A DNA stretch of 64,000 nt, from the NCBI GenBank assembly GCA_025350695.1, contig JANXXI010000087.1:1-64000 (forward strand), in the 5' to 3' direction. The stretch comes from Acidobacteriota bacterium (GTDB lineage Bacteria; Acidobacteriota; Terriglobia; Bryobacterales; Bryobacteraceae). Below, piece by piece: positions 1-64,000 of this stretch. Positions within the stretch are counted from its first letter, which is position 1; every line of letters starts with the position of its first letter. Position numbers and translations under genes: made by a program. Below the pieces are notes generated by a model. The model made no database searches and was not told the DNA's origin. It was given only the letters and a program-made list of their open reading frames with translations.

Positions 1-3000
1 CAACTGGCCCCGGGCGTAATCAACACGACCGATATGCGCCTGGCGAAATCGGGCTCATTTTCGATCAATAAAAATTCCCAAATTTCAACCGATGGCGCCG
101 GGCAATACAATAACGAATTTACCCTTGACGGTGTGTCGAACACTCAGGCTGAAGGCGGATCTACAAGGGTCGGCTTCATTCCGCCGGCCGCCGCTGTTGC
201 CGAATTCAAAGTGCAAACCGCCCCGTTCGATGCCAGCGCCGGCCACAGTGTCGGATCAGTAATCAACGTCAGCACCAAGAGCGGTACGAATCAACTGCAC
301 GGCCAAGCCGAATGGGCCTTGCGCAACTCCGCCTTCGACGCCCCGAACATTTTCCAGAACCGTGCCGGACAGAAAATTCCTCACTATACGGATAATCGCT
401 GGGGCGCGGTAGCCGGCGGTCCGGTGCTGTTCCCCAAGCTTTACAACGGCAAGAATCGCACGTTTTGGTTTTATGGCTATCAAGAAAACAAGTTCGGGGT
501 GCCCCAGTCGTTTGTCAGCAGTGTCCCCACCGATGCCATGCGCAAGGGCGATCTCTCGGCGCTTCTTGCCATCGGCGCAAGCTATCAGGTGTACGATCCG
601 CTAACCACTACCGCCATCGCTGGGGGCCGTTTCCAACGCCAGCCCATCGCAGGGAACATCATTCCCCCTAGCCGCCTGGACCCCGTGGCCCAGAAAATTC
701 TCCCCTTTTGGCCCAGCCCCAACCAACCAGGAAATCGCGATGGTACTAACAATTATTTCTACACTCCATCGGCACTCGAACGGACGTGGGACCATTTGTT
801 CCGTATCGATCATGCCTTCAGTTCCAACCACCGGGCCTTCCTTCGCGCCCATACCGATTTTTGGGAAGAAGACAAGAATCATGTGTTCCCCAACACCCCT
901 GCAGTCGGCATCGTCCTCAACCGCCACAACAAGGGCTTCGCCTTGGATGATGTGTACGTGATCAACCCCGCGTTCCTCTTCAATTTCCGTTACGGCCTGG
1001 AATTCGGCGATTTCATCGAACGTCGCAACAGCCGCGGTTTCGATCTCTCGACGCTTGGATTCTCTTCGCAAACAGTAAACCTGGTCGACAAGACTTTGGC
1101 CACTTTCCCCAACGTGCAGGTCGGAAGCCTAACCCAACTTGGCAACTGGGAATCGGGCGATGGGAAGACCTCTTCGCTAACGCATGCCTTTGCCGGAACC
1201 TTCACCCGCCTTATTGGAAATCACAACATCCGGTTTGGCGCCGAGTCACGCGTGTATCGCCAAAACCTAGGACGCTTCCCGCTCGATACAGCTCCCCAAT
1301 TGGCGTTCAACAGCACTTATACGCGCGGGCCTCTCGATACCGCGGCCGCTCCCACGGTGGGTGGCGAATTAACCGCCTTCCTGCTGGGCATTCCTTCCGG
1401 GGAACTTGATCGCACGGCAAACTACGCGCAGCAAGACAAGTGGTTCGGTTTCTTCATCCATGATGATTATCGTCTGTCTCCGAAGCTTACTTTGAATCTT
1501 GGCCTGCGCTATGAATATGAAACGCCGGTCACCGAACGCTTCAATCGCTCCGTTGCCCACTTCGCGTTTGATCAAGCCAGCCCCGTTGCCGCCCAAGCGC
1601 AAGCCAACTACGCGCTCCGCCCAATTCCCGAATTACCGGCCAACCAATTCAAGGTGCTCGGAGGACTGACATTTGCTGGTGTGGGAAGCAACCCGCGCAC
1701 CTACTGGCAGTCCGACAAGAGGAACTTCATGCCTCGTTTTGGGTTGGCCTACCAATTGGCTCGCCGCACCACGGTGCGTGGCGGCTACGGTATCTTCTTC
1801 GATACGGTTGGCGTGAACAAAACGGCCGGCCTTCAAACCGGATTCAGCCAGGCAACACCAATCCAGGCGACGCTCAACAGCGGCGTCACTTTTATCACCA
1901 GCACGGCAAACCCATTTCCCACCGGTCTCATCGCCGCTCGCGGAGCCGACGGCGGCCTGTCCACCAACTTGGGTCAAGCCGTGACGTTTTATCCGACAGA
2001 GCGGCATCGAGCTTATGTGCAACGTTGGTCGTTAGGCATGCAACAGGAATTGCGTGGCCAATTTTTGTTCGAGGCAACTTACGTGGGGAATCGTGGCACG
2101 AAGCTTGGCCTCAATCATCAACTGGATAACACGCCGGCCCAGTATTTGAGCAAGAGCCCCACCCGCGACACCACGACGATTAATTTCCTGAACGAATCGT
2201 TCCCCAATCCTTTCCTTGGGACTAATCCCATTTACACCGCCAACACGACGCGCGCGGCTTTGCTGCGTCCCTGGCCCCAGTTTAGTGGTGTCAGTGTGGA
2301 ACAACCTATCGGCTATTCCTGGTATCACGCCCTGCAGGTGCGCACCGAAAAGCGGTTCTCGCATGATTACACTTTGCAGCTTTCCTACACCTACGCGAAG
2401 GCCATGCAAGCGACCGAGTTTCTAAATCCCACTGATACCGTCCCGTATCGAACCATCTCCGATCTAGACCGCACCCATCATCTGGTGATCACCGGAATTT
2501 GGGAACTTCCCTTCGGCAGGGGCAAGCGCCTGGGAAGCAATATCGCAAAGCCAGTGAATTTCTTCGCAGGAGGCTGGCAGTTGAACGGAGTAGCCCAGCG
2601 TCAAAGCGGCGCCCCGCTCGCCTTTGGCGATGTATGGACTCTGTTCACCGGCAACTCAAAGGATGTCGTTTTGCCGAAAGACAAGCGCAGCGTGGATCAA
2701 TGGTTCAACGTCAACGCCGGTTTCAATAAGGCATCGGGCGCCCAATTAGCCAACAACATTCGCGTCTCCCCGTTGCGCTTCGGCGGCATTCGCGGCGACG
2801 GCCAAGCCCGTTACGATTTTTCGTTGATCAAGAAATTCCCCATCAAGGAATCGCTAAACATGCAGTTTCGCGCCGAGTGCATTAACGCATTCAATCACCC
2901 AAATCTATTCGTCCCCAACACTACGGTTACCAGCGGATCCTTCGGGGCCAGCACAAATCAAGATGTCCCGCGCCTGTGGCAGATGTCGCTAACATTGAAG

Positions 3001-3006
3001 TTTTAG
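1..3006 (+). CDS. TonB-dependent receptor, Oar-like (5' end outside window)
   Basis: Outer-membrane receptor that would take up a ligand using TonB energy; the ligand cannot be predicted. The reading frame is open from base 1, so the signal peptide and the carboxypeptidase-regulatory-like N-terminal domain expected for this class lie upstream of the window. The visible part begins in the plug domain (motifs NEFTLDGVSN and INVSTKSGTN) and continues into a long beta-barrel with alternating aromatic strands, for example YQENKFG, FFIHDDYRLS and NLGLRYEYE. It ends in LTLKF, the terminal aromatic residue typical of outer-membrane barrels. About 1000 residues are visible. Genes of this class are strongly expanded in Bryobacterales. 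The last codons fall in a 23-base repeat seen again at 3782. The family call is firm and the substrate is unknown. Confidence 0.93.
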   Translation, partial: QLAPGVINTTDMRLAKSGSFSINKNSQISTDGAGQYNNEFTLDGVSNTQAEGGSTRVGFIPPAAAVAEFKVQTAPFDASAGHSVGSVINVSTKSGTNQLHGQAEWALRNSAFDAPNIFQNRAGQKIPHYTDNRWGAVAGGPVLFPKLYNGKNRTFWFYGYQENKFGVPQSFVSSVPTDAMRKGDLSALLAIGASYQVYDPLTTTAIAGGRFQRQPIAGNIIPPSRLDPVAQKILPFWPSPNQPGNRDGTNNYFYTPSALERTWDHLFRIDHAFSSNHRAFLRAHTDFWEEDKNHVFPNTPAVGIVLNRHNKGFALDDVYVINPAFLFNFRYGLEFGDFIERRNSRGFDLSTLGFSSQTVNLVDKTLATFPNVQVGSLTQLGNWESGDGKTSSLTHAFAGTFTRLIGNHNIRFGAESRVYRQNLGRFPLDTAPQLAFNSTYTRGPLDTAAAPTVGGELTAFLLGIPSGELDRTANYAQQDKWFGFFIHDDYRLSPKLTLNLGLRYEYETPVTERFNRSVAHFAFDQASPVAAQAQANYALRPIPELPANQFKVLGGLTFAGVGSNPRTYWQSDKRNFMPRFGLAYQLARRTTVRGGYGIFFDTVGVNKTAGLQTGFSQATPIQATLNSGVTFITSTANPFPTGLIAARGADGGLSTNLGQAVTFYPTERHRAYVQRWSLGMQQELRGQFLFEATYVGNRGTKLGLNHQLDNTPAQYLSKSPTRDTTTINFLNESFPNPFLGTNPIYTANTTRAALLRPWPQFSGVSVEQPIGYSWYHALQVRTEKRFSHDYTLQLSYTYAKAMQATEFLNPTDTVPYRTISDLDRTHHLVITGIWELPFGRGKRLGSNIAKPVNFFAGGWQLNGVAQRQSGAPLAFGDVWTLFTGNSKDVVLPKDKRSVDQWFNVNAGFNKASGAQLANNIRVSPLRFGGIRGDGQARYDFSLIKKFPIKESLNMQFRAECINAFNHPNLFVPNTTVTSGSFGASTNQDVPRLWQMSLTLKF

Positions 3007-3009
3007 GAG
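2987..3009 (+). repeat. 23-base direct repeat, copy 1 (TonB receptor 3' end)
   Basis: This copy covers the last codons and stop of the TonB receptor gene plus the GGAG that follows. It matches 3782-3804 at 21 of 23 positions. The two copies bracket the YpfJ-like peptidase gene. Confidence 0.6.
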
Positions 3010-3028
3010 ACGCAGAGGAGTAAAAACA

Positions 3029-3787
3029 ATGGGCTCCATAGTATGTAGGATGTTGTTCTTAGCAGCGGCAGGCATCTGCGCCCAGACGAATGAATGGCAC
3101 GACTTTAATCGGCAACTCGACACTGGCGTGCGTGGCCCTGACGTTGACAAAGTAGAAAAGAACGCCGAGTGGATCAGCAAATACCTTGGAAAGACCTGGC
3201 AAAGCGTTGCACAACGCTTCGGGACGAAATTCGTCATGCCGTCATTCCTCGACGGGGGTAGGTTACGTTCGTTAAACACTCCATGGAAATGCGAAGGCGG
3301 TAAGGTGGCCATGTTCGATAACGCCGCGTACTGTTCCGCCAGCAACGTGATTTCTTACGATGGCTTTTACCTGGCCGGACTGAGCAAGAGGATCGCGAAA
3401 CGGAATAACTCTCCGGGTGATTTTGCGGTCACCGTGGCGCTTGGGCATGAGACCGGTCACGCCCTGCAATTCCAACTCGGGATTGAAAGCATATTCGATT
3501 TTCCAAACGAACAATTCGCCGACTGTTTTGCGGGAGTGATGACCTACTATTTGGACAAAGACGGTTTGCTCCATCCGAACGATTTCGAAGAAGCGAAAGC
3601 GACGCTAACATTCCTTGGCGAATTCGCCGGAAACAAGAAAGCCGGCCTCTATGACAGGGACGCCCACGGGAACGCGGAGCAAAGGGTAGGGGCGTTTCTG
3701 TCGGGATACCGCTCCGGAGAGAAGGGATGCCTGTCGTACGAACTGAGACCTCCGTGGCGTCCGCCGCTGCCGCCGGGAAGCCGCTAA
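3029..3787 (+). CDS. YpfJ-like neutral zinc metallopeptidase, exported
   Basis: Probable zinc metallopeptidase of the neutral zinc peptidase family (YpfJ type). The zinc motif HETGH is at about residues 139-143. It is followed by EQFADCFAGV, which supplies the usual third-ligand glutamate region, and by AHGNAEQRVGAFLSGY, the conserved C-terminal signature. The N-terminus (residues 1-18) is hydrophobic and ends near CAQ, consistent with a signal peptide or lipoprotein signal. At 252 residues it is slightly shorter than most family members. A GAGGAG ribosome-binding site lies 8 bases before the ATG. The extreme C-terminus (PPWRPPLPPGSR) is proline-rich and unlike the family. Its stop codon lies inside a repeat that resembles the end of the preceding receptor gene, so the tail may be a recent addition. 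Substrate unknown. Confidence 0.82.
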   Translation: MGSIVCRMLFLAAAGICAQTNEWHDFNRQLDTGVRGPDVDKVEKNAEWISKYLGKTWQSVAQRFGTKFVMPSFLDGGRLRSLNTPWKCEGGKVAMFDNAAYCSASNVISYDGFYLAGLSKRIAKRNNSPGDFAVTVALGHETGHALQFQLGIESIFDFPNEQFADCFAGVMTYYLDKDGLLHPNDFEEAKATLTFLGEFAGNKKAGLYDRDAHGNAEQRVGAFLSGYRSGEKGCLSYELRPPWRPPLPPGSR

Positions 3788-3804
3788 TATTGAAGTTGTA
3801 GGAG
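3782..3804 (+). repeat. 23-base direct repeat, copy 2 (looks like a receptor-gene end)
   Basis: It matches 2987-3009 at 21 of 23 positions. Read in the receptor frame it would encode L-I-L-K-L-stop, close to the L-T-L-K-F-stop of copy 1. It may be the fossil end of a second TonB receptor gene. It supplies the peptidase's TAA stop and the GGAG before the next gene. Confidence 0.6.
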
Positions 3805-3809
3805 CTGCA

Positions 3810-6173
3810 TTGATCTCAGAGCCGAATGAAAGCCGTTTGGTGGAATACAAGAATGTGGGGCAGACCCCCTGGTCTGCGGCTCGCCCCCCGGCCAGCCTGT
3901 TCCGGTATAGGGTACGGCTCCAATTCACCCTAGCGTTACTTCTCTCCCTTTCCCCCGTACCAGCCCAATCTCCCACGGAAGCCGGACAAAAATCCTTCGC
4001 CGAAAAATGCGCCGGCTGCCACGGATCCGAAGCCGAGGGCCGCGAAATGGGCCCCCGCCTGGTCGCCACGCGCCGCATGCGTAGCCGCACCATCCAGCAA
4101 ATCCGCGGCATCATCCAAAAAGGCGTGATCTCCTCCGGCATGCCCGCCTTCGACCTGCCTCCCTCCGAACTCGACGCCCTAGCCGCCTTCGTCCGCTCAC
4201 TCAACTCAACCGCCGCCGAAACCGAAGTCCCAGGCAATTCCATCGCCGGCGCCCAATTCTTTTTCGGCAAAGGAAAATGCTCTGAGTGTCACATGATCCG
4301 TGGGCGGGGCAAAGCCGTCGGTCCCGACCTGTCGAACCTAGCCCGAGAACTCACCGTCGGCGAAATCCGCGAGGCGATAACGAACCCAGCCGCGCGCATC
4401 ACCCCCGGCTACGAATTGGTCACAATCGAACTCAAAGACGGCAAATCCATGCGAGGCTTCGCCCGGGGCCGCACCAACTTCGACGTCCAAGTGCAAGGCC
4501 TCGACGGCCGCTTCCACTCCTTCCTTCAACCGGATATCAAGTCCATCCAAAACGAAAAGCAAACGCTAATGAATGCGGTAACCGGAACCCCCGCCGAACT
4601 CCGCGACCTGACGGCGTTCCTCTGCAGCCTAGGCCGCCCCGGCGAAAATCCCGCGCTTTCGAGCACCATGCCTTCCAGCAACCCAGGCATCGATTTCGCC
4701 CGCATTCAAAATCCGAAATCGGGCGATTGGCTAACCTACAACGGAACGCTAGACGGTAACCGCTACAGCAACCTAACCCAAATCAACACAGCCAATGTGA
4801 AGAACCTCGGCGTGAAATGGATTTACCCAGTGGAACACTTCGGCCTGGAAATGACGCCCCTGGTTGCCGACGGCGTAATGTACATCACCGGCCCCAACAC
4901 CGCCATTGCGCTCGACGCCACCACCGGACGCCAACTCTGGAAATACTCTCGCCCCCGAACCACCGGCCTCATCGGCGACGCCTCCCTAGGCACTAACCGA
5001 GGCGTGGCGATCCTCGGCGACAAAGTTTTCATGTCGATGGACAACGCCCACCTGATCGCCCTGAACCGCACTACTGGCGCTCTAGTCTGGGATGCCTACA
5101 TGCCCGAAGAGCCCCAGAAATACGGTTCAACGGTGGCCCCGCTTCCGGTGAAAGATAAGCTAATCGCCGGCGTCTCCGGCGGCGACCGCGGCATCCGAGG
5201 CTTTCTCGCGGCCTATAGCCCAATCACCGGCGAACGTCTCTGGCGCTTCTGGACGATTCCGCTAAACGGCGAACCCGGATCAGAGACATGGAAGGGAACG
5301 CCACCCCTGTATGGCGGCGGCGGCACGTGGCTCACCGGCGTGTATGATTCAGCGTTAGACACGCTCTACTGGCCCACCGGCAACCCCTGGCCCGATTCCG
5401 ACGACAAGGATCGCCCCGGCGACAATCTCTACACCAACAGCATAATCGCCTTGAATCCCGATACCGGAAAGCTGAAGTGGCACTTCCAATTCACCCCGCA
5501 CGACGTCCACGATTGGGATGCCACTGAGCCGCCAATTTTAGTCGACACCGTCTACGCCGGCCAGCCCCGCAAGCTACTACTGCAAGCCAACCGAAACGGC
5601 TTCTTCTACGTCTTGGACCGAACGAATGGAAAGCTGCTGCTAGCCAAGCAATTCGCCAAGCGTCAAACTTGGACCCAAGGCATCGACCTCGCGACCGGCC
5701 GCCCCCTAGGTCCGCCCGCCGATCCAACGCCATTCGACTGCCCATCCGACGCGGCCAACTGGAATTCAGCCACCTACAGCCCTGTGACGCGACTGTTATA
5801 CGTGTTGACGATGGAACAATGCCGCGCCCGCCGCACGGGCAGTTGGAAGACAAACGGCATGGAACCCGAACCGCAGCAAAAATTCCTTCGGGCGATCAAT
5901 ATCGACACGGGTTCCCTAGCCTGGGAGATCCCTTTCACCGGGACCGTTTTCCCAAAAACCTGGCCAGGTCTAGTGGACACCGCTGGCGGTCTACTCTTTT
6001 ACGGAGATCCCAACGGAACGTTTGCCGCAGCCGACGAAAAGACCGGCAAGACATTGTGGAGCTTCCCAACAAACGTATACATGAAAGCCTCCCCGATGAC
6101 TTTCGCGGTGGACGGCAAGCAATACGTAGTGATGGTCTCCGGCCCGAACGTAATCTGCTTCGGATTACCGTAA
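3810..6173 (+). CDS. Two N-terminal cytochrome c domains fused to a PQQ-dependent dehydrogenase
   Basis: Predicted exported quinohaemoprotein that would oxidise an alcohol, aldose or similar substrate and pass electrons to its own haems. Haem-binding motifs are CAGCH near residue 67 and CSECH near residue 157. The second cytochrome region includes AITNPAARITPGYE, typical of planctomycete/acidobacterial cytochromes. From about residue 305 to the end lies an eight-bladed PQQ propeller with repeated A-x-D-x-x-T-G-x-x-x-W blades and the HDVHDWD segment holding the expected catalytic aspartate. Most type II quinohaemoprotein alcohol dehydrogenases carry the cytochrome at the C-terminus, so this order is reversed and duplicated. 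The start is uncertain: TTG 3810 has GGAG five bases upstream, but codons 16-31 overlap an interspersed repeat. The signal peptide (LQFTLALLLSLSPVPAQ) lies after it, so a start at GTG 3855 or downstream is possible. Confidence 0.88.
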   Translation: MISEPNESRLVEYKNVGQTPWSAARPPASLFRYRVRLQFTLALLLSLSPVPAQSPTEAGQKSFAEKCAGCHGSEAEGREMGPRLVATRRMRSRTIQQIRGIIQKGVISSGMPAFDLPPSELDALAAFVRSLNSTAAETEVPGNSIAGAQFFFGKGKCSECHMIRGRGKAVGPDLSNLARELTVGEIREAITNPAARITPGYELVTIELKDGKSMRGFARGRTNFDVQVQGLDGRFHSFLQPDIKSIQNEKQTLMNAVTGTPAELRDLTAFLCSLGRPGENPALSSTMPSSNPGIDFARIQNPKSGDWLTYNGTLDGNRYSNLTQINTANVKNLGVKWIYPVEHFGLEMTPLVADGVMYITGPNTAIALDATTGRQLWKYSRPRTTGLIGDASLGTNRGVAILGDKVFMSMDNAHLIALNRTTGALVWDAYMPEEPQKYGSTVAPLPVKDKLIAGVSGGDRGIRGFLAAYSPITGERLWRFWTIPLNGEPGSETWKGTPPLYGGGGTWLTGVYDSALDTLYWPTGNPWPDSDDKDRPGDNLYTNSIIALNPDTGKLKWHFQFTPHDVHDWDATEPPILVDTVYAGQPRKLLLQANRNGFFYVLDRTNGKLLLAKQFAKRQTWTQGIDLATGRPLGPPADPTPFDCPSDAANWNSATYSPVTRLLYVLTMEQCRARRTGSWKTNGMEPEPQQKFLRAINIDTGSLAWEIPFTGTVFPKTWPGLVDTAGGLLFYGDPNGTFAAADEKTGKTLWSFPTNVYMKASPMTFAVDGKQYVVMVSGPNVICFGLP
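3855..3903 (+). repeat. Interspersed palindromic repeat, copy A
   Basis: The core 3855-3877 contains a perfect hairpin, GCAGACC-ccct-GGTCTGC, preceded by GTGGG. The same 23 bases occur in reverse at 23228-23250. Similarity continues through a C-rich stretch to CCAGCCTG. It lies inside the 5' end of the quinoprotein reading frame. Confidence 0.75.
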
Positions 6174-6185
6174 GGTAGCCGCAAA

Positions 6186-6213
6186 GTAGGACGGACCCCC
6201 GGTCCGACTGCCC
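6186..6213 (+). repeat. Interspersed palindromic repeat, copy D (diverged)
   Basis: It starts GTAGGACGGACC and forms the perfect hairpin CGGACC-ccc-GGTCCG at 6192-6206. This resembles copies A and B in layout. It lies 13 bases after the quinoprotein stop and could act as a terminator, but no T-run follows. Confidence 0.5.
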
Positions 6214-6248
6214 AGGACCCGAACCTGCCACCTGTTAAACTAAGCCTG

Positions 6249-7181
6249 TTGCAAGACTCCGCACCCGAACCCATCGGGCTATCCACTACGCTGCTCGCTA
6301 TATTCGTCTCAATCCTATGGGCCGGCAACGTTGTATCTATCAAGATCGGCGTCGACTCCATCCCGCCAATCTGGAGCGCCTTCTGGAGAATGTCTATCGG
6401 CGCGATGTTCGTCGCCTTGTGGGCCTGGCGCGCCGGAGTTCCCATCCGCCCGCACCAAAAAGAAATCGCCCCATTAGCTATCCTAGGCTTGCTCTTCACC
6501 ATCCAAATCGCCCTGCTCAATTCCGGGACAGAACTAACCTCCCCGGCCTTCACAGTAGTGATCCTCAACTCATATCCAATCTTCGTAAACCTAGCTGCCC
6601 ACTTCGCCGCCAAGCGTTGGCACGCGGTGAATGAAGAGCGCATCACGCCCATCCGGGCCGCAGGCCTCGCCCTAGCGCTAGCCGGAGTCGTCCTGCTCGC
6701 CTTCTCACGTCCAGACAAAGCTCTCGCGCCTCGGCCGCTGCTGGGCAACGGTCTCATCGTCATCTCATCCATGCTCTTAGGAATTCGTCAAGTGTATACG
6801 CGCTGGCTGGTGCAGAACATCAACCCCGTGCGCTCGCTTGTGTGGCAGATGGCCATGTCGGTGCCCCTGTTCCTGACGGTAGCCATTCTCAAAGAGCCAC
6901 CCATCATCGGACCCATCCGATGGCAAGCCATAGCCGCCATTTGTTACCAAGGGACGGTTGTTTCAGGAATCTGTTTCATCGTATGGGCCAAGCTGCTAAA
7001 GCGCCATGCTTCAGGGACATTGTCGATGTTTGCATTCATCGTCCCCATCGGCGGAATTGCATTGAGCTCTCTATTATTCGGTGAAAAGTTGCGCCCCTCG
7101 CTTGCGTGGGGAACGTGTCTCGTGATGGCCGGGTTGTTTGTCGTAATTCGCCACGGGCAAGCGAAGCCTGCGGATTCCTAA
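6249..7181 (+). CDS. EamA/DMT-family transporter
   Basis: Inner-membrane protein of the drug/metabolite transporter superfamily, probably an exporter of a small metabolite. About ten hydrophobic segments are seen as two EamA repeats: roughly residues 10-140 (starting LLAIFVSILWAGNVVSIKIG) and 155-300 (with FIVPIGGIALSSLLFGEKL, the usual end of the second repeat). The 310-residue length is normal. A TTG start is used because no ATG precedes the first membrane segment, and no clear ribosome-binding site is visible. It is not close-packed with its neighbours, with 75 bases upstream containing repeat copy D. A second EamA gene occurs at 36552. The substrate cannot be inferred. Confidence 0.88.
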   Translation: MQDSAPEPIGLSTTLLAIFVSILWAGNVVSIKIGVDSIPPIWSAFWRMSIGAMFVALWAWRAGVPIRPHQKEIAPLAILGLLFTIQIALLNSGTELTSPAFTVVILNSYPIFVNLAAHFAAKRWHAVNEERITPIRAAGLALALAGVVLLAFSRPDKALAPRPLLGNGLIVISSMLLGIRQVYTRWLVQNINPVRSLVWQMAMSVPLFLTVAILKEPPIIGPIRWQAIAAICYQGTVVSGICFIVWAKLLKRHASGTLSMFAFIVPIGGIALSSLLFGEKLRPSLAWGTCLVMAGLFVVIRHGQAKPADS

Positions 7182-7577
7182 ACCGTGCGTAGGGCGGATC
7201 ACGCCACTAAGCAGAACTCAATCTTCCCTGTTTTCAATCACATGATCGATTGGAAGGCTCCACATGCTTGACCCGCTAATGTAGTCTATTAATCAGAGAG
7301 AGCGAATCCGGCCGGACTACTCCTCCAATCAAAACCGCCGCGCTTCGGCGTGGGCGGTCTCGAGTTACAGTTTTAACCAGCGTGCAGTGGGTTGTGAGCG
7401 TGAAATAATGGAAGTGGCTGTTCTGGTCGGGGAACCAGAGCGGTCATCCTGATAAATTCAGGAAAGGTCGCTTGGCGGCGGCATCTTCCGTTGAAGCGCA
7501 AAACAGCCCACCGTCGTTGGAATTAAGTTGGGGTTTGAAAAGATGTCAGCCATGCGCGCGGCACACTTGCGCCTGTG
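7182..7577. other. Gene-free convergent interval with one strong hairpin
   Basis: These 396 bases lie between the converging EamA and gph genes. A hairpin at 7334-7358 has the stem ACCGCC-GCGC, a TTCG tetraloop, the return strand GCGT, one bulged G, then GGCGGT. No T-run follows directly, so a terminator role is only possible. No coding sequence, tRNA or recognisable RNA family was seen in the rest. Confidence 0.4.
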
Positions 7578-8222
7578 CTACCCCAAAATCCGGTCAGCCA
7601 ACTCGCCCATGGTCTCCACCGTGAAATCCGGCGGTTCCACCGCGAACGTCTCCGGCTGAAACCCGTACATCACGCCGCACGACGCCACTCCGGCGTTCCG
7701 CGCCGTCCGAATATCCACCGACGAATCGCCCACCATCAACGTCCCGCTCTTCGAAGCCCCCGTCTCACCCAGCAGCGTTACAATCCCAATCGGATCGGGC
7801 TTCTTCTGGTCGAAACTGTCACCCCCGTAGATGCGCGGAAAATGCCCCGAAAGATCCAGCCGCTGAATCATCAGCTCGCTAAAACCCACCGGCTTGTTAG
7901 TCAGAATCGCCATCCGCTTGCCGACCGAATGAAATCGATCGAGGGCCTCGGTGACACCCGGATAGAGACGCGTTTCATCCAACATGTGCTCGCGATAGTA
8001 GCCCAGGAAATATTCAAGCGCCCGCTCCACATCCGCCTCTGGCGCCTCGTCCCCCATCGAACTGCGAATCAAAGCCAATGCCCCGCGGCCAACGTAACTC
8101 GCCACCAAGTCGTGCGGCAAAATAGCCAACCCCATATACCCGCGCGTGGCGTTTACGGAATTGATCAGGTCCGACTTAGAATCCACCAACGTGCCATCAA
8201 GATCAAATATCAGCAACTCCAT
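7578..8222 (-). CDS. gph: Phosphoglycolate phosphatase-type HAD hydrolase
   Basis: Cytoplasmic HAD-superfamily phosphatase, best matched to Gph, which removes phosphate from 2-phosphoglycolate. Motif I is FDLDGTLVDS near residues 6-15 with the nucleophilic aspartate. Motif II is ILTNKP, motif III is the KKPDP lysine, and motif IV is MVGDSSVD. The helical cap lies between about residues 17 and 85. The 214-residue length is standard. Its ATG shares one base with the cvpA stop (TAATG), so it is the last gene of a minus-strand operon rnr-purC-cvpA-gph. PpaX-type pyrophosphatases look alike, so the substrate is inferred. Confidence 0.85.
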   Translation of the reverse strand: MELLIFDLDGTLVDSKSDLINSVNATRGYMGLAILPHDLVASYVGRGALALIRSSMGDEAPEADVERALEYFLGYYREHMLDETRLYPGVTEALDRFHSVGKRMAILTNKPVGFSELMIQRLDLSGHFPRIYGGDSFDQKKPDPIGIVTLLGETGASKSGTLMVGDSSVDIRTARNAGVASCGVMYGFQPETFAVEPPDFTVETMGELADRILG

Positions 8223-8797
8223 TATTTATTGGCCTTGTCCTTTTTCTCAATAACCCTGATAGCTTTCTGCACCGGATCCCAATAGTCCGACTTCACCTTC
8301 TTGTAAGCTGCCTCAAACTTGCTCCGAAGCTCCGGCGGCGCAATTCCGCTCAGCACTTCAGCGAAGCCCATTAAATAGGGAGCAACCACGGATTCACCCA
8401 CTGCTGGCGGTGGATTGCCCGGTGCAAGCGCCGTGAAAACCATCAGCACGATCGTCGCCACAACAGCTCCCCGCGCCAGACCAAATGCCCCGCCCAAAAT
8501 GCGGTCCAGCCACGTCAAACCCATCCACTTGAAGATCCGCGTTAGCACCATCGAGAGCAACGATCCAGCGATAATCACGCCAAAAAAAACAACAAAAAAT
8601 CCAATCAAATTCGCGACAGTTGTCGAACTCGTCCACTCAGAAAACATCGTTCCAGCCGATCGGTAGCACCAAAATGCAATTACCATCGCCAGCACCGTTG
8701 CCACTAATCCAATCCCCATTCGGATCATCCCTTTGCGGATACCACTGATCAAAGAAAGAATTAGAATCACGCCCAACACAATGTCCAACCAACTCAT
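8222..8797 (-). CDS. cvpA: CvpA family membrane protein
   Basis: Small inner-membrane protein of the CvpA (colicin V production) family. It starts [23 protein letters not shown], the family's usual first helix followed by a short charged loop. Three more hydrophobic segments follow at about residues 28-48, 62-85 and 103-125, then a hydrophilic lysine-rich tail (KKDKANK). In other bacteria cvpA is linked to purine genes (cvpA-purF), and here it overlaps purC by four bases (ATGA). The molecular role of the family is not settled. Confidence 0.85.
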
Positions 8798-9681
8798 AGT
8801 GATCTCCCCGTCAATTCGCGATACGCCTGCTTGTATTTTTCACTGGTTTGACTTGCGATCTCATCCGGCAGAGCCGGCGCTGGGGGTTGTTTGTTCCACT
8901 GAATGCTCTCAAGGTAATCACGCACGAATTGCTTATCGTACGATGGCTGGGCGCCACCCGGAGCATAAGTTGCGGCTGGCCAAAAGCGGGACGAATCAGG
9001 CGTCAAAACTTCATCGCCCAACACTAACTGCTCACCCGCGAAACCGAACTCAAATTTCGTATCGGCCAGAATGATGCCCTTGGTAGCCGCGTAGTCCGAT
9101 GCTTTTCGATAAATCGCCAAGGTCGAATCCCGCAGCCGGTTCGTCAAATCGAACCCAACATGCGCCGCCACCGCTTCAAACGAAACGTTCTCATCATGCC
9201 CTGTTTGCGCCTTGGTCGCCGGGGTGAAAATCGGCTCCGGCAGCTTATCGCTTTCCTTTAAGCCTGCGGGTAACGGTATGCCGCAAATCGCCCCCGTGCG
9301 CTTGTAATCCTTCCACCCAGACCCGCTGATGTAGCCCCGAGCCACACATTCCACATCCACCATGTTGGCCCGATGCACCAGCATCGACCGGCCTTCCAAT
9401 TGATCGCGAAACGGGTGCAGTTCTTCCGGGTACTCGTCCACATTCGCGGAGATAAGATGGTTCGGCGTAATGTCCTTCAAGAAGTCAAACCAGAACAGCG
9501 ACATCGCCGTCAGCACGCGTCCCTTGTCAGGAATGCCGGTGGCCAAAATGTAGTCGAAAGCAGAGATTCTGTCGGTTGCGATGATCAGCAACCGGTCCTC
9601 GCCAATCGAATAAACATCACGAACTTTGCCGCGTGCGCGTAATGGAATTCCGGGTAGATTTGTTGTAGTGAGTACTGGCAT
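8794..9681 (-). CDS. purC: Phosphoribosylaminoimidazole-succinocarboxamide synthase
   Basis: Purine biosynthesis enzyme that joins CAIR and aspartate with ATP to form SAICAR. The N-terminal region carries the typical ARGKVRDVY nucleotide-binding motif and ATDRISAFD near residues 36-44. Later signatures are [17 protein letters not shown] and LADTKFEFG. At 295 residues it belongs to the longer, Ade1-like form of the enzyme. It sits between rnr (53-base gap) and cvpA (four-base overlap) in a minus-strand operon, the only purine gene in the window. All key motifs appear intact. Confidence 0.95.
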
Positions 9682-9734
9682 TGTGGCGGTAACCCCCTAT
9701 CTTCCCGCGACTCGCTTTGCCGGCGCAACAATTT

Positions 9735-12029
9735 CTATCGCTTCTTCTTTTTCTTCTTCTCCCGTGGCTTCGCTGATTCGTCTACCCAGGAAAATTCCAG
9801 CTTCCGTTCCACGCTGTTAATGCGGTCCAGAAGCACCTGCACCTTATCGCCGATCTTGAACTCGCGCCTCGTCCGTTGCCCCACGATTTGACGGACATTC
9901 TCTTGATAGAAGTACTTATCGCCCGGCAGGGAATCCATCGGCACAAGGCCTTCGACGAACAGTTCCTCCAACTCAACGAAGAACCCGTACTTCGTCGTAT
10001 TGGTGATTAGCGCATGGAAAACATCGCCCACATGATCGATCATGAACTTGATCTTCTTCCACTCCATCAACTCCCGTTCCGCCTCGGCTGATCGGCGTTC
10101 GGTGAACGAAGTGTCCTCAGCGATATCCCGCAATTCCTGGTCGCCATACTTCATACCCAACAGCAGACGATGCACGATCAGATCCGGATAGCGGCGAATC
10201 GGCGAAGTGAAGTGGGTGTAATGCTCCATGGCAAGCGCGAAGTGTCCCTCGTTGGTGGCGCTATAGCGGGCCTGCTTCAGTGACCGTAGCATCAGGTAAT
10301 TCAAGATGCGCTCTTCCGGCTTGCCCTCAAGTTTGCGGATTAGCCTCTGATAATCGCGCGACGTGACTCCGATATCTTTCTCCACAATCTCAATGTCACG
10401 CCGTACTTTGCGCCCGTCGCGCTTGCGGTCCACCACCGAATGTCGCTTAATGGGCAGTGGTCCTGAGGTCAACGAATAACCAAAGTGGGCCGCGACGTCT
10501 TCAAACGCCGCCACACGTTTCGAATCAGGCAGCTCATGAATGCGGTACATCGCCAGTGGCGCTTTCGATTCTAGCTCGCTAGCCACGGCTTGATTGGCCG
10601 CCAGCATGAACTCTTCAATCAGCTTGTTGGAAAACAATCGCGGCGACCGTTGCACCGAAACCATTTGACCCAGTTCATTCAACTCAATCACCGGCTCCGG
10701 CAGGTCGAAATCAATCGAACCGCGCTTCTGCCTCCGCCGCATCAGGATCTCGGCCAACTCCTTCATCGCCGCAAATCTGGGCAGCAGACTCTTGTAACGT
10801 TCGCATTGCTCCGGATCTTCGTCGAAGATCTTTTGGACGTTGGTGTACGTCATCCGTTCGGCGCTGCGAATCACTCCGCGATGATACTGCTGCGAGACTA
10901 TGTCACCCTGACGATCGATCTCCATGATCATGGAAACCACAAGCCTGTCCACATGCGGCTTCAACGAACAAATCTCCGTTGAAAGCTCAATCGGCAACAT
11001 CGGCACAGCGCGATCGGGGAAATAAACGCTAGTTCCGCGCATCGCCGCCTCCCGATCGAGTGGCGTGCCTGGCGTAACATAGTGGCTGACATCGGCAATG
11101 TGCACTTGCAGTTGGAAGTGGCCGTTCGGTACGCGTTCAGCGTAAACGGCATCGTCGAAATCGCGAGCAGTTTCGCCGTCGATAGTGACGATCTCAACTT
11201 CACGGTAATCCACACGTCCCTCGCGTTCAGCGGCGGAAACTTCGGTGGGCATGGCGCGCGCTTGCTCCAAGACATCTTCGGGAAACTGATGGGGGATTTG
11301 GTGCTTGCGGATCATGATTTCGACGTCAACGCCGAAGTCGTCTTCGTTGCCCAAAATCTCTATAACCCGGCCAACCGCATCCTCGTTTTCTTGAGGATAT
11401 TCGAGCAACTCCACATTGACGATTAGCCCGTCCATATCCTCAATTGAGCGCTCCGGAGTTGGGGCCAAACCGACTCGATCAACTTGCGCCGAATGCAGCG
11501 GCTTTTCCATGCCTTCCGGAATGAAGATCCATTGCTTAATACGGTCGTCGTGAGGCTTGACGAAGTTGCCGCGCCGCCTGACGCGGAATTCGCCGACCAC
11601 CGTTCGGAACGCGCGCTCCAGGATTCGCACGATTTCGCCGTCAGCTTTACCGTCGCGATCCACGCGGTTCACCCGAACCATCACCTTATCGCCATGCATG
11701 GCCCGTGCAGCTGATTGCGAGCCGATGAAGATATCGCCCGCCATGCCAGGAATGGGGACTACCGGTTTGACGAAGCCGAAGCCATCGCGATGCATGCTCA
11801 GTTTACCGACGGAAAATTCGCGGCTGCTTGCGGTCGCCGTATATTGGCCCGATCGCATTTCAAGCAGCAGGCCTTTTTCGACAAGCCTGTCCAGCGAGGA
11901 TTGAAGCTTGTCCCGATCCTCGCCTTTCGCTTGAAGTTCGCGGGCTAGATTCTTGAAGCTGGCGCGACCGTGCGGTTCCTTGGCGATGTATCCGGCCAGT
12001 TGGTCATCGGTCATTGGAAATTCAGGCAT
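9735..12029 (-). CDS. rnr: Ribonuclease R (RNB-family 3'-5' exoribonuclease)
   Basis: Processive 3'-5' exoribonuclease that degrades structured RNA. Domain order is an N-terminal winged-helix region (about 1-60), cold-shock-like OB domains (about 65-225), and the RNB catalytic domain. The RNB domain has DGETARDFDDAVYAE near residue 283, whose aspartates bind the catalytic metals. A C-terminal S1 domain (about 650-740) is followed by a lysine-rich tail (KPREKKKKKKR) that probably binds RNA. Length is 764 residues with the ATG at 12029. That start is chosen because GGAGGGG lies about eight bases before it; the TTG two codons upstream is too close to that site. It is first in the operon leading to purC, and is divergent from the gene at 12076 across a 46-base gap holding a perfect inverted repeat. 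Confidence 0.95.
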   Translation of the reverse strand: MPEFPMTDDQLAGYIAKEPHGRASFKNLARELQAKGEDRDKLQSSLDRLVEKGLLLEMRSGQYTATASSREFSVGKLSMHRDGFGFVKPVVPIPGMAGDIFIGSQSAARAMHGDKVMVRVNRVDRDGKADGEIVRILERAFRTVVGEFRVRRRGNFVKPHDDRIKQWIFIPEGMEKPLHSAQVDRVGLAPTPERSIEDMDGLIVNVELLEYPQENEDAVGRVIEILGNEDDFGVDVEIMIRKHQIPHQFPEDVLEQARAMPTEVSAAEREGRVDYREVEIVTIDGETARDFDDAVYAERVPNGHFQLQVHIADVSHYVTPGTPLDREAAMRGTSVYFPDRAVPMLPIELSTEICSLKPHVDRLVVSMIMEIDRQGDIVSQQYHRGVIRSAERMTYTNVQKIFDEDPEQCERYKSLLPRFAAMKELAEILMRRRQKRGSIDFDLPEPVIELNELGQMVSVQRSPRLFSNKLIEEFMLAANQAVASELESKAPLAMYRIHELPDSKRVAAFEDVAAHFGYSLTSGPLPIKRHSVVDRKRDGRKVRRDIEIVEKDIGVTSRDYQRLIRKLEGKPEERILNYLMLRSLKQARYSATNEGHFALAMEHYTHFTSPIRRYPDLIVHRLLLGMKYGDQELRDIAEDTSFTERRSAEAERELMEWKKIKFMIDHVGDVFHALITNTTKYGFFVELEELFVEGLVPMDSLPGDKYFYQENVRQIVGQRTRREFKIGDKVQVLLDRINSVERKLEFSWVDESAKPREKKKKKKR

Positions 12030-12044
12030 TGACAATACCCCTCC

Positions 12045-12069
12045 ATTATGACGAATAGCCAGTCATAAT
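12045..12069. promoter_or_regulatory. Inverted repeat between divergent genes (candidate operator/promoter)
   Basis: A perfect 8-base inverted repeat, ATTATGAC-N9-GTCATAAT, lies between rnr and the 12076 gene. Each arm contains CATAAT on one strand, a good -10 match, so the dyad gives symmetrical -10 elements. No convincing -35 is visible on the plus side. On the plus strand the CATAAT ends six bases before the ATG. Confidence 0.4.
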
Positions 12070-12075
12070 TTAAGC

Positions 12076-12537
12076 ATGAGATGGATACTTTCTTTGGCGT
12101 TGTATTTAAACACGTCCACGGGCGCGTTGGGGGCCGAGATCGACAAGCTTACATTTATGGCTGGCTGTTGGGCCGGGCCCTTTGGCGATCAGGTGAATCA
12201 GGAGATGTGGATGCGTCCGGCTGCGGGAACCATGATGGGGCTTGCGCGTAACCTAAAAGGGGATCGCACCACCTTCATCGAATTCACTCTGATAAATGAA
12301 GAAAACGGCGTGCTTGGGATGACGGTGCAGTTAAAGCTCGCGGGAGAGAAGACCCGGTTTACCGTGCAAAGGCTTAGGGCTGGTGAAGTGATCTTCGAAA
12401 ACCCCGTGCATGATTTCCCGCAACGGATCCTCTATCGGGCTCAAGGTAAAAACCGCCTGTTCGCTAGAGTGGAAGGAGTCGCAAAGGGCAAGGCGATGTC
12501 GGAAGAGTTCCCCATGAAGCGAGTATCCTGCCAATGA
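12076..12537 (+). CDS. DUF6265-like exported protein
   Basis: Small secreted protein of unknown function, about 153 residues. Residues 1-20 are hydrophobic (LSLALYLNTSTGALG), consistent with a signal peptide. The body has the pattern seen in the DUF6265 group: AGCWAG near residue 31, EMWMRPAAGTMMGLAR, then an FIEF strand and NPVHDFPQRILYR, suggesting a compact beta-barrel resembling a lipocalin. Its last four bases overlap the next gene (ATGA), so the two are probably co-expressed. The likely -10 (CATAAT) lies only six bases before the ATG and no ribosome-binding site is visible, so the transcript may be almost leaderless. The family label comes from remembered sequence pattern and is moderately sure. 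Confidence 0.7.
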   Translation: MRWILSLALYLNTSTGALGAEIDKLTFMAGCWAGPFGDQVNQEMWMRPAAGTMMGLARNLKGDRTTFIEFTLINEENGVLGMTVQLKLAGEKTRFTVQRLRAGEVIFENPVHDFPQRILYRAQGKNRLFARVEGVAKGKAMSEEFPMKRVSCQ

Positions 12538-13736
12538 TGCTGCTGTTGGCCGCGGCGATTACTTTCGTGGATGTTCAGCCCATTCTTGAGCGGCGTTGCG
12601 TGGCCTGTCATCGGAAAGGCGAGGTAGGGCCGATGCCGCTGACAACGTATAAGGAGACGCGTCCTTGGGCCAAAGGAATTCGCGAGGCCGTGACCGCCCA
12701 CACCATGCCTCCGTGGTTTGCCGATGATCGGTTCGGCAAATTCAAGAACGATCCACGGCTGACAGTGTCCGAGATTGAAACCATTCGAGGGTGGGTAGAA
12801 GGCGGTTCAGTGGAGGGTCCCGCGGTGAAGCCAATAGTGACTCTTCCTGAGGGTTGGGGCATTTCCGCGCCGGACAAAGTGCTAACCATGAAGACGGCGT
12901 ATCCGGTGCCTTCGAAGGGAAGTGTGGCCTACCAGCATATCCTCCTGGACAGCCCTTGCCCCGCGGACTGTTGGGTGTCCGCCGCCGAAGCGCGGCCATC
13001 GGTCCGTGGCGTCGTTCATCATGCGGTGGTCTACATTCGTGAGGCTGATTCTGACTGGTTGAAAGATGCCAAATCCGGAGTTCCGTTGAGTGCGAAGACG
13101 CAAACCACCAGTGACATTCTGCTGGTCTACACTCCCGGCCAGCCACCTTTTATTGCGCCAGATGGGATGGCGAAAAAGATTCCAGCCAAAGCTCATCTGG
13201 TGTTGCAGGTACACTACACGCCGAACGGAAAAGCAGCCGCTGACAAGATGAAAGTTGGTCTGGTGTTCGCAAAGCAACCGCCGAGGCAACGTATCCTTAC
13301 CTTGCAAATGAACAACGGGGCGATTCGCATTCCACCCGAAGATGCAAGCTACCACGCCAGTGTCAGTGGTACTTTTCCAAACGATGCCCTGCTGCTAAAC
13401 TTCTTTCCGCATCTGCATCTGCGTGGCAGTTCGTTCGAATACGTTATCGCCGAAAAGCCTGGGCAATGGGAGACCTTGCTGCGAGTGAAGCCCTATCGTT
13501 TCAATTGGCAACTCCGCTATGAACTGGATCAGCCTCGACGGCTTCCGAAAGGGACGCAGATCCTGATGACCGCTACCTATGACAATTCGAAGAACAATCC
13601 GTATAACCCAGATCCTGAGGCTGAAGTGGTGTGGGGTGAGCAGAGTTGGGAGGAGATGATGGTCGGCTTCTTCGAGGTTGCGGTGCCGGCCGAGATGGAC
13701 AAGAAGAGTTTCTTTATCCGTACTCAAAGCCGCTAA
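12534..13736 (+). CDS. Cytochrome c / copper monooxygenase-like exported protein, copy 1
   Basis: Exported protein that appears to join a short haem c segment to a fold like the copper type II ascorbate-dependent monooxygenases (PHM/DBM). The haem motif CVACH is near residue 22, with a likely distal methionine in HTMPPW. Candidate copper ligands are VVHHAVVY (about 160), LQVHYT (about 226) and HLHLRGSSFEY (about 292), the last resembling the HxH of the PHM CuM site. A hydrophobic start (MLLLAAAITF) serves as a short signal. It has a paralogue in opposite orientation at 14533-15813, sharing motifs such as YKETRPWAK and GEQSWEEMMVGF (GDQSWEEMMVGF there). Its end overlaps the convergent GNAT gene by 23 bases. 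The substrate is unknown and the copper assignment rests on motif spacing. Confidence 0.78.
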   Translation: MMLLLAAAITFVDVQPILERRCVACHRKGEVGPMPLTTYKETRPWAKGIREAVTAHTMPPWFADDRFGKFKNDPRLTVSEIETIRGWVEGGSVEGPAVKPIVTLPEGWGISAPDKVLTMKTAYPVPSKGSVAYQHILLDSPCPADCWVSAAEARPSVRGVVHHAVVYIREADSDWLKDAKSGVPLSAKTQTTSDILLVYTPGQPPFIAPDGMAKKIPAKAHLVLQVHYTPNGKAAADKMKVGLVFAKQPPRQRILTLQMNNGAIRIPPEDASYHASVSGTFPNDALLLNFFPHLHLRGSSFEYVIAEKPGQWETLLRVKPYRFNWQLRYELDQPRRLPKGTQILMTATYDNSKNNPYNPDPEAEVVWGEQSWEEMMVGFFEVAVPAEMDKKSFFIRTQSR

Positions 13737-14532
13737 GGGCGTAGTATGCGTGGGGATCAGTTGGCGGCAACTTTGCCCCGGCCTGAAGGGCAAGACTCAT
13801 GCGGACCAGACGCCGGGCAGGTTGGAACCCGAATTCCTTTGCCAGCCGCACGGCCGCTGTATTTTCTGGAAACAGGTCCCAATAGAGAGGCAGGCCGGGG
13901 TTTGTAGCCAAACTCCATTCCACGAAACGGCGTGCGTTGCTTTCTGAAGTGGCCAAGCAGGGACCGAAGTAATTGGCCGACGCTCCTGTCCTCGTGAACG
14001 CGAAACCCAGCTCTGGACTAGACACCCACTTTTCTTCTCGAAGCAATCCGAATAAGTCGCCGCGCGAAAGCCCGAACGCGATGGTATCCATATGAAAGGT
14101 TGGGAAGCGAGGCAGGATTGGTTTTGTGAGAGGCGCTGACGGGCTAAGCGGATGATGCCACCGTTCAACCAGACATTCATCGGTAAAACCGAGTTCCGCG
14201 TATAGGGGCCGACCTTGCTCGGTGGCATCGAGTTTCGCGCCGGTGATGCCTCTGGAGCGTAACGATTGCAGAGCGTACTCCATTAATTGACGGGCGAAGC
14301 CCATACGACGGAAATCGGGATTGGTCAGCACCATGCCGATCCAAGCCATGCGTCCTTCGTAACAAACGGCCGTGGTGGTTGCCACCACACGGCCGTCCCT
14401 CTCAAGGCAAAAACATCCTTCAGGTTCCAGTAGCAAAACGCGCTGCCAATCGCGCATCGTCTGATTCCAGCCGGCGGCCGAGCTCAATTCCAGAGCCTGG
14501 GGCACATCCAGGATCGAAAGCTTCCGGATCAT
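13714..14532 (-). CDS. GNAT-family N-acetyltransferase with C-terminal second GNAT-like domain
   Basis: Probable acyl-CoA-dependent acetyltransferase. The N-terminal GNAT domain (about 1-135) has the acyl-CoA loop region NPDFRRMGFARQLMEYAL near residues 88-105, and ends with RPLYAELGF. The C-terminal half (about 140-272) fits the second domain found in YitH-type acetyltransferases, ending NTAAVRLAKEFGFQPAR. The 272-residue length fits the two-domain type. Its ATG follows the stop of the upstream minus-strand paralogue gene with no gap (TAAATG), so the two are probably co-transcribed. Its 3' end overlaps the plus-strand gene by 23 bases. The acceptor substrate cannot be predicted. Confidence 0.82.
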   Translation of the reverse strand: MIRKLSILDVPQALELSSAAGWNQTMRDWQRVLLLEPEGCFCLERDGRVVATTTAVCYEGRMAWIGMVLTNPDFRRMGFARQLMEYALQSLRSRGITGAKLDATEQGRPLYAELGFTDECLVERWHHPLSPSAPLTKPILPRFPTFHMDTIAFGLSRGDLFGLLREEKWVSSPELGFAFTRTGASANYFGPCLATSESNARRFVEWSLATNPGLPLYWDLFPENTAAVRLAKEFGFQPARRLVRMSLALQAGAKLPPTDPHAYYALSGFEYG

Positions 14533-15813
14533 TTACTCGGCAGCGGGCTTGGCTGGACGCGAAGGCCGGTAAATTTCCATCGGGTCTGTCTTAGCAGGAA
14601 TCACAACGTCCACGAAGCCCACCATCATTTCTTCCCAACTTTGGTCGCCCCACTTCACTTCCTTCGTTGCGTCGGGGTTGTTCTTGTTGTTAGCTGAATT
14701 GTCGAAGGTTGCGTGCACGTTGATGGAGGTGCCTTTGGGTAGAACCTTCGGTTTATCCACGTAGTAGAAGAGCTGCCAACTGAAATCGTAGTTCGGCACG
14801 TTGAGCAGCACCTCCGATTCACCGGTTGGGTAGACAGCGGTGTACTCCATAGACTTGCCGCGCAGATGCATGTGCGGGGAGAGAGCCAATAGCTTCACTT
14901 CCTGCTGGAACGTGAATTTTGCATCCACCGGATGAGCTGAAGCACCGGGAGGGATAATGAATTTCGACTGGGTGATGTTCATCGAGTAGACGCGTTCCAC
15001 CGGCGGCTCTTTGGCGAAGACGAACCCAATCTTGCTCTTGTCCTTGCCCGCCGTTCCGTTAGCCGTATAATGCATCTGCAAAACGATGTCGCTACCGGCC
15101 GGGATCAACTTAGCTTGTCCGGGTTGCAAGTGATGTGGAACAGCCCCGGGCACGTAGGTTTCGAAGATCTCCTCATTGATTCCGAGGTTGTTTTGCCAGC
15201 GTCCTTTCGGCACATAAGCTACACCTGGTTTTGCGTCCTGTAGCCACTTTGATCCGGGAGGGCGCACGAAGGCGACTCCGTGGTGAGTTACGGCACGGTT
15301 GCTGGGGCGCACTTCGACGGCGGTGACCCAAACGTCTTCTTTGAAATTAGTTGGGATAACGAAGTGTTGATACTCAAGCGTTCCCTTGGCGGGGATGTCG
15401 AATTCGAGAGGCATTTCAAGGATTAAGTCAGGCTTGCCGATGGTCCAGCCCGACGCGAACGCCACGGGCTTGGGGGCGTCCTTAGGGTTGCCCTCTTTCG
15501 CTCCGGTGGCGGCCCATTGGCTGAGTGTCTCGATTTCTTTTGGATCAAGACGGCGGTCGTTGGCAAATTTGCCGTGGGCGGGATCGGCGTACCATGGCGG
15601 CATCTTTTTGGATGCGACGGCGTCGCGAATCGACTTGGCCCAGGGACGGGTTTCCTTATAGGAAGTGAACGACATAGGGCCAGCTTCACCGGGACGGTGG
15701 CAGATTTGGCAATTTTTTTGCAGGACCGGCAGGACGTCCTTATGATAGGTCACGTCGGCCGATTTCGCGGTGGCGAGAAGTGCGGCGAGAGGAAGAAAAA
15801 TGGCTAGCTTCAT
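14533..15813 (-). CDS. Cytochrome c / copper monooxygenase-like exported protein, copy 2
   Basis: Paralogue of the protein at 12534, with the same layout and 426 residues. A clear signal peptide (LAIFLPLAALLATAKS) opens it. The haem motif is CQICH near residue 36, with methionine ligand candidate KKMPPW. Copper-ligand candidates are AVTHHGVAFVRP, LQMHYTANG and HMHLRGKSMEY in the same order and spacing as copy 1. The C-terminal signature GDQSWEEMMVGFVDV is shared almost exactly. It differs by a longer central loop (QNNLGINEEIF, YVPGAVPHHLQPG). It is the first gene of a two-gene minus-strand unit with the GNAT gene. Divergence in the middle suggests an old duplication with possible substrate divergence. 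Confidence 0.8.
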   Translation of the reverse strand: MKLAIFLPLAALLATAKSADVTYHKDVLPVLQKNCQICHRPGEAGPMSFTSYKETRPWAKSIRDAVASKKMPPWYADPAHGKFANDRRLDPKEIETLSQWAATGAKEGNPKDAPKPVAFASGWTIGKPDLILEMPLEFDIPAKGTLEYQHFVIPTNFKEDVWVTAVEVRPSNRAVTHHGVAFVRPPGSKWLQDAKPGVAYVPKGRWQNNLGINEEIFETYVPGAVPHHLQPGQAKLIPAGSDIVLQMHYTANGTAGKDKSKIGFVFAKEPPVERVYSMNITQSKFIIPPGASAHPVDAKFTFQQEVKLLALSPHMHLRGKSMEYTAVYPTGESEVLLNVPNYDFSWQLFYYVDKPKVLPKGTSINVHATFDNSANNKNNPDATKEVKWGDQSWEEMMVGFVDVVIPAKTDPMEIYRPSRPAKPAAE

Positions 15814-15917
15814 AGTGGTTCTATATAGTTACGATTGTGACACGGATTCGGTTCCTCTGGAAATTAGTCAATCTTTTGTGGTACTACGGCGGTAACCATA
15901 GGATCCTCAAAAGCGTT

Positions 15918-15923
15918 TATAAT
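15918..15923 (+). promoter_or_regulatory. Consensus -10 hexamer very close to a start codon
   Basis: A perfect TATAAT ends 11 bases before the ATG of the DUF1592 gene. A start point seven bases after it would leave a leader of about five bases. No Shine-Dalgarno sequence and no good -35 were found, so a near-leaderless transcript is suggested but unproven. Confidence 0.4.
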
Positions 15924-15934
15924 GTTGGTATCCC

Positions 15935-18247
15935 ATGCGAATACGTCTGTCTGTTGCCTTCGTCGGCTCAACACTAATCAGTTATTCAGTTCAGGCGCAG
16001 AGTGCTACTGGCTTCAACCAGACGGTGACGCCGGTCCTGAACAAGACGTGTACGCCGTGCCATAACGACCGGTCGGCGGCTGGCGGACTGAACCTCGGGC
16101 TTTTTACCGTCCCTACTTCAACCACAGATCAGCGCGACGGATGGGAACGCATCATCCAAAAAGTGCGAAATGGCGAGATGCCTCCAAAGGGTGTTCCGAG
16201 GTCAGCGCCAGAGCTTGATGGCATGATGAAGTTCATTGAAGGCGAGTTTGCGCGGGCGGACAAAAACGTTAAGCCTGATCCGGGCAGAGTGACGGCGAAG
16301 CGGTTGAACCGGAACGAATACTCGAACACGATTCGAGATCTGTTGGCGATTGATTTTCGCGCCGAGAAGGATTTTCCGACCGATGATTCCGGCTACGGCT
16401 TTGACAACATCGGCGATGTTTTGACCATCTCTCCCATCTTGATGGAAAAGTACTTGACGGCGGCGGAACGCATCGCCGCGCGGGCGATTGGGGCTGATCC
16501 GATGCCGAAGCCGCTTGAGGCGGAATACTCGAAGAAGAACAGCAATATTCGCCGGCTGGACCGCAGCAATGTTGAGGCTTCACATCGCATCGATTTCGAT
16601 GGGGAGTATGTGGTCCGCTTCGGCTTCCCCGGGGAACGGGCGAGCGATGCCAAGCCTGTGGATATGGGTTTTTGGATGGACGGCAAACTGCTGCGGACGA
16701 TTAAGGTGGAAACGCGGCCTTCGGGTTTGGTTTACTTCAACCCTTACTCTGAAGAAGAGATCCGCATCGATTTACCCGAGGGCGATCACGTGTTTCGCGC
16801 CGGGTTCATCAATGATGAGTTCGTAAAGAAGCTGGAAGATAAAGAAGCCTTCAGCGATAAGAAGAACAAGTTCATCGGCATGATCTCGTTCCTTGGTCCG
16901 CACGCTTCAAAAGGTGAGAAGCCTAGCCGTAAGAAGATTCTAATTTGCGATCCGAAAACCGGGGATGTTTGCGCGGAGAAAATTATCGCCGAACTGGCGC
17001 ACAAGGCTTATCGCCGCCCAGTAACCAAGGCGGATACAGCTCCGCTAATGAAATTTTATAGGATGGCGAAGACCGAAGGGCAGACGGCCGAGCAGGGGAT
17101 TCAACTTGCGATTCAGGCGATGTTGGTTTCTCCTCATTTCCTGTTCCGCATTGAACACGATGCGAAGCCGACCGATGCCACCGCGGTCCACAAGATCACG
17201 GATGTTGAGTTGGCGACCCGGTTAAGTTATTTCCTGTGGAGTTCAACGCCGGATGATGAACTTTTGCGCTTAGCGGAAGCAGGTAAGTTGCGAGCGGCCG
17301 TGCCCGTGCAGGTCAAGCGAATGATGGCCGATGAGCGCGCCTCGGCGCTGGCTAGTAATTTTGCCGGGCAGTGGCTTGAGATCCGGAATTTGGACAGCAT
17401 CAAACCCGACCCCCAAAAGTTTCCCACCTGGTCTCCAGAACTGCGCGACGCGATGAAGACGGAGACGCGGATGTTCTTTGAATACATGCTGCGCGAGAAC
17501 CGTCCGATGGGCGAGTTCATTGACGCGAAGTTCACCTTCTTGAATGAGCGTCTGGCAAAACATTACGGAATTAATGGAGTGGAAGGGCCTGAGTTCCGGC
17601 GCGTCGAGCTTACCGATGATCAACGGGGTGGAATTTTGAGCCACGGCAGTGTTCTGGCTGTTTCAAGCTACCCAACGCGAACCTCTCCGGTGATTCGCGG
17701 CAAGTATATCTTGCAAAACATTTTGGGAACGCCGCCGCCACCGCCGCCGCCTGATGTTCCGCTTTTGAATGAAGAGGAAGTCGGCACTGCCGCATCGCTA
17801 CGCAAACAGATGGAGAAGCATAGGACGAATGCCGTTTGCGCCTCTTGTCACGACAAGATGGACGTGTTGGGATTTGGTCTGGAAAACTACGATGCTATTG
17901 GCAAGTGGCGCGCCAAGGACGGCAAGTTTGATTTGGATGTGAGTGGAACTTTCCCGAATGGCAAGTCGTTCGCTACTCCCGCTGAGATGCGGACGCTGCT
18001 GAAAGAAGACACTCCAATGTTCGTGCGCTGCATTACGGAAAAAATGTTGACATACTCGTTAGGGCGGGGCTTGGAACGCTACGATAAGCGGACGATTGAT
18101 GAGATTGTAGCGAAGTTGTCGAAGTCGAACTACCCGTTTCAAAGTTTGATTCTGGAAATTGTGGACAGCCTGCCGTTTCAGATGAGGCGTGGCGAACTAA
18201 TTACGAGCGAGCAAAAAGTAAGGGCGAAGGAGATTGCACAACGATGA
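15935..18247 (+). CDS. DUF1592-type exported dihaem protein (DUF1587/1595/1592/1588/1585)
   Basis: Large exported protein of the planctomycete/acidobacterial cytochrome class, function unknown. A signal peptide (about 1-22, ending VQAQ) precedes a cytochrome-like segment with CTPCH near residue 39. The domain order is standard for the class. DUF1587 is at about 122-190 (RLNRNEYSNTIRDLL) and DUF1595 at about 350-410 (AYRRPVT). DUF1592 is at about 425-550 (RLSYFLWSSTPDDEL). DUF1588 is at about 565-660 (GGILSHGSVLAVSSYPTRTS and a PPPPPPP run), and includes a second haem motif, CASCHDKMD, near residue 635. DUF1585 is at about 680-755 (MLTYSLGRGLERYD). It overlaps the following DUF1552 gene by four bases (ATGA), and this pairing is typical of the class. 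The two proteins probably act together in the periplasm. Confidence 0.92.
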   Translation: MRIRLSVAFVGSTLISYSVQAQSATGFNQTVTPVLNKTCTPCHNDRSAAGGLNLGLFTVPTSTTDQRDGWERIIQKVRNGEMPPKGVPRSAPELDGMMKFIEGEFARADKNVKPDPGRVTAKRLNRNEYSNTIRDLLAIDFRAEKDFPTDDSGYGFDNIGDVLTISPILMEKYLTAAERIAARAIGADPMPKPLEAEYSKKNSNIRRLDRSNVEASHRIDFDGEYVVRFGFPGERASDAKPVDMGFWMDGKLLRTIKVETRPSGLVYFNPYSEEEIRIDLPEGDHVFRAGFINDEFVKKLEDKEAFSDKKNKFIGMISFLGPHASKGEKPSRKKILICDPKTGDVCAEKIIAELAHKAYRRPVTKADTAPLMKFYRMAKTEGQTAEQGIQLAIQAMLVSPHFLFRIEHDAKPTDATAVHKITDVELATRLSYFLWSSTPDDELLRLAEAGKLRAAVPVQVKRMMADERASALASNFAGQWLEIRNLDSIKPDPQKFPTWSPELRDAMKTETRMFFEYMLRENRPMGEFIDAKFTFLNERLAKHYGINGVEGPEFRRVELTDDQRGGILSHGSVLAVSSYPTRTSPVIRGKYILQNILGTPPPPPPPDVPLLNEEEVGTAASLRKQMEKHRTNAVCASCHDKMDVLGFGLENYDAIGKWRAKDGKFDLDVSGTFPNGKSFATPAEMRTLLKEDTPMFVRCITEKMLTYSLGRGLERYDKRTIDEIVAKLSKSNYPFQSLILEIVDSLPFQMRRGELITSEQKVRAKEIAQR

Positions 18248-19584
18248 TTACCCCGAAAGCACTGCCACGGCGGACATTCTTAAGAGGTTTGGGAGCGGCG
18301 ATTGCGCTACCCGTGTTGGACGCCATGGCTCCGGCATTTGCCAGCCAACTACCGGGCAAGGCGCCGGTACGCATGGGCTTCGTTTATGTGCCCAATGGCA
18401 TGGACATTCGCAATTGGACTTTGGACTACGAGGGCAAGTTGCAGGGGCTTTCCCGCATCATGGCGCCGCTTGAACCCTTCAAAGAAGACATGATTGTGTT
18501 CGGTAATCTGACGCACAACAATGGACGGGCGTTGCTCGATGGCGCGGGCGACCATGGCCGCTGCTGCGGATCTTACTTAACTGGCGTGCAGCCAAAGAAG
18601 ACGGCGGTGGACATTCACTGCGGCATTTCTTGCGATCAGATCGTCGCCAACCAGATTGGGAATCAGACACGTTTCCCTTCGCTTGAATTGGGCATGGAAG
18701 ATGGGCGCCAAGCCGGCGATTGCGATTCAGGATATTCTTGCGCCTATACGAACAACTTGGCGTGGCGGAGCGAGACACAAGCGCTGCCTCCGATTCTTGA
18801 TCCCCGAGCTTTGTTTGAACGGCTATTTGGCGTGGATGCGGGGTTGACGCCGGAGCAGAAATCGCGCCGCAACAAATTTCGCCGCAGCATTTTAGACTTT
18901 GTCACCGATGATACGAAGAAGCTTGAGGGGAACCTTGGGCCGACGGATAAGCGTAAGTTGGACGAGTACCTTTCGTCGATCCGTGAGATTGAACGGCAGT
19001 TGGAACGGGCCGAAAAAGATAATGCGCAAATTGATCCGCATATGGCGAAACCTTACGGCATTCCTGCTGATTTCGCCGAACATTTCAAGCTGATGACCGA
19101 TATGTTGACCGTGGCGATGCAGGCCGATTTGAGCCGCGTGTTTACTTTCCTTGTCACGCGCGAAGGCACCTCCAGATCGTATCGTGAATTGGGAATTCCA
19201 GATGGGCATCATCCTTTGACGCATCATCGCAACGAACCGGCGCTAATGGAAAAAGTTAGCCAGATCAACACCTATCATGTGAAACAGTTTGCCGGTTGGG
19301 TGGAGAAGTTGAAGAGCATTAAGGAAGGCAACAGTTCTTTACTTGATAATTCGATGATTGTCTATGGCGCCGGTCTCACGGACGGCAACCGGCACAACCA
19401 TGAAGATCTTCCGACGGTGATGGTGGGCAAGGGCGGAAACTACTTCAAGACCGGACGCAGGGTTGTGGTTCGCCGAGAAACGCCAATGTCGAATCTGTTC
19501 CTATCGATGATGGACCGAATGGGCGTTCATGCTGAGCATTTCGGTGACTCCACTGGTCCTGTCAATGGCCTGAACCTGGGTTAG
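18244..19584 (+). CDS. DUF1552 exported protein with Tat signal
   Basis: Secreted protein of the DUF1552 family, function unknown. The N-terminus has a twin-arginine signal (PRRTFLRGLGAAIALPVL), so the protein is probably folded before export and may carry a cofactor or metal. Family hallmarks are FVYVPNGMDIRNW near residue 45, GDHGRCCGSYLTGV, LELGMEDG and NRHNHEDLPTVMVGKGG near the C-terminus. The family is usually encoded beside DUF1592-type cytochromes, as here with a four-base overlap. DUF1501, a distantly similar sulfatase/phosphatase-like fold, plays the same partner role for DUF1549/1553 at 23-27 kb. The nucleoside-hydrolase-like gene follows after nine bases. Confidence 0.9.
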   Translation: MITPKALPRRTFLRGLGAAIALPVLDAMAPAFASQLPGKAPVRMGFVYVPNGMDIRNWTLDYEGKLQGLSRIMAPLEPFKEDMIVFGNLTHNNGRALLDGAGDHGRCCGSYLTGVQPKKTAVDIHCGISCDQIVANQIGNQTRFPSLELGMEDGRQAGDCDSGYSCAYTNNLAWRSETQALPPILDPRALFERLFGVDAGLTPEQKSRRNKFRRSILDFVTDDTKKLEGNLGPTDKRKLDEYLSSIREIERQLERAEKDNAQIDPHMAKPYGIPADFAEHFKLMTDMLTVAMQADLSRVFTFLVTREGTSRSYRELGIPDGHHPLTHHRNEPALMEKVSQINTYHVKQFAGWVEKLKSIKEGNSSLLDNSMIVYGAGLTDGNRHNHEDLPTVMVGKGGNYFKTGRRVVVRRETPMSNLFLSMMDRMGVHAEHFGDSTGPVNGLNLG

Positions 19585-19593
19585 TTTTACTTT

Positions 19594-20646
19594 ATGCAAT
19601 TTCCACAAGGTAAGCCGCCGGTCGGCATCATTTTCGATTCGGCAATGGGTAGCCGTATCGACGATGTTCTGGCGATGGCTCTAATGTACGGCCTCGATGG
19701 CAAGAACGAAGCGCGCGTGGTGTCGGTCAGTTCGAGTAGATCGAATGTTAGTTCGGCGGCAATGTGCGAGGCGATCGGGCGTTTCTATGCGGGGGCGGCT
19801 AGTGGGGATTTTGGTTTCGTCGGACGGCTGCTCCCGGTAGGTCTGGCGGCGGACGGGCGTATTGGCGATGAGACGCCGTTGGTGACTGTCCCGCTGGCGA
19901 AGAAGACCGAAGACGGCAAGCCTGTCTACAATCATGGAATACATTCTTTGATGGATACGGCGGATACCCCCGCGCTTCTGCGGAACGCCTTCACCTCGCA
20001 ATACGATCAAAACTGCATTGTTGTGTTGGCTGGGCCGGCGACGAATTTGGTGCGCATGCTTGGGTTGCCCGATGCTAAGGATTGGATTACGCGCAAGGTG
20101 CGGATGCTGGTTGTAGTGGCTGGTGACTTTGCGGGTGGGCCGGCGGAGTTCAACGTCAAGGCGGACATCGCATCGATGCAAAAGCTATTTGCTGAGTGGC
20201 CGACGCAGATTGTGGTGGCTGGAGCGGAGCTTGGGGCTTGGTTGAAGTATCCGGCCTCGAGCATTGAGACGGACTTTGCTTACGCAAAGGATCATCCGGT
20301 GGTGGATGCTTACCGAGCGTTTCGGGCTATGCCTTATGACGCGGCGGCTCCGGGTGTGGCGGCTGTGCTGGCGGCGATTCGGCCTAAGGAAAATTACTTC
20401 AAGATGTCGCCTTCGGGCGTGGTAAAAGTGCTGGCGGATGGGCGGACGGAGTTTGCTCCATCGGCTACGGGGAAGCATCAGTATTTGGTTACTGATCCAG
20501 AGCAGAAGGAAAAGGTGCTGAAGGTGATGGTGGAACTTGTGAGCGCTAAGCCTGTGCCCAAGGCTCCCCGGTTCCGTCGGCCTGTGGATAAGAAGGCTGT
20601 GGATCCGGCTAAGGCTGTTGTGCCGGATACGGCTCCGAAGCCTTGA
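19594..20646 (+). CDS. Nucleoside hydrolase-like protein with altered metal-binding motif
   Basis: Member of the inosine-uridine nucleoside hydrolase fold, which normally cleaves N-ribosyl bonds using a calcium ion held by an N-terminal aspartate cluster. The cluster here reads FDSAMGSRIDDVLAMAL near residues 14-30. Related proteins read D-[ST]-D-[MI]-G-N-D-x-D-D, so the third-position aspartate is alanine and N-D is S-R, while the final D-D pair remains. The C-terminal ligand aspartate appears as MPYDAAAPGVAAVL, with tyrosine where histidine is usual. There is no signal peptide. The C-terminal 50 residues are rich in Pro, Lys and Val. It lies nine bases after the DUF1552 gene and is probably in the same operon. 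It may have lost or changed activity. Confidence 0.75.
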   Translation: MQFPQGKPPVGIIFDSAMGSRIDDVLAMALMYGLDGKNEARVVSVSSSRSNVSSAAMCEAIGRFYAGAASGDFGFVGRLLPVGLAADGRIGDETPLVTVPLAKKTEDGKPVYNHGIHSLMDTADTPALLRNAFTSQYDQNCIVVLAGPATNLVRMLGLPDAKDWITRKVRMLVVVAGDFAGGPAEFNVKADIASMQKLFAEWPTQIVVAGAELGAWLKYPASSIETDFAYAKDHPVVDAYRAFRAMPYDAAAPGVAAVLAAIRPKENYFKMSPSGVVKVLADGRTEFAPSATGKHQYLVTDPEQKEKVLKVMVELVSAKPVPKAPRFRRPVDKKAVDPAKAVVPDTAPKP

Positions 20647-20652
20647 TTTTTG

Positions 20653-20671
20653 CCGAGCCACTTTGGCTCGG
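20653..20671. terminator. Hairpin between converging genes
   Basis: A perfect 7-base stem CCGAGCC-acttt-GGCTCGG lies six bases after the nucleoside hydrolase-like stop. The flanks are T-rich before and ATTT after, so it is a plausible but not classical terminator. Confidence 0.45.
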
Positions 20672-20710
20672 AGATTTCCGCGCAAATGGGGATCGTTTCC
20701 GGTACCTCGA

Positions 20711-20755
20711 CAGTCGGGCCAGGGGGCCCTCCGCGACCAGGGGGGGCCGCCCTAC
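20711..20755 (-). repeat. Interspersed palindromic repeat, copy C (reverse, diverged)
   Basis: Read on the minus strand it begins GTAGGGCGGCCCCCCCTGG and continues to GGCCCGACTG, matching the order of blocks in copies A and B. It contains GGGCC-aggg-GGCCC. The TAG stop of the minus-strand Fe-S gene is part of its first bases. Confidence 0.5.
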
Positions 20756-21849
20756 CGCAGACTAGAATGGTTCATCTCTGATCTATGACTTGTTATTTGC
20801 ACCAGTCTTTGTTGAGGCGCTTTTGCTGAGACGTTTTCCAACTTCAGGACGCCGCGGGGGCAGACTTCGGCGCATAGTCCACAGCCAACACAAGATGCTC
20901 GCGTGAAGCTTTGGTTGGATTGCGCATAGGACCGCACGTCGATCCCCATCTCACAATATTTCGAGCACATGCCGCAGGAGATGCACATGTTCTTCTTGAC
21001 TGTGATTCGGTAACGGCCAACCTTTTGAACCAGTCCGAGCAGCGCCGCCATGGGGCAGAAATTGCGGCACCAGACGCGGGTTCCGCCTAAAGGATAGAGG
21101 CCAACGCCAACCACCCCGGAGAGCATCGTTCCGACGATTAGTCCGTAGAACGATTGGAACTTGTAGGTGAATGCCGCGAGGTCCGGGTGCTTGGGTCCGA
21201 TTGCGTACGTCGTGAAAAGGAGTGCCGTAAGCGTGATGCAAATGCCGAGCACCGTGTAAATGCTAGCGCGTTCGAACTTCCAGGCTGTGGTGGATTTATC
21301 GGAAAGGTGACGGAACGGCTCCCCGGCCGTATTGGCAAGTCCGCCGCAGCCGCACACCCAACTGCAGTACCAGCGCTTGCCGAAGAAGGCTCCTAATATG
21401 GGGACTAGAATTAGCGATCCGGCGAAGCTATAAAGGATGATCGGCAGGGGGTAGTGGAAGATGGTGTTGGGCGTGAGGTAATCGAGTTTTAGCGGCCAGA
21501 AGTAGGAGAAATAATATTCGGGTTGGTGGATGGCTTTTAGAAATTGCGGCAAGGCGAAGGCGAGGATCGATTGGACGAACATCACCACGCACGTTCGAAC
21601 GACTTGGTATTTGTTGTGGCGGTATCGGCGGATGACGAAGATGCCGCCGGCGACTACCGCGATGGTGTAAATGAGCCCGTAGAGGGTCCACTTGCTATCG
21701 AGCCCGATGGCCTTGGCGACGGGTGTTAGCCCTTCGGTGAAATAGAGGACCAGGTAGAAACTGGTCAGCAGGGCGGCGAGGAGCCACGCGGAGATACCGC
21801 GATTCGTAATGTCGTGAGCAAAGCGATCGTAAGTTGTTTGGCGAATCAT
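20752..21849 (-). CDS. Membrane-bound 4Fe-4S protein, NapH/NosR-like
   Basis: Polytopic membrane iron-sulfur protein likely to carry electrons between a cytoplasmic donor and a membrane or periplasmic acceptor. Five or six membrane helices span about residues 15-250. Between them are WCSWVCGCGG and WCRNFCPMAALLG; NapH/NosR proteins usually have C-x3-CP at both places, and here the first is C-x3-CG. The C-terminal part (about 285-345) has two ferredoxin clusters, CISCGMCSKYCEMG and CVGCGLCAEVCPRG. The ATG at 21849 is chosen because it overlaps the upstream FAD gene's stop (ATGA). A longer open frame extends upstream but reads through the FAD gene. Its stop codon falls in repeat copy C. Coupling to the FAD protein suggests a two-part NAD(P)H-to-membrane electron path. 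Confidence 0.85.
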   Translation of the reverse strand: MIRQTTYDRFAHDITNRGISAWLLAALLTSFYLVLYFTEGLTPVAKAIGLDSKWTLYGLIYTIAVVAGGIFVIRRYRHNKYQVVRTCVVMFVQSILAFALPQFLKAIHQPEYYFSYFWPLKLDYLTPNTIFHYPLPIILYSFAGSLILVPILGAFFGKRWYCSWVCGCGGLANTAGEPFRHLSDKSTTAWKFERASIYTVLGICITLTALLFTTYAIGPKHPDLAAFTYKFQSFYGLIVGTMLSGVVGVGLYPLGGTRVWCRNFCPMAALLGLVQKVGRYRITVKKNMCISCGMCSKYCEMGIDVRSYAQSNQSFTRASCVGCGLCAEVCPRGVLKLENVSAKAPQQRLVQITSHRSEMNHSSLR

Positions 21850-23126
21850 CGGGGACTCCTGGACTGGTTGAAGTTTGATTGGGCTTCGGCGAGGGGCAAG
21901 GTGCAGAATTCGCCGTCGAACTGGGCTTCCGCTAGGTGGTCTATGACGTATTGGGGCGCGCGGCGTTCGGTGATCCAACGCTCGAAAAATTCGTGGTTCC
22001 AACGGGAGCCCAGCATGTTGAAGGCGGTGACTGCGGAGTCGCGCCAAGTGATGCGGATGCTGGCTTCGGCGCCGGCGAAGGGATGGAAGAAAGTCTCGGA
22101 ACCGGGGGCGTTGGGTTGGCCTACCGTGGTGAACTCAATCTCGAAGAACTTTGAGCTGTTGTAGAAGATGGGGGGCTGATAGGCGATTGAATCGCCGAGC
22201 ATGGATTTTGCGGCTAGTTCACCTTGGCGTTTGGCGCTGTACCAGATTTGTTCGACAAGTGGCTTTCCCTGGGCGAGTTCTATTTCGGCGCAGTCGCCGG
22301 CGGCCCAGACTTGGGGGAGGCTTGTAAGGAAGGCTGGGTTGGTGAGGATGCCTCGCTTAGTAGCCGGCGGTGTTTTGACTTGGGTGAGCCATTCAATGGC
22401 GGGGTGAACACCGATGGAGACTCCCAGCAAATCGAGTGGATACTGTTTGCCGGAGGTTGATGTGATGCCGGTGAGTTTTCCAGCGGTATCGGATTTGATT
22501 TCGGCTACGGATTCTTCGAGGTAGACGTTCACGCCGTGATGGCGGATGTGTCCGGTGACTATTGCTGCTTCTTCCTTGTCGAGCGCCGCGGGCCAGTACC
22601 AGGGTTCGCGGACGAAGAAATCGACTTGCATGCCATGGTGAGTGAGGCATTCGACTAGTTCGATTCCGATTAGTCCTCCGCCTGTGACGGCTGCCTTGCC
22701 GCCTAACTTGGTCCATTTTTCGAGACTTTCGAGATCTTGGAGGGTGACGAAGTTTACTAGGCCTGCTTTCACGGCTGCGGCTCCGGGAACGGTGAGTTGA
22801 TTGGGGCGGGAGCCGGTGGCTAAGAGGAGCGCGTCGTACTGGATGGTTTGGCCGGTGTCTAACGTTAGAGTGCGGGTGGTGGCGTCGAGGTTTGTTACCC
22901 AGGCTCGGATGCGGTTGAACTTCTGTGCGTCGTAGACTTTGCGTTCGAGAGGTTCAAGGTCGCGAAGGCTCATGCGATCCATGAAGGCGTACATCAGAGC
23001 GGTGCGGGAAAAGAAGTAGTCGCTCTCTCCGCTGATTAGGGTGATTTGTGCGGAGCGGTCGCGCTCGCGTATGGTTAACGCGGCGGTGATGCCGGCTACT
23101 CCGTTACCGATGATTATGTGGTGCAT
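21846..23126 (-). CDS. FAD-dependent pyridine nucleotide-disulfide type oxidoreductase
   Basis: Cytoplasmic flavoprotein of the rubredoxin/ferredoxin/nitrite reductase FAD family, expected to take electrons from NAD(P)H. The FAD dinucleotide-binding motif IIGNGVAGITAAL is at residues 5-17. A second Rossmann motif, AVTGGGLIGIELVE, lies near residue 150 and should bind NAD(P)H. ALLLATGSRP precedes it, and the FAD-closing motif VWAAGDCAEI lies near residue 285. No redox-active CxxC is present, so it is not a thioredoxin-type reductase. The C-terminal 100 residues are an extra domain including IRITWRDSAVTAFNMLGSRW. Its stop overlaps the start of the polyferredoxin membrane gene, its probable electron acceptor. 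Confidence 0.86.
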   Translation of the reverse strand: MHHIIIGNGVAGITAALTIRERDRSAQITLISGESDYFFSRTALMYAFMDRMSLRDLEPLERKVYDAQKFNRIRAWVTNLDATTRTLTLDTGQTIQYDALLLATGSRPNQLTVPGAAAVKAGLVNFVTLQDLESLEKWTKLGGKAAVTGGGLIGIELVECLTHHGMQVDFFVREPWYWPAALDKEEAAIVTGHIRHHGVNVYLEESVAEIKSDTAGKLTGITSTSGKQYPLDLLGVSIGVHPAIEWLTQVKTPPATKRGILTNPAFLTSLPQVWAAGDCAEIELAQGKPLVEQIWYSAKRQGELAAKSMLGDSIAYQPPIFYNSSKFFEIEFTTVGQPNAPGSETFFHPFAGAEASIRITWRDSAVTAFNMLGSRWNHEFFERWITERRAPQYVIDHLAEAQFDGEFCTLPLAEAQSNFNQSRSPR

Positions 23127-23205
23127 GGTCTCTTAATGTGTATACGGGTTGGAGCGGGAATTATTCCGGGGTGGGTGGATTTGTCGGTAACTGGGCAGGC
23201 TGGCG

Positions 23206-23250
23206 AGGGGGCCGCCGCAGACCAGGGGCAGACCAGGGGGTCTGCCCCAC
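23206..23250 (-). repeat. Interspersed palindromic repeat, copy B (reverse)
   Basis: Positions 23228-23250 are the exact reverse complement of 3855-3877. The palindromic GGTCTGC block is duplicated here, giving GGTCTGC-CCCT-GGTCTGC on the minus strand. It lies between the FAD gene start and the DUF1549 gene. Confidence 0.75.
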
Positions 23251-23337
23251 TTTTGCACAATGGGATTTTCGCAGAAGTAATGGGTATTTGTGGGTGGTGC
23301 ATCTTTAGGATAAAATTACGTTAGTCCTTATCATTCC

Positions 23338-25722
<2,385 letters not shown>

Positions 25723-25730
25723 GGTTTTCT

Positions 25731-27080
25731 ATGATTCCAACACTTTCAAGACGCGCATGGATTGAGTCGGCCTTTGGAGCCACGGGACTTTCGGCCCTGA
25801 TGTCGCACGAGGCATTTGGCGCGGCGCCGCTGGGTCCGCATTTTGCTCCGAAAGCGAAGCATGTGATCTTTTTATTCATGACGGGAGGGCCGTCGCAGAT
25901 GGATATGTTGGATCCGAAGCCGGCGCTTGCCAAGTATCAGGGACAGAGGCCGTCGACGGTGGATCTGCGGACGGAGCGCGTGACTGGCGGGTTGCTGCCG
26001 TCGCCTTTCGAATTCAAGAAGTATGGCAAGAGCGGGATTGAGGTAAGTGAACTGTTGCCGAAGTTTGGGTCGGTGATCGACGACGTTTGTGTTTTGCGCG
26101 GGGTGTATACGTTCAACCCGACGCATACTCCGGCGCGTAGTTTGATTCATTCGGGAAACATTACGGCGGTGCGGCCCAGCATGGGGGCTTGGATTTCGTA
26201 CGGGCTTGGTTCGGAGAATAAGAATCTGCCGGGGTTTGTGGTGCTGAGTCCCGGGAACGGTGGCGGGTCTTTGTGGCGCGCGGGATTTTTGCCGGCTGAG
26301 CATCAGGGAACGCAGTTCAACAATGCCGAGACTGAACCGGACAAGATGATTCGCTACTTGAAGAATCAGCATCTGGATGCGGCGGCACAGCGAAAGCAGA
26401 TGGACTTGGTGCAGGCGCTGAACAAGGATCATGCGGATTCGTTTGGGGTCGATGCTTTGCTGGAGGGCCGGATCAAGGCGATGGAGACAGCTTATAGCAT
26501 GCAGATGGAAGCGTCGGACGTGTTTGATGTGCGCAAGGAGCCGGAGGCGATTCGCGAGGAGTACGGGAAGACGGAGTTTGCCAATGGATGCCTTCTCGCG
26601 CGGCGGTTGGTGGAGCGCGGCGTGCGGTACATCCATGTTTATTATGGGTCCGGGCAGGTTTGGGACGACCACACTTCGATTAATAAGAATTTGAAGAAAC
26701 GGTGTCCGGATATGGATCAGGCGTCGGCGGCGTTGATTCGGGATTTGAAGCGTCGCGGATTATTGGATGAGACGTTGATCGTGTGGGGCGGGGAATTTGG
26801 ACGGACGCCGGTGTCGGAGAATGGCGATGGGCGGGATCATAATCCGTATGGGTTCACGATGTGGATGGCTGGTGGCGGGGTGAAGGGCGGGATGGTGCAT
26901 GGGGCGACGGATGAGTTTGGGTTCAAGGCGGTTGAGGGGCGGGTTTCGATTCATGATTTGCATGCGACGATTTTGAATCAGTTGGGGATTAATCATGAGA
27001 AGCTGACGTACCGGTATGCGGGGCGGGATTTTAGGCTGACGGATGTGAGTGGGGAGGTGGTGCGGGAGATTTTGGTGTGA
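25731..27080 (+). CDS. DUF1501 exported protein
   Basis: Secreted protein of the DUF1501 family, with a fold related to alkaline phosphatases and sulfatases; substrate unknown. The N-terminus LSRRAWIESAFGATGLSALM resembles a twin-arginine signal. Hallmarks are KHVIFLFMTGGPSQMDMLDPKP near residues 43-64, RSLIHSGNI, IHVYYGSGQVWDDH and WGGEFGRTPVSENGDGRDHNPYGF, the last holding likely metal ligands. ATG 25731 is chosen because GAGG lies six bases before it; a GTG at 25719 overlapping the previous stop is also possible and would add four residues. It forms an operon with the DUF1549/1553 gene, paralleling the DUF1592-DUF1552 pair. The remains of an AbiTii gene begin 13 bases after its stop. Confidence 0.92.
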   Translation: MIPTLSRRAWIESAFGATGLSALMSHEAFGAAPLGPHFAPKAKHVIFLFMTGGPSQMDMLDPKPALAKYQGQRPSTVDLRTERVTGGLLPSPFEFKKYGKSGIEVSELLPKFGSVIDDVCVLRGVYTFNPTHTPARSLIHSGNITAVRPSMGAWISYGLGSENKNLPGFVVLSPGNGGGSLWRAGFLPAEHQGTQFNNAETEPDKMIRYLKNQHLDAAAQRKQMDLVQALNKDHADSFGVDALLEGRIKAMETAYSMQMEASDVFDVRKEPEAIREEYGKTEFANGCLLARRLVERGVRYIHVYYGSGQVWDDHTSINKNLKKRCPDMDQASAALIRDLKRRGLLDETLIVWGGEFGRTPVSENGDGRDHNPYGFTMWMAGGGVKGGMVHGATDEFGFKAVEGRVSIHDLHATILNQLGINHEKLTYRYAGRDFRLTDVSGEVVREILV

Positions 27081-27093
27081 GGGGAGATCATCG

Positions 27094-27484
27094 ATGGCTC
27101 TACTTGATGAAATAATTGAATTGGCTTCCAGTGAGCATGGCTCGGTCTCAACCCTTTGAAGAAAATGCCTGGACTGAGAATGAGCTTAACGGCTACCGCA
27201 GAACATAAGACGAAACGATTCCAGCCTATAGGAAGATTAGCGCTCCAGCGAAAGGACTCTTGTTGGGTCCGTTTGGCTTGGAACGGAATGACCAGCCTAT
27301 TCCATCTGTATTGTTAGAGGAAGAAGATAGGCATTGGGCACAATCAGCAGTTTTCTTTCAACCGATTGCTGCCTATGAAGCCAATCCAATTCACGGGGGA
27401 TATTTTTCCCTTCCCTGGCCGAGTAACTTGGTCCTAAAGTACGAACGTATTTTTTCGGATTACGCTTTGCCACGGCTGTCATGA
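27094..27484 (+). pseudogene. Decayed AbiTii-type abortive-infection gene
   Basis: The three reading segments together match the N-terminal AbiTii domain pattern. ATG 27094 opens MALLDEIIELASSEHGSVSTL and meets TGA at 27157, with RKCL readable just beyond it. A second frame from 27170 reads WTENELNGYRRT, meets TAA at 27206, then continues DETIPAYRKISAPAKG, LLLGPFGLERNDQPIPSVLL, EEEDRHW, VFFQPIAAYE and LPWPSNLVLKYERIF to TGA at 27482. The intervening helix expected between LLRK and WxENELNGY is largely missing, so a deletion shifted the frame. The C-terminal part of the protein is absent. Two stops, one frameshift and truncation mean it cannot encode an intact protein. AbiTii proteins are associated with phage defence. 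Confidence 0.8.
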
Positions 27485-27532
27485 CGTTCATGAATCCGTT
27501 TTAACGCTCTATGCTTTAAGCTAACTAAGCCG

Positions 27533-27626
27533 AGGATTCACCGTAAAGTAGCGCTCTTGTCGTCAGTCGCAACAGCGCTCAGACGAGAATGCAGATCCTG
27601 GGCTTTCGTGCTTCGTGGTGAATCCT
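27533..27626. repeat. 94-base element with perfect 10-base terminal inverted repeats
   Basis: The ends are AGGATTCACC (27533-27542) and GGTGAATCCT (27617-27626), a perfect inverted pair. Inside the right arm is CTTCGTGCTTCGTGG. The rest of the interval 27485-27624 has no gene. The right end runs into the TAG stop of the minus-strand membrane-protein gene. It looks like a palindromic or MITE-like element; no transposase is present. Confidence 0.5.
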
Positions 27627-27983
27627 ATGATCTGGGGGCGGTTGTGAATAGCCAGGCGGCTAGGGCGACCAAGCCTGTTGCAGTGATGGATTGCCAGCCG
27701 GGGAGCGTTTGGGTTTTGTAAATGTCAATGAGTTGCGCGACGACGAAGAAGCAGGCTACGTACACGGCCAGCATCGGGCCTAGTTCTTTGCTGGTTGCGT
27801 TTAGGAGCAGGGAATACGCTAGCAGCACCGCCGCGCCCGTGACGATTAGGATGCCTCGGTTAGCGCCTTGTGACCCTAGCGCCTTGTTGATGATTACGTC
27901 ACCCGCCACTTCCAGCACGGCGCTTAGGCAAAGGATTGCGAGGAAGGCTCCACGGTTTTCCGCGAGACTCCCGATCCAATCAA

Positions 27984-27987
<4 letters not shown>
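27625..27987 (-). CDS. Small four-helix membrane protein, YnfA/SMR-like
   Basis: A 120-residue inner-membrane protein with four predicted helices at about residues 14-33, 42-60, 70-88 and 97-115. The first helix reads [18 protein letters not shown], with a glutamate placed as in YnfA and small multidrug-resistance proteins. The third has [17 protein letters not shown]. These features suggest an SMR-superfamily-like transporter, but similarity is in pattern only and no substrate can be given. The GTG start overlaps the acnA stop (GTGA), so it is co-transcribed after aconitase. Its stop codon lies at the edge of the 27533-27626 element, so the C-terminus may have been changed by that insertion. 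Confidence 0.65.
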
Positions 27988-30620
<2,633 letters not shown>

Positions 30621-30677
30621 GGATTTTGAAGAAGTACAACTTAAATTTCAGTGTAGCGTGTTTTGCGGGGAGTGCGG

Positions 30678-31220
30678 TTAGGGCTGGACGAAGATCTCGT
30701 TAACTGCGATGGAACCGCCGAAGAACAAGGGGATGCTTGCGCCGGATTTGTAGCTGACGGTGCGACCGTCAGGTGTGGATACTTTGACCTGTTGACGTTC
30801 GGGGTCGACCACCCAGAATTCCTTGGAGCCGTTCTCCAGACAGAGAGCCTCTTTGTCTAAAATTTCCGACGAAGTGTTGGATGGTGAGAGGACCTCGATC
30901 ACCAAGTCCGGTACCCCTGGGAGCCGGCTCGCCTTCAGGGTTTCATTCCACCTGGCCTTGGCAATCACTCCAACGTCCGCAATGCGATATTCATGCTCTG
31001 GCATTGCTCGAAATCCCATTTCGGCTCCAGTCAATCCAAATTTTTTAGCTGGGGCCAATAATAGTTCGACCAGTCGGCATTGTATTAAGTAATGCCGAGG
31101 GTTGGGTGGCGGCACAATGAATAGCTCTCCGTGACGAAGCTCGTATTTGCCATTTTTAGGGTCTGGAACTTTTTCAAATTCCAAAAATGTCATGAGCTGA
31201 GTTTGGGTTACTGTCGCCAC
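30678..31220 (-). CDS. Uma2-family (DUF820) PD-(D/E)XK-like protein
   Basis: Protein of the Uma2/DUF820 family, a restriction-endonuclease-like fold expanded in cyanobacteria and acidobacteria; its role in the cell is unknown. Typical elements are KYELRHGELFIVPPPNPRH near residues 26-44, then YRIADVGVIAKA and VPDLVIEVLSPSNTSSEILDKE, in which the D, E and K are placed for the nuclease core. FWVVDPERQQVKVSTPDG follows. Length 180 is normal. The GTG at 31220 or the ATG nine codons later (31193) could be the start. It stands alone with gaps of 57 and 28 bases. Confidence 0.85.
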   Translation of the reverse strand: MATVTQTQLMTFLEFEKVPDPKNGKYELRHGELFIVPPPNPRHYLIQCRLVELLLAPAKKFGLTGAEMGFRAMPEHEYRIADVGVIAKARWNETLKASRLPGVPDLVIEVLSPSNTSSEILDKEALCLENGSKEFWVVDPERQQVKVSTPDGRTVSYKSGASIPLFFGGSIAVNEIFVQP

Positions 31221-31248
31221 TCGCTTGAATCCTGACTCGATTATACTG

Positions 31249-31836
31249 CTACTTGCGGCGGAAGAGCTTTTTGATTTCCGGGGTGAACTCCTTTATCAGG
31301 TTCGACCCGGCGTGCGCGGCAATCAGAACGTGACCCTGCCGCACCCCGTACTTCAAAGGCTCATATGATTCGGACGGAAGCATGTAGGTGGCCAGCATCC
31401 CGGCGCCGTAACTACTCATGAAATTGCTTGCGTTAAGCGTTAAGCGTCCGTCGTGCGCACGGGTAACGAAGGTGCGGCTGAGGGCGTGGCCGATCCGGCG
31501 CACCACCTTAACATCTTTCGAAGATTCGTAGCGTACATCATTCTTCAGAATTGCCGCGCTGGAGTGAAGAATGGCATCGTCCATGAAGTTCGTGGCATAA
31601 GCGTAACCAGCGCGTCTGCCAAATCCTTCCGCTCCTTGTCCCCATTGTGTGGGCTTGTTTTTCAGATGAGCAATTCCAGCTGGGAATAGGGGGACGAGAT
31701 ATCCACCGGGGCTGGTAAAACTATCTTCGATGAACATTTGCCGACGCTCAGACGAAGTCATAGGTTGATACCCGGCTACAGGCTGAGCGGTGGCAACTCC
31801 CGCAGTAAGAATCAAGAAAACGACAAGCAGCTTCAC
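31249..31836 (-). CDS. Exported protein of unknown function
   Basis: Not assigned to a named family. From GTG 31836 the protein has 195 residues with a signal peptide (VKLLVVFLILTAGVATAQ). The mature part has a run of helix-rich motifs, including FGRRAGYAYATNFMDD, VRRIGHALSRTFVTRA, LNASNFMSSYGAGMLATYM and AAHAGSNLIKEFTPEIKKLF, a pattern I associate with uncharacterised acidobacterial secreted proteins. The start is uncertain: the frame is open further upstream into argS, and GGAGGGG lies about a dozen bases before this GTG. It follows argS on the same strand with a 59-base gap. No catalytic motif is seen. Confidence 0.65.
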   Translation of the reverse strand: MKLLVVFLILTAGVATAQPVAGYQPMTSSERRQMFIEDSFTSPGGYLVPLFPAGIAHLKNKPTQWGQGAEGFGRRAGYAYATNFMDDAILHSSAAILKNDVRYESSKDVKVVRRIGHALSRTFVTRAHDGRLTLNASNFMSSYGAGMLATYMLPSESYEPLKYGVRQGHVLIAAHAGSNLIKEFTPEIKKLFRRK

Positions 31837-31895
31837 AGAGCTTAGATCCCCCTCCAACGTGTTTTTATTCAATTTATTTTTACAAACACGCTGGT

Positions 31896-33827
31896 CTACA
31901 TGAAATCCGGCATTTCGACGCCCAGCACGCCCAGGGCTCGTTCCAGTTGAGACCGGAACTGTTCGGTCAGCCACAAAAGGAAGACTTGCTTCTCTTTGTC
32001 CTGTTCAGAAAGGACCTGGTAGCCGTGGTAGAAGTTCGTAAAGGACTGCGCCAGTTGGAATGCGAAACGAGCCATGTGGGCTGGTTCGCCCGCGGTTAGC
32101 GCCTTGTCGATGGCGGAATCGAGGCGTGTGGCGGCCAAGATATATTGCCACAGGTCTTCATCCTGCAACTGACGCGAAAACACATCGGCAGTGAGCACGG
32201 ATTTGAAATCCGGCAATTCCGGGCCGTACTTTTTCAGGATATTGCGTGAGCGGATCGTTGCGTAGAGCACGTAAGGACCCGTTTCACCCTCGAAGCTTAG
32301 AGCTTCCTGGAAATCAAAAGCGATGACGGACGTGCGCGTGTACTTCAGCATGAAGTATCGCAAGGCTCCGATGGCGATGGCAGTTGCCGCCTTCTTGCGG
32401 TCCGCTTCTGATTTGTCTGCGTGCCGCGCATCCACTTCGCGCGAGGCGTTTTCGATCAACTTGTCGATCAGGTCGTCAGCCTTGACTCCAAGCCCCTTGC
32501 GGCCGGAAACTTCCACGTAGGGGCGCTTCTTATCTTCATCGGAAAGATCTATGTCCAACTCCACGCAGGTACGCGGGCTCAGTGCCACCATTTCGTAAGA
32601 GAAGTGAATAGAGTTGGCGGCTTGCTCGTTAAATCCAAGCGCCTTGAGGCCGGCTACGACTACGTCTTGCAGATAGGATTGGCGCGAGTCGATGACGTTG
32701 AACACCTTTGAGCCGGCGCCGAATTTATGGTTCGCGTCCGCCGGAACATCCGACGAGGCGAACAACTGCTTGCCGTCGGGGTAGGTGTGCCACAGCCGAT
32801 AGAAGAAGTCTTTGCCCAACAGGCCGAACTTCCACATTTGATAAGCGATGTCTTTACCGACATAAGTGACGGTGCCGTTGGAACGGACGATCACTTTGTC
32901 CATATCTTCGTCATCGGAGGAAGCGAAGGCTTCGGCGCGCATTACCCAGCAGCCTTTATTCTTGCCTTCTGCTGCTAGCTCGATGGCTTTCCGTTCTTTC
33001 AGCAGCTCAAACGCTTTAGCCCAGAATTGCAGATGGAGGATCTCGCTTTCGCGGGGCAGCACGTCGTAGACGACGCCAAGGCGGAGCATGGTTTTGAGGT
33101 GGCAGGCGACGATGGCATCCGCGACAATGGTGGCGAGTTCGGCGAGTTCGCCTTCGCCGGCTTCGATTGCGTGGAGCGTTTGCGCCCGCCAGTCGAGTGC
33201 TTCTTTGTGATCGGTGTAATAGGACGACGTGCGGGCATAGAGGTCCCAACACAGGTAATCAAAGCGCGGGGCGGCGGCGAGGGCCTTCACCTCAGCGGTG
33301 GATTTCTTTTCTAAATAGTGGAATCCAACCACAACGTCGGCCACTTGGACACCGGTGTTATCGATGTAATTTTGCACCTCCACCTGATTGCCCGCGGCGC
33401 GGAGCATGCGGACGAACGTATCGCCCAAAATGGCGTTACGCAAGTGGCCGATGTGGGCGGCCTTGTTTGGGTTGATGTTGGTGTGCTCAACAATGATTTT
33501 GCCCGAGGTTTGGGCGGCGACCGTGATTCCGGCGAGGGCGTTTATGGCATAGGCTGCCCGGTTAAGACGAAGGTTGATGTAGCCATTACCAGCCACTTCC
33601 ATTTTCGAAACCCCATCAATGGCGGGGAGTTCTTCAATCAATTCTGTAGCAATGGCTTTCGGAGCGCGTCTCAGTTCCTTCGCTAATTGGAACGCAATCG
33701 GCAAAGCCATTTCGCCGAAGCTGGATTGCTTGGGTTGTTCAATGACGACGGGAAGCGTGATGCCGTAACGGATATGGACGTGCGCGGCAACTTCGGAGGT
33801 GATGGTGGATTCTAGGCTTTGATACAC
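31896..33827 (-). CDS. argS: Arginyl-tRNA synthetase
   Basis: Class I aminoacyl-tRNA synthetase charging tRNA-Arg. At 643 residues it is longer than most bacterial ArgS proteins (about 560-590). The N-terminal additional domain (about 1-90) precedes the HIGH-type motif KAAHIGHLRN near residue 119. The KMSKS position reads SGRKGLGVKADDL near residue 450, a variant seen in a distinct ArgS group that keeps one lysine. The C-terminal DALR anticodon domain covers about 525-643 and ends LERALGVLGVEMPDFM. Its start is 18 bases from the divergent mazG start, so the two promoters share very little space. Confidence 0.95.
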   Translation of the reverse strand: MYQSLESTITSEVAAHVHIRYGITLPVVIEQPKQSSFGEMALPIAFQLAKELRRAPKAIATELIEELPAIDGVSKMEVAGNGYINLRLNRAAYAINALAGITVAAQTSGKIIVEHTNINPNKAAHIGHLRNAILGDTFVRMLRAAGNQVEVQNYIDNTGVQVADVVVGFHYLEKKSTAEVKALAAAPRFDYLCWDLYARTSSYYTDHKEALDWRAQTLHAIEAGEGELAELATIVADAIVACHLKTMLRLGVVYDVLPRESEILHLQFWAKAFELLKERKAIELAAEGKNKGCWVMRAEAFASSDDEDMDKVIVRSNGTVTYVGKDIAYQMWKFGLLGKDFFYRLWHTYPDGKQLFASSDVPADANHKFGAGSKVFNVIDSRQSYLQDVVVAGLKALGFNEQAANSIHFSYEMVALSPRTCVELDIDLSDEDKKRPYVEVSGRKGLGVKADDLIDKLIENASREVDARHADKSEADRKKAATAIAIGALRYFMLKYTRTSVIAFDFQEALSFEGETGPYVLYATIRSRNILKKYGPELPDFKSVLTADVFSRQLQDEDLWQYILAATRLDSAIDKALTAGEPAHMARFAFQLAQSFTNFYHGYQVLSEQDKEKQVFLLWLTEQFRSQLERALGVLGVEMPDFM

Positions 33828-33845
33828 GGAACTTCAAGTATAACA

Positions 33846-34709
33846 ATGAGGCTATGTTACATTGAAGAATACGGCTTTTTTGAAGGTTTTTCTCTTCCTG
33901 TGACTCCTACTAAATTGCATTCCTCCACTGTTTTACCCCAGGATCCGTTTGCGCGGCTGGTAGCCATTATGGAGAAGCTACGTGCGCCCGACGGTTGTCC
34001 TTGGGACTTGGAGCAGAGCTACGACTCTTTGAAAAAATACCTTGTGGAAGAGGCCTATGAAGTAATTGAGGCCATTGATGATCGTGATTTCCAGCAATTG
34101 GCCGAGGAATTGGGCGATTTGATGTTGCAGCCGGTTTTTCTGGCGCAGATTGCTAAAGAGCAAGGATTGTTTTCCATCACCGATTCGCTGAATGCCATCA
34201 ACGAAAAGTTGATTCGGCGTCACCCTCACATTTTTGGCGACGGTGAAGCGAAAACGTCGGACGACGTTAAGAAGCGCTGGGACGAAATCAAGAATCAGGA
34301 GAAAGCGGATAAGGGTAAGAAGACCGTCGGCGTTCTGGGCGGCATTCCGCGTTCCATGCCTGCTTTGAGTGAAGCAAGGGAAATCAGCAAACGTGCGGCG
34401 AAGGTGGGCTTCGATTGGGAAAATTCAGGGCAGGTGATCGCCAAACTGCATGAGGAATTGGAGGAGTTATCCCGCGCTGATTCCGATTCCGAGAAAGAAG
34501 ACGAGCTTGGCGATTTATTCTTTGTGTTGGTGAATTTGGCGCGCTTTCACGGCGTGGATCCCGAGGAAGCCTTGCGTAAAACCAACACGAAGTTTCGCCT
34601 GAGGTTTGGGCATGTTGAGGCGCGGCTTGCGGCGCAGGGAAGGGTGCCGGAAACATCGACCGTGGCGGAGATGGAAGAGTATTGGCAGGAGGCGAAGCGC
34701 AAGTCTTGA
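33846..34709 (+). CDS. mazG: Nucleoside triphosphate pyrophosphohydrolase MazG
   Basis: Cytoplasmic house-cleaning enzyme that hydrolyses NTPs and dNTPs to monophosphates. Two MazG modules are present. The first (about residues 35-120) has the metal motif EEAYEVIEAIDDRD followed by EELGDLMLQPVF. The second (about 190-270) has EELEELSRADSDSEKEDELGDLFFVLVNLAR. The linker RWDEIKNQEK and ISKRAAKVGFDWE are also typical. The start is uncertain: ATG 33846 is used, but GTG 33900 removes a poorly conserved 18-residue leader and is equally plausible. It is the first gene of a six-gene operon in which every junction overlaps. Confidence 0.93.
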   Translation: MRLCYIEEYGFFEGFSLPVTPTKLHSSTVLPQDPFARLVAIMEKLRAPDGCPWDLEQSYDSLKKYLVEEAYEVIEAIDDRDFQQLAEELGDLMLQPVFLAQIAKEQGLFSITDSLNAINEKLIRRHPHIFGDGEAKTSDDVKKRWDEIKNQEKADKGKKTVGVLGGIPRSMPALSEAREISKRAAKVGFDWENSGQVIAKLHEELEELSRADSDSEKEDELGDLFFVLVNLARFHGVDPEEALRKTNTKFRLRFGHVEARLAAQGRVPETSTVAEMEEYWQEAKRKS

Positions 34710-35449
34710 GCACGATTACTGTTCGATCCATTCATGAGTTGCCCGAACTTCGCGAGGCGGTACGCTTGCAGAAAGTGATTTGGGGTTTTGACGATATCGA
34801 TCTTTTGCCGGTGCGGCTTTTTGTTGTAGCTGGGCATATTGGCGGCCAGCGGTTGGCTGCGTTCGATGGCGACAAGATGGTTGGCTTCCTGCTTTCGATT
34901 CCTGGTTTGAAACGCGATAACGGAGTTTATCTGCACAGCCACATGATGGGTGTTGTCTCCGAATATCGCAATGCTGGTGTGGGGCGCGCCCTGAAGTTGG
35001 CGCAGCGCACCGACGCCTTGGAACAGGGTGTGACCCTCGTGGAATGGACGTTTGACCCGCTTCAGATCAAGAACGCTTTTTTCAACATAGAACGACTGGG
35101 GGCGGTGATTTCGCGGTACGTTTTGAATCAATACGGGATAACATCGAGCGCGTTGCAGGCGGGGTTGCCAACGGATCGCTGTATTGCCGAATGGTTTCTT
35201 GACTCCGAACGCGCGCAGTCGATGATTGAAGGCGTGGCTGTTGTGCGGCCTCCGGTTGTCGAAAAAATTGCCGTTCCGTCAGACATCGTCCAAATCATGA
35301 AAAACCAACCAGAGCGGGCGCGCGATGTGCAGGCTTCCATCAGCAATCAGTTCTTGCGCCATTTTGGTAACGGCCTGGTGGTGACCGGTTTTGAACGCGG
35401 CGATGCGGAATCGAGCTACTTGTTATCTGCTAAAAAGGACGAAAAATGA
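34706..35449 (+). CDS. GNAT-superfamily acyltransferase beside an NSAR/OSBS enolase
   Basis: Predicted acyl-CoA-dependent N-acyltransferase of the COG3375 type, about 247 residues. The acyl-CoA region is HSHMMGVVSEYRNAGVGRALKLAQR, with the R-x-x-G-x-G/A loop near residues 90-100. WTFDPLQIKNAFFNIERLGA is a strong mark of this group. The start is TTG 34706, overlapping the mazG stop (TTGA), and its own stop overlaps the next ATG (ATGA). In Geobacillus a GNAT enzyme of this kind encoded beside NSAR succinylates D-amino acids, so N-succinyltransfer is a reasonable guess here. That role is inferred from context; acetyl transfer to another substrate remains possible. Confidence 0.78.
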   Translation: MSTITVRSIHELPELREAVRLQKVIWGFDDIDLLPVRLFVVAGHIGGQRLAAFDGDKMVGFLLSIPGLKRDNGVYLHSHMMGVVSEYRNAGVGRALKLAQRTDALEQGVTLVEWTFDPLQIKNAFFNIERLGAVISRYVLNQYGITSSALQAGLPTDRCIAEWFLDSERAQSMIEGVAVVRPPVVEKIAVPSDIVQIMKNQPERARDVQASISNQFLRHFGNGLVVTGFERGDAESSYLLSAKKDEK

Positions 35450-36555
35450 AGATCGACGAGATCCGGCTCCGGCACATCAAAATGCCGCTGGTCCATTACT
35501 TTGAGACCAGCTTCGGACGCACATATAGTCGCGACATGGTGCTGGTTGAAGTCATGTCGGAAGGCGTTTCTGGATGGGGCGAAGTCACAGCAGGCGAGAA
35601 TCCTTTCTATAACGAGGAATGGACCGCGTCGATTTGGCCGCTAGTGCGCGATTACTGTGCTCCGCGGGTATTGGGAAAGGAACTGGCTTCGGCCGAGGAT
35701 GTGTATCCGCTGTTGTCTCATATTCGTGGGCACTTTATGGCGCGCGGCGGCCTTGAAGTTGCTGTGTGGGATTTGCAGGCGCGGCTTCACAATCAGCCTT
35801 TATGGAAAGAAATCGGCGGCGGGGCGCGCACGGAAATTCCGTGTGGTGTTTCGATTGGCATTCAGGATACGGTTGCAGGATTGCTCAAGAAGATTGAAAC
35901 AGAATTGGCCGACGGGTATCAGCGTATCAAGATGAAAATCAAGCCGGGTCGTGATGTTGAAGATTTGCGGGCAGTGCGCAAGGAGTTCCCAGGCATCAAG
36001 TTAATGGCCGATGCTAATTCGGCTTACACGCTTGCCGACACTGAGCACCTTCGCAAATTGGACGAGTTCTACCTGATGATGGTGGAACAGCCTCTGGCGC
36101 ACGACGACATCATTGACCATGCCACGCTGCAGAGGAAGATGCAGACGCCAGTGTGTCTTGACGAATGCATTCGCTCCGCGCATCATGCTGAGCAGGCGAT
36201 TGAGATGGGCGCGTGCAAGATCATCAATATCAAGTTGGGTCGCGTCGGTGGATTTGCGGAAGCCAAGCGCGTGCATGATCTTTGCGAAAAGGCCAATGTA
36301 CCGGTTTGGTGCGGCGGCATGCTTGAAGCCGGTATTGGTAGGGCGCACAATGTGGCGCTGGCCAGTTTGCCGAACTTCACTTTGCCCGGCGACGTTTCCG
36401 CCAGCAAGCGCTATTGGAAGCAGGACGTGATTGTACCTGCCGTCGAAACTACCGCGCGAGGAACTATCGAACTTCGCGACGGTGTCGGTTTTGGGTACGA
36501 CATCGACAAAGTGTTTCTAAAATCGATCACCATTCGTGAGGAGATATTGAATTGA
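35446..36555 (+). CDS. N-succinylamino acid racemase / o-succinylbenzoate synthase-type enolase
   Basis: Enolase-superfamily enzyme of the NSAR/OSBS group, either racemising N-succinylamino acids or making o-succinylbenzoate for menaquinone. All catalytic residues are visible. Base lysines are in RIKMKIKPG (about 162 and 164), metal ligands are in LMADANSAY (Asp about 189), MVEQPL (Glu about 214) and CLDECI (Asp about 239), and the second base is in INIKLGRVGG (Lys about 263). Length 369 is standard. No other menaquinone gene is nearby. Overlap with a GNAT gene upstream matches the NSAR pathway neighbourhood known from Geobacillus, but an N-succinyl-L-amino-acid hydrolase is missing here. Both activities often coexist in one enzyme. 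Confidence 0.88.
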   Translation: MKIDEIRLRHIKMPLVHYFETSFGRTYSRDMVLVEVMSEGVSGWGEVTAGENPFYNEEWTASIWPLVRDYCAPRVLGKELASAEDVYPLLSHIRGHFMARGGLEVAVWDLQARLHNQPLWKEIGGGARTEIPCGVSIGIQDTVAGLLKKIETELADGYQRIKMKIKPGRDVEDLRAVRKEFPGIKLMADANSAYTLADTEHLRKLDEFYLMMVEQPLAHDDIIDHATLQRKMQTPVCLDECIRSAHHAEQAIEMGACKIINIKLGRVGGFAEAKRVHDLCEKANVPVWCGGMLEAGIGRAHNVALASLPNFTLPGDVSASKRYWKQDVIVPAVETTARGTIELRDGVGFGYDIDKVFLKSITIREEILN

Positions 36556-37442
36556 ACGACCCTGCCAGTAGATCTTGGCGGCTTTACCTTTTGCTGGTTC
36601 TGGTGATGTTTATCTGGGCTTTGAATTTCATCGCGACCAAGGTGGCGTTGAAGGAAATTCCAGGGGCGCTGCTCTCTGGTTTCCGGTTGACGCTTGCGGC
36701 CATATTTCTAATTCCTGTTTACCGCTGGGCGAAGAAGAAAGATGGCAAGACCTGGGATTTTGCCGATGGTTGGCGGATGGCGTTGCTGGGCTCCATCGGC
36801 ATTGCGGCCAATCAAGTGTTTTTTATTTTAGGGCTGTCGCGAACAACGGTGTCGCACGCGGCATTCATCTTCGGGCTTGTGCCGTTGGCGGTGCTGTTGC
36901 TGGCCTCGGCAATGGGGCATGAGGCGATTCGGCCCCAAAAAATAGGCGGCATAATGTTGGCTCTTTGTGGCGTCGCCACTTTGCAGTTGCGGGCTTCCAC
37001 AAGTGGGCCTGGCCCGTCGTCGGCCGGCGACTTGATGATCATCGCCTCGGCGCTTACGTTTGCCTGTTACATTGTGTTTGGCAAAGGGATGGTAACTGCT
37101 CATGGGCCGTTCATTCCGACAACTTTCGCGTTCTTTTCCGGCGCGGTTACGCTGTTGCCGATGACCCTATATCTAGCCAGCGGTTTCGATTTTACAAAGG
37201 TTAGTGTCACGGCGTGGTTGGGCGTTCTCTACATGGCGATGTTCTCATCGGTTGTGGCGTCGTTGCTCTACTACTATGTTCTGGGAAAGTTGCCGGCATC
37301 CCGCGTCTCCTCGTTTAGCTATTTGCAGCCACTGATGGCCACCACCCTGGGTGTCACGATTCTGGGTGAACCAGTGAGCGCGGCGCTGGTTGGCGGTGGC
37401 GCGCTGATTCTGGGCGGTGTATTTCTGACGGAGCGGAGTTAA
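36552..37442 (+). CDS. EamA/DMT-family transporter
   Basis: Inner-membrane transporter of the drug/metabolite superfamily with about ten helices in two EamA repeats (about residues 10-140 and 155-293). Signatures are MFIWALNFIATKVALKEIPG near residue 18, GLSRTTVSHAAFIFGLVPL, SFSYLQPLMATTLGVTILGEP and ALILGGVFLTERS at the end. The TTG start overlaps the racemase stop (TTGA). Its stop overlaps the MFS gene start by one base (TAATG). Many members export amino acids or related metabolites, which would suit the neighbouring racemase, but that link is inference. It is not close in sequence to the EamA protein at 6249. Confidence 0.88.
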   Translation: MNDPASRSWRLYLLLVLVMFIWALNFIATKVALKEIPGALLSGFRLTLAAIFLIPVYRWAKKKDGKTWDFADGWRMALLGSIGIAANQVFFILGLSRTTVSHAAFIFGLVPLAVLLLASAMGHEAIRPQKIGGIMLALCGVATLQLRASTSGPGPSSAGDLMIIASALTFACYIVFGKGMVTAHGPFIPTTFAFFSGAVTLLPMTLYLASGFDFTKVSVTAWLGVLYMAMFSSVVASLLYYYVLGKLPASRVSSFSYLQPLMATTLGVTILGEPVSAALVGGGALILGGVFLTERS

Positions 37443-38731
37443 TGGCCGAGTTCTACCAACTCCTCAAACAAAACCGCAACTACCGCATGACCTGGGCCGG
37501 TCAAGTGGTCAGCGAAATCGGTGACCACTTCAACACCATCGCCGTATTTGGCCTTGTGTACCAGACGACACATTCCGGCTTCGCAGTTAGTGGCGTAATG
37601 CTGGCGCGTGCAATACCCATGTTGCTGGCTGGACCTTTGGCAGGGGTGGCGCTGGACCGCTTTGATCGCAAGAAGGTAATGATCGCCAGCGACTTGGTTC
37701 GCTTCGTGATCGCCCTGCTTTTCATTTTGGCGGCCGATGGCAAACATCCCAGGTTGATTTACGCGCTGAGCGCCATGTTGATGTTCGCCTCACCGTTTTT
37801 CACAAGCGGAAGGGCAGCCATACTCCCGGTGATCGCCGAAAAGAAAGAATTGCATGCCGCCAATTCGCTGATGCAGACTACGCAATGGGCGAATACGGCG
37901 ATTGGTTCATTTCTTGGCGGATTAAGTGCGTCCCGATTCGGTTACGAGTGGGCGTTCTTCTTCAACGCGCTATCCTTTCTATTTTCGGCATGGTGCATTT
38001 CGCAATTGAATACGCCGTCAGGGTTTCGCGCGAAGCGGTCCATGCTTGGTGAAGACCAAGTGGTAAGGCCCTGGCGTGAGTATACCGAGGGCCTCTCTTA
38101 CATGAAGTCCATTCCGCTGGTGTATGCGATTGCCATGGTATACGTGGGGTGGGCGACTGGTGGCGGCGCGGCGCAAATCTTGTTCACATTGTTTAGTGAA
38201 CAGGTGCATCACCGAGGTGCGGAGGGAATTGGGTTCCTTTGGGCAGCGGCCGGGGTGGGGCTTGTTTGCGGTGGCCGGGTAGGGCATTGGCTTGGTCCTA
38301 AGCTTGATTTCCGACAATACAAGATCGTGATTGCTTGCGCCTACATTCTTCACGGGGCGGCCTACATTCTTTTCAGCTTGATGCCGACTTTCGGGTTGGC
38401 GCTGTTCTTCATTGGCCTTTCGCGCGCCGCCGTGGCGGTTTCTAGTGTTCTGAATTTCGGCAAACTACTGCGTCTGGTGGATGATCAGTATCGCGGGCGT
38501 GTTTTCGCAACTCTTGAAACGTTAACCTGGTCGATGATGATGCTGTCGATGTTTGGCGCCGGATGGGCATCCGACACATATAGCCCGCGCGCGATTGGAG
38601 TGGTCAGCGGATTATTGAGCAGCACCACTTCGGTTTTCTGGGTTTGGGCGAACATGACGGGACGGCTTCCGCAACCGGAGTCCGAACCGGGTGATGATGA
38701 TATAGAGGTGCATGGGGATCCCAATGTCTGA
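37442..38731 (+). CDS. Major facilitator superfamily transporter (MFS_3/enterobactin-exporter type)
   Basis: Twelve-helix inner-membrane transporter, 429 residues. The N-terminal half starts NYRMTWAGQVVSEIGDHFNTIAVFGLVY, characteristic of the MFS_3 group that includes EntS-like and macrolide exporters. The signature loop between helices 2 and 3 is DRFDRKKVMIASDLVRF near residues 76-92. The C-terminal half contains GAAYILFSLMPTFGLALFFIGLSRAAVAV and DQYRGRVFATLETLTWSMMM. The tail is acidic (ESEPGDDDIEV). It is the fifth gene of the mazG operon, and its last 20 bases overlap the SDR gene. Direction and substrate are unknown; export is likelier for the group. Confidence 0.87.
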   Translation: MAEFYQLLKQNRNYRMTWAGQVVSEIGDHFNTIAVFGLVYQTTHSGFAVSGVMLARAIPMLLAGPLAGVALDRFDRKKVMIASDLVRFVIALLFILAADGKHPRLIYALSAMLMFASPFFTSGRAAILPVIAEKKELHAANSLMQTTQWANTAIGSFLGGLSASRFGYEWAFFFNALSFLFSAWCISQLNTPSGFRAKRSMLGEDQVVRPWREYTEGLSYMKSIPLVYAIAMVYVGWATGGGAAQILFTLFSEQVHHRGAEGIGFLWAAAGVGLVCGGRVGHWLGPKLDFRQYKIVIACAYILHGAAYILFSLMPTFGLALFFIGLSRAAVAVSSVLNFGKLLRLVDDQYRGRVFATLETLTWSMMMLSMFGAGWASDTYSPRAIGVVSGLLSSTTSVFWVWANMTGRLPQPESEPGDDDIEVHGDPNV

Positions 38732-39461
38732 ACCCGTCAGGACCAGTGTACGCGGCAAGATTGTGTTGGTGACTGGCGCTGCAAGGCGGATTGGCCGGCA
38801 AATTGCCCTACGGCTGTCGTCGGAAGGGGCACGCGTTGCTGTTCACTATAACGGGTCGGAATCAGAAGCCCGCCAAACGGCCGAGGATTGTGGTGGGGCG
38901 GAGTTGTTCCAGGCCAACCTTGAAAGCGTTCCCCAGATAGAACGCATGTTCCGCGAGATAGATTCCCGGCTAGGTGGACTCGATTGCCTGGTGAACAACG
39001 CCGCGCGCTTCACGAAAATCGACCCGCTTGAAGTGACGGAACAGGATTGGGATTTTATCCATAATGTCAACATGAAGGCTACCTTCTTTTGCGCAAAGGA
39101 AGCGGCGATTCGCATGAAGGCTCGTGGAGGGGGAAGGATAGTCAATATCAGTTCCCTGGGCGGCCTTCGACCCTGGGCCGATCATTCTCACTATTGCGCC
39201 TCAAAGGCTGGAGTGATCATGCTGACTAAATCGCTGGCCAAGGCTTGGGCTCCCCAGATTACTGTAAATTCAGTAGCCCCTGGCGTGATCCCTTTTGGCG
39301 AGGAGATTGAACCGGAGGTGGCTCAAATGATTCGCGCCACACCGGCCGGGAGGCCAGGAAGCGGCGCTGAACTCGCCGATGCGGTGGTCTATTTCCTTGA
39401 ATCGCCTACGTTTATCACGGGCCAAGTGCTTGCCGTTGACGGCGGGCTCAGCTTGCGGTAG
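38712..39461 (+). CDS. Short-chain dehydrogenase/reductase, pteridine reductase-like
   Basis: Cytoplasmic NAD(P)H-dependent SDR enzyme. The cofactor motif is TGAARRIGRQIAL near residue 21. The basic residues ARRIG in place of the usual GxxxGIG resemble pteridine reductase PTR1 and FolM, which prefer NADPH. NNAARF, ISSLGG (catalytic Ser) and YCASKAG (catalytic Tyr and Lys) follow, and the C-terminus reads FITGQVLAVDGGLSLR. Length is 249 from ATG 38712; the in-frame ATG 38724 is another possible start. It is the last gene of the six-gene mazG operon. A role in pterin or quinone reduction is inferred from the cofactor motif only. Confidence 0.87.
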   Translation: MGIPMSEPVRTSVRGKIVLVTGAARRIGRQIALRLSSEGARVAVHYNGSESEARQTAEDCGGAELFQANLESVPQIERMFREIDSRLGGLDCLVNNAARFTKIDPLEVTEQDWDFIHNVNMKATFFCAKEAAIRMKARGGGRIVNISSLGGLRPWADHSHYCASKAGVIMLTKSLAKAWAPQITVNSVAPGVIPFGEEIEPEVAQMIRATPAGRPGSGAELADAVVYFLESPTFITGQVLAVDGGLSLR

Positions 39462-39568
39462 CTAAGGTTGAGACTTAGGTCCGGACCCCAGGTTTTGGCA
39501 AAAGATAAGGGCTTTACCCCATTTAGAAATTGACCCGTTCTGTCGAAGTAGAAAGCAGGTGTCAATGG

Positions 39569-41983
39569 ATGAGAACACAACTGCGTAGATTTGCGGGGCT
39601 TGCAGCCCTTTGGCGGAAATTGGTTCCGGCGGCCATGATGATTCTGACTGGATCGGAGTTAATGGCTCAAGTTGTGGCCAACAGAGTTTTCACAGAACCT
39701 TCGGGGGCCGTCTTTTACGTGGATGGAACTCCTTATAGGTCTCCTCAAGTGTTCTTGTGGCAGACTGGAACCAGCCACGTACTACGAATTGATGCGGCCC
39801 AAACCGAACCTTCGAACACAAGCCGCTATACGGCCACTGCATGGGTCGATTTAACCGGCACATTCAAAAGCACCGGCACTACCGCCACAATCACAGCTAA
39901 TTCCACAATAACGGAATATAAGAGCCAAGTCTCGCAGCAGTATCGAGTGGATCTATTCTTGTTCAACTTGCCTGCAGAAGTGACCAATGGCCTAAGCCTG
40001 AATTGTGGAAACCCGGGAAAGCCGCCGCTAGTTCAAGGTCAATCAGGGCTCCAATTGCCCGGCGTCGCCATTGTTGGAGGAACCTGCTTTGCCTGGTCGC
40101 AAACTCTATGGGCAGGTTCGGGAGCCAACCTTGCATTGGAAGCTTATCCTTATCCTGGGTTCGTGTTCCAGGGCTGGTCAGTCAACGCAAAGTCAAACGC
40201 ATTCATCAGTTCCGTGATGATAACTGGGCCAACCTCGCTGTTTCCTCGTTTCGCGCCAGGCAAACACGTGGTCTTTTACACGGACCCTCCCCAACTACAA
40301 GTGCGCGTGGATGGCACGGTTGTAAACACTCCCTTGATGGATGCCAACGTTCGCACAACAGAAAGCGGCACTTTCGATTTCGGAGATGGCCAAAACATCG
40401 TCCTTGGAGCTCCATCTCCGCAACGTGATCTTCAGGGTACCCCCTGGGTTTTTGATTCGTTCGATATCGGAGGCGGTCAGAATACGGTTTACAAAGTAAA
40501 GGACGTCAATGTTCCAGCTACCATAACGGCTCGCTTCAAGAAAGGGATCAGCTTCTCGTTGGGTACCAACCCAGCGAATCTCAAACTAAACGTCGATGGC
40601 AGGGATAATTGGCCTTCCCAGGATTTCTTATGGGCTGTAGGCAGTAAGCACACGATTGCGGCTCCAGCCCTTGTAACCGACACGCGCGGCAGAAAGTATC
40701 AGTTCACCGGGTGGGCACACGGAGGCGATGCGTCCCAGGACTTGACGCTTCCCAATGAAGTCCCGTCAGCGGGCGGTATCCGATGGACGGCGAATTATCA
40801 ACTTTTGCCGCGGCTCACCGTATCGATGGTCCAAGCAGGCATTCACCTGCAGATTGATGGCGTTGATTGTGCCGCTCCCTGCAGTGTGGACAAGCCCTCT
40901 GGTTCCGATGTGTCGATTGCCGCCCAAGCAACCATACCCACCGGCGATTCAACTCGCCTGGAATTCCAGGGTTGGAACGACTCAGTGGCGCAGCCGGTGA
41001 GGGTCGTCAGGCTTGCAGCGGACGATATTCGGATTGGGGCCTCCTACCGCACCATGAACCGGTTAATGGCTCTTGCCGACCCGGCCGAAGGTGCGGAGTT
41101 CGCAATCAGTCCGCCAAGTGGCGACGGTTTTTACTCATCAGATACACAAGTAACGATTACCGTAAACCCTCTCAAGGGCTTCCGCTTCCGCCGCTGGGAA
41201 GGTGACCTTCAGGGGACTTTTCGGACGGCATCGGTTTCGATGTTTGGACCGAGGATAGTCCGTGCAGGTCTCGATCGTTCGGCGTTTGTGGTTGAAGCTG
41301 GTGTAAAAAATGCAGCTGGTGACACTCCCGTGGGCGCCGTCGCCGCCGGATCACTCATATCGATTTATGGAGATGGCTTGAGCACGGAGACTATCGTGGG
41401 TGGAGTGAATCCGATGCCGCAAGCACTCGCTGGGATCACCATTCGTTGGAATGGGCGTCTTCTGCCGTTAATCTTCGTCAGTCCTCAGCAGATTAATGCT
41501 TTCCTGCCGGCCGAAGCCGAGCCAGGGGATCATACGCTATATGTTCGCTTAGCAAATCAACAGGAAGTATCGTCGAACTTCAAGGTGGTGCGTAACGCCC
41601 CTGGTTTATTTGCCTTCTTTGTGGACTCGAAAGGATATGCCGTGGCCGCCCATGAGAACGGCAAGCCGATCACACCAGATAGTCCCGCTAAGAGGGGTGA
41701 AACGATCACGCTATTCGGTACGGGTTTTGCACCTTTACTTCGCCCCGTTCCCGAAGGATTTACGGTTCCTGAGGGTATTGTTTATGGAGTGTCGGACAAG
41801 GCTGAGCTAATGACTGGCGATCTTGTCGTTCCAGCCGATTCATCGTTTGCGGCTTCCGGTCTGATTGGAACGATTGCTTCAAAATATAGGCTTGGCTCTC
41901 AGTTTCCAGCAGGTGGCGGAATCCCTGTCAAAGTTCGCGTAAACGATCAGGAAAGTAACACTGTACTTTTGCCCGTGGAGTAA
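39569..41983 (+). CDS. Exported beta-repeat protein with Solibacter-type C-terminal domain
   Basis: Secreted or surface protein, 804 residues, function unknown. The start at ATG 39569 has AGGT before it and gives a twin-basic hydrophobic signal (residues 1-34, ending ELMAQ). The middle contains four or five diverged repeats. Each has a vDG element (VFYVDGTPYRSP, VRVDGTVVNTP, LNVDGRDNWPS, LQIDGVDCAAP) and an aromatic F-x-x-W/F element (FVFQGW, YQFTGW, LEFQGW, FRFRRW). This resembles PEGA and divergent InlB-type B-repeats. From about residue 570 lies a domain with AAGSLISIYGDGL, ISPQQINAFLP-like VSPQQINAFLP and ETITLFGTGFAPL, matching the Solibacter C-terminal domain (TIGR03437). Five bases separate it from the next gene. 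Confidence 0.83.
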   Translation: MRTQLRRFAGLAALWRKLVPAAMMILTGSELMAQVVANRVFTEPSGAVFYVDGTPYRSPQVFLWQTGTSHVLRIDAAQTEPSNTSRYTATAWVDLTGTFKSTGTTATITANSTITEYKSQVSQQYRVDLFLFNLPAEVTNGLSLNCGNPGKPPLVQGQSGLQLPGVAIVGGTCFAWSQTLWAGSGANLALEAYPYPGFVFQGWSVNAKSNAFISSVMITGPTSLFPRFAPGKHVVFYTDPPQLQVRVDGTVVNTPLMDANVRTTESGTFDFGDGQNIVLGAPSPQRDLQGTPWVFDSFDIGGGQNTVYKVKDVNVPATITARFKKGISFSLGTNPANLKLNVDGRDNWPSQDFLWAVGSKHTIAAPALVTDTRGRKYQFTGWAHGGDASQDLTLPNEVPSAGGIRWTANYQLLPRLTVSMVQAGIHLQIDGVDCAAPCSVDKPSGSDVSIAAQATIPTGDSTRLEFQGWNDSVAQPVRVVRLAADDIRIGASYRTMNRLMALADPAEGAEFAISPPSGDGFYSSDTQVTITVNPLKGFRFRRWEGDLQGTFRTASVSMFGPRIVRAGLDRSAFVVEAGVKNAAGDTPVGAVAAGSLISIYGDGLSTETIVGGVNPMPQALAGITIRWNGRLLPLIFVSPQQINAFLPAEAEPGDHTLYVRLANQQEVSSNFKVVRNAPGLFAFFVDSKGYAVAAHENGKPITPDSPAKRGETITLFGTGFAPLLRPVPEGFTVPEGIVYGVSDKAELMTGDLVVPADSSFAASGLIGTIASKYRLGSQFPAGGGIPVKVRVNDQESNTVLLPVE

Positions 41984-41988
41984 CAACT

Positions 41989-43110
41989 ATGATCAAGGCT
42001 ATTTGCTTGTTGAGCGTCATTCCGCTTCTGAATGCGCAACTTGCCGAGACGACGGAACCCAGCTATTGGCGTTTCGCGCATCGCGACGCTCAGTTGGTTG
42101 CGGGGTTGAATTGGAAAGCCTCTCAGCAGGGAACTGCGCCTGATTCTCTATGGCGCGCACTGAGCTCAACATTAGGTCGTGTCGAAAGGTTCCTGATCAC
42201 CTCTCCTTCGACCGTCGAGCGATTCAGGGAACCGGGCCGAGCCTTGATAATTGTCAATGGCAAATTCGATTTGGCGTTGATGAAAAAGGCTGCCTCCAGT
42301 GATGGCGCCGTTGCCACCCACTACAAAGGGGTGACGCTGTTGGGCCCTGCCAACATCGATGACGATACGATCCTGATCGCTTATGTGGATTCAACCGTTT
42401 CTCTTGTGGGAACAAAGACGATAATCTCCGAAGCTCTCGAGCGTGGCGAACAGACAAGAAATGGGCCACTATCTGAAAAAAACGAGTTGTTTGGCACTGC
42501 CATGGACATGTCCACCTTGAACGACCTTTACGTTGTAACAAACGTGTCGGATGCCACCCGTGACGATGCAAACAGCCCCCTGTCTGGTCTGAACGCTTAC
42601 GCGGCCGGTTACAAAGTAGCGGATGGGGTTCAACTTAGCTTGCATATCAACGCCACCACCGAAGACAAAGTCAAGGGGGCATCGAAGCGGCTCAGCGCGA
42701 TTCTCACTCAAATGAATGTCCATTTCCCCGGGCTCTTGCCGGTCAAGCCAGGGCTGGGCCCGTCCGTATTTTTGAGCAATATGAAAATGGCGATAGAGGA
42801 ATCTGATCTGCACGCCTGGTCCCAGGTGACCGCAACACAGCTTTCGGCGTTGCGCAAAAAGGATGTAGCCCTTGTAGCCACGGTAAAGCCCTTTTCCGCG
42901 TCGGCGCCCGAAAAACCGGTCATCCAACAAGGTAAGTTGCGGAAAGACCCGAGGCCTGAAATCAAAACGATTGCGACGTTAAGTACGCAAGCCTCACCAG
43001 TTGTGGCCCCAATAGTGGCGACCCCGCCAATCAAGAAAAAGATTGTTCGGATCGAAGGTTTGGAAGACGGTTTGCGTGAAATTCCCTATGGCGGAGCCGG
43101 GCTCGACTAG
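41989..43110 (+). CDS. Exported protein of unknown function
   Basis: Not assigned to a family. It has 373 residues with a signal peptide (IKAICLLSVIPLLNAQ). The body alternates beta-rich and helical segments (DAQLVAGLNWKAS, RALIIVNGKFDL, YKGVTLLGPANIDDDTILIA, TISEALERG-like IISEALERG), which could be two repeats of an alpha/beta domain. A Pro/Ala/Val-rich linker (about 310-350) leads to a conserved-looking tail, KKKIVRIEGLEDGLREIPY, which may anchor or sort the protein. It begins five bases after the preceding secreted protein and probably shares its transcript, so the two may work together at the cell surface. Confidence 0.75.
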   Translation: MIKAICLLSVIPLLNAQLAETTEPSYWRFAHRDAQLVAGLNWKASQQGTAPDSLWRALSSTLGRVERFLITSPSTVERFREPGRALIIVNGKFDLALMKKAASSDGAVATHYKGVTLLGPANIDDDTILIAYVDSTVSLVGTKTIISEALERGEQTRNGPLSEKNELFGTAMDMSTLNDLYVVTNVSDATRDDANSPLSGLNAYAAGYKVADGVQLSLHINATTEDKVKGASKRLSAILTQMNVHFPGLLPVKPGLGPSVFLSNMKMAIEESDLHAWSQVTATQLSALRKKDVALVATVKPFSASAPEKPVIQQGKLRKDPRPEIKTIATLSTQASPVVAPIVATPPIKKKIVRIEGLEDGLREIPYGGAGLD

Positions 43111-43378
43111 TCCCCTTTGGATTTCTATTTTTCCCTGTTCGAGTTGTTGCATTCTCCGCTCGATAAATTTGCTTGAAGGTCAAGTTGGTGAGTGGTATGC
43201 TTGATCCAAACGTGGAGTGATTTAGATTCTTTCTCCTAACCGTTGAAAGACTCTGGCTACTTGCAACCACGTAAAAAAGTGCTAAAGGCGCGCGGTTTGC
43301 CACAGAAGTTCTAAACAACCGAAAAGCGCTAATGGCTGGATTTCTACACTCTCTTTGAGGGGGTGGAGGTACGGGCTT

Positions 43379-43663
43379 ATGTTGAATAGAATTATTACAC
43401 CGGAACTCTCCGGTTCTGAAGGCGAGCTGGTCCTACTCCGTTTGGCCGTCTCGCCGCACCTGCTAGAGGATGTGCTGGAATCGTTGGCCCAGACTCCCTT
43501 TCCGGTGAACCCCCAAATCATTCATGCCTCGGGGAACGTAACGGTTGAATTCCCGGCTTATGAAAGCCAGGTGGCTTGCACCCGGAAGTTACTCGAAAAG
43601 GGAAGATTGCCGGCGGAAAATCTTGAGATTGTCAAGATGCTTAGCGCGATAGCGGAAAGCTAA
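43379..43663 (+). CDS. Small protein of unknown function
   Basis: A 95-residue cytoplasmic protein not recognised. GTGGAGG lies about ten bases before ATG 43379, supporting this start over an in-frame TTG at 43355. The pattern LVLLRLAVSPHLLEDVLESL, then HASGNVTVEFPAY and KLLEKGRLPAENLEIVKML, suggests a compact beta-alpha-beta fold, perhaps ACT-like. The 268 bases upstream (43111-43378) contain no gene and no clear promoter. It converges on the anti-sigma/sigma pair. No paralogue is seen in the window. Confidence 0.6.
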   Translation: MLNRIITPELSGSEGELVLLRLAVSPHLLEDVLESLAQTPFPVNPQIIHASGNVTVEFPAYESQVACTRKLLEKGRLPAENLEIVKMLSAIAES

Positions 43664-43684
43664 GTATTGCTTGACTACATCGGG

Positions 43685-43750
43685 CCTCACGTCCGATTCT
43701 GTCGGCTATTCGCCGCACCTTACGTTCGGTTCTGATCGGCTATCCGCCGC
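43685..43750. repeat. Imperfect tandem duplication at the end of the anti-sigma gene
   Basis: Two copies of about 32-33 bases (43685-43716 and 43718-43750) differ by four transitions and one indel. The second copy holds the last codons and TAA of the anti-sigma gene. The first lies just past the stop and in one frame repeats Q-N-R-T-stop. Confidence 0.7.
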
Positions 43751-43965
43751 TCAAGCGCCTTCATGACACGCGATTCAATCGATGCCGGAATGGCCTGCGG
43801 CTCCATGCCCTTGAATACCCTTAGCGTCTTTTGGGTCGTATCCACCACCACCCAACAGTTCGGGCATTCGTTGACATGTTTCTGCAACTCCTGCCGCAGA
43901 TTTGGATCCGCCGTATCATCCAAATAGGTATTCAATTCGGCTAGTAAATCTTTACAGGTAAGCAA
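43720..43965 (-). CDS. Anti-sigma factor, zinc-finger (zf-HC2) type
   Basis: Predicted cytoplasmic anti-sigma protein, 81 residues, with the zinc-binding anti-sigma motif: Cys4, then HVNECPNC around residues 29-36 (H-x3-C-x2-C). It lacks a membrane segment, so it may be a soluble redox-sensing form or depend on another partner. The gene overlaps the end of the sigma factor gene by 14 bases on the same strand, the standard arrangement for a sigma/anti-sigma pair. Its last codons are present twice in tandem, implying recent slippage at the 3' end. The sensed signal is unknown. Confidence 0.85.
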   Translation of the reverse strand: MLTCKDLLAELNTYLDDTADPNLRQELQKHVNECPNCWVVVDTTQKTLRVFKGMEPQAIPASIESRVMKALERRIADQNRT

Positions 43966-44629
43966 ACGCGTCTTCCCCCTTTTTCTTAAACATTCGCGTC
44001 AGTTTTTCCCGCAGTTCCAAACGCGCCCTGAGTAACCGTGATTTCACGGCCGGTATGGACAGCCCGAGGGTATCGGCCGTCTCCTCCGTCGAAAGTTCTT
44101 CGACGTCTCTCAAGACAAAAACAGTCCGGAAGGATGGTTTCAAACTCTTTATGGCGTCGTCAAGGATCACCCGCAATTCTTCCTGCGAATAACGCTGTTC
44201 CGGGTCGCCATCCCAGACAGCTATTTCCCTGGTCACGGTTTCCTCACCCGTGTCCAATTCTTCGTCCAGCGACACCGTGCGGTCCGATTTCCGCTTCCGA
44301 AGCTTCATCAACGCTTCATTCACGGCGATTCTTACGATCCATGTATAAAACTTCGAATTACCCTGAAAATCTTTCAGATGCGTATAGGCTTTGAACAAAG
44401 CCTCCTGCAAGACATCCTCGGCATCCTCATCACTTTGCGTGATTTGTTTTGCCATTCTGAAGATCTTCTTGTCATACCGGCGCACGAGTTCCGTGAACGC
44501 CGCCGTCTCACCCGATTTAGCCCGCTCAACTAGCGCGGCTTCGTCAAGGCCGTCCGTCTGCGGTAAAGAATTGGTCATTCCCTCACCAATATACAGGATG
44601 TTGTCAAGCGGTTCCAGGATTCGCGCCAT
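43952..44629 (-). CDS. ECF-type RNA polymerase sigma factor
   Basis: Extracytoplasmic-function sigma-70 factor, up to 225 residues. Region 2 (about 50-115) has FRMAKQITQSDEDAEDVLQEALFKAY and FYTWIVRIAVNEALMKLRKRK. Region 4 (about 155-215) has LKPSFRTVFVLRDVEELSTEETADTLGL and the recognition helix IPAVKSRLLRARLELREKL. The N-terminal 17 residues before an internal ATG at 44578 are poorly conserved, so the true start may be there. Regulation is expected by the overlapping zinc-finger anti-sigma gene downstream. It is divergent from thrS with 63 bases between starts, so autoregulation could affect thrS. The regulon is unknown. Confidence 0.92.
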   Translation of the reverse strand: MARILEPLDNILYIGEGMTNSLPQTDGLDEAALVERAKSGETAAFTELVRRYDKKIFRMAKQITQSDEDAEDVLQEALFKAYTHLKDFQGNSKFYTWIVRIAVNEALMKLRKRKSDRTVSLDEELDTGEETVTREIAVWDGDPEQRYSQEELRVILDDAIKSLKPSFRTVFVLRDVEELSTEETADTLGLSIPAVKSRLLRARLELREKLTRMFKKKGEDAFAYL

Positions 44630-44692
44630 TTGCGTATTTTTTGCTAGGACTTAGGAGGCAGTCCGCTTGTGATACCCTGAAATTTCACCCCT

Positions 44693-46627
44693 ATGAGCAG
44701 CTATTCCATTACCCTGCCGGACGGCAGCGTAAAGACCGTACCCGCCGGATCCCGGCCCCTTGACGTGGCCCAGGGCATCAGTCCCCGTCTGGCGGCCGAT
44801 TGTATCGCCGCGCGCGTTAACGGAGATATGTTTGACTTGACCAGGCCCTTCGAGGGCGATTCCACTCTGCAGCTGCTTACCACGCGAGATCCGGAATCTC
44901 TTGAAGTCTACCGGCACTCCACGGCCCACCTGCTCGCCGCCGCGGTTCTTGAACTGTGGCCGGAAACGCAGCTTGGCATCGGGCCGCCCATCGAAACCGG
45001 TTTCTACTACGATTTTGATCGCGCCGAAAAATTCACTCCCGAAGATCTGGAAAAGATCGAAGCCAAAATGTGGGAGATCCAGAAGCGTAACCTGACCTAC
45101 GACCGCGTCATGACCGTCAAGGACGAGGGGCTGAAGAAATACGCCAGCGCTTGGATGAAGTGTGAACTGATTTCTGACCGCGCCGGCGAGGTCTTTAGCG
45201 AATATACGCTTGGCCCTCAGTTCATCGATTTCTGCCGCGGACCGCATGTTCCTTCGACCGAAAAAATCAAGGCTTTCAAGCTGCTCTCAATTGCCGGAGC
45301 CTATTGGAAAGGCGACGAAAAGAACAAGCAACTGCAGCGCATATACGGCACGGCATTCTTCACGCAGAAGGATCTGGATGCCTATCTTCACCGCATCGAG
45401 GAAGCCAAGCGGCGCGATCATCGCCGTATTGGCCAGGAACTGGACCTCTTCAGTATCCAGGATCTCGCAGGCCCTGGCCTGATCTTCTTCCATCCCAAGG
45501 GTGGAACCGTCCGTCGCATTCTTGAAGATTGGATGCGCGATCAATACGTTCAGCGTGGATATTCGCTGGTCTACACCCCGCACGTCGCCAAAATTGATCT
45601 GTGGAAGACCTCTGGCCACTTCAACTTCTATAACCAAAATATGTTCAAGGCCATGGAGCTGGATGATGCCGAATACCAGCTGAAACCGATGAACTGCCCG
45701 TTCCACATCCTGATTTACGCCGACCGTCCTAAGAGCTATCGCGATCTTCCTGTGCGCCTCGGTGAACTCGGCACCGTGTACCGTTACGAACGTAGCGGCA
45801 CCATGCATGGCCTTTTGCGCGTCCGCGGATTTACGCAGGATGACGCTCACATCTTCTGCACTCCCGACCAGGCTGAAGATGAAGTTGTGAATTGCCTTCA
45901 GTTCGCAATCGACACCCTTCATGCGTTCGGCTTTGAAACTTACGAGGCGGAATTGTCCACCTGGGACAATGGCAAAAGCGGCAAGTACGACGGCACGCCT
46001 GAACAATGGGCGCTGGCTGAAAACGCTCTAAGAACGGCGACGGACCGGCTCGGCCTCAAAGTCCGGGTCATGACCGACGAAGCAGCTTTCTACGGACCCA
46101 AGATTGACATGAAGCTGGTCGACGCCATCGGACGGTTGTGGCAGCTCTCCACCGTACAATTCGATTTCACGCTGCCCCGCCGCTTTGGCCTCGAATATAT
46201 TGCCGACGACGGCAAGAAGCATCAACCGATCATGGTTCACCGTGCCCTATTCGGGTCGGTGGAACGCTTCTTTGGTATCTTGGTTGAGCACTATGCTGGC
46301 GCATTCCCTGTGTGGCTCGCGCCCATTCAAGTGGCAGTGCTGCCTATCACCGATAAGCAATCCGAGTTCGCTTTGCAAGTGAAGAACGAACTGGCCGCCG
46401 CCGGTGTTCGCGTCTGGATTGACGAGCGCAATGAGAAAGTGAATCTAAAGATTCGTGATGCTCAGATGCAGAAAATTCCATACATGCTGGTCATAGGACC
46501 CCGGGAAGCCGAGGCCGGTTCGGTGTCCGTGCGGCATCGCAAGCAAGGCGATCTCGGTGTGAAGCCACTTGTCGATTTCATTGCTGAGATCAAAGAAAAG
46601 ATCGGAACCAAACAAACAACGGATTAG
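44693..46627 (+). CDS. thrS: Threonyl-tRNA synthetase
   Basis: Class II aminoacyl-tRNA synthetase charging tRNA-Thr, 644 residues. An N-terminal TGS domain (about 1-62, ITLPDGSVKTV) precedes the second additional editing domain with HSTAHLLAAAVLELWP near residue 72, and DFCRGPHVPSTEKI. The catalytic core starts near residue 245. Motif 2 is ERSGTMHGLLRVRGFTQDDAHIF and motif 3 is IMVHRALFGSVERFFGILVEHY. The zinc cysteine is in LKPMNCPFHI. The anticodon-binding domain ends the protein (about 540-640). No usual T-box or other leader regulator is visible in the 63-base upstream gap. Confidence 0.97.
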   Translation: MSSYSITLPDGSVKTVPAGSRPLDVAQGISPRLAADCIAARVNGDMFDLTRPFEGDSTLQLLTTRDPESLEVYRHSTAHLLAAAVLELWPETQLGIGPPIETGFYYDFDRAEKFTPEDLEKIEAKMWEIQKRNLTYDRVMTVKDEGLKKYASAWMKCELISDRAGEVFSEYTLGPQFIDFCRGPHVPSTEKIKAFKLLSIAGAYWKGDEKNKQLQRIYGTAFFTQKDLDAYLHRIEEAKRRDHRRIGQELDLFSIQDLAGPGLIFFHPKGGTVRRILEDWMRDQYVQRGYSLVYTPHVAKIDLWKTSGHFNFYNQNMFKAMELDDAEYQLKPMNCPFHILIYADRPKSYRDLPVRLGELGTVYRYERSGTMHGLLRVRGFTQDDAHIFCTPDQAEDEVVNCLQFAIDTLHAFGFETYEAELSTWDNGKSGKYDGTPEQWALAENALRTATDRLGLKVRVMTDEAAFYGPKIDMKLVDAIGRLWQLSTVQFDFTLPRRFGLEYIADDGKKHQPIMVHRALFGSVERFFGILVEHYAGAFPVWLAPIQVAVLPITDKQSEFALQVKNELAAAGVRVWIDERNEKVNLKIRDAQMQKIPYMLVIGPREAEAGSVSVRHRKQGDLGVKPLVDFIAEIKEKIGTKQTTD

Positions 46628-46630
46628 CCC

Positions 46631-47752
46631 GTGATTTATCTGCTGGCGGCTCTGTTGATTGGGTCGCTTGTTTATTGCATTCTTGTCGTTGTGGCGGTGG
46701 GAAAGTATCTCGCCGCCAAGCCCTCTGGCATACCGTCGCCCCCTCCCTCGATCAGCATTCTAAAGCCGCTCGCGGGTCTCGATCACGGCCTTGAAGAAAA
46801 TCTAATTTCATTTTTCGAGCAGGATTATCCAACATTTGAATTGCTCTTCGCGTTTCGATCCGCCGAGGATCCCGCGTATCCACTCGTTCAGCGTCTCTGC
46901 TCCGATTATCCGGCTGTGCCGTCCCGCATCTTACTGGTAGGTGAGCCCCCATGGCCCAACGCCAAGGTCTGGAGCCTCGACCAAATGATGAAGGCCGCGG
47001 ACCATGATCTGCTAGTGATGAGTGACAGCGACATCCGCGTTGATGCGCGCATGTTGCAAGTCATCGCCGCCGAATTCGCCGACCCCAAGCTTGCCGTCAC
47101 CACTTGCCCCTACCGCGCCGTTCCCGGCGATTCATTTTGGTCGACGCTTGAAGCCATGGGGATGAACACGGAGTTCCTGGGCGGTATCGTCGTGGCGCGA
47201 ATGCTCGAAGGGATGCGCTTTGCGGTGGGCCCTACAATCGCCGCCAGACGGTCCGTAATCCAATCACTAGGCGGATGGGACCGTCTACGTCAGTACTTGG
47301 CTGAAGACTTCGTCCTAGGGCAATTTGCCGCCGAAGGGGGTCACGGCGTGGCTCTCTCCAGCTACGTAATTGAGCACCGCATCGGCAGTGAATCGCTAAA
47401 GGCCAACGCGTTGCATCGCATTCGCTGGAATCGCTCCACACGGCGGTCGCGTCCGGCGGGGTACCTGGGTCAGTTGTTTACCAATCCCGTTCCCATAGCC
47501 TTGGCCCTAGTTCTTTGGGCGCCGTGGACCTGGCCTGCCTTGTTTGTGACTTTGCTAATCAGGGCCGCTGCCGGCTATGCCACTGCTCAATCGATCTTGC
47601 AAGATCCGCTGTCCAGAAGTCGCTGGTTCTTAATTCCGGTGCAAGATCTTGTCAGCTTCGCCTTTTGGGTCGGCGGGTTCTTTGGAAATTCCATCATGTG
47701 GCGAGGCATTCGCTACCGCCTGCTGGCTGACGGTCGGTTTGAACGCATTTGA
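46631..47752 (+). CDS. GT21 glycosyltransferase, HpnI / ceramide glucosyltransferase-like
   Basis: Membrane glycosyltransferase similar to HpnI, which adds N-acetylglucosamine to bacteriohopanetetrol, and to ceramide glucosyltransferase. An N-terminal helix (about 1-25) precedes the catalytic domain with ISILKPLAGLD, MSDSDIRVDARML (metal-binding Asp), YLAEDFVLGQ (base) and RIRWNRSTRRSRP, the (Q/R)xxRW-type motif. Two or three helices form the C-terminus (about 285-360). Length 373 suits the family. It starts with GTG three bases after thrS. Acidobacteria make hopanoids, which fits HpnI, but no other hopanoid gene is in the window, so a glycolipid role remains open. Confidence 0.78.
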   Translation: MIYLLAALLIGSLVYCILVVVAVGKYLAAKPSGIPSPPPSISILKPLAGLDHGLEENLISFFEQDYPTFELLFAFRSAEDPAYPLVQRLCSDYPAVPSRILLVGEPPWPNAKVWSLDQMMKAADHDLLVMSDSDIRVDARMLQVIAAEFADPKLAVTTCPYRAVPGDSFWSTLEAMGMNTEFLGGIVVARMLEGMRFAVGPTIAARRSVIQSLGGWDRLRQYLAEDFVLGQFAAEGGHGVALSSYVIEHRIGSESLKANALHRIRWNRSTRRSRPAGYLGQLFTNPVPIALALVLWAPWTWPALFVTLLIRAAAGYATAQSILQDPLSRSRWFLIPVQDLVSFAFWVGGFFGNSIMWRGIRYRLLADGRFERI

Positions 47753-47758
47753 CGGCCC

Positions 47759-49990
47759 TTACTTCCCCGAAGGCGATAGCACCAACGTTTCGTCGCCGCG
47801 CACTGACTGAAAAGGGAGTACGAAGCTCCCGCCACGAAGGTAGCTCTCCCATTGATCTTTGTAGTGCCGCGAAAGGAATTGTCCCGATTGACCCAGCGTC
47901 AAATTGTACATGGAATTGTCCCATTGCGACAAATCAGCCACAAAACGCATCGAGGGTCCAAGCCGTCTGGAAGTTTGTTTCACGGTGGTGCTGGATCCAC
48001 GCATCGGCATCGCATCCGTGCCGAAGTACTTGCTGAATCCAATTCGATTCAGCAGCGGAATGCGGCTTAGGATTGGGTGGTTCAAGGCCAACTCCGTATA
48101 AACGCCGTAATCCCATTTATTCACGTTCTTGCCCTGGATTCGCTGACCCTCCTCAATGGCGTCTACAAATTCACGAACCAGCAGTTGATCCCAATCCGGG
48201 AACCAACTAGCGGGCCGCTCCCTCAACAAGTGCTCGATCACAGCCGGGGCGATGTTATATTCGTACCCAGTGCCTTTCCCCGGCGAAGCCTTTTCCGCGA
48301 TTGCTTTCCGCAAATGTTGAAAAAGGAACGTGGCGATCAGAGGCGCCGCTTTTCCTTCCATCATCTGGCCATCCCATTCTTTCAGCAACCTAACTGCATC
48401 GGACAAAGCTGGATTGGTAGCCTTTCGTTTTTCGACGGCTGCCACAGCCTGCTGTCCCAGAAACAAAGAGAACGACGAGTATACGTCGGTTTGAATTCCC
48501 GTCATCTGCTCCGGGGTCCAGGTGGGCTTGCTACCCAACCGCATCTCGATTTGGTGTGCCCGATAGTACGGGGCAAACATGCCATTCACCTGATAGGGCG
48601 TGTCATCAGGGAATGGGTTCTGGTTCGACGTGATGATCATTCCCGATTCTGGATTGAACGAACTTGGCAGCTCGTCGAAAGGAATGACTCCTTCCCACTC
48701 AAATTCCCCTGACGCCCCATCCACTGGAATCGACCCATCGAACCGCTTGCGGATGGGCAATATGCCGGCAACCTGATATCCGATGTTTCCCGCAGTGTCC
48801 GCATAGACGAAATTCTGCGCGGGTCCGGGGTAGTCCTCAAGGGCAGCCTCAAATTCGTCCCAATTCGTAGCTTGATTCAACTGCACCAGCGGGAAGTGAA
48901 AGGTGGGTAATTCCGCCGCCATCCAGCGCAGCGAGTACTGCCGGCTTGGTTCGCTCACAATGATCGGGCCATGATTGGTTACTTGCTGAATCAACTCAAC
49001 AGTACGGGCTCCCTTTACTCGAATCAGTTCCGTTTCCGTCTTGAATGGCTGCGCGACGCCGCGAAACTCATACTGTGTTGGACTCACCACTTTTTCCAGG
49101 TACAAGTCCTGCACGTCGTACCCAAGGTTCGTCATGCCCCAGGCGATATGATCGTTATGTCCGATCACAATTCCAGGAATGCCGGGCAGGGAAGAACCCG
49201 TCACATTTAGGCCCGGCGCCTTGAGATGCGCGAAATACCAGATGGCCGGGAAGCTCCACTCCATGTGTGGGTCGCTTGCGAGGATCGGTTTGCCAGTGGA
49301 ACTGTGAGCCCCGTTAACCGCCCAGGCGTTCGACCCAGGTTGGACTTCTTCGCCGGTGCGGACCGGGAACAGCCGATTCACTTTGTCCTGGTCGCCTCCA
49401 TCCAGCATGGCGTGCTTGGCCAAATCGAACTTCCATGACGTGGTCATCGATTTGTACATCATTAGGCCGATGGCCAGAGTATCGGAAATACGCCACTGCC
49501 GAGGCTCGTATCTAAGAACGGTGAACTCAATCGGAAATTTACCTTGCGCCTTCTCAATAAAATAGTTAACCCCTCGGGCATAGGCAGCCAGTACCCGTCG
49601 ATCGGCATCGTTCAGCTCCCTTTCCTGCGTCGCAGCCAAACGCCCAATCCTATACTGACGAGATTCGCGATCGTTTTCGAGTGCCGCCGGACCGACAACC
49701 TCGGCTAGCTCCCCAAGCGCCGCCCGGCGGAGGTAGTCCATCTGCCACAGCCGGTCCTGCGCGGTAGCATATCCTTGGGCAAAGAAGGCGTCGTCCAGGC
49801 TGGCCGCCTCGATATGCGGGACTCCCTTTGCGTCCCTTTTGATGGTGGCGCGGTCGCCGGTTAAGGCTAGGACCGTGCCGCTGGTCTGGGCCAGCGGCCG
49901 CCATAGGATCCAATAAAGAAAAATGGCCAACACCATAAGCCCTGCGGCGATGGCATAATTAACGTATTTGAGAAATCGGTCTAGAGACAC
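47759..49990 (-). CDS. Penicillin acylase family amidohydrolase (S45)
   Basis: N-terminal-nucleophile hydrolase acting on an amide substrate, often acyl-homoserine lactones or beta-lactam side chains. A membrane anchor lies at about residues 13-32. The A-chain has IKRDAKGVPHIEA and AQGYATAQDRLWQMDYLRRAALGELAE. The autocatalytic cleavage site is at EVQPG/SNAWAV near residue 218, the serine becoming the nucleophile. The B-chain shows ILASDPHM, SSLPGIPGIVIGHNDHIAWGMTN and SNQNPFPDD. At 743 residues it is typical. It converges on the GT21 gene with six bases between stops, so neither has much room for its own terminator. A GTG start is used. Substrate uncertain. Confidence 0.92.
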   Translation of the reverse strand: MSLDRFLKYVNYAIAAGLMVLAIFLYWILWRPLAQTSGTVLALTGDRATIKRDAKGVPHIEAASLDDAFFAQGYATAQDRLWQMDYLRRAALGELAEVVGPAALENDRESRQYRIGRLAATQERELNDADRRVLAAYARGVNYFIEKAQGKFPIEFTVLRYEPRQWRISDTLAIGLMMYKSMTTSWKFDLAKHAMLDGGDQDKVNRLFPVRTGEEVQPGSNAWAVNGAHSSTGKPILASDPHMEWSFPAIWYFAHLKAPGLNVTGSSLPGIPGIVIGHNDHIAWGMTNLGYDVQDLYLEKVVSPTQYEFRGVAQPFKTETELIRVKGARTVELIQQVTNHGPIIVSEPSRQYSLRWMAAELPTFHFPLVQLNQATNWDEFEAALEDYPGPAQNFVYADTAGNIGYQVAGILPIRKRFDGSIPVDGASGEFEWEGVIPFDELPSSFNPESGMIITSNQNPFPDDTPYQVNGMFAPYYRAHQIEMRLGSKPTWTPEQMTGIQTDVYSSFSLFLGQQAVAAVEKRKATNPALSDAVRLLKEWDGQMMEGKAAPLIATFLFQHLRKAIAEKASPGKGTGYEYNIAPAVIEHLLRERPASWFPDWDQLLVREFVDAIEEGQRIQGKNVNKWDYGVYTELALNHPILSRIPLLNRIGFSKYFGTDAMPMRGSSTTVKQTSRRLGPSMRFVADLSQWDNSMYNLTLGQSGQFLSRHYKDQWESYLRGGSFVLPFQSVRGDETLVLSPSGK

Positions 49991-50023
49991 TTAACCGGCA
50001 TTGTAGCTCGAATCGAAAACACT

Positions 50024-51388
50024 ATGTCCACTGGCGGGTCCGAAGAACTAAATTATTTTTACCGCTTTCTGATGATTGCCGGTATTATTGGCCTCAACGG
50101 CTTCCTGGCTGGATCGGAGGTGGCCCTGCTTTCCTCGCGCCGCCCCAGACTCCTGGCGATGGCCGAGGAGGGCGACAGCGGCGCCAAGGCCGCGCTGCAC
50201 CTGCTTGAGAAACCCGAGCGGTTGCTATCCGTCGTCCAATTCGGCGTCACGTTGCTGAGTTTGATCCTGGGCTCGGTCGGCGAAGCCACGTTCCACAGAA
50301 TGCTCCTCGGAATTTTCGGACGCTTCATCACACCAGCCACCGCTTCTGTCATCGATCAAGGAACTGTTTTGGCTGCCTTCCTTTTGATGGCATTTCCTCA
50401 TGTAGTACTTGGAGAAGTAGTGCCAAAGAACGTTGGGTTGGAAAGGGCGGAGCGATTGGCCTCCCTCTCGGCTCCTGTGCTTGTCTTCCTTACCCGTCTC
50501 TGCTCTCCCTTTGTGGCCGTCATTGAGCGCACCTCCGCCTACCTTTCAAGGCTGGTTGGCGTGGTCGGGGTGCCACACGCAGGCGGTCATTCCGTGGAAG
50601 AGTTGAAATTTATCATCTCCTCAGTCAAGATCGAAGGGCACCTTCGAGATTTTGAGGAAGAAGCAATGCGTAGGTTGCTGGAGTTGAAAGATTTAACCGC
50701 TCGGCAAATTATGGTTCCCAGAAATCAATTTGTCTCAGTGCCAGAGGACGCCGCGTTAAACTATGTCCTTTCCATCATCAACGAACACCAGTTCTCGAGG
50801 ATCTTGGTATACGAGGAATCGCCCGAACACATCATAGGAATTGTCCACCTGAAAGATTTGGTTCGAGTCTGGTTAGAGCGGCGTGCCGCCCATGACGCGC
50901 GAAAGCCGGTGAGCGGCTTTCGATTAAAGCAAATAATGCGCAAACCTTTGGAGGTTCCGGAAACCAAGAATCTTTCTGAGTTGATCGATGAGTTTCGCAT
51001 TAACAATGCTCACTTGGCTTTAGTCGTCGATGAATTTGGAACAGTGACAGGTCTTGTGACTCTTGAAGATGTCCTTGAGCAAGTGTTTGGCGAAATTGAG
51101 GATGAGCATGACATAATGCGTACTAAACCTTTAGAAGGAGGAATCTTAACGATAGATGGAACGATCACCATTCGAGACCTGGCGATGCAGCATGATATCG
51201 ATCTGCCCTCAGATGCCGGTTTTGAGACACTGGCCGGATTCTTGATGTTTCGATTAGGTTACATCCCAAAACCTGGAGTGTTCGTTGAATATTTGGATCA
51301 CCGGTTTGTTGTTTTGGAGATGGACCGTAATCGGATCGTTAAGGTGCGGGTGGAGACTCTTCTTTTGCCCACGACGCATGCCAATTAG
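50024..51388 (+). CDS. CNNM/DUF21-CBS-CorC_HlyC membrane protein
   Basis: Inner-membrane protein of the hemolysin C/CorC family, now mostly viewed as magnesium or cobalt transporters or their regulators. The DUF21/CNNM transmembrane domain covers about residues 10-200 (GLNGFLAGSEVALLSSRRPRL, SVVQFGVTLLSLILGSVGEA, PHVVLGEVVPKNVGLERAE). Two CBS domains follow at about 215-345 (ARQIMVPRNQFVSVPED, NAHLALVVDEFGTVTGLVTLEDVLEQVFGEI), then a CorC_HlyC domain to about residue 450. Length 454 is normal. It is divergent from the penicillin acylase gene with 33 bases between starts. Confidence 0.93.
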   Translation: MSTGGSEELNYFYRFLMIAGIIGLNGFLAGSEVALLSSRRPRLLAMAEEGDSGAKAALHLLEKPERLLSVVQFGVTLLSLILGSVGEATFHRMLLGIFGRFITPATASVIDQGTVLAAFLLMAFPHVVLGEVVPKNVGLERAERLASLSAPVLVFLTRLCSPFVAVIERTSAYLSRLVGVVGVPHAGGHSVEELKFIISSVKIEGHLRDFEEEAMRRLLELKDLTARQIMVPRNQFVSVPEDAALNYVLSIINEHQFSRILVYEESPEHIIGIVHLKDLVRVWLERRAAHDARKPVSGFRLKQIMRKPLEVPETKNLSELIDEFRINNAHLALVVDEFGTVTGLVTLEDVLEQVFGEIEDEHDIMRTKPLEGGILTIDGTITIRDLAMQHDIDLPSDAGFETLAGFLMFRLGYIPKPGVFVEYLDHRFVVLEMDRNRIVKVRVETLLLPTTHAN

Positions 51389-51418
51389 CTATCGCGCTTG
51401 TTATTCTAGAAGCCTACC

Positions 51419-52147
51419 TTGAGTTCACTCTCCATTGTCATTCCCGCATATAACGAGGAGAAGCGCCTCCCCAGCACCATCGAAAAACTGGAGCGGTTCC
51501 TTGCGAGTGGTCACGGTTGGGATTCGATCGAAATTCTCGTCGTCGATGATGGATCAACAGACGCAACAGCGTCGATGGTGGAACGGGTGGCCGCGACGAA
51601 CCCCGTCTTTCGGCTGGTCAAAAACCCAGGGAATCGTGGGAAGGGTTATGCCGTTAAGAACGGAGCCTTGAACTCCAAGGGCGATTGGCTACTGGTGACG
51701 GATGCCGACCTGTCGGCACCAATCGAAGAACAAGCAAGACTCATAAGTGCGGCCCGTAAACACTCGGCGGATATCGCGATTGGTTCGAGAGCCGTCGACC
51801 GCTCCTTGGTACATGTTCGTCAGCCGTTATTCAGGGAATATTCTGGCCGGTTTTTTAATCTGGTGATGCGAGCGGTCACAGGGTTGCCCTTCATGGATAC
51901 CCAATGTGGTTTCAAGCTATTCCAACGCAAAACCGTTGAGCCGATTTTTTCACGCCAAGTGATCGAAGGGTTTGGCTTCGATGTCGAGGACCTGTTCATC
52001 GCAAAAAACCTCGGCTACAAGGCCATCGAAGTGCCAGTCCGTTGGGATAACGTTGAAGGTACGAAGGTTAGCCTATCGAGTGGGATGAATGGGTTTCTGG
52101 ACTTGCTACGGGTTCGCTGGTACCAACTGACGAACCGTTATCGCTAG
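51419..52147 (+). CDS. Family 2 glycosyltransferase, Alg5/dolichyl-phosphate glucosyltransferase-like
   Basis: Cytoplasmic glycosyltransferase with a GT-A fold, close in pattern to polyprenyl-phosphate beta-glucosyltransferases. [13 protein letters not shown] opens the domain at residue 5. [14 protein letters not shown] follows near residue 42, then [12 protein letters not shown] and [12 protein letters not shown] (metal-binding DxD type). [16 protein letters not shown] and the C-terminal [26 protein letters not shown] complete it. There are 242 residues and no C-terminal membrane helices. A TTG start is used. Its last 80 bases overlap the convergent csrA reading frame. The acceptor lipid is unknown. 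Confidence 0.9.
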
Positions 52148-52388
52148 TTACCTTCTCGCCAACTCTAAGTTTTCCCACAAAAGATTCAATCGTGGCTGGC
52201 GTGATCGCGCCATTAGCGGCGGCGACATTGGCTTCCCTGGTTAGCCGGATTTCTTTGCGGAAGACCGAGACTTCCTTGGGTGCCCGAATCCCGACTTTCA
52301 CCTGGGTAGGACTGATGTCGAGGATTTCGATCTCCACATTGTCGCCTATTAGGATCGCTTCCCCGCGGCGTCTTCTGACGATTAGCAT
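52068..52388 (-). CDS. csrA: Carbon storage regulator CsrA with extended C-terminus
   Basis: RNA-binding translational regulator. Residues 1-62 are a full CsrA domain: [20 protein letters not shown], then [18 protein letters not shown] with the usual C-terminal strand and helix. The remaining 44 residues (about 63-106, Ser/Val/Thr-rich, ending HSSHSIG) go beyond the family's normal 60-75 residues, and their coding bases overlap the end of the convergent glycosyltransferase gene. ATG 52388 is supported by AGGAG eight bases upstream. A longer upstream frame is antisense-like and rejected. GGAG and CTCC flank the gap before the ATG and could form a hairpin over the ribosome-binding site. The gene overlaps fliW by seven bases. 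Confidence 0.92.
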
Positions 52389-52843
52389 GGAGTCGGCTCC
52401 TGAAGCAGATCGATCGCTTGTGTAGCCGAATACTTGGAATCGTCCCGAATGGCTTGGATCGCTATGCGGTTCTTCCGGTTCACGACGAGCGGTCCTAGAA
52501 GGTTGGCCGTGGCTTCGCCTAGTTCTGGCAGGCAGACAATCGCCAAACAAGCAAGGTCTTCCGTTGCCGGCGGTGCGTGCTCACCCGAAGGTGCAATCAC
52601 TTGCAGATCCTCATTCATGATCCGCAATTCATAGCCCTTGTCAACGAAGCTGACCGGTAGGGTTAGAAAGCAAAGCTCAGGCGAACTGAGACTCTGCAGG
52701 AACACGACTGGCGCATAGCCTTCCCTATGGACGGGAATGAATGAGGTTTCTTTTTCGAAACCAGCCAATCCCTTGGGGAAAGTGAGGACGTCGGTTAGGT
52801 CATATTCAATTGACCCGAGTTTGCGGCTATTCCAATTCGGCAT
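52382..52843 (-). CDS. fliW: FliW, CsrA-binding flagellar assembly factor
   Basis: Protein that binds CsrA allosterically and also flagellin, linking flagellin synthesis to assembly. Family features are [19 protein letters not shown] near residues 20-38, [17 protein letters not shown] and [18 protein letters not shown] in the C-terminal third. Length 153 is standard. It precedes csrA with a seven-base overlap, the common fliW-csrA order. No flagellin or other motility gene is in the window, so either the flagellar genes are elsewhere or the pair regulates other targets. Upstream, 52851-52869 forms a weak six-pair hairpin of unknown meaning. Confidence 0.92.
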
Positions 52844-53239
52844 GGGTTAAGGCCCGCCTTTTGCGGACCTAAGTATTTATCGGCGCGTTTGCAGAATACC
52901 TACAGGGTAAGGTCGATAATTTCGGCAACAGATTGCTATCTGAAGAGTGACGCGCCTATAGCAGACACAAAAAAAGGAAGCAAGGCGCAGAGGCACTTAA
53001 CGGCAGGGTAAATGAGGTCAAGAATGAATTCAAAAAGTTGGCGGATCCTCACACCTTGAACTACCGCGAAGGCTCATATTTGGTTCACGGAAACAGGATT
53101 AGAATTTCGAGTAACACGTCCACGAGAAATTTAAGAACCTGGTAGTTCGCGCTCGGAACATTATGACCCTTATCTTTGTCCGAGAATTCCATACCGCGAC
53201 ATACGATGAAAGTTCGTCCGAAGTTCCAAACAAAAAGAG
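52844..53239. other. Gene-poor interval with a startless open frame at 52951-53145
   Basis: These 396 bases lie between the 5' end of fliW and the 3' end of the membrane-protein gene. On the plus strand, 52951-53145 is open for 64 codons and reads like protein: GRVNEVKNEFKKLADPHTLN, then YREGSYLVHGNRIRISSN, ending at TAG. It has no ATG or GTG and only late TTG codons, and a run of seven A at its start could hide a frameshift. It may be a gene fragment, not recognised. No other feature was seen. Confidence 0.3.
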
Positions 53240-54952
53240 CTACTCAACATACCCGAACGCCGCAATCGGGATCCCCAGAATCCGCTGATCTCCATCCGCC
53301 GTCTTAAGAGGAGGATCCACGTCAAACTCCACCTTCACCATGCCGGCTGGCTTGAGCGCAACAGGCCACTCCGTCCGCTCCCACCCCTTCATGGTGAAGG
53401 TACGCTCTCCAATCTGCTCCCCATCCACCTTGACGCGCAAGGTCACTTTCTTCACTTGCCGAATGTAGTCTGGCCCCACGTTCACCGTCACCTCAAATGC
53501 TTTGGCGCCCTCTGGCCGCAGCAGTCGAGCTTCGGCATGAGGAGCGGTCCACGAAAATGCTCCCGTCACCCCAAGGAAGCCCTGCTCCAATTGCCAAACC
53601 GGCGTTACTGATCCCATGGTGATCATCGAAGTCTCGGGCTCGTCCTTCATGTGCGACATGAAGTTGAAGCGCTGCTTAACCGCGTCCCAACTGAGCAACA
53701 GGATGCTTTCGCCAACGCCCATGTGTTCGGGTATTCCTAGATTCAAATGCGTCACCTTCAAATCAGGGTTCTTGTAAATGAAACGCAGGGCTCCGTCCGT
53801 ACCCCAAAACGCCATGGTTTCCGGTGCGTTCTCCACGAACACCTGCGTGATGCCGGGCTTTATCAGCGAAATCTGACGAATACCCCGTACATATGCCCGG
53901 TGATTCGCGCCTTCCGCTAAGGTTCCATTGCGGTACTCCCGCAGGAATTTGTACTGCAACGGCTGCCAAGCCAGACACAGTAAAGCCAAAGTGACCACGG
54001 CCGTCCGCTCCGACCGATCCGCAAATGCGCCAATCGCCAAAGCCACTCCCGCCAGCGGCAAATAAAGGTAAGCTCCATACAATCGCCCGGGAACAAACAG
54101 CATCGGACCAAATAGCAGCAAAGCCATCAACAGCCCAAAATAGACGCGCCTATCGCGAGCCCACAACAGTACCGGAAGACAAAGCAGCAGCGGGGCGCAA
54201 AAAATTAACGGCGTGTAGAAGGCCAATGTCTTATTGACCGCCTCACTAGTAAAGATCAGACTATAGGCATTGGCTTCCGGGTTCCTAAATAGCAAAGCTT
54301 GCACCCCGAAGTTCAGAGAGATGAGGTAGAAGGGAATCAGCCGCTTCCAACGCTTTCCTCCAAACCAAAGTTCAATCAGCGTAAACACCAGCGGCAACAG
54401 AATCGCCAGTTCCTTAGATTTATATGCACACCAAAACGTGACCAGGCCCAACCAAAACCATTCTTTGCGCCATAACAAGATTGTCAGTAGGCAGAACGTC
54501 GCGCAAAACAGGTCGAACACATACATTGGCCGATAGTAAATATCAAACACCGCTGAATGAAATGCAAAAAAAATGACAGCTGCCAGGCGCGCCATGGTTC
54601 TCATCCCAAACGTCGCGGTGATGAGCCAAAGAAGCACAACGTTCAACAAATGGAAAGATTGGATTACCACCACATAAGGAGTGAAATTCAACCCAGCCGA
54701 CCTGCTGAGCACGCGGAAGTAATAGTGGCCCAGCGGGCGGAAGTTCCACGGAAAGAACTTCGGAAAAGTGAATCCTTCCAGGAAGGTTCGCGTTTCGGCC
54801 ACGCTGGTCCAGGCGATATTGTCCAGGTCGTCAGGATGGAAGTATCCCTTGTATGCGCCCTTTGCGGCCAACAGGAATAAGACACACACCAACCCAACCA
54901 GAAGCCAGGGGCGCTGTTTCACAAAACCTATTCTGCCCGTTAAGAAATTCAT
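53240..54952 (-). CDS. Polytopic membrane protein, GT-C glycosyltransferase-like
   Basis: Inner-membrane protein with about ten helices in residues 15-350 and a soluble beta-rich C-terminal domain (about 420-570, including VTLRVKVDGEQIGERTFTM). An acidic motif, HPDDLDNIAW, follows the first helix, as in GT-C enzymes where an acidic loop residue is catalytic, and WNFRPLGHYYFRVL and YYRPMYVFDLF fit this type. No donor or acceptor can be named. The start ATG 54952 overlaps the stop of the dehydratase gene upstream (ATGA); an upstream in-frame ATG at 54985 lies inside that gene and is less likely. Co-transcription with the dehydratase may be only positional. Confidence 0.7.
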   Translation of the reverse strand: MNFLTGRIGFVKQRPWLLVGLVCVLFLLAAKGAYKGYFHPDDLDNIAWTSVAETRTFLEGFTFPKFFPWNFRPLGHYYFRVLSRSAGLNFTPYVVVIQSFHLLNVVLLWLITATFGMRTMARLAAVIFFAFHSAVFDIYYRPMYVFDLFCATFCLLTILLWRKEWFWLGLVTFWCAYKSKELAILLPLVFTLIELWFGGKRWKRLIPFYLISLNFGVQALLFRNPEANAYSLIFTSEAVNKTLAFYTPLIFCAPLLLCLPVLLWARDRRVYFGLLMALLLFGPMLFVPGRLYGAYLYLPLAGVALAIGAFADRSERTAVVTLALLCLAWQPLQYKFLREYRNGTLAEGANHRAYVRGIRQISLIKPGITQVFVENAPETMAFWGTDGALRFIYKNPDLKVTHLNLGIPEHMGVGESILLLSWDAVKQRFNFMSHMKDEPETSMITMGSVTPVWQLEQGFLGVTGAFSWTAPHAEARLLRPEGAKAFEVTVNVGPDYIRQVKKVTLRVKVDGEQIGERTFTMKGWERTEWPVALKPAGMVKVEFDVDPPLKTADGDQRILGIPIAAFGYVE

Positions 54953-56652
54953 TCTTCCAAGCGATGCAAGAAGTCGAAATCGCACCCTTCGTCGGCTTGG
55001 GTAACGTGATCCAGGAAAAGTTTTCCATAGCCGCGCTTGTAATGCGGTGGAGCAGGTTTGAAGGCGGCCAGTCGCGACGTCATCTCTTCTTCGGAGATCA
55101 ACAAATTCAACTTCCGGGCTTCGACATCCAACTCAATCTCATCGCCGGTCCGCACCACCGCCAGTGGCCCGCCAATGGCCGATTCCGGCGTCACGTGCAG
55201 CACCACCGTCCCGAAACTGGTCCCACTCATCCGCGCATCGGAAATACGAACGCAGTCGCTTACACCCTGGGCCAGCAGAACTTTCGGCATCGGAATGTGA
55301 CCCCATTCGGGGAAGCCAGGCGCGCCAATCGGGCCGCCGTTTTTCATCACCAGCACCGTATCTTTATCGATGGGTAGGTCCATGCTGTCCACCGAATCGT
55401 GCATTTCTTGATAGTTCTCGAATACGTAAGCCTTGCCGCGATGCTTGCACAAGTGGGGCGATGCCGCGATTGGTTTGATCACCGCTCCACGCGGGCAAAG
55501 GTTTCCGCCCAGCACCACAGTCCCGCCGGTGGGGTGCAGCGGTGCATCCAGCGCCCGAATCACGTCACGATTAAAGCATTCCGCCGAAGCCACGTTTTCA
55601 CCAATCGTCGAACCAGCCACCGTAATAGAATCCCGATGCAGCAGCGGCAGCAATTCCTTCATCACCACCGGTACGCCGCCTGCGTGGAAAAACTCTTCCA
55701 TCAAGTGCTCGCCACTGGGCCGCACGTTCACCAGAAAGGGAGTCTTGCGGGAGATGGCGTCGAAATCTTCCAGCGTCAACTTCACGCCGGCCCGACCCGC
55801 TATAGCCAGCAAATGCACCACCGCGTTCGTCGACCCGCCAATCGCCATATCCACCATCACGGCGTTTTCAAAAGCTTCCCGCGTCAGAATCTTCGACGGC
55901 TTCAAATCTTCGCGCACCATCGAAACGATCCGTTTCCCGGAAAGCTCAGCCATCGCGTAGCGCCGCGAATCGACCGCCGGAATTGCAGCGCAACCGGGTA
56001 GCGTCATCCCCAATGCCTCAGTGATGCTCGCCATGGTGGAAGCCGTGCCCATGACCGTGCAATGCCCGGCGGAGCGCACCATGCACCCTTCAATCTCAAT
56101 CATCTCTTCTTCGCTAACTTGGCCCGTGCGGTAGAGATCGAAAATCTTGCGGCCGTCGGTGCCCGTGCCGAAGGGTTTGTTTTTGTAATTGCCGGAAAGC
56201 GACGGGCCGCCCGTTACAAAAATGGCCGGAATGTCTGCCGACGCCGCTCCCATCAACTGAGCTGGTGTGGTCTTGTCGCACCCACATAGCAGCACAACGC
56301 CGTCCAAAGGATTGGCGCGAATCGACTCCTCCACGTCCATTGCCATCAAATTTCGGAACAGCATGGTGGTGGGCTTCATAAACTGTTCGCCCAGGGAAAT
56401 GGTGGGGAACTCAAGCGGGAATCCGCCCGCCTCCCAAACACCGCGCTTCACCGCATCGGCCACTTGGCGCAGATGGGCGTTGCAGTTGTTTAGTTCGCTC
56501 CAGGAATTGCAGATGCCGATGACCGGCTTCCCCTTGAAGATGTCGCGATTGAACCCCAGAGAGCGCAGGTTCGCTCGACGGGAAAAGTTGTAGTATTCGC
56601 GCCCATTGAACCAAACGTGGGATCTAAGTTTAGACGGATCGTCGCTAGCCAT
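54949..56652 (-). CDS. IlvD/Edd-family dehydratase, aldonate (arabinonate/xylonate) dehydratase-like
   Basis: Iron-sulfur dehydratase. It resembles pentonate/aldonate dehydratases more than branched-chain biosynthetic IlvD: the N-terminus reads SHVWFNGREYYNFSRRANLR and the core has CNAHLRQVADAVKRGVWEAG and VEESIRANPLDGVVLLCGCDKTT. Cluster cysteines are Cys48 (GICNSW), Cys125 (GCDKTT) and Cys198 (GHCTVMG). The C-terminal half has LYPTGGTVVLGG-like LHPTGGTVVLGGNLCPRGAV and EWGHIPMPKVL. At 567 residues the length suits either subgroup. The expected reaction is sugar acid to 2-keto-3-deoxy sugar acid. Myo-inositol oxygenase lies nearby but on the other strand. The subgroup is likely but not certain. 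Confidence 0.85.
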   Translation of the reverse strand: MASDDPSKLRSHVWFNGREYYNFSRRANLRSLGFNRDIFKGKPVIGICNSWSELNNCNAHLRQVADAVKRGVWEAGGFPLEFPTISLGEQFMKPTTMLFRNLMAMDVEESIRANPLDGVVLLCGCDKTTPAQLMGAASADIPAIFVTGGPSLSGNYKNKPFGTGTDGRKIFDLYRTGQVSEEEMIEIEGCMVRSAGHCTVMGTASTMASITEALGMTLPGCAAIPAVDSRRYAMAELSGKRIVSMVREDLKPSKILTREAFENAVMVDMAIGGSTNAVVHLLAIAGRAGVKLTLEDFDAISRKTPFLVNVRPSGEHLMEEFFHAGGVPVVMKELLPLLHRDSITVAGSTIGENVASAECFNRDVIRALDAPLHPTGGTVVLGGNLCPRGAVIKPIAASPHLCKHRGKAYVFENYQEMHDSVDSMDLPIDKDTVLVMKNGGPIGAPGFPEWGHIPMPKVLLAQGVSDCVRISDARMSGTSFGTVVLHVTPESAIGGPLAVVRTGDEIELDVEARKLNLLISEEEMTSRLAAFKPAPPHYKRGYGKLFLDHVTQADEGCDFDFLHRLEE

Positions 56653-56691
56653 GAACTATCTATTATGGCTCAGCACGAAACCCTGGATAGC

Positions 56692-57096
56692 CTACAGCGC
56701 CAAATCGTAAAGTGTCGCGGCCATCATATCTCCCCGCAGGCAGCTCTCAATAGTGGGCCACGCCTTTTGATGATCGGCGCTTGCTACCCAATCCAGCCGC
56801 TGCTGCTCTGTTTGAAAACTGATCACCAGCCGATAGTTCGAATTGACTGGGCCAGGAGCCTTCTTGACGGAATTGAACTTCAGCAACTTCACGTCCATAT
56901 ATCCTTTTTGCTTCATCATGGCAGGCTTAAACGTCTTGGTGAAGTTGCTCCGCAACAAAGAATCTTTGGCTGGATCTACATTCAAATCCACATGCAACTG
57001 GATGCCTTTCAGCTCCGTATGCGATGTGCCCGATGCCGGAATCGCCGCGGATACCGCCGCGGCTGCGATTGCTTTTAAGTTGTTTCTGCGGTTCAT
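56692..57096 (-). CDS. Exported small protein with antibiotic-monooxygenase-like domain
   Basis: A 134-residue protein with an RR-containing hydrophobic leader (NRRNNLKAIAAAAVSAAIPA) that could be a Tat signal. The mature part fits a dimeric alpha/beta-barrel pattern: IQLHVDLNVDPAKDSLLRSN, MMKQKGYMDVKLLKF, then YRLVISFQTEQQRLDWVASA and HQKAWPTIESCL. This layout is seen in the ABM and NIPSNAP superfamilies. No catalytic residue can be named. It is divergent from the inositol oxygenase gene, with 39 bases between starts, so the two may share a control region. Confidence 0.6.
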   Translation of the reverse strand: MNRRNNLKAIAAAAVSAAIPASGTSHTELKGIQLHVDLNVDPAKDSLLRSNFTKTFKPAMMKQKGYMDVKLLKFNSVKKAPGPVNSNYRLVISFQTEQQRLDWVASADHQKAWPTIESCLRGDMMAATLYDLAL

Positions 57097-57135
57097 GAAA
57101 AATTTGCTATCCTTTAATTTAGTGAGTGCATAAAT

Positions 57136-57987
57136 ATGACTTCAAGCACAATGGGACCTTTGAATAATCTCGAACAGTGGGATGATTTTGTCAAGGCCCG
57201 TTATCGAACCGATCGAAAGAAAGAAGAATTTCGTGTCTTCGACGAATCGTCTCCCCAAGTGGTGAAAGAATTCTACAAACAGAACCACGCCCTCCAGACC
57301 TACGAATTTGCTCACGCTAAAAAGCAGGAATATGGCAAGCTGGCAAAAACGAAAATGGGCATTTGGGAGGCTATGGATCGCTTGAACGCCTTGGTTGACG
57401 ATTCCGACCCCGATACTGACCTCTCCCAGATGGAGCACAACCTGCAAACCGCGGAGACTATCCGCAAGGATGGCAACCCCCGCTGGATGATTCTAACTGG
57501 GTTTATTCACGATATGGGCAAAGTACTCTGCCTGTTTGACGAACCGCAATGGGCCGTGGTCGGTGATACTTTCCCAACCGGATGCGCCTGGTCCGGCACT
57601 ATTGTTTTCCCTCAATACTTCGAGGCTAATCCCGATAAGAAACGCCCCGAACTCCAAACCGCTTGCGGGGTTTACTCCGAACATTGTGGACTGGATAACG
57701 TGGAGATGTCCTGGGGTCACGACGAGTATCTGTATCACGTAACGCGCCCCTACTTGCCCGAGGAAGCGCAGTACATGATCCGCTACCATTCCTTTTATCC
57801 CGCGCACCGCGAAGGCGCCTATCGTCACTTGATGAGTGCCAAGGACGAAAAGTTGTTCGATGGTGTCCGCGCGTTCAATCCCTACGACCTCTATTCAAAG
57901 AGCGACGTTAAACCGTCGCTTAAGGATTTGAAGCCCTTTTACGAGGACCTAGTAGCGGAATTCTTCCCGGCTCAAATCAACTGGTAA
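57136..57987 (+). CDS. Myo-inositol oxygenase
   Basis: Non-haem di-iron enzyme that cleaves the ring of myo-inositol with oxygen to give D-glucuronate. All iron ligands of the family can be seen: His about 101 ([10 protein letters not shown]), His-Asp about 125-126 (GFIHDMGK), His about 195 ([10 protein letters not shown]), His about 218 (RYHSFYPAH) and Asp about 251 (FNPYDLYSK). The lid and substrate segments [22 protein letters not shown] and [11 protein letters not shown] are also kept. At 283 residues it matches the animal and plant enzymes. The family is mainly eukaryotic, with scattered bacterial members. No other inositol or glucuronate gene is adjacent, although an aldonate-type dehydratase lies 0.5 kb away on the other strand. 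Confidence 0.94.
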
Positions 57988-58005
57988 GGCCGGCGCGACG
58001 TCGGC

Positions 58006-58024
58006 GGGCGGCCCAAGTCCGCCC
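58006..58024 (+). terminator. GC-rich hairpin after the inositol oxygenase gene
   Basis: GGGCGG-cccaagt-CCGCCC forms a perfect six-base stem 18 bases past the stop. No T-run follows. It may be a weak terminator or a distant member of the palindromic repeat family. Confidence 0.35.
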
Positions 58025-58097
58025 TGCCCATGCTCTGGAAACACTCAGAATTCCAACAATCCTCCCGGTTCTGACGAAATGTCGTATCCTCAACAGA

Positions 58098-60716
58098 ATG
58101 CGATCTTTCTTTCTTGCTCTACTTGCCCTGCCAATCGCTTTGGCCCAACCTAAGTTAGAATTCTGGCCAGGCACACAGTACGACCCAGCCATCCCCACCT
58201 TCCAAAAAGTTCTCGGCTACGGACCTGGGGAGCGGATTTCCTCCCACGCCAATTTGATGCGATACATGGAAGCGCTGGCCCAAGCTGCTCCGGCTAGGAT
58301 GAAAATATTTGAGTACGCCCGCAGCTGGGAAGATCGCAAGCTGGTTTACGCAGCCATCGGCAGCGAAGCCAATCTTCGCCGCTTGGATTCGATCAAAGCC
58401 GCCATGCAAAAGGCCGGCGACCCACGTAAGAATCTTGCTGGCCTTCCCGCCGTGATCTGGTTAGGGTACGGCGTTCATGGCAACGAAATTTCTTCGCCCG
58501 ACGCGGCCCTGCTTACCGCTTACCATCTCCTTGCAGCGCGCCGTGACAAAATCGTCGACCAGGTTCTGGCGAATGTGCTTGTCCTCATCGATCCAATCCA
58601 AAACCCCGATGGTCGCGATCGCTTCGTCCACAATTTTGAGCAATCCGAAGGGCTTGAGCCAGACGCCAGCCCCGCCGCCGCGGAACACAACGAGCCGTGG
58701 CCCATGGGCCGTACCAACCACTACCACTTCGACATGAACCGGGACTGGTTCGCAGTTACTCAGCCCGAAACGCGCGGCCGTATTCGAGTGTTGCGCGAAT
58801 GGCAGCCTGTCGTGTTTGTTGACCTCCACGAAATGGGCGCCGAATCGACTTATTACTTTGCGCCTGAGGCTATTCCGTTCAACCCGCACTTGGTTCCCGA
58901 ACAGAAGACGAGCTTGGATCTGTTCGGCAAAAATAATGCGAAATGGTTCGATCACTACGGCTTTAGCTACTTCACCCGCGAAGTCTACGACGCCTTCTAT
59001 CCCGGTTACGGCGCCAGTTGGCCATCGTATTACGGTAGTTTGGCGATGACCTACGAAAACGCGTCTTCCCGTGGACTGCTAATGCGCCGCGCCGATGACA
59101 CAACGTTCCATTTCCGCGACACGGTACAGCGGCACTTTGTAGCATCAATCTCCACTGCCGAGGCTGCGGCGATGCATCGCGAAAAATTGTTAGATAATTT
59201 TGTGAAGTATCGAGAGACGGCCATAGCGGAAGGGGCTAGTGAGTCCATTCGCGAATATATCCTTCCGAGGCGCGGAGACTTGAGTGCCGTGGACAAACTG
59301 GCCCAGCTTCTTTCCGATCAAGGCGTGCGCATCAAACAAGCAACGTCCGCGTTCGGCTCCTATCCCGCTGGGTCGTACGTCATTCCATTGGCCCAGCCGG
59401 CAAAGCGATTGATTCGCACGCTGCTCGACTCCGATGTTCCCATGGAAGCGAAATTTCTTGAAGAGCAGGAGCGGCGGCGTAAGAAAAGATTGCCGGACGA
59501 AATTTACGATGTCACTGGCTGGAGCCTGCCCTTGCTATACAACGTGGAGTGCATCGCAGCGCCATCTGAGTCGCAGGGGCAGTTCGAGGACTTCAAGGTT
59601 GCTCCAAAGCCGGCGGCTTTCGCCAAGGCCCCCGTAGCCTACCTTGTGCCTTGGGGAAGCCGCGCCTCGGCGCAGCTGTTGACTGCAGCCTTGCGCGCGG
59701 GCTTGCGTGTGCACGCCACTGATAAAGCGTTCGAGCAGAATGGCCGGACTTTCCCGGCCGGTACTTTGATCATTAAAGTGAAGGAAAATAGCGATACCCT
59801 GCACGACACGATGGTTAAGATACAGGGTGCGGCGGAAGTGGTCTCAACAGCTACGGGCTGGGTTGAAAATGGCGTCAACTTCGGTAGCCGCTACGTGCGG
59901 GTAATCAAGCGGCCGATGGTGGCGATTGCCTGGGACCGTCCAGTCTCGGCCAGCTCCGCCGGGCACGCCCGTTTCGTATTGGAACGCCAGTTCGGTTACC
60001 CCGTTAGTGTGATCCGCACCTCGCAGTTTGCTACAACCGATCTCAGTAAATTTCATGTGATCGTGCTTCCCGATGGTAACTATACCGAAGCGTTCAACGC
60101 ACCGGTTCAGAAGCGATTGAAGGATTGGGTACAGTCCGGCGGCACGCTGATCGGCATTCAAGGCGCAATGGCATTTCTAGCCGATCCCAAAGTTGCTCTG
60201 CTGGCAGTGTCGCAGGAGAACTTGGCCAAAGAACCCAAAGATCCAAAAGAGAAGGAGGAAGCGGCGAAGAAACCGGATACCGAACCTCGCGTTCCGGGCA
60301 AGATTTTTCCGGACGAAGCATCTTACCTGAAAGCTATTCAGGCCGATTCTGAACTGCCCGACGCGGTGCAAGGGGTCATCGCCCGCGCCCGTACGGACCC
60401 CGACCATTGGCTAACCGTGGGGTTGCCCGAAACAGTGAACCCCTTGGTCGAAGGGCGCGCTGTTTATTCTCCCATCAAGCTCGACAAGGGTGTGAATGCA
60501 GCGGTGTTTTTGGCGGCGGACAAGCTCTTGGCAAGTGGATATATGTGGGCCGAAAATAAGCGCCAACTGGCTTTCAAACCTCTTGTAGTTATCCAGAATG
60601 AAGGGCGTGGTAGCGTAATCGGTTTTACGTCCGATCCCAACTACCGGGCCTTTGTGGATGGGCTCAATGTGCTTTTCTTGAACGCTGTGTTTCGAGGCCC
60701 GGCGCACGCCAGGTGA
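58098..60716 (+). CDS. M14-family zinc carboxypeptidase, exported
   Basis: Secreted zinc peptidase, 872 residues. The signal peptide is residues 1-16 (FFLALLALPIALAQ). The M14 domain (about 45-380) has the zinc pair HGNEISS (His and Glu, about 127-130), the arginine-containing FDMNRDWF near residue 214, and the third zinc ligand in VFVDLHEMGAES near residue 240. The acidic residue expected late in the domain may be in SLAMTYENASSRG. The C-terminal half includes a Rossmann-like, class-I-glutamine-amidotransferase-like segment (VIVLPDGNYTEAF, GGTLIGIQGAMAF), then a Lys/Glu-rich insert (about 715-735) and a beta-rich end. This layout is common in large acidobacterial M14 proteins. Substrate unknown. 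Confidence 0.9.
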   Translation: MRSFFLALLALPIALAQPKLEFWPGTQYDPAIPTFQKVLGYGPGERISSHANLMRYMEALAQAAPARMKIFEYARSWEDRKLVYAAIGSEANLRRLDSIKAAMQKAGDPRKNLAGLPAVIWLGYGVHGNEISSPDAALLTAYHLLAARRDKIVDQVLANVLVLIDPIQNPDGRDRFVHNFEQSEGLEPDASPAAAEHNEPWPMGRTNHYHFDMNRDWFAVTQPETRGRIRVLREWQPVVFVDLHEMGAESTYYFAPEAIPFNPHLVPEQKTSLDLFGKNNAKWFDHYGFSYFTREVYDAFYPGYGASWPSYYGSLAMTYENASSRGLLMRRADDTTFHFRDTVQRHFVASISTAEAAAMHREKLLDNFVKYRETAIAEGASESIREYILPRRGDLSAVDKLAQLLSDQGVRIKQATSAFGSYPAGSYVIPLAQPAKRLIRTLLDSDVPMEAKFLEEQERRRKKRLPDEIYDVTGWSLPLLYNVECIAAPSESQGQFEDFKVAPKPAAFAKAPVAYLVPWGSRASAQLLTAALRAGLRVHATDKAFEQNGRTFPAGTLIIKVKENSDTLHDTMVKIQGAAEVVSTATGWVENGVNFGSRYVRVIKRPMVAIAWDRPVSASSAGHARFVLERQFGYPVSVIRTSQFATTDLSKFHVIVLPDGNYTEAFNAPVQKRLKDWVQSGGTLIGIQGAMAFLADPKVALLAVSQENLAKEPKDPKEKEEAAKKPDTEPRVPGKIFPDEASYLKAIQADSELPDAVQGVIARARTDPDHWLTVGLPETVNPLVEGRAVYSPIKLDKGVNAAVFLAADKLLASGYMWAENKRQLAFKPLVVIQNEGRGSVIGFTSDPNYRAFVDGLNVLFLNAVFRGPAHAR

Positions 60717-60826
60717 GCTTGCGGTAGACTCAAACCCCAACACTGTTTACTTAGGTTCTTAGCCTAGCTCGCGCGCTTCGCGCTGCTGTCCAAACTGGCA
60801 TTTTGACTAGCCCCCGGTGATAGGCA

Positions 60827-60844
60827 TACCCATTTTTGTGGGTA
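60827..60844. terminator. Hairpin in the convergent gap 60717-60894
   Basis: TACCCA-tttttg-TGGGTA is a perfect six-base stem with a T-rich loop, between the M14 and aminotransferase gene ends. Another small stem, GCGCG-ctt-CGCGC, lies shortly before it. Neither has a downstream T-run. Confidence 0.35.
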
Positions 60845-60894
60845 GAGGGCAGCTCAAAAGACGAGCAAGATCAAAAACCGCCTGGGATTACAAA

Positions 60895-62013
60895 TTAAGC
60901 GGACAAAGCTTTTTTGAAGCCTTCGAGGAGCAACGCAATGTTTTCCTTCTTCGAACCTTCGCCCATCAACCCGATCCGCCAAATCTTACCGGCCAGTGGG
61001 CCAAAGCCGCCGGCAAAATCAATCCCGTAATTGTCCAGCAAAGACTTGCGGACCGTCATGTCGTCCTTGCCTTCCGGGATGATCGGTGTGTGCAATGTCC
61101 AAAGACGATGGGGATTGTTTACCAGCATCTTCAACCCAAGACCTTCAAGACCGGCGATCAACTCAAGGTGATTCGCCTTGTGACGTGCAAACCGTTCTTC
61201 AATGCCTTCCTCCATGATCAGTGCCAAACCTTCATGCAAGGCATAGAACATGCTGATGGGCGCGGTATGGTGATACCGCTTCTGGCCGCCGAAATATTCG
61301 TCAAGCAGCTTGAAGTCCAAATACCACGTGCGGTTCGACTCTTTCCTCGCGCGCAACCGCTCCATCGCTCGTTCACTAACGGTAATCGGCGACAACCCGG
61401 GAGGGCAGCTTAAACCTTTTTGCGAGCAGCTAAAAGCGATATCGATGCCGGTCTTATCCACGTTGATAGGCATTGTTCCCAGCGACGTAACGCAATCGGC
61501 AATCACAAGCGCTCCCACTTCATGGGCAGCTTGGCAAAGGGCATCCCCGTTCTGCCAAACGCCGGTTGATGTTTCAGCGGTCACGTAGCCAACCATGGTA
61601 GGCTTCTCGCGCAGGATGGCTTCACGAATTTCGGCGTCTGAAAAGGTCTCGCCCCAGGGTTTCTCAACGCGAACCACGGTTGCGCCCTGACGGCGGCTCA
61701 TCTCCGCTATGCGGTCAGCGAAGTAGCCCGCGATGAACACCACCACTTTGGTGTCGGCATGGACGAAGTTAGAAACGGCGGCTTCCATGCCGGCGCTCCC
61801 CGTGCCTGAAAGCACCATCGTAAACGGATTTTCTGTTCCGTACACGGTGCGCAACCAGGGCCGAATATTCTCATTGATCTGGAAAAAGAAAGGGTCCAAA
61901 TGGCCCACAATAGGTTTGCCCATCGCCTCGTAAACCCGCTGCGCAACCGGCGTGGGTCCAGGTCCAAGAAGGAGCCTGTGAGGAGGATTAAGGCTTGGAA
62001 TCGAGCTAGGCAT
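60895..62013 (-). CDS. Class V aminotransferase (alanine-glyoxylate/serine-pyruvate type)
   Basis: PLP-dependent aminotransferase of the alanine-glyoxylate / serine-glyoxylate group, 372 residues. It opens LLLGPGPTPVAQRVYEAMGKP and has the phosphate-binding SGTGSAGMEAAVSNF. The ring-stacking/aspartate region is VIADCVTSLGTMPINVDKTGID, and the PLP lysine is in FSCSQKGLSCPPGL near residue 200. YHHTAPISMFYALHEGL and the C-terminal KIWRIGLMGEGS complete the family pattern. It may supply glycine or consume glyoxylate, which would fit with Gph-derived glycolate, but the genes are far apart. AGGGAC precedes the ATG. It is divergent from hrpB with 26 bases between starts. Confidence 0.92.
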   Translation of the reverse strand: MPSSIPSLNPPHRLLLGPGPTPVAQRVYEAMGKPIVGHLDPFFFQINENIRPWLRTVYGTENPFTMVLSGTGSAGMEAAVSNFVHADTKVVVFIAGYFADRIAEMSRRQGATVVRVEKPWGETFSDAEIREAILREKPTMVGYVTAETSTGVWQNGDALCQAAHEVGALVIADCVTSLGTMPINVDKTGIDIAFSCSQKGLSCPPGLSPITVSERAMERLRARKESNRTWYLDFKLLDEYFGGQKRYHHTAPISMFYALHEGLALIMEEGIEERFARHKANHLELIAGLEGLGLKMLVNNPHRLWTLHTPIIPEGKDDMTVRKSLLDNYGIDFAGGFGPLAGKIWRIGLMGEGSKKENIALLLEGFKKALSA

Positions 62014-62039
62014 GTCCCTTTCAGTGTAACGTGAAATGA

Positions 62040-64000
62040 GTGCCAGTCACTTTGCCGGTCGATGCGTTGCTTGTCTCGATCCTCGAAAAACTAAAAAAAG
62101 GCCGCAATTTGGTGCTCGAAGCCGCTCCAGGGGCGGGGAAGACCACCCGTGTTCCACCGGCGCTTTTGGCTCTCACCGCCAAGGAAGTATGGGTTTTGGA
62201 GCCTCGCCGCATTGCCGCCCGCATGGCTGCCCGCCGCGTGGCCCAGGAACTTGGGGAAAAGCTAGGGGAAACCGTTGGCTATCAGGTACGCTTCGAAGAA
62301 GTTTCCGGCCCAAAAACACGCCTCCGTTTCCTGACCGAAGGCGTCCTAACCCGCCGCATTCATTCCGATCCAACGCTCGCGGCGGCCGGCATCGTTGTGC
62401 TGGATGAATTCCACGAGCGGCACATGGATGCCGACCTTGCGTTGGCCATTCTCTTGCACTTACAGCGCACCTCGCGCCCCGATCTTCGCCTGCTTGTAAT
62501 GTCCGCCACGCTCGACGCCGCCCCCATCGCCGACCATTTGCAATGCGATGTAATCAGCAGCGAAGGCCGTCTTTTCCCATTAGCCGAGCGTTGGACGCCG
62601 TATTCAAGCGCTGCCATCGACCAGCAGGTTGCCGCCGCGGTAGAAACGCTTAACGGCTCCGGCGACACGCTAGTTTTCCTGCCAGGCACCGCGGAAATTC
62701 GGCAAGCCCAACGCGCCGTGGAATCAATCGCTCGCCGTCGCAATCTCCTGGTGCTGCCGCTTCACGGCGACCTTTCCCCAGCCGAGCAAGACCGCGCCGT
62801 CGACCCTGCTTCCCAACCCAAACTCATCTTATCCACTAACGTCGCCGAAAGCTCCATCACGATCGATGGATTGACCACCGTCATCGACAGCGGCCTGTCT
62901 CGTGTAGCTTTCGATTCGCCATGGACCGGCATTCCCGAATTGCGTCTGACGCGCATCAGTCAAGCGTCTGCCCGCCAGCGTGCCGGTCGAGCAGCGCGCA
63001 CCGGGCCTGGCACTGTAATCCGTCTCTACACCAACGAGGACTTCGCCCGCCGCCCCGCTCAGGATTCTCCGGAAATTTCCCGCCGCGAGCTCTCTCAGTT
63101 GCTTCTCGATCTGAATGCCCTCGACCTTGATTCGGCCCTTTTGCCCTGGCTTGAATCGCCCCCCGACGATCATTTGAACGCCGCCCGCGATCTTCTCACC
63201 CGCCTTGGAGCCTTTGGTCCGGCGGGCCGCAAAATGGCGAGGCTTCCTTTGCCTCCGCGCTTGGCCCGGCTTGTGGTTGAAGCCCAATCACGCAATACAG
63301 CCTATGACGGTTGCCGCATTGCTGCAGCCCTCTCGGCCGGCGAACGTTTGAACGATCGGACGAAGCATCAATCGGCCCCCAGTGACCTGCTTCTACTGAT
63401 GGAGCAAGACTGGCAATACCGCACACGCCAGACGTTCGATCAACTGAGGCGGGCCGCCGGAGTCCGCGACACACGCCACGGCGAAGACGAAGACTTGTTA
63501 ATCGCCACTCTAGCCGCTTTTCCGGACCGTCTCGCCTCACGGAAGAAGACCGGCGACTACACCTTGGCTGGAGGTGGCTCCGCTCGTCTCGCGCCCGAAA
63601 GCGCTCTTGGCGAAGAACCCCTTATTGTGGCCGTTGATGTCGAAGAGCGCAAAGAAAATGGCTTGCCGCTAATCCGCCTTGCCAGTAAGGTTAAGCCCGA
63701 ATGGTTAATCGATCTCTTCCCCGACCGCATCGTCGAATTGGCTGGTCTTGAGTGGAACAAGGCCCAGGAGCGAGTGGAAGCCCGTAGCGCCTTGCAGTAC
63801 GACGGCCTAATCATCGAAGAATCGCGAAGTGGGGAAGTGGACGTCGAAAAAGCCGCCCAGCTGTTGGCTCAAAAAGCGATCGAAGCCGGTATGCCGCGTT
63901 TTGTCGGCGAAGCTGACTGGAGCAGCATCCACGCTCGTCTGGCTTTTGCCGCCGAGCATCTATCTCTGCCAAAGGTCGATGACCAGTTCCTCACGCCACT
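62040..64000 (+). CDS. hrpB: ATP-dependent helicase HrpB (3' end outside window)
   Basis: DEAH-box (DExH) helicase of the HrpB family. The frame starts at GTG 62040, immediately after an in-frame TGA, and stays open to the window edge, giving 653 of an expected 820-odd residues. Motif I is APGAGKTT near residue 33, motif II is VVLDEFHERHMDADLAL near residue 121, motif III is MSATLDAAPIADHL, and motif VI is SARQRAGRAARTGPG near residue 317. LSTNVAESSITIDGLTTVID lies between them. The region after about residue 450 includes RTRQTFDQLRRAAG, typical of HrpB and not of HrpA. It shares a 26-base divergent promoter region with the aminotransferase gene. The true length cannot be seen. Confidence 0.93.
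   Translation, partial: MPVTLPVDALLVSILEKLKKGRNLVLEAAPGAGKTTRVPPALLALTAKEVWVLEPRRIAARMAARRVAQELGEKLGETVGYQVRFEEVSGPKTRLRFLTEGVLTRRIHSDPTLAAAGIVVLDEFHERHMDADLALAILLHLQRTSRPDLRLLVMSATLDAAPIADHLQCDVISSEGRLFPLAERWTPYSSAAIDQQVAAAVETLNGSGDTLVFLPGTAEIRQAQRAVESIARRRNLLVLPLHGDLSPAEQDRAVDPASQPKLILSTNVAESSITIDGLTTVIDSGLSRVAFDSPWTGIPELRLTRISQASARQRAGRAARTGPGTVIRLYTNEDFARRPAQDSPEISRRELSQLLLDLNALDLDSALLPWLESPPDDHLNAARDLLTRLGAFGPAGRKMARLPLPPRLARLVVEAQSRNTAYDGCRIAAALSAGERLNDRTKHQSAPSDLLLLMEQDWQYRTRQTFDQLRRAAGVRDTRHGEDEDLLIATLAAFPDRLASRKKTGDYTLAGGGSARLAPESALGEEPLIVAVDVEERKENGLPLIRLASKVKPEWLIDLFPDRIVELAGLEWNKAQERVEARSALQYDGLIIEESRSGEVDVEKAAQLLAQKAIEAGMPRFVGEADWSSIHARLAFAAEHLSLPKVDDQFLTP

Follow-up and report, generated by a model that had tools for sequence, protein, structure and literature searches.

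What is the stretch of DNA between the DUF1501 gene and the aconitase of this Bryobacteraceae genome, in which pieces of two reading frames resemble the phage-defence protein AbiTii? The window analysed here is 64,000 nucleotides long (contig JANXXI010000087.1 of assembly GCA_025350695.1). An initial annotation, made from its letters alone, took this stretch to be the relic of an AbiTii gene. The features that bear on the question are listed below; G769 is a genome of the same family with an intact AbiTii protein.

25719-27080: DUF1501 gene (Pfam PF07394, 487 bits), ending with TGA at 27078-27080
27081-27086, plus strand: putative Shine-Dalgarno-like GGGGAG, its function suggested by sequence
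27094-27168, plus strand: first piece of the AbiTii relic, corresponding to residues 1-25 of the G769 protein in frameshift-tolerant alignments
27166-27172, plus strand: deletion junction, with residues 26-39 of G769 (14 residues, net 41 bases) missing and the frame shifted
27170-27484, plus strand: second piece of the AbiTii relic, corresponding to residues 40-142 of G769, with homology as far as 27475
27260-27484, plus strand: orphan open frame inside the relic, TTG start, 74 codons plus stop; 16.7 bits to Pfam AbiTii, under the cut-off
27485-27624, no strand: intergenic DNA after the relic; nothing of the absent C-terminal half aligns as far as 27800
27625-27987, minus strand: small gene next to aconitase
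27984-30620: aconitase (AcnA)

The relic sits between the DUF1501 gene and the small minus-strand gene that adjoins aconitase, and these flanking genes are open frames. Its ATG at 27094 is 13 bases past the DUF1501 stop codon, and GGGGAG begins right after that stop, 7 bases upstream of the ATG. The ATG opens MALLDEIIELASSEHGSVSTL, and an in-frame TGA follows at 27157-27159. The second piece carries WTENELNGY, meets an in-frame TAA at 27206-27208, and then reads DETIPAYRKISAPAKGLLLGPFGLERNDQPIPSVLLEEED, remaining open to 27484 (the second frame after the TAA reads DETIPAYRK...GPFGLERNDQPIPSVLLEEED). Near 27169, between the two pieces, 14 residues less one base have been deleted, a net loss of 41 bases that leaves one odd base. 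The junction sequence TGCCTGG fits the end of the first piece and also the start of the second, so the ends of the junction are ambiguous by a few bases. Homology stops at residue 142 of the 302 of the G769 protein (position 27475, before the stop of the frame at 27484), and about 160 C-terminal residues are missing: beyond residue 142 there was no further alignment to AbiTii through 27800, and a search of the genome with a whole intact AbiTii found no second piece elsewhere. Thus, with two stops, a frameshift, and an end at residue 142, there is no single open frame of about 300 amino acids that includes the C-terminal half.

Most of this anatomy was anticipated by the initial annotation. Its spacing of 13 bases from the preceding stop codon, its two in-frame stops, and its missing C-terminus are borne out, and the frameshift with loss that it placed between LLRK and WxENELNGY can now be given as the 41-base deletion. 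The orphan frame that it reported also exists, from TTG 27260 to 27484, with 74 codons plus a stop. The second frame is the only trace of the gene that an ordinary gene finder would report.

Profile searches identify the relic as AbiTii. The second piece alone matched the Pfam AbiTii family (PF18864) with E = 1.4e-11 (45.3 bits, cut-off 27.6) and the PADLOC AbiTii model at 8.9e-12, and the relic scored 44.3 bits with the Pfam profile in a search of the whole genome. The first piece alone (27 amino acids) matched no Pfam family and had a weak match to the PADLOC model (E = 0.039); it aligned to one intact AbiTii at 56% over 25 amino acids. The glutamate of ELNGY is retained, and it is invariant in all six aligned rows, including the relic. 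The Pfam profile and the intact-AbiTii query found no other AbiTii in the 7.19-Mb genome, and no Rfam family was found in 26900-28200.

We also aligned the DNA to 25 AbiTii proteins by a local DNA-to-protein method that tolerates frameshifts (BLOSUM62; gaps 11/1; frameshift 10; stop −8). Positions 27081-27640 were compared with 12 proteins and then with those plus 10 more, and positions 27041-27800 with 3 more; the G370 copy, which is cut between two contigs, was aligned only in part. Scores ranged from 49 to 280. The best was that of the intact 302-residue protein of G769 (280; DNA 27094-27475 and residues 1-142), with 68 of 123 aligned codons identical (55%) over two frames; among its controls, the best score was 43 for 200 dinucleotide shuffles and 49 for 200 other stretches of the window. 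Scores also exceeded those of the controls for G622 (207; at most 46 and 44 in 200 and 200 controls), for a B. glumae plasmid protein (L043; 137; at most 45 and 42 in 60 and 60 controls), and for G057 (109; at most 38 and 50). The other proteins from the same family scored 97 (G583), 89 (G754), and 49 (G782), the last being the weakest of all and not above controls. At the nucleotide level, the relic matched G769 at 70% over 80 bases and at 72% over 76 bases.

Ten of the 25 alignments were traced. Five of these (G769, G622, G513, G385, and L043) span both frames in order, and they agree on the sites of the lesions: the TGA at 27157, the frameshift at 27169 that also removes 14 residues, and the TAA at 27206. 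The other five follow mainly the second frame (L082, L083, G754, and G782, and L040 with a change of frame at 27159). Additional small frameshifts in the tail (27449 with G622, 27386 and 27405 with G513, and 27464 with G385) were left out of the count of lesions because they differ from one another and because G769 needs none. The initial annotation had suggested that matches in both frames to one AbiTii protein would support its reading, and five proteins give such matches; together with the profile results, they sustain the identification of an AbiTii relic that is read in two frames.

How did such a gene come to be here? AbiTii is rare in related genomes: it was found in 3 of 297 from the phylum, 13 of 399 from the class, and 7 of 237 from the family, with the window's own genome counted in each. 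(The phylum and class sets are samples of larger groups, and one family match, G014 at 27.2 bits, was weak and was set aside.) There was none in the listed genome from the same genus (G001). The window's locus was the only match with internal stops in the class and family searches, and a search of 61 genomes with the relic DNA (27081-27640) gave a match in the window's genome alone. As for mobile elements, the second piece had no match in phages and the relic piece had none in viral contigs; with the intact-AbiTii alignment as the query, there were 16 loci in viral contigs. Plasmid searches gave three records from B. glumae (E = 6e-6) and, with E allowed to reach 10, 36 records, of which a few are clearly other proteins; there was none with the G313 protein as the query. 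Two loci in genome contigs matched, one of them apparently G057 itself. Two matches in G041 (E = 0.002 in a frame of 122 amino acids, and E = 0.14 on repeat) lack the ELNGY segment and look spurious.

The composition of the relic is also unusual. G+C content is 46.3% in 27094-27484 versus 55.1% for the window, and 16 of 1273 stretches of the same length were equally low (50-base steps, including stretches that overlap the relic). Third-position G+C is 0.44 in the second frame versus 0.68 in the DUF1501 gene, 0.64 in the DUF1549/1553 gene, and 0.74 in aconitase. The lower G+C and the patchy distribution fit an acquired gene, and horizontal gain is likely but not proven. (A tree built before G769 was found groups the relic with G622, G513, G385, and a long-branched Arthrobacter row, with support of 94/96, but it is weak and was not used to decide on transfer.) Differences from G769 number 48, 29, and 78 at codon positions 1, 2, and 3 (155 in total over 123 codons), so much of the divergence arose while both genes were coding, with the decay coming later. 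To judge from these codon positions, coding constraint at the protein level acted before the decay.

The surroundings in relatives say less about the exact site. Neither aconitase nor the small gene was beside DUF1501 in any of 29 relatives' loci (L008-L036, with about 1.5 kb of flanking sequence, or less for one), and the downstream open frames differ in five of the DUF1501 operons that most resemble the window's (G010, G004, G001, G030, and G005). The aconitase neighborhoods of G001 and G010 have aconitase alone in common with the window. G005 shares aconitase, the arginyl-tRNA synthetase on its far side, and a Uma2-like gene, and nothing on the relic's side. A separate search for the small gene (27625-27987) did not find it in G001, G010, or G005. 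No locus examined retains the window's gene order, and we obtained no empty site that lacks the relic. The natural reading is the insertion of a defence gene here, downstream of DUF1501, and its later loss, but insertion at precisely this position is unproven.

Nearby, the intergenic DNA after the relic contains a perfect 10-base inverted repeat, AGGATTCACC / GGTGAATCCT, with 74 bases between its arms (27533-27626). Besides itself, 27485-27640 has three matches of 15-22 bases in the genome, at the level of chance, and no second copy. Beyond aconitase, the minus strand at 30681-31220 carries a gene for a putative endonuclease of the Uma2 family, which also matches a PADLOC candidate (PDC-S03, E = 1.1e-22).

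We propose, with a probability of roughly 96%, that 27094-27475 is a pseudogene of a probably acquired and once-constrained AbiTii of about 302 amino acids, which was inactivated by these lesions and now probably has no function. An intact gene would once have stood just downstream of DUF1501, apparently with its own ribosome-binding site. It was probably gained horizontally, and its protein would have been under constraint until inactivation. Two nonsense changes, the frameshifting deletion, and the loss of the 3' half would account for the inactivation, and we assign no order to them. The remnant would be unable to make a whole AbiTii and is most likely inactive now: no working protein is expected from it, since 14 residues of the core are gone along with the entire second half. 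The gene's past role was presumably defence; for this AbiTii subfamily, anti-phage activity is taken from the naming of the family.

Could the gene be intact in the organism, and broken by errors of sequencing or assembly? The genome is in 391 contigs, which would make this easier to accept, but two nonsense changes, the 41-base deletion, and the C-terminal loss would all have to be erroneous. Also, the flanking genes are open, and the whole intact AbiTii query found no second piece in the genome, so we consider errors to be extremely improbable. Recoding or programmed frameshifting is ruled out by the missing core residues and C-terminal half. Alternatively, the orphan frame might still encode a small working protein derived from AbiTii: it is open through part of the conserved core, and 78 of the 155 differences from G769 are at third positions (a count for the whole relic, not for the orphan frame alone). 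However, it would start at a TTG in the middle of the domain and has neither the ELNGY segment nor the C-terminal half. Moreover, none of 60 relatives, the window's genome not counted, matched the relic DNA. A working protein is very unlikely on these grounds, and it is hardly credible that the frame is still made as a mini-AbiTii that acts, for example, as a regulator or a dominant-negative of incoming AbiTii systems.

A different kind of alternative concerns the origin of the gene and not its fate. AbiTii might have been inherited vertically within the family and lost nearly everywhere, instead of being transferred, and the best homologue that we found (G769) does belong to the same family. 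This seems unlikely, without being far-fetched: only the seven family genomes match, one of them weakly (G014), the scores of the family's copies against the relic differ greatly (280, 97, 89, and 49), and the relic's G+C is atypical. An acquired gene that later decayed remains our preferred explanation, and it makes this locus a clean case of the loss of a phage-defence gene from a lineage that once carried it.

Another genome from the same family, G728 (L113), has a second broken AbiTii, at about 2306-6242, in two parts on a single contig. The DNA between the parts, about 3.94 kb, has terminal inverted repeats that match (GGTAGTGGGTCAGTTTGAA), and an 8-base duplication of the target is apparent. 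One frame within this DNA matches the NCBIfam IS1 transposase with 60.3 bits, short of the cut-off of 100, and this copy was apparently split by an IS1-like element. That break, besides the relic, suggests that loss of AbiTii is recurrent, which bears on the cost or the transience of such genes.

AbiTii is a known defence family, and what we describe is its ordinary turnover and not a new system. PMC3710099 presents AbiTii as a novel alpha+beta domain, about 180 amino acids long, with a highly conserved glutamate, which may be the one of ELNGY or another. According to the same paper, a number of bacteria have AbiTii fused N-terminally to HEPN domains, and the L. lactis protein that was originally identified has no HEPN domain. 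In six intact relatives (L043, G057, a Klebsiella plasmid protein, G622, G513, and G385), AbiTii was the only domain above the Pfam cut-off, and it lay within residues 1-198 of about 300. The intact AbiTii of G513 matched no solved structure, and that of G769 matched no NCBIfam family. Two genomes of the same class have intact copies with notable neighbors. In G057 (L082, 3956-6000), AbiTii directly follows a gene for a TIR-domain protein (Pfam TIR_2), and the two are possibly a defence pair. In G622 (L104, 4449-6566, minus strand), the gene immediately before the AbiTii gene encodes a Schlafen AlbA_2 domain.

Like AbiTii proteins in general (PF18864; PADLOC PDLC02334), the relic keeps the N-terminal pattern from LLDEII to YAL in order, and in 5 of the 10 traced alignments its LLDEII...LLRKC block is in register before W..ELNGY; unlike them, it has two stops, a frameshifting 41-base deletion, and no C-terminal half. 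Its nearest intact relatives (G769, G622, G513, and G385, from the same family or class) have 302-304 amino acids and align with both of its frames, but their genes are intact, and their neighborhoods match no window gene of at least 120 codons. Among the ten window genes that we scanned with PADLOC, whose library may lack an AbiTi model, none matched AbiTi. PMC3985639 reports that when lactococcal two-component Abi genes, including abiTii, were expressed in E. coli, only AbiEii inhibited growth; the homologues examined for toxicity included AbiTi from C. catus, and the C. catus AbiTii had no antitoxicity. PMC3985639 and PMC3710099 place AbiTii in one domain family with the named founder, the AbiT system (abiTi/abiTii) from Lactococcus lactis. 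The relic has this domain family in common with AbiT, but whereas the founder is a two-gene operon, the relic is a broken gene.
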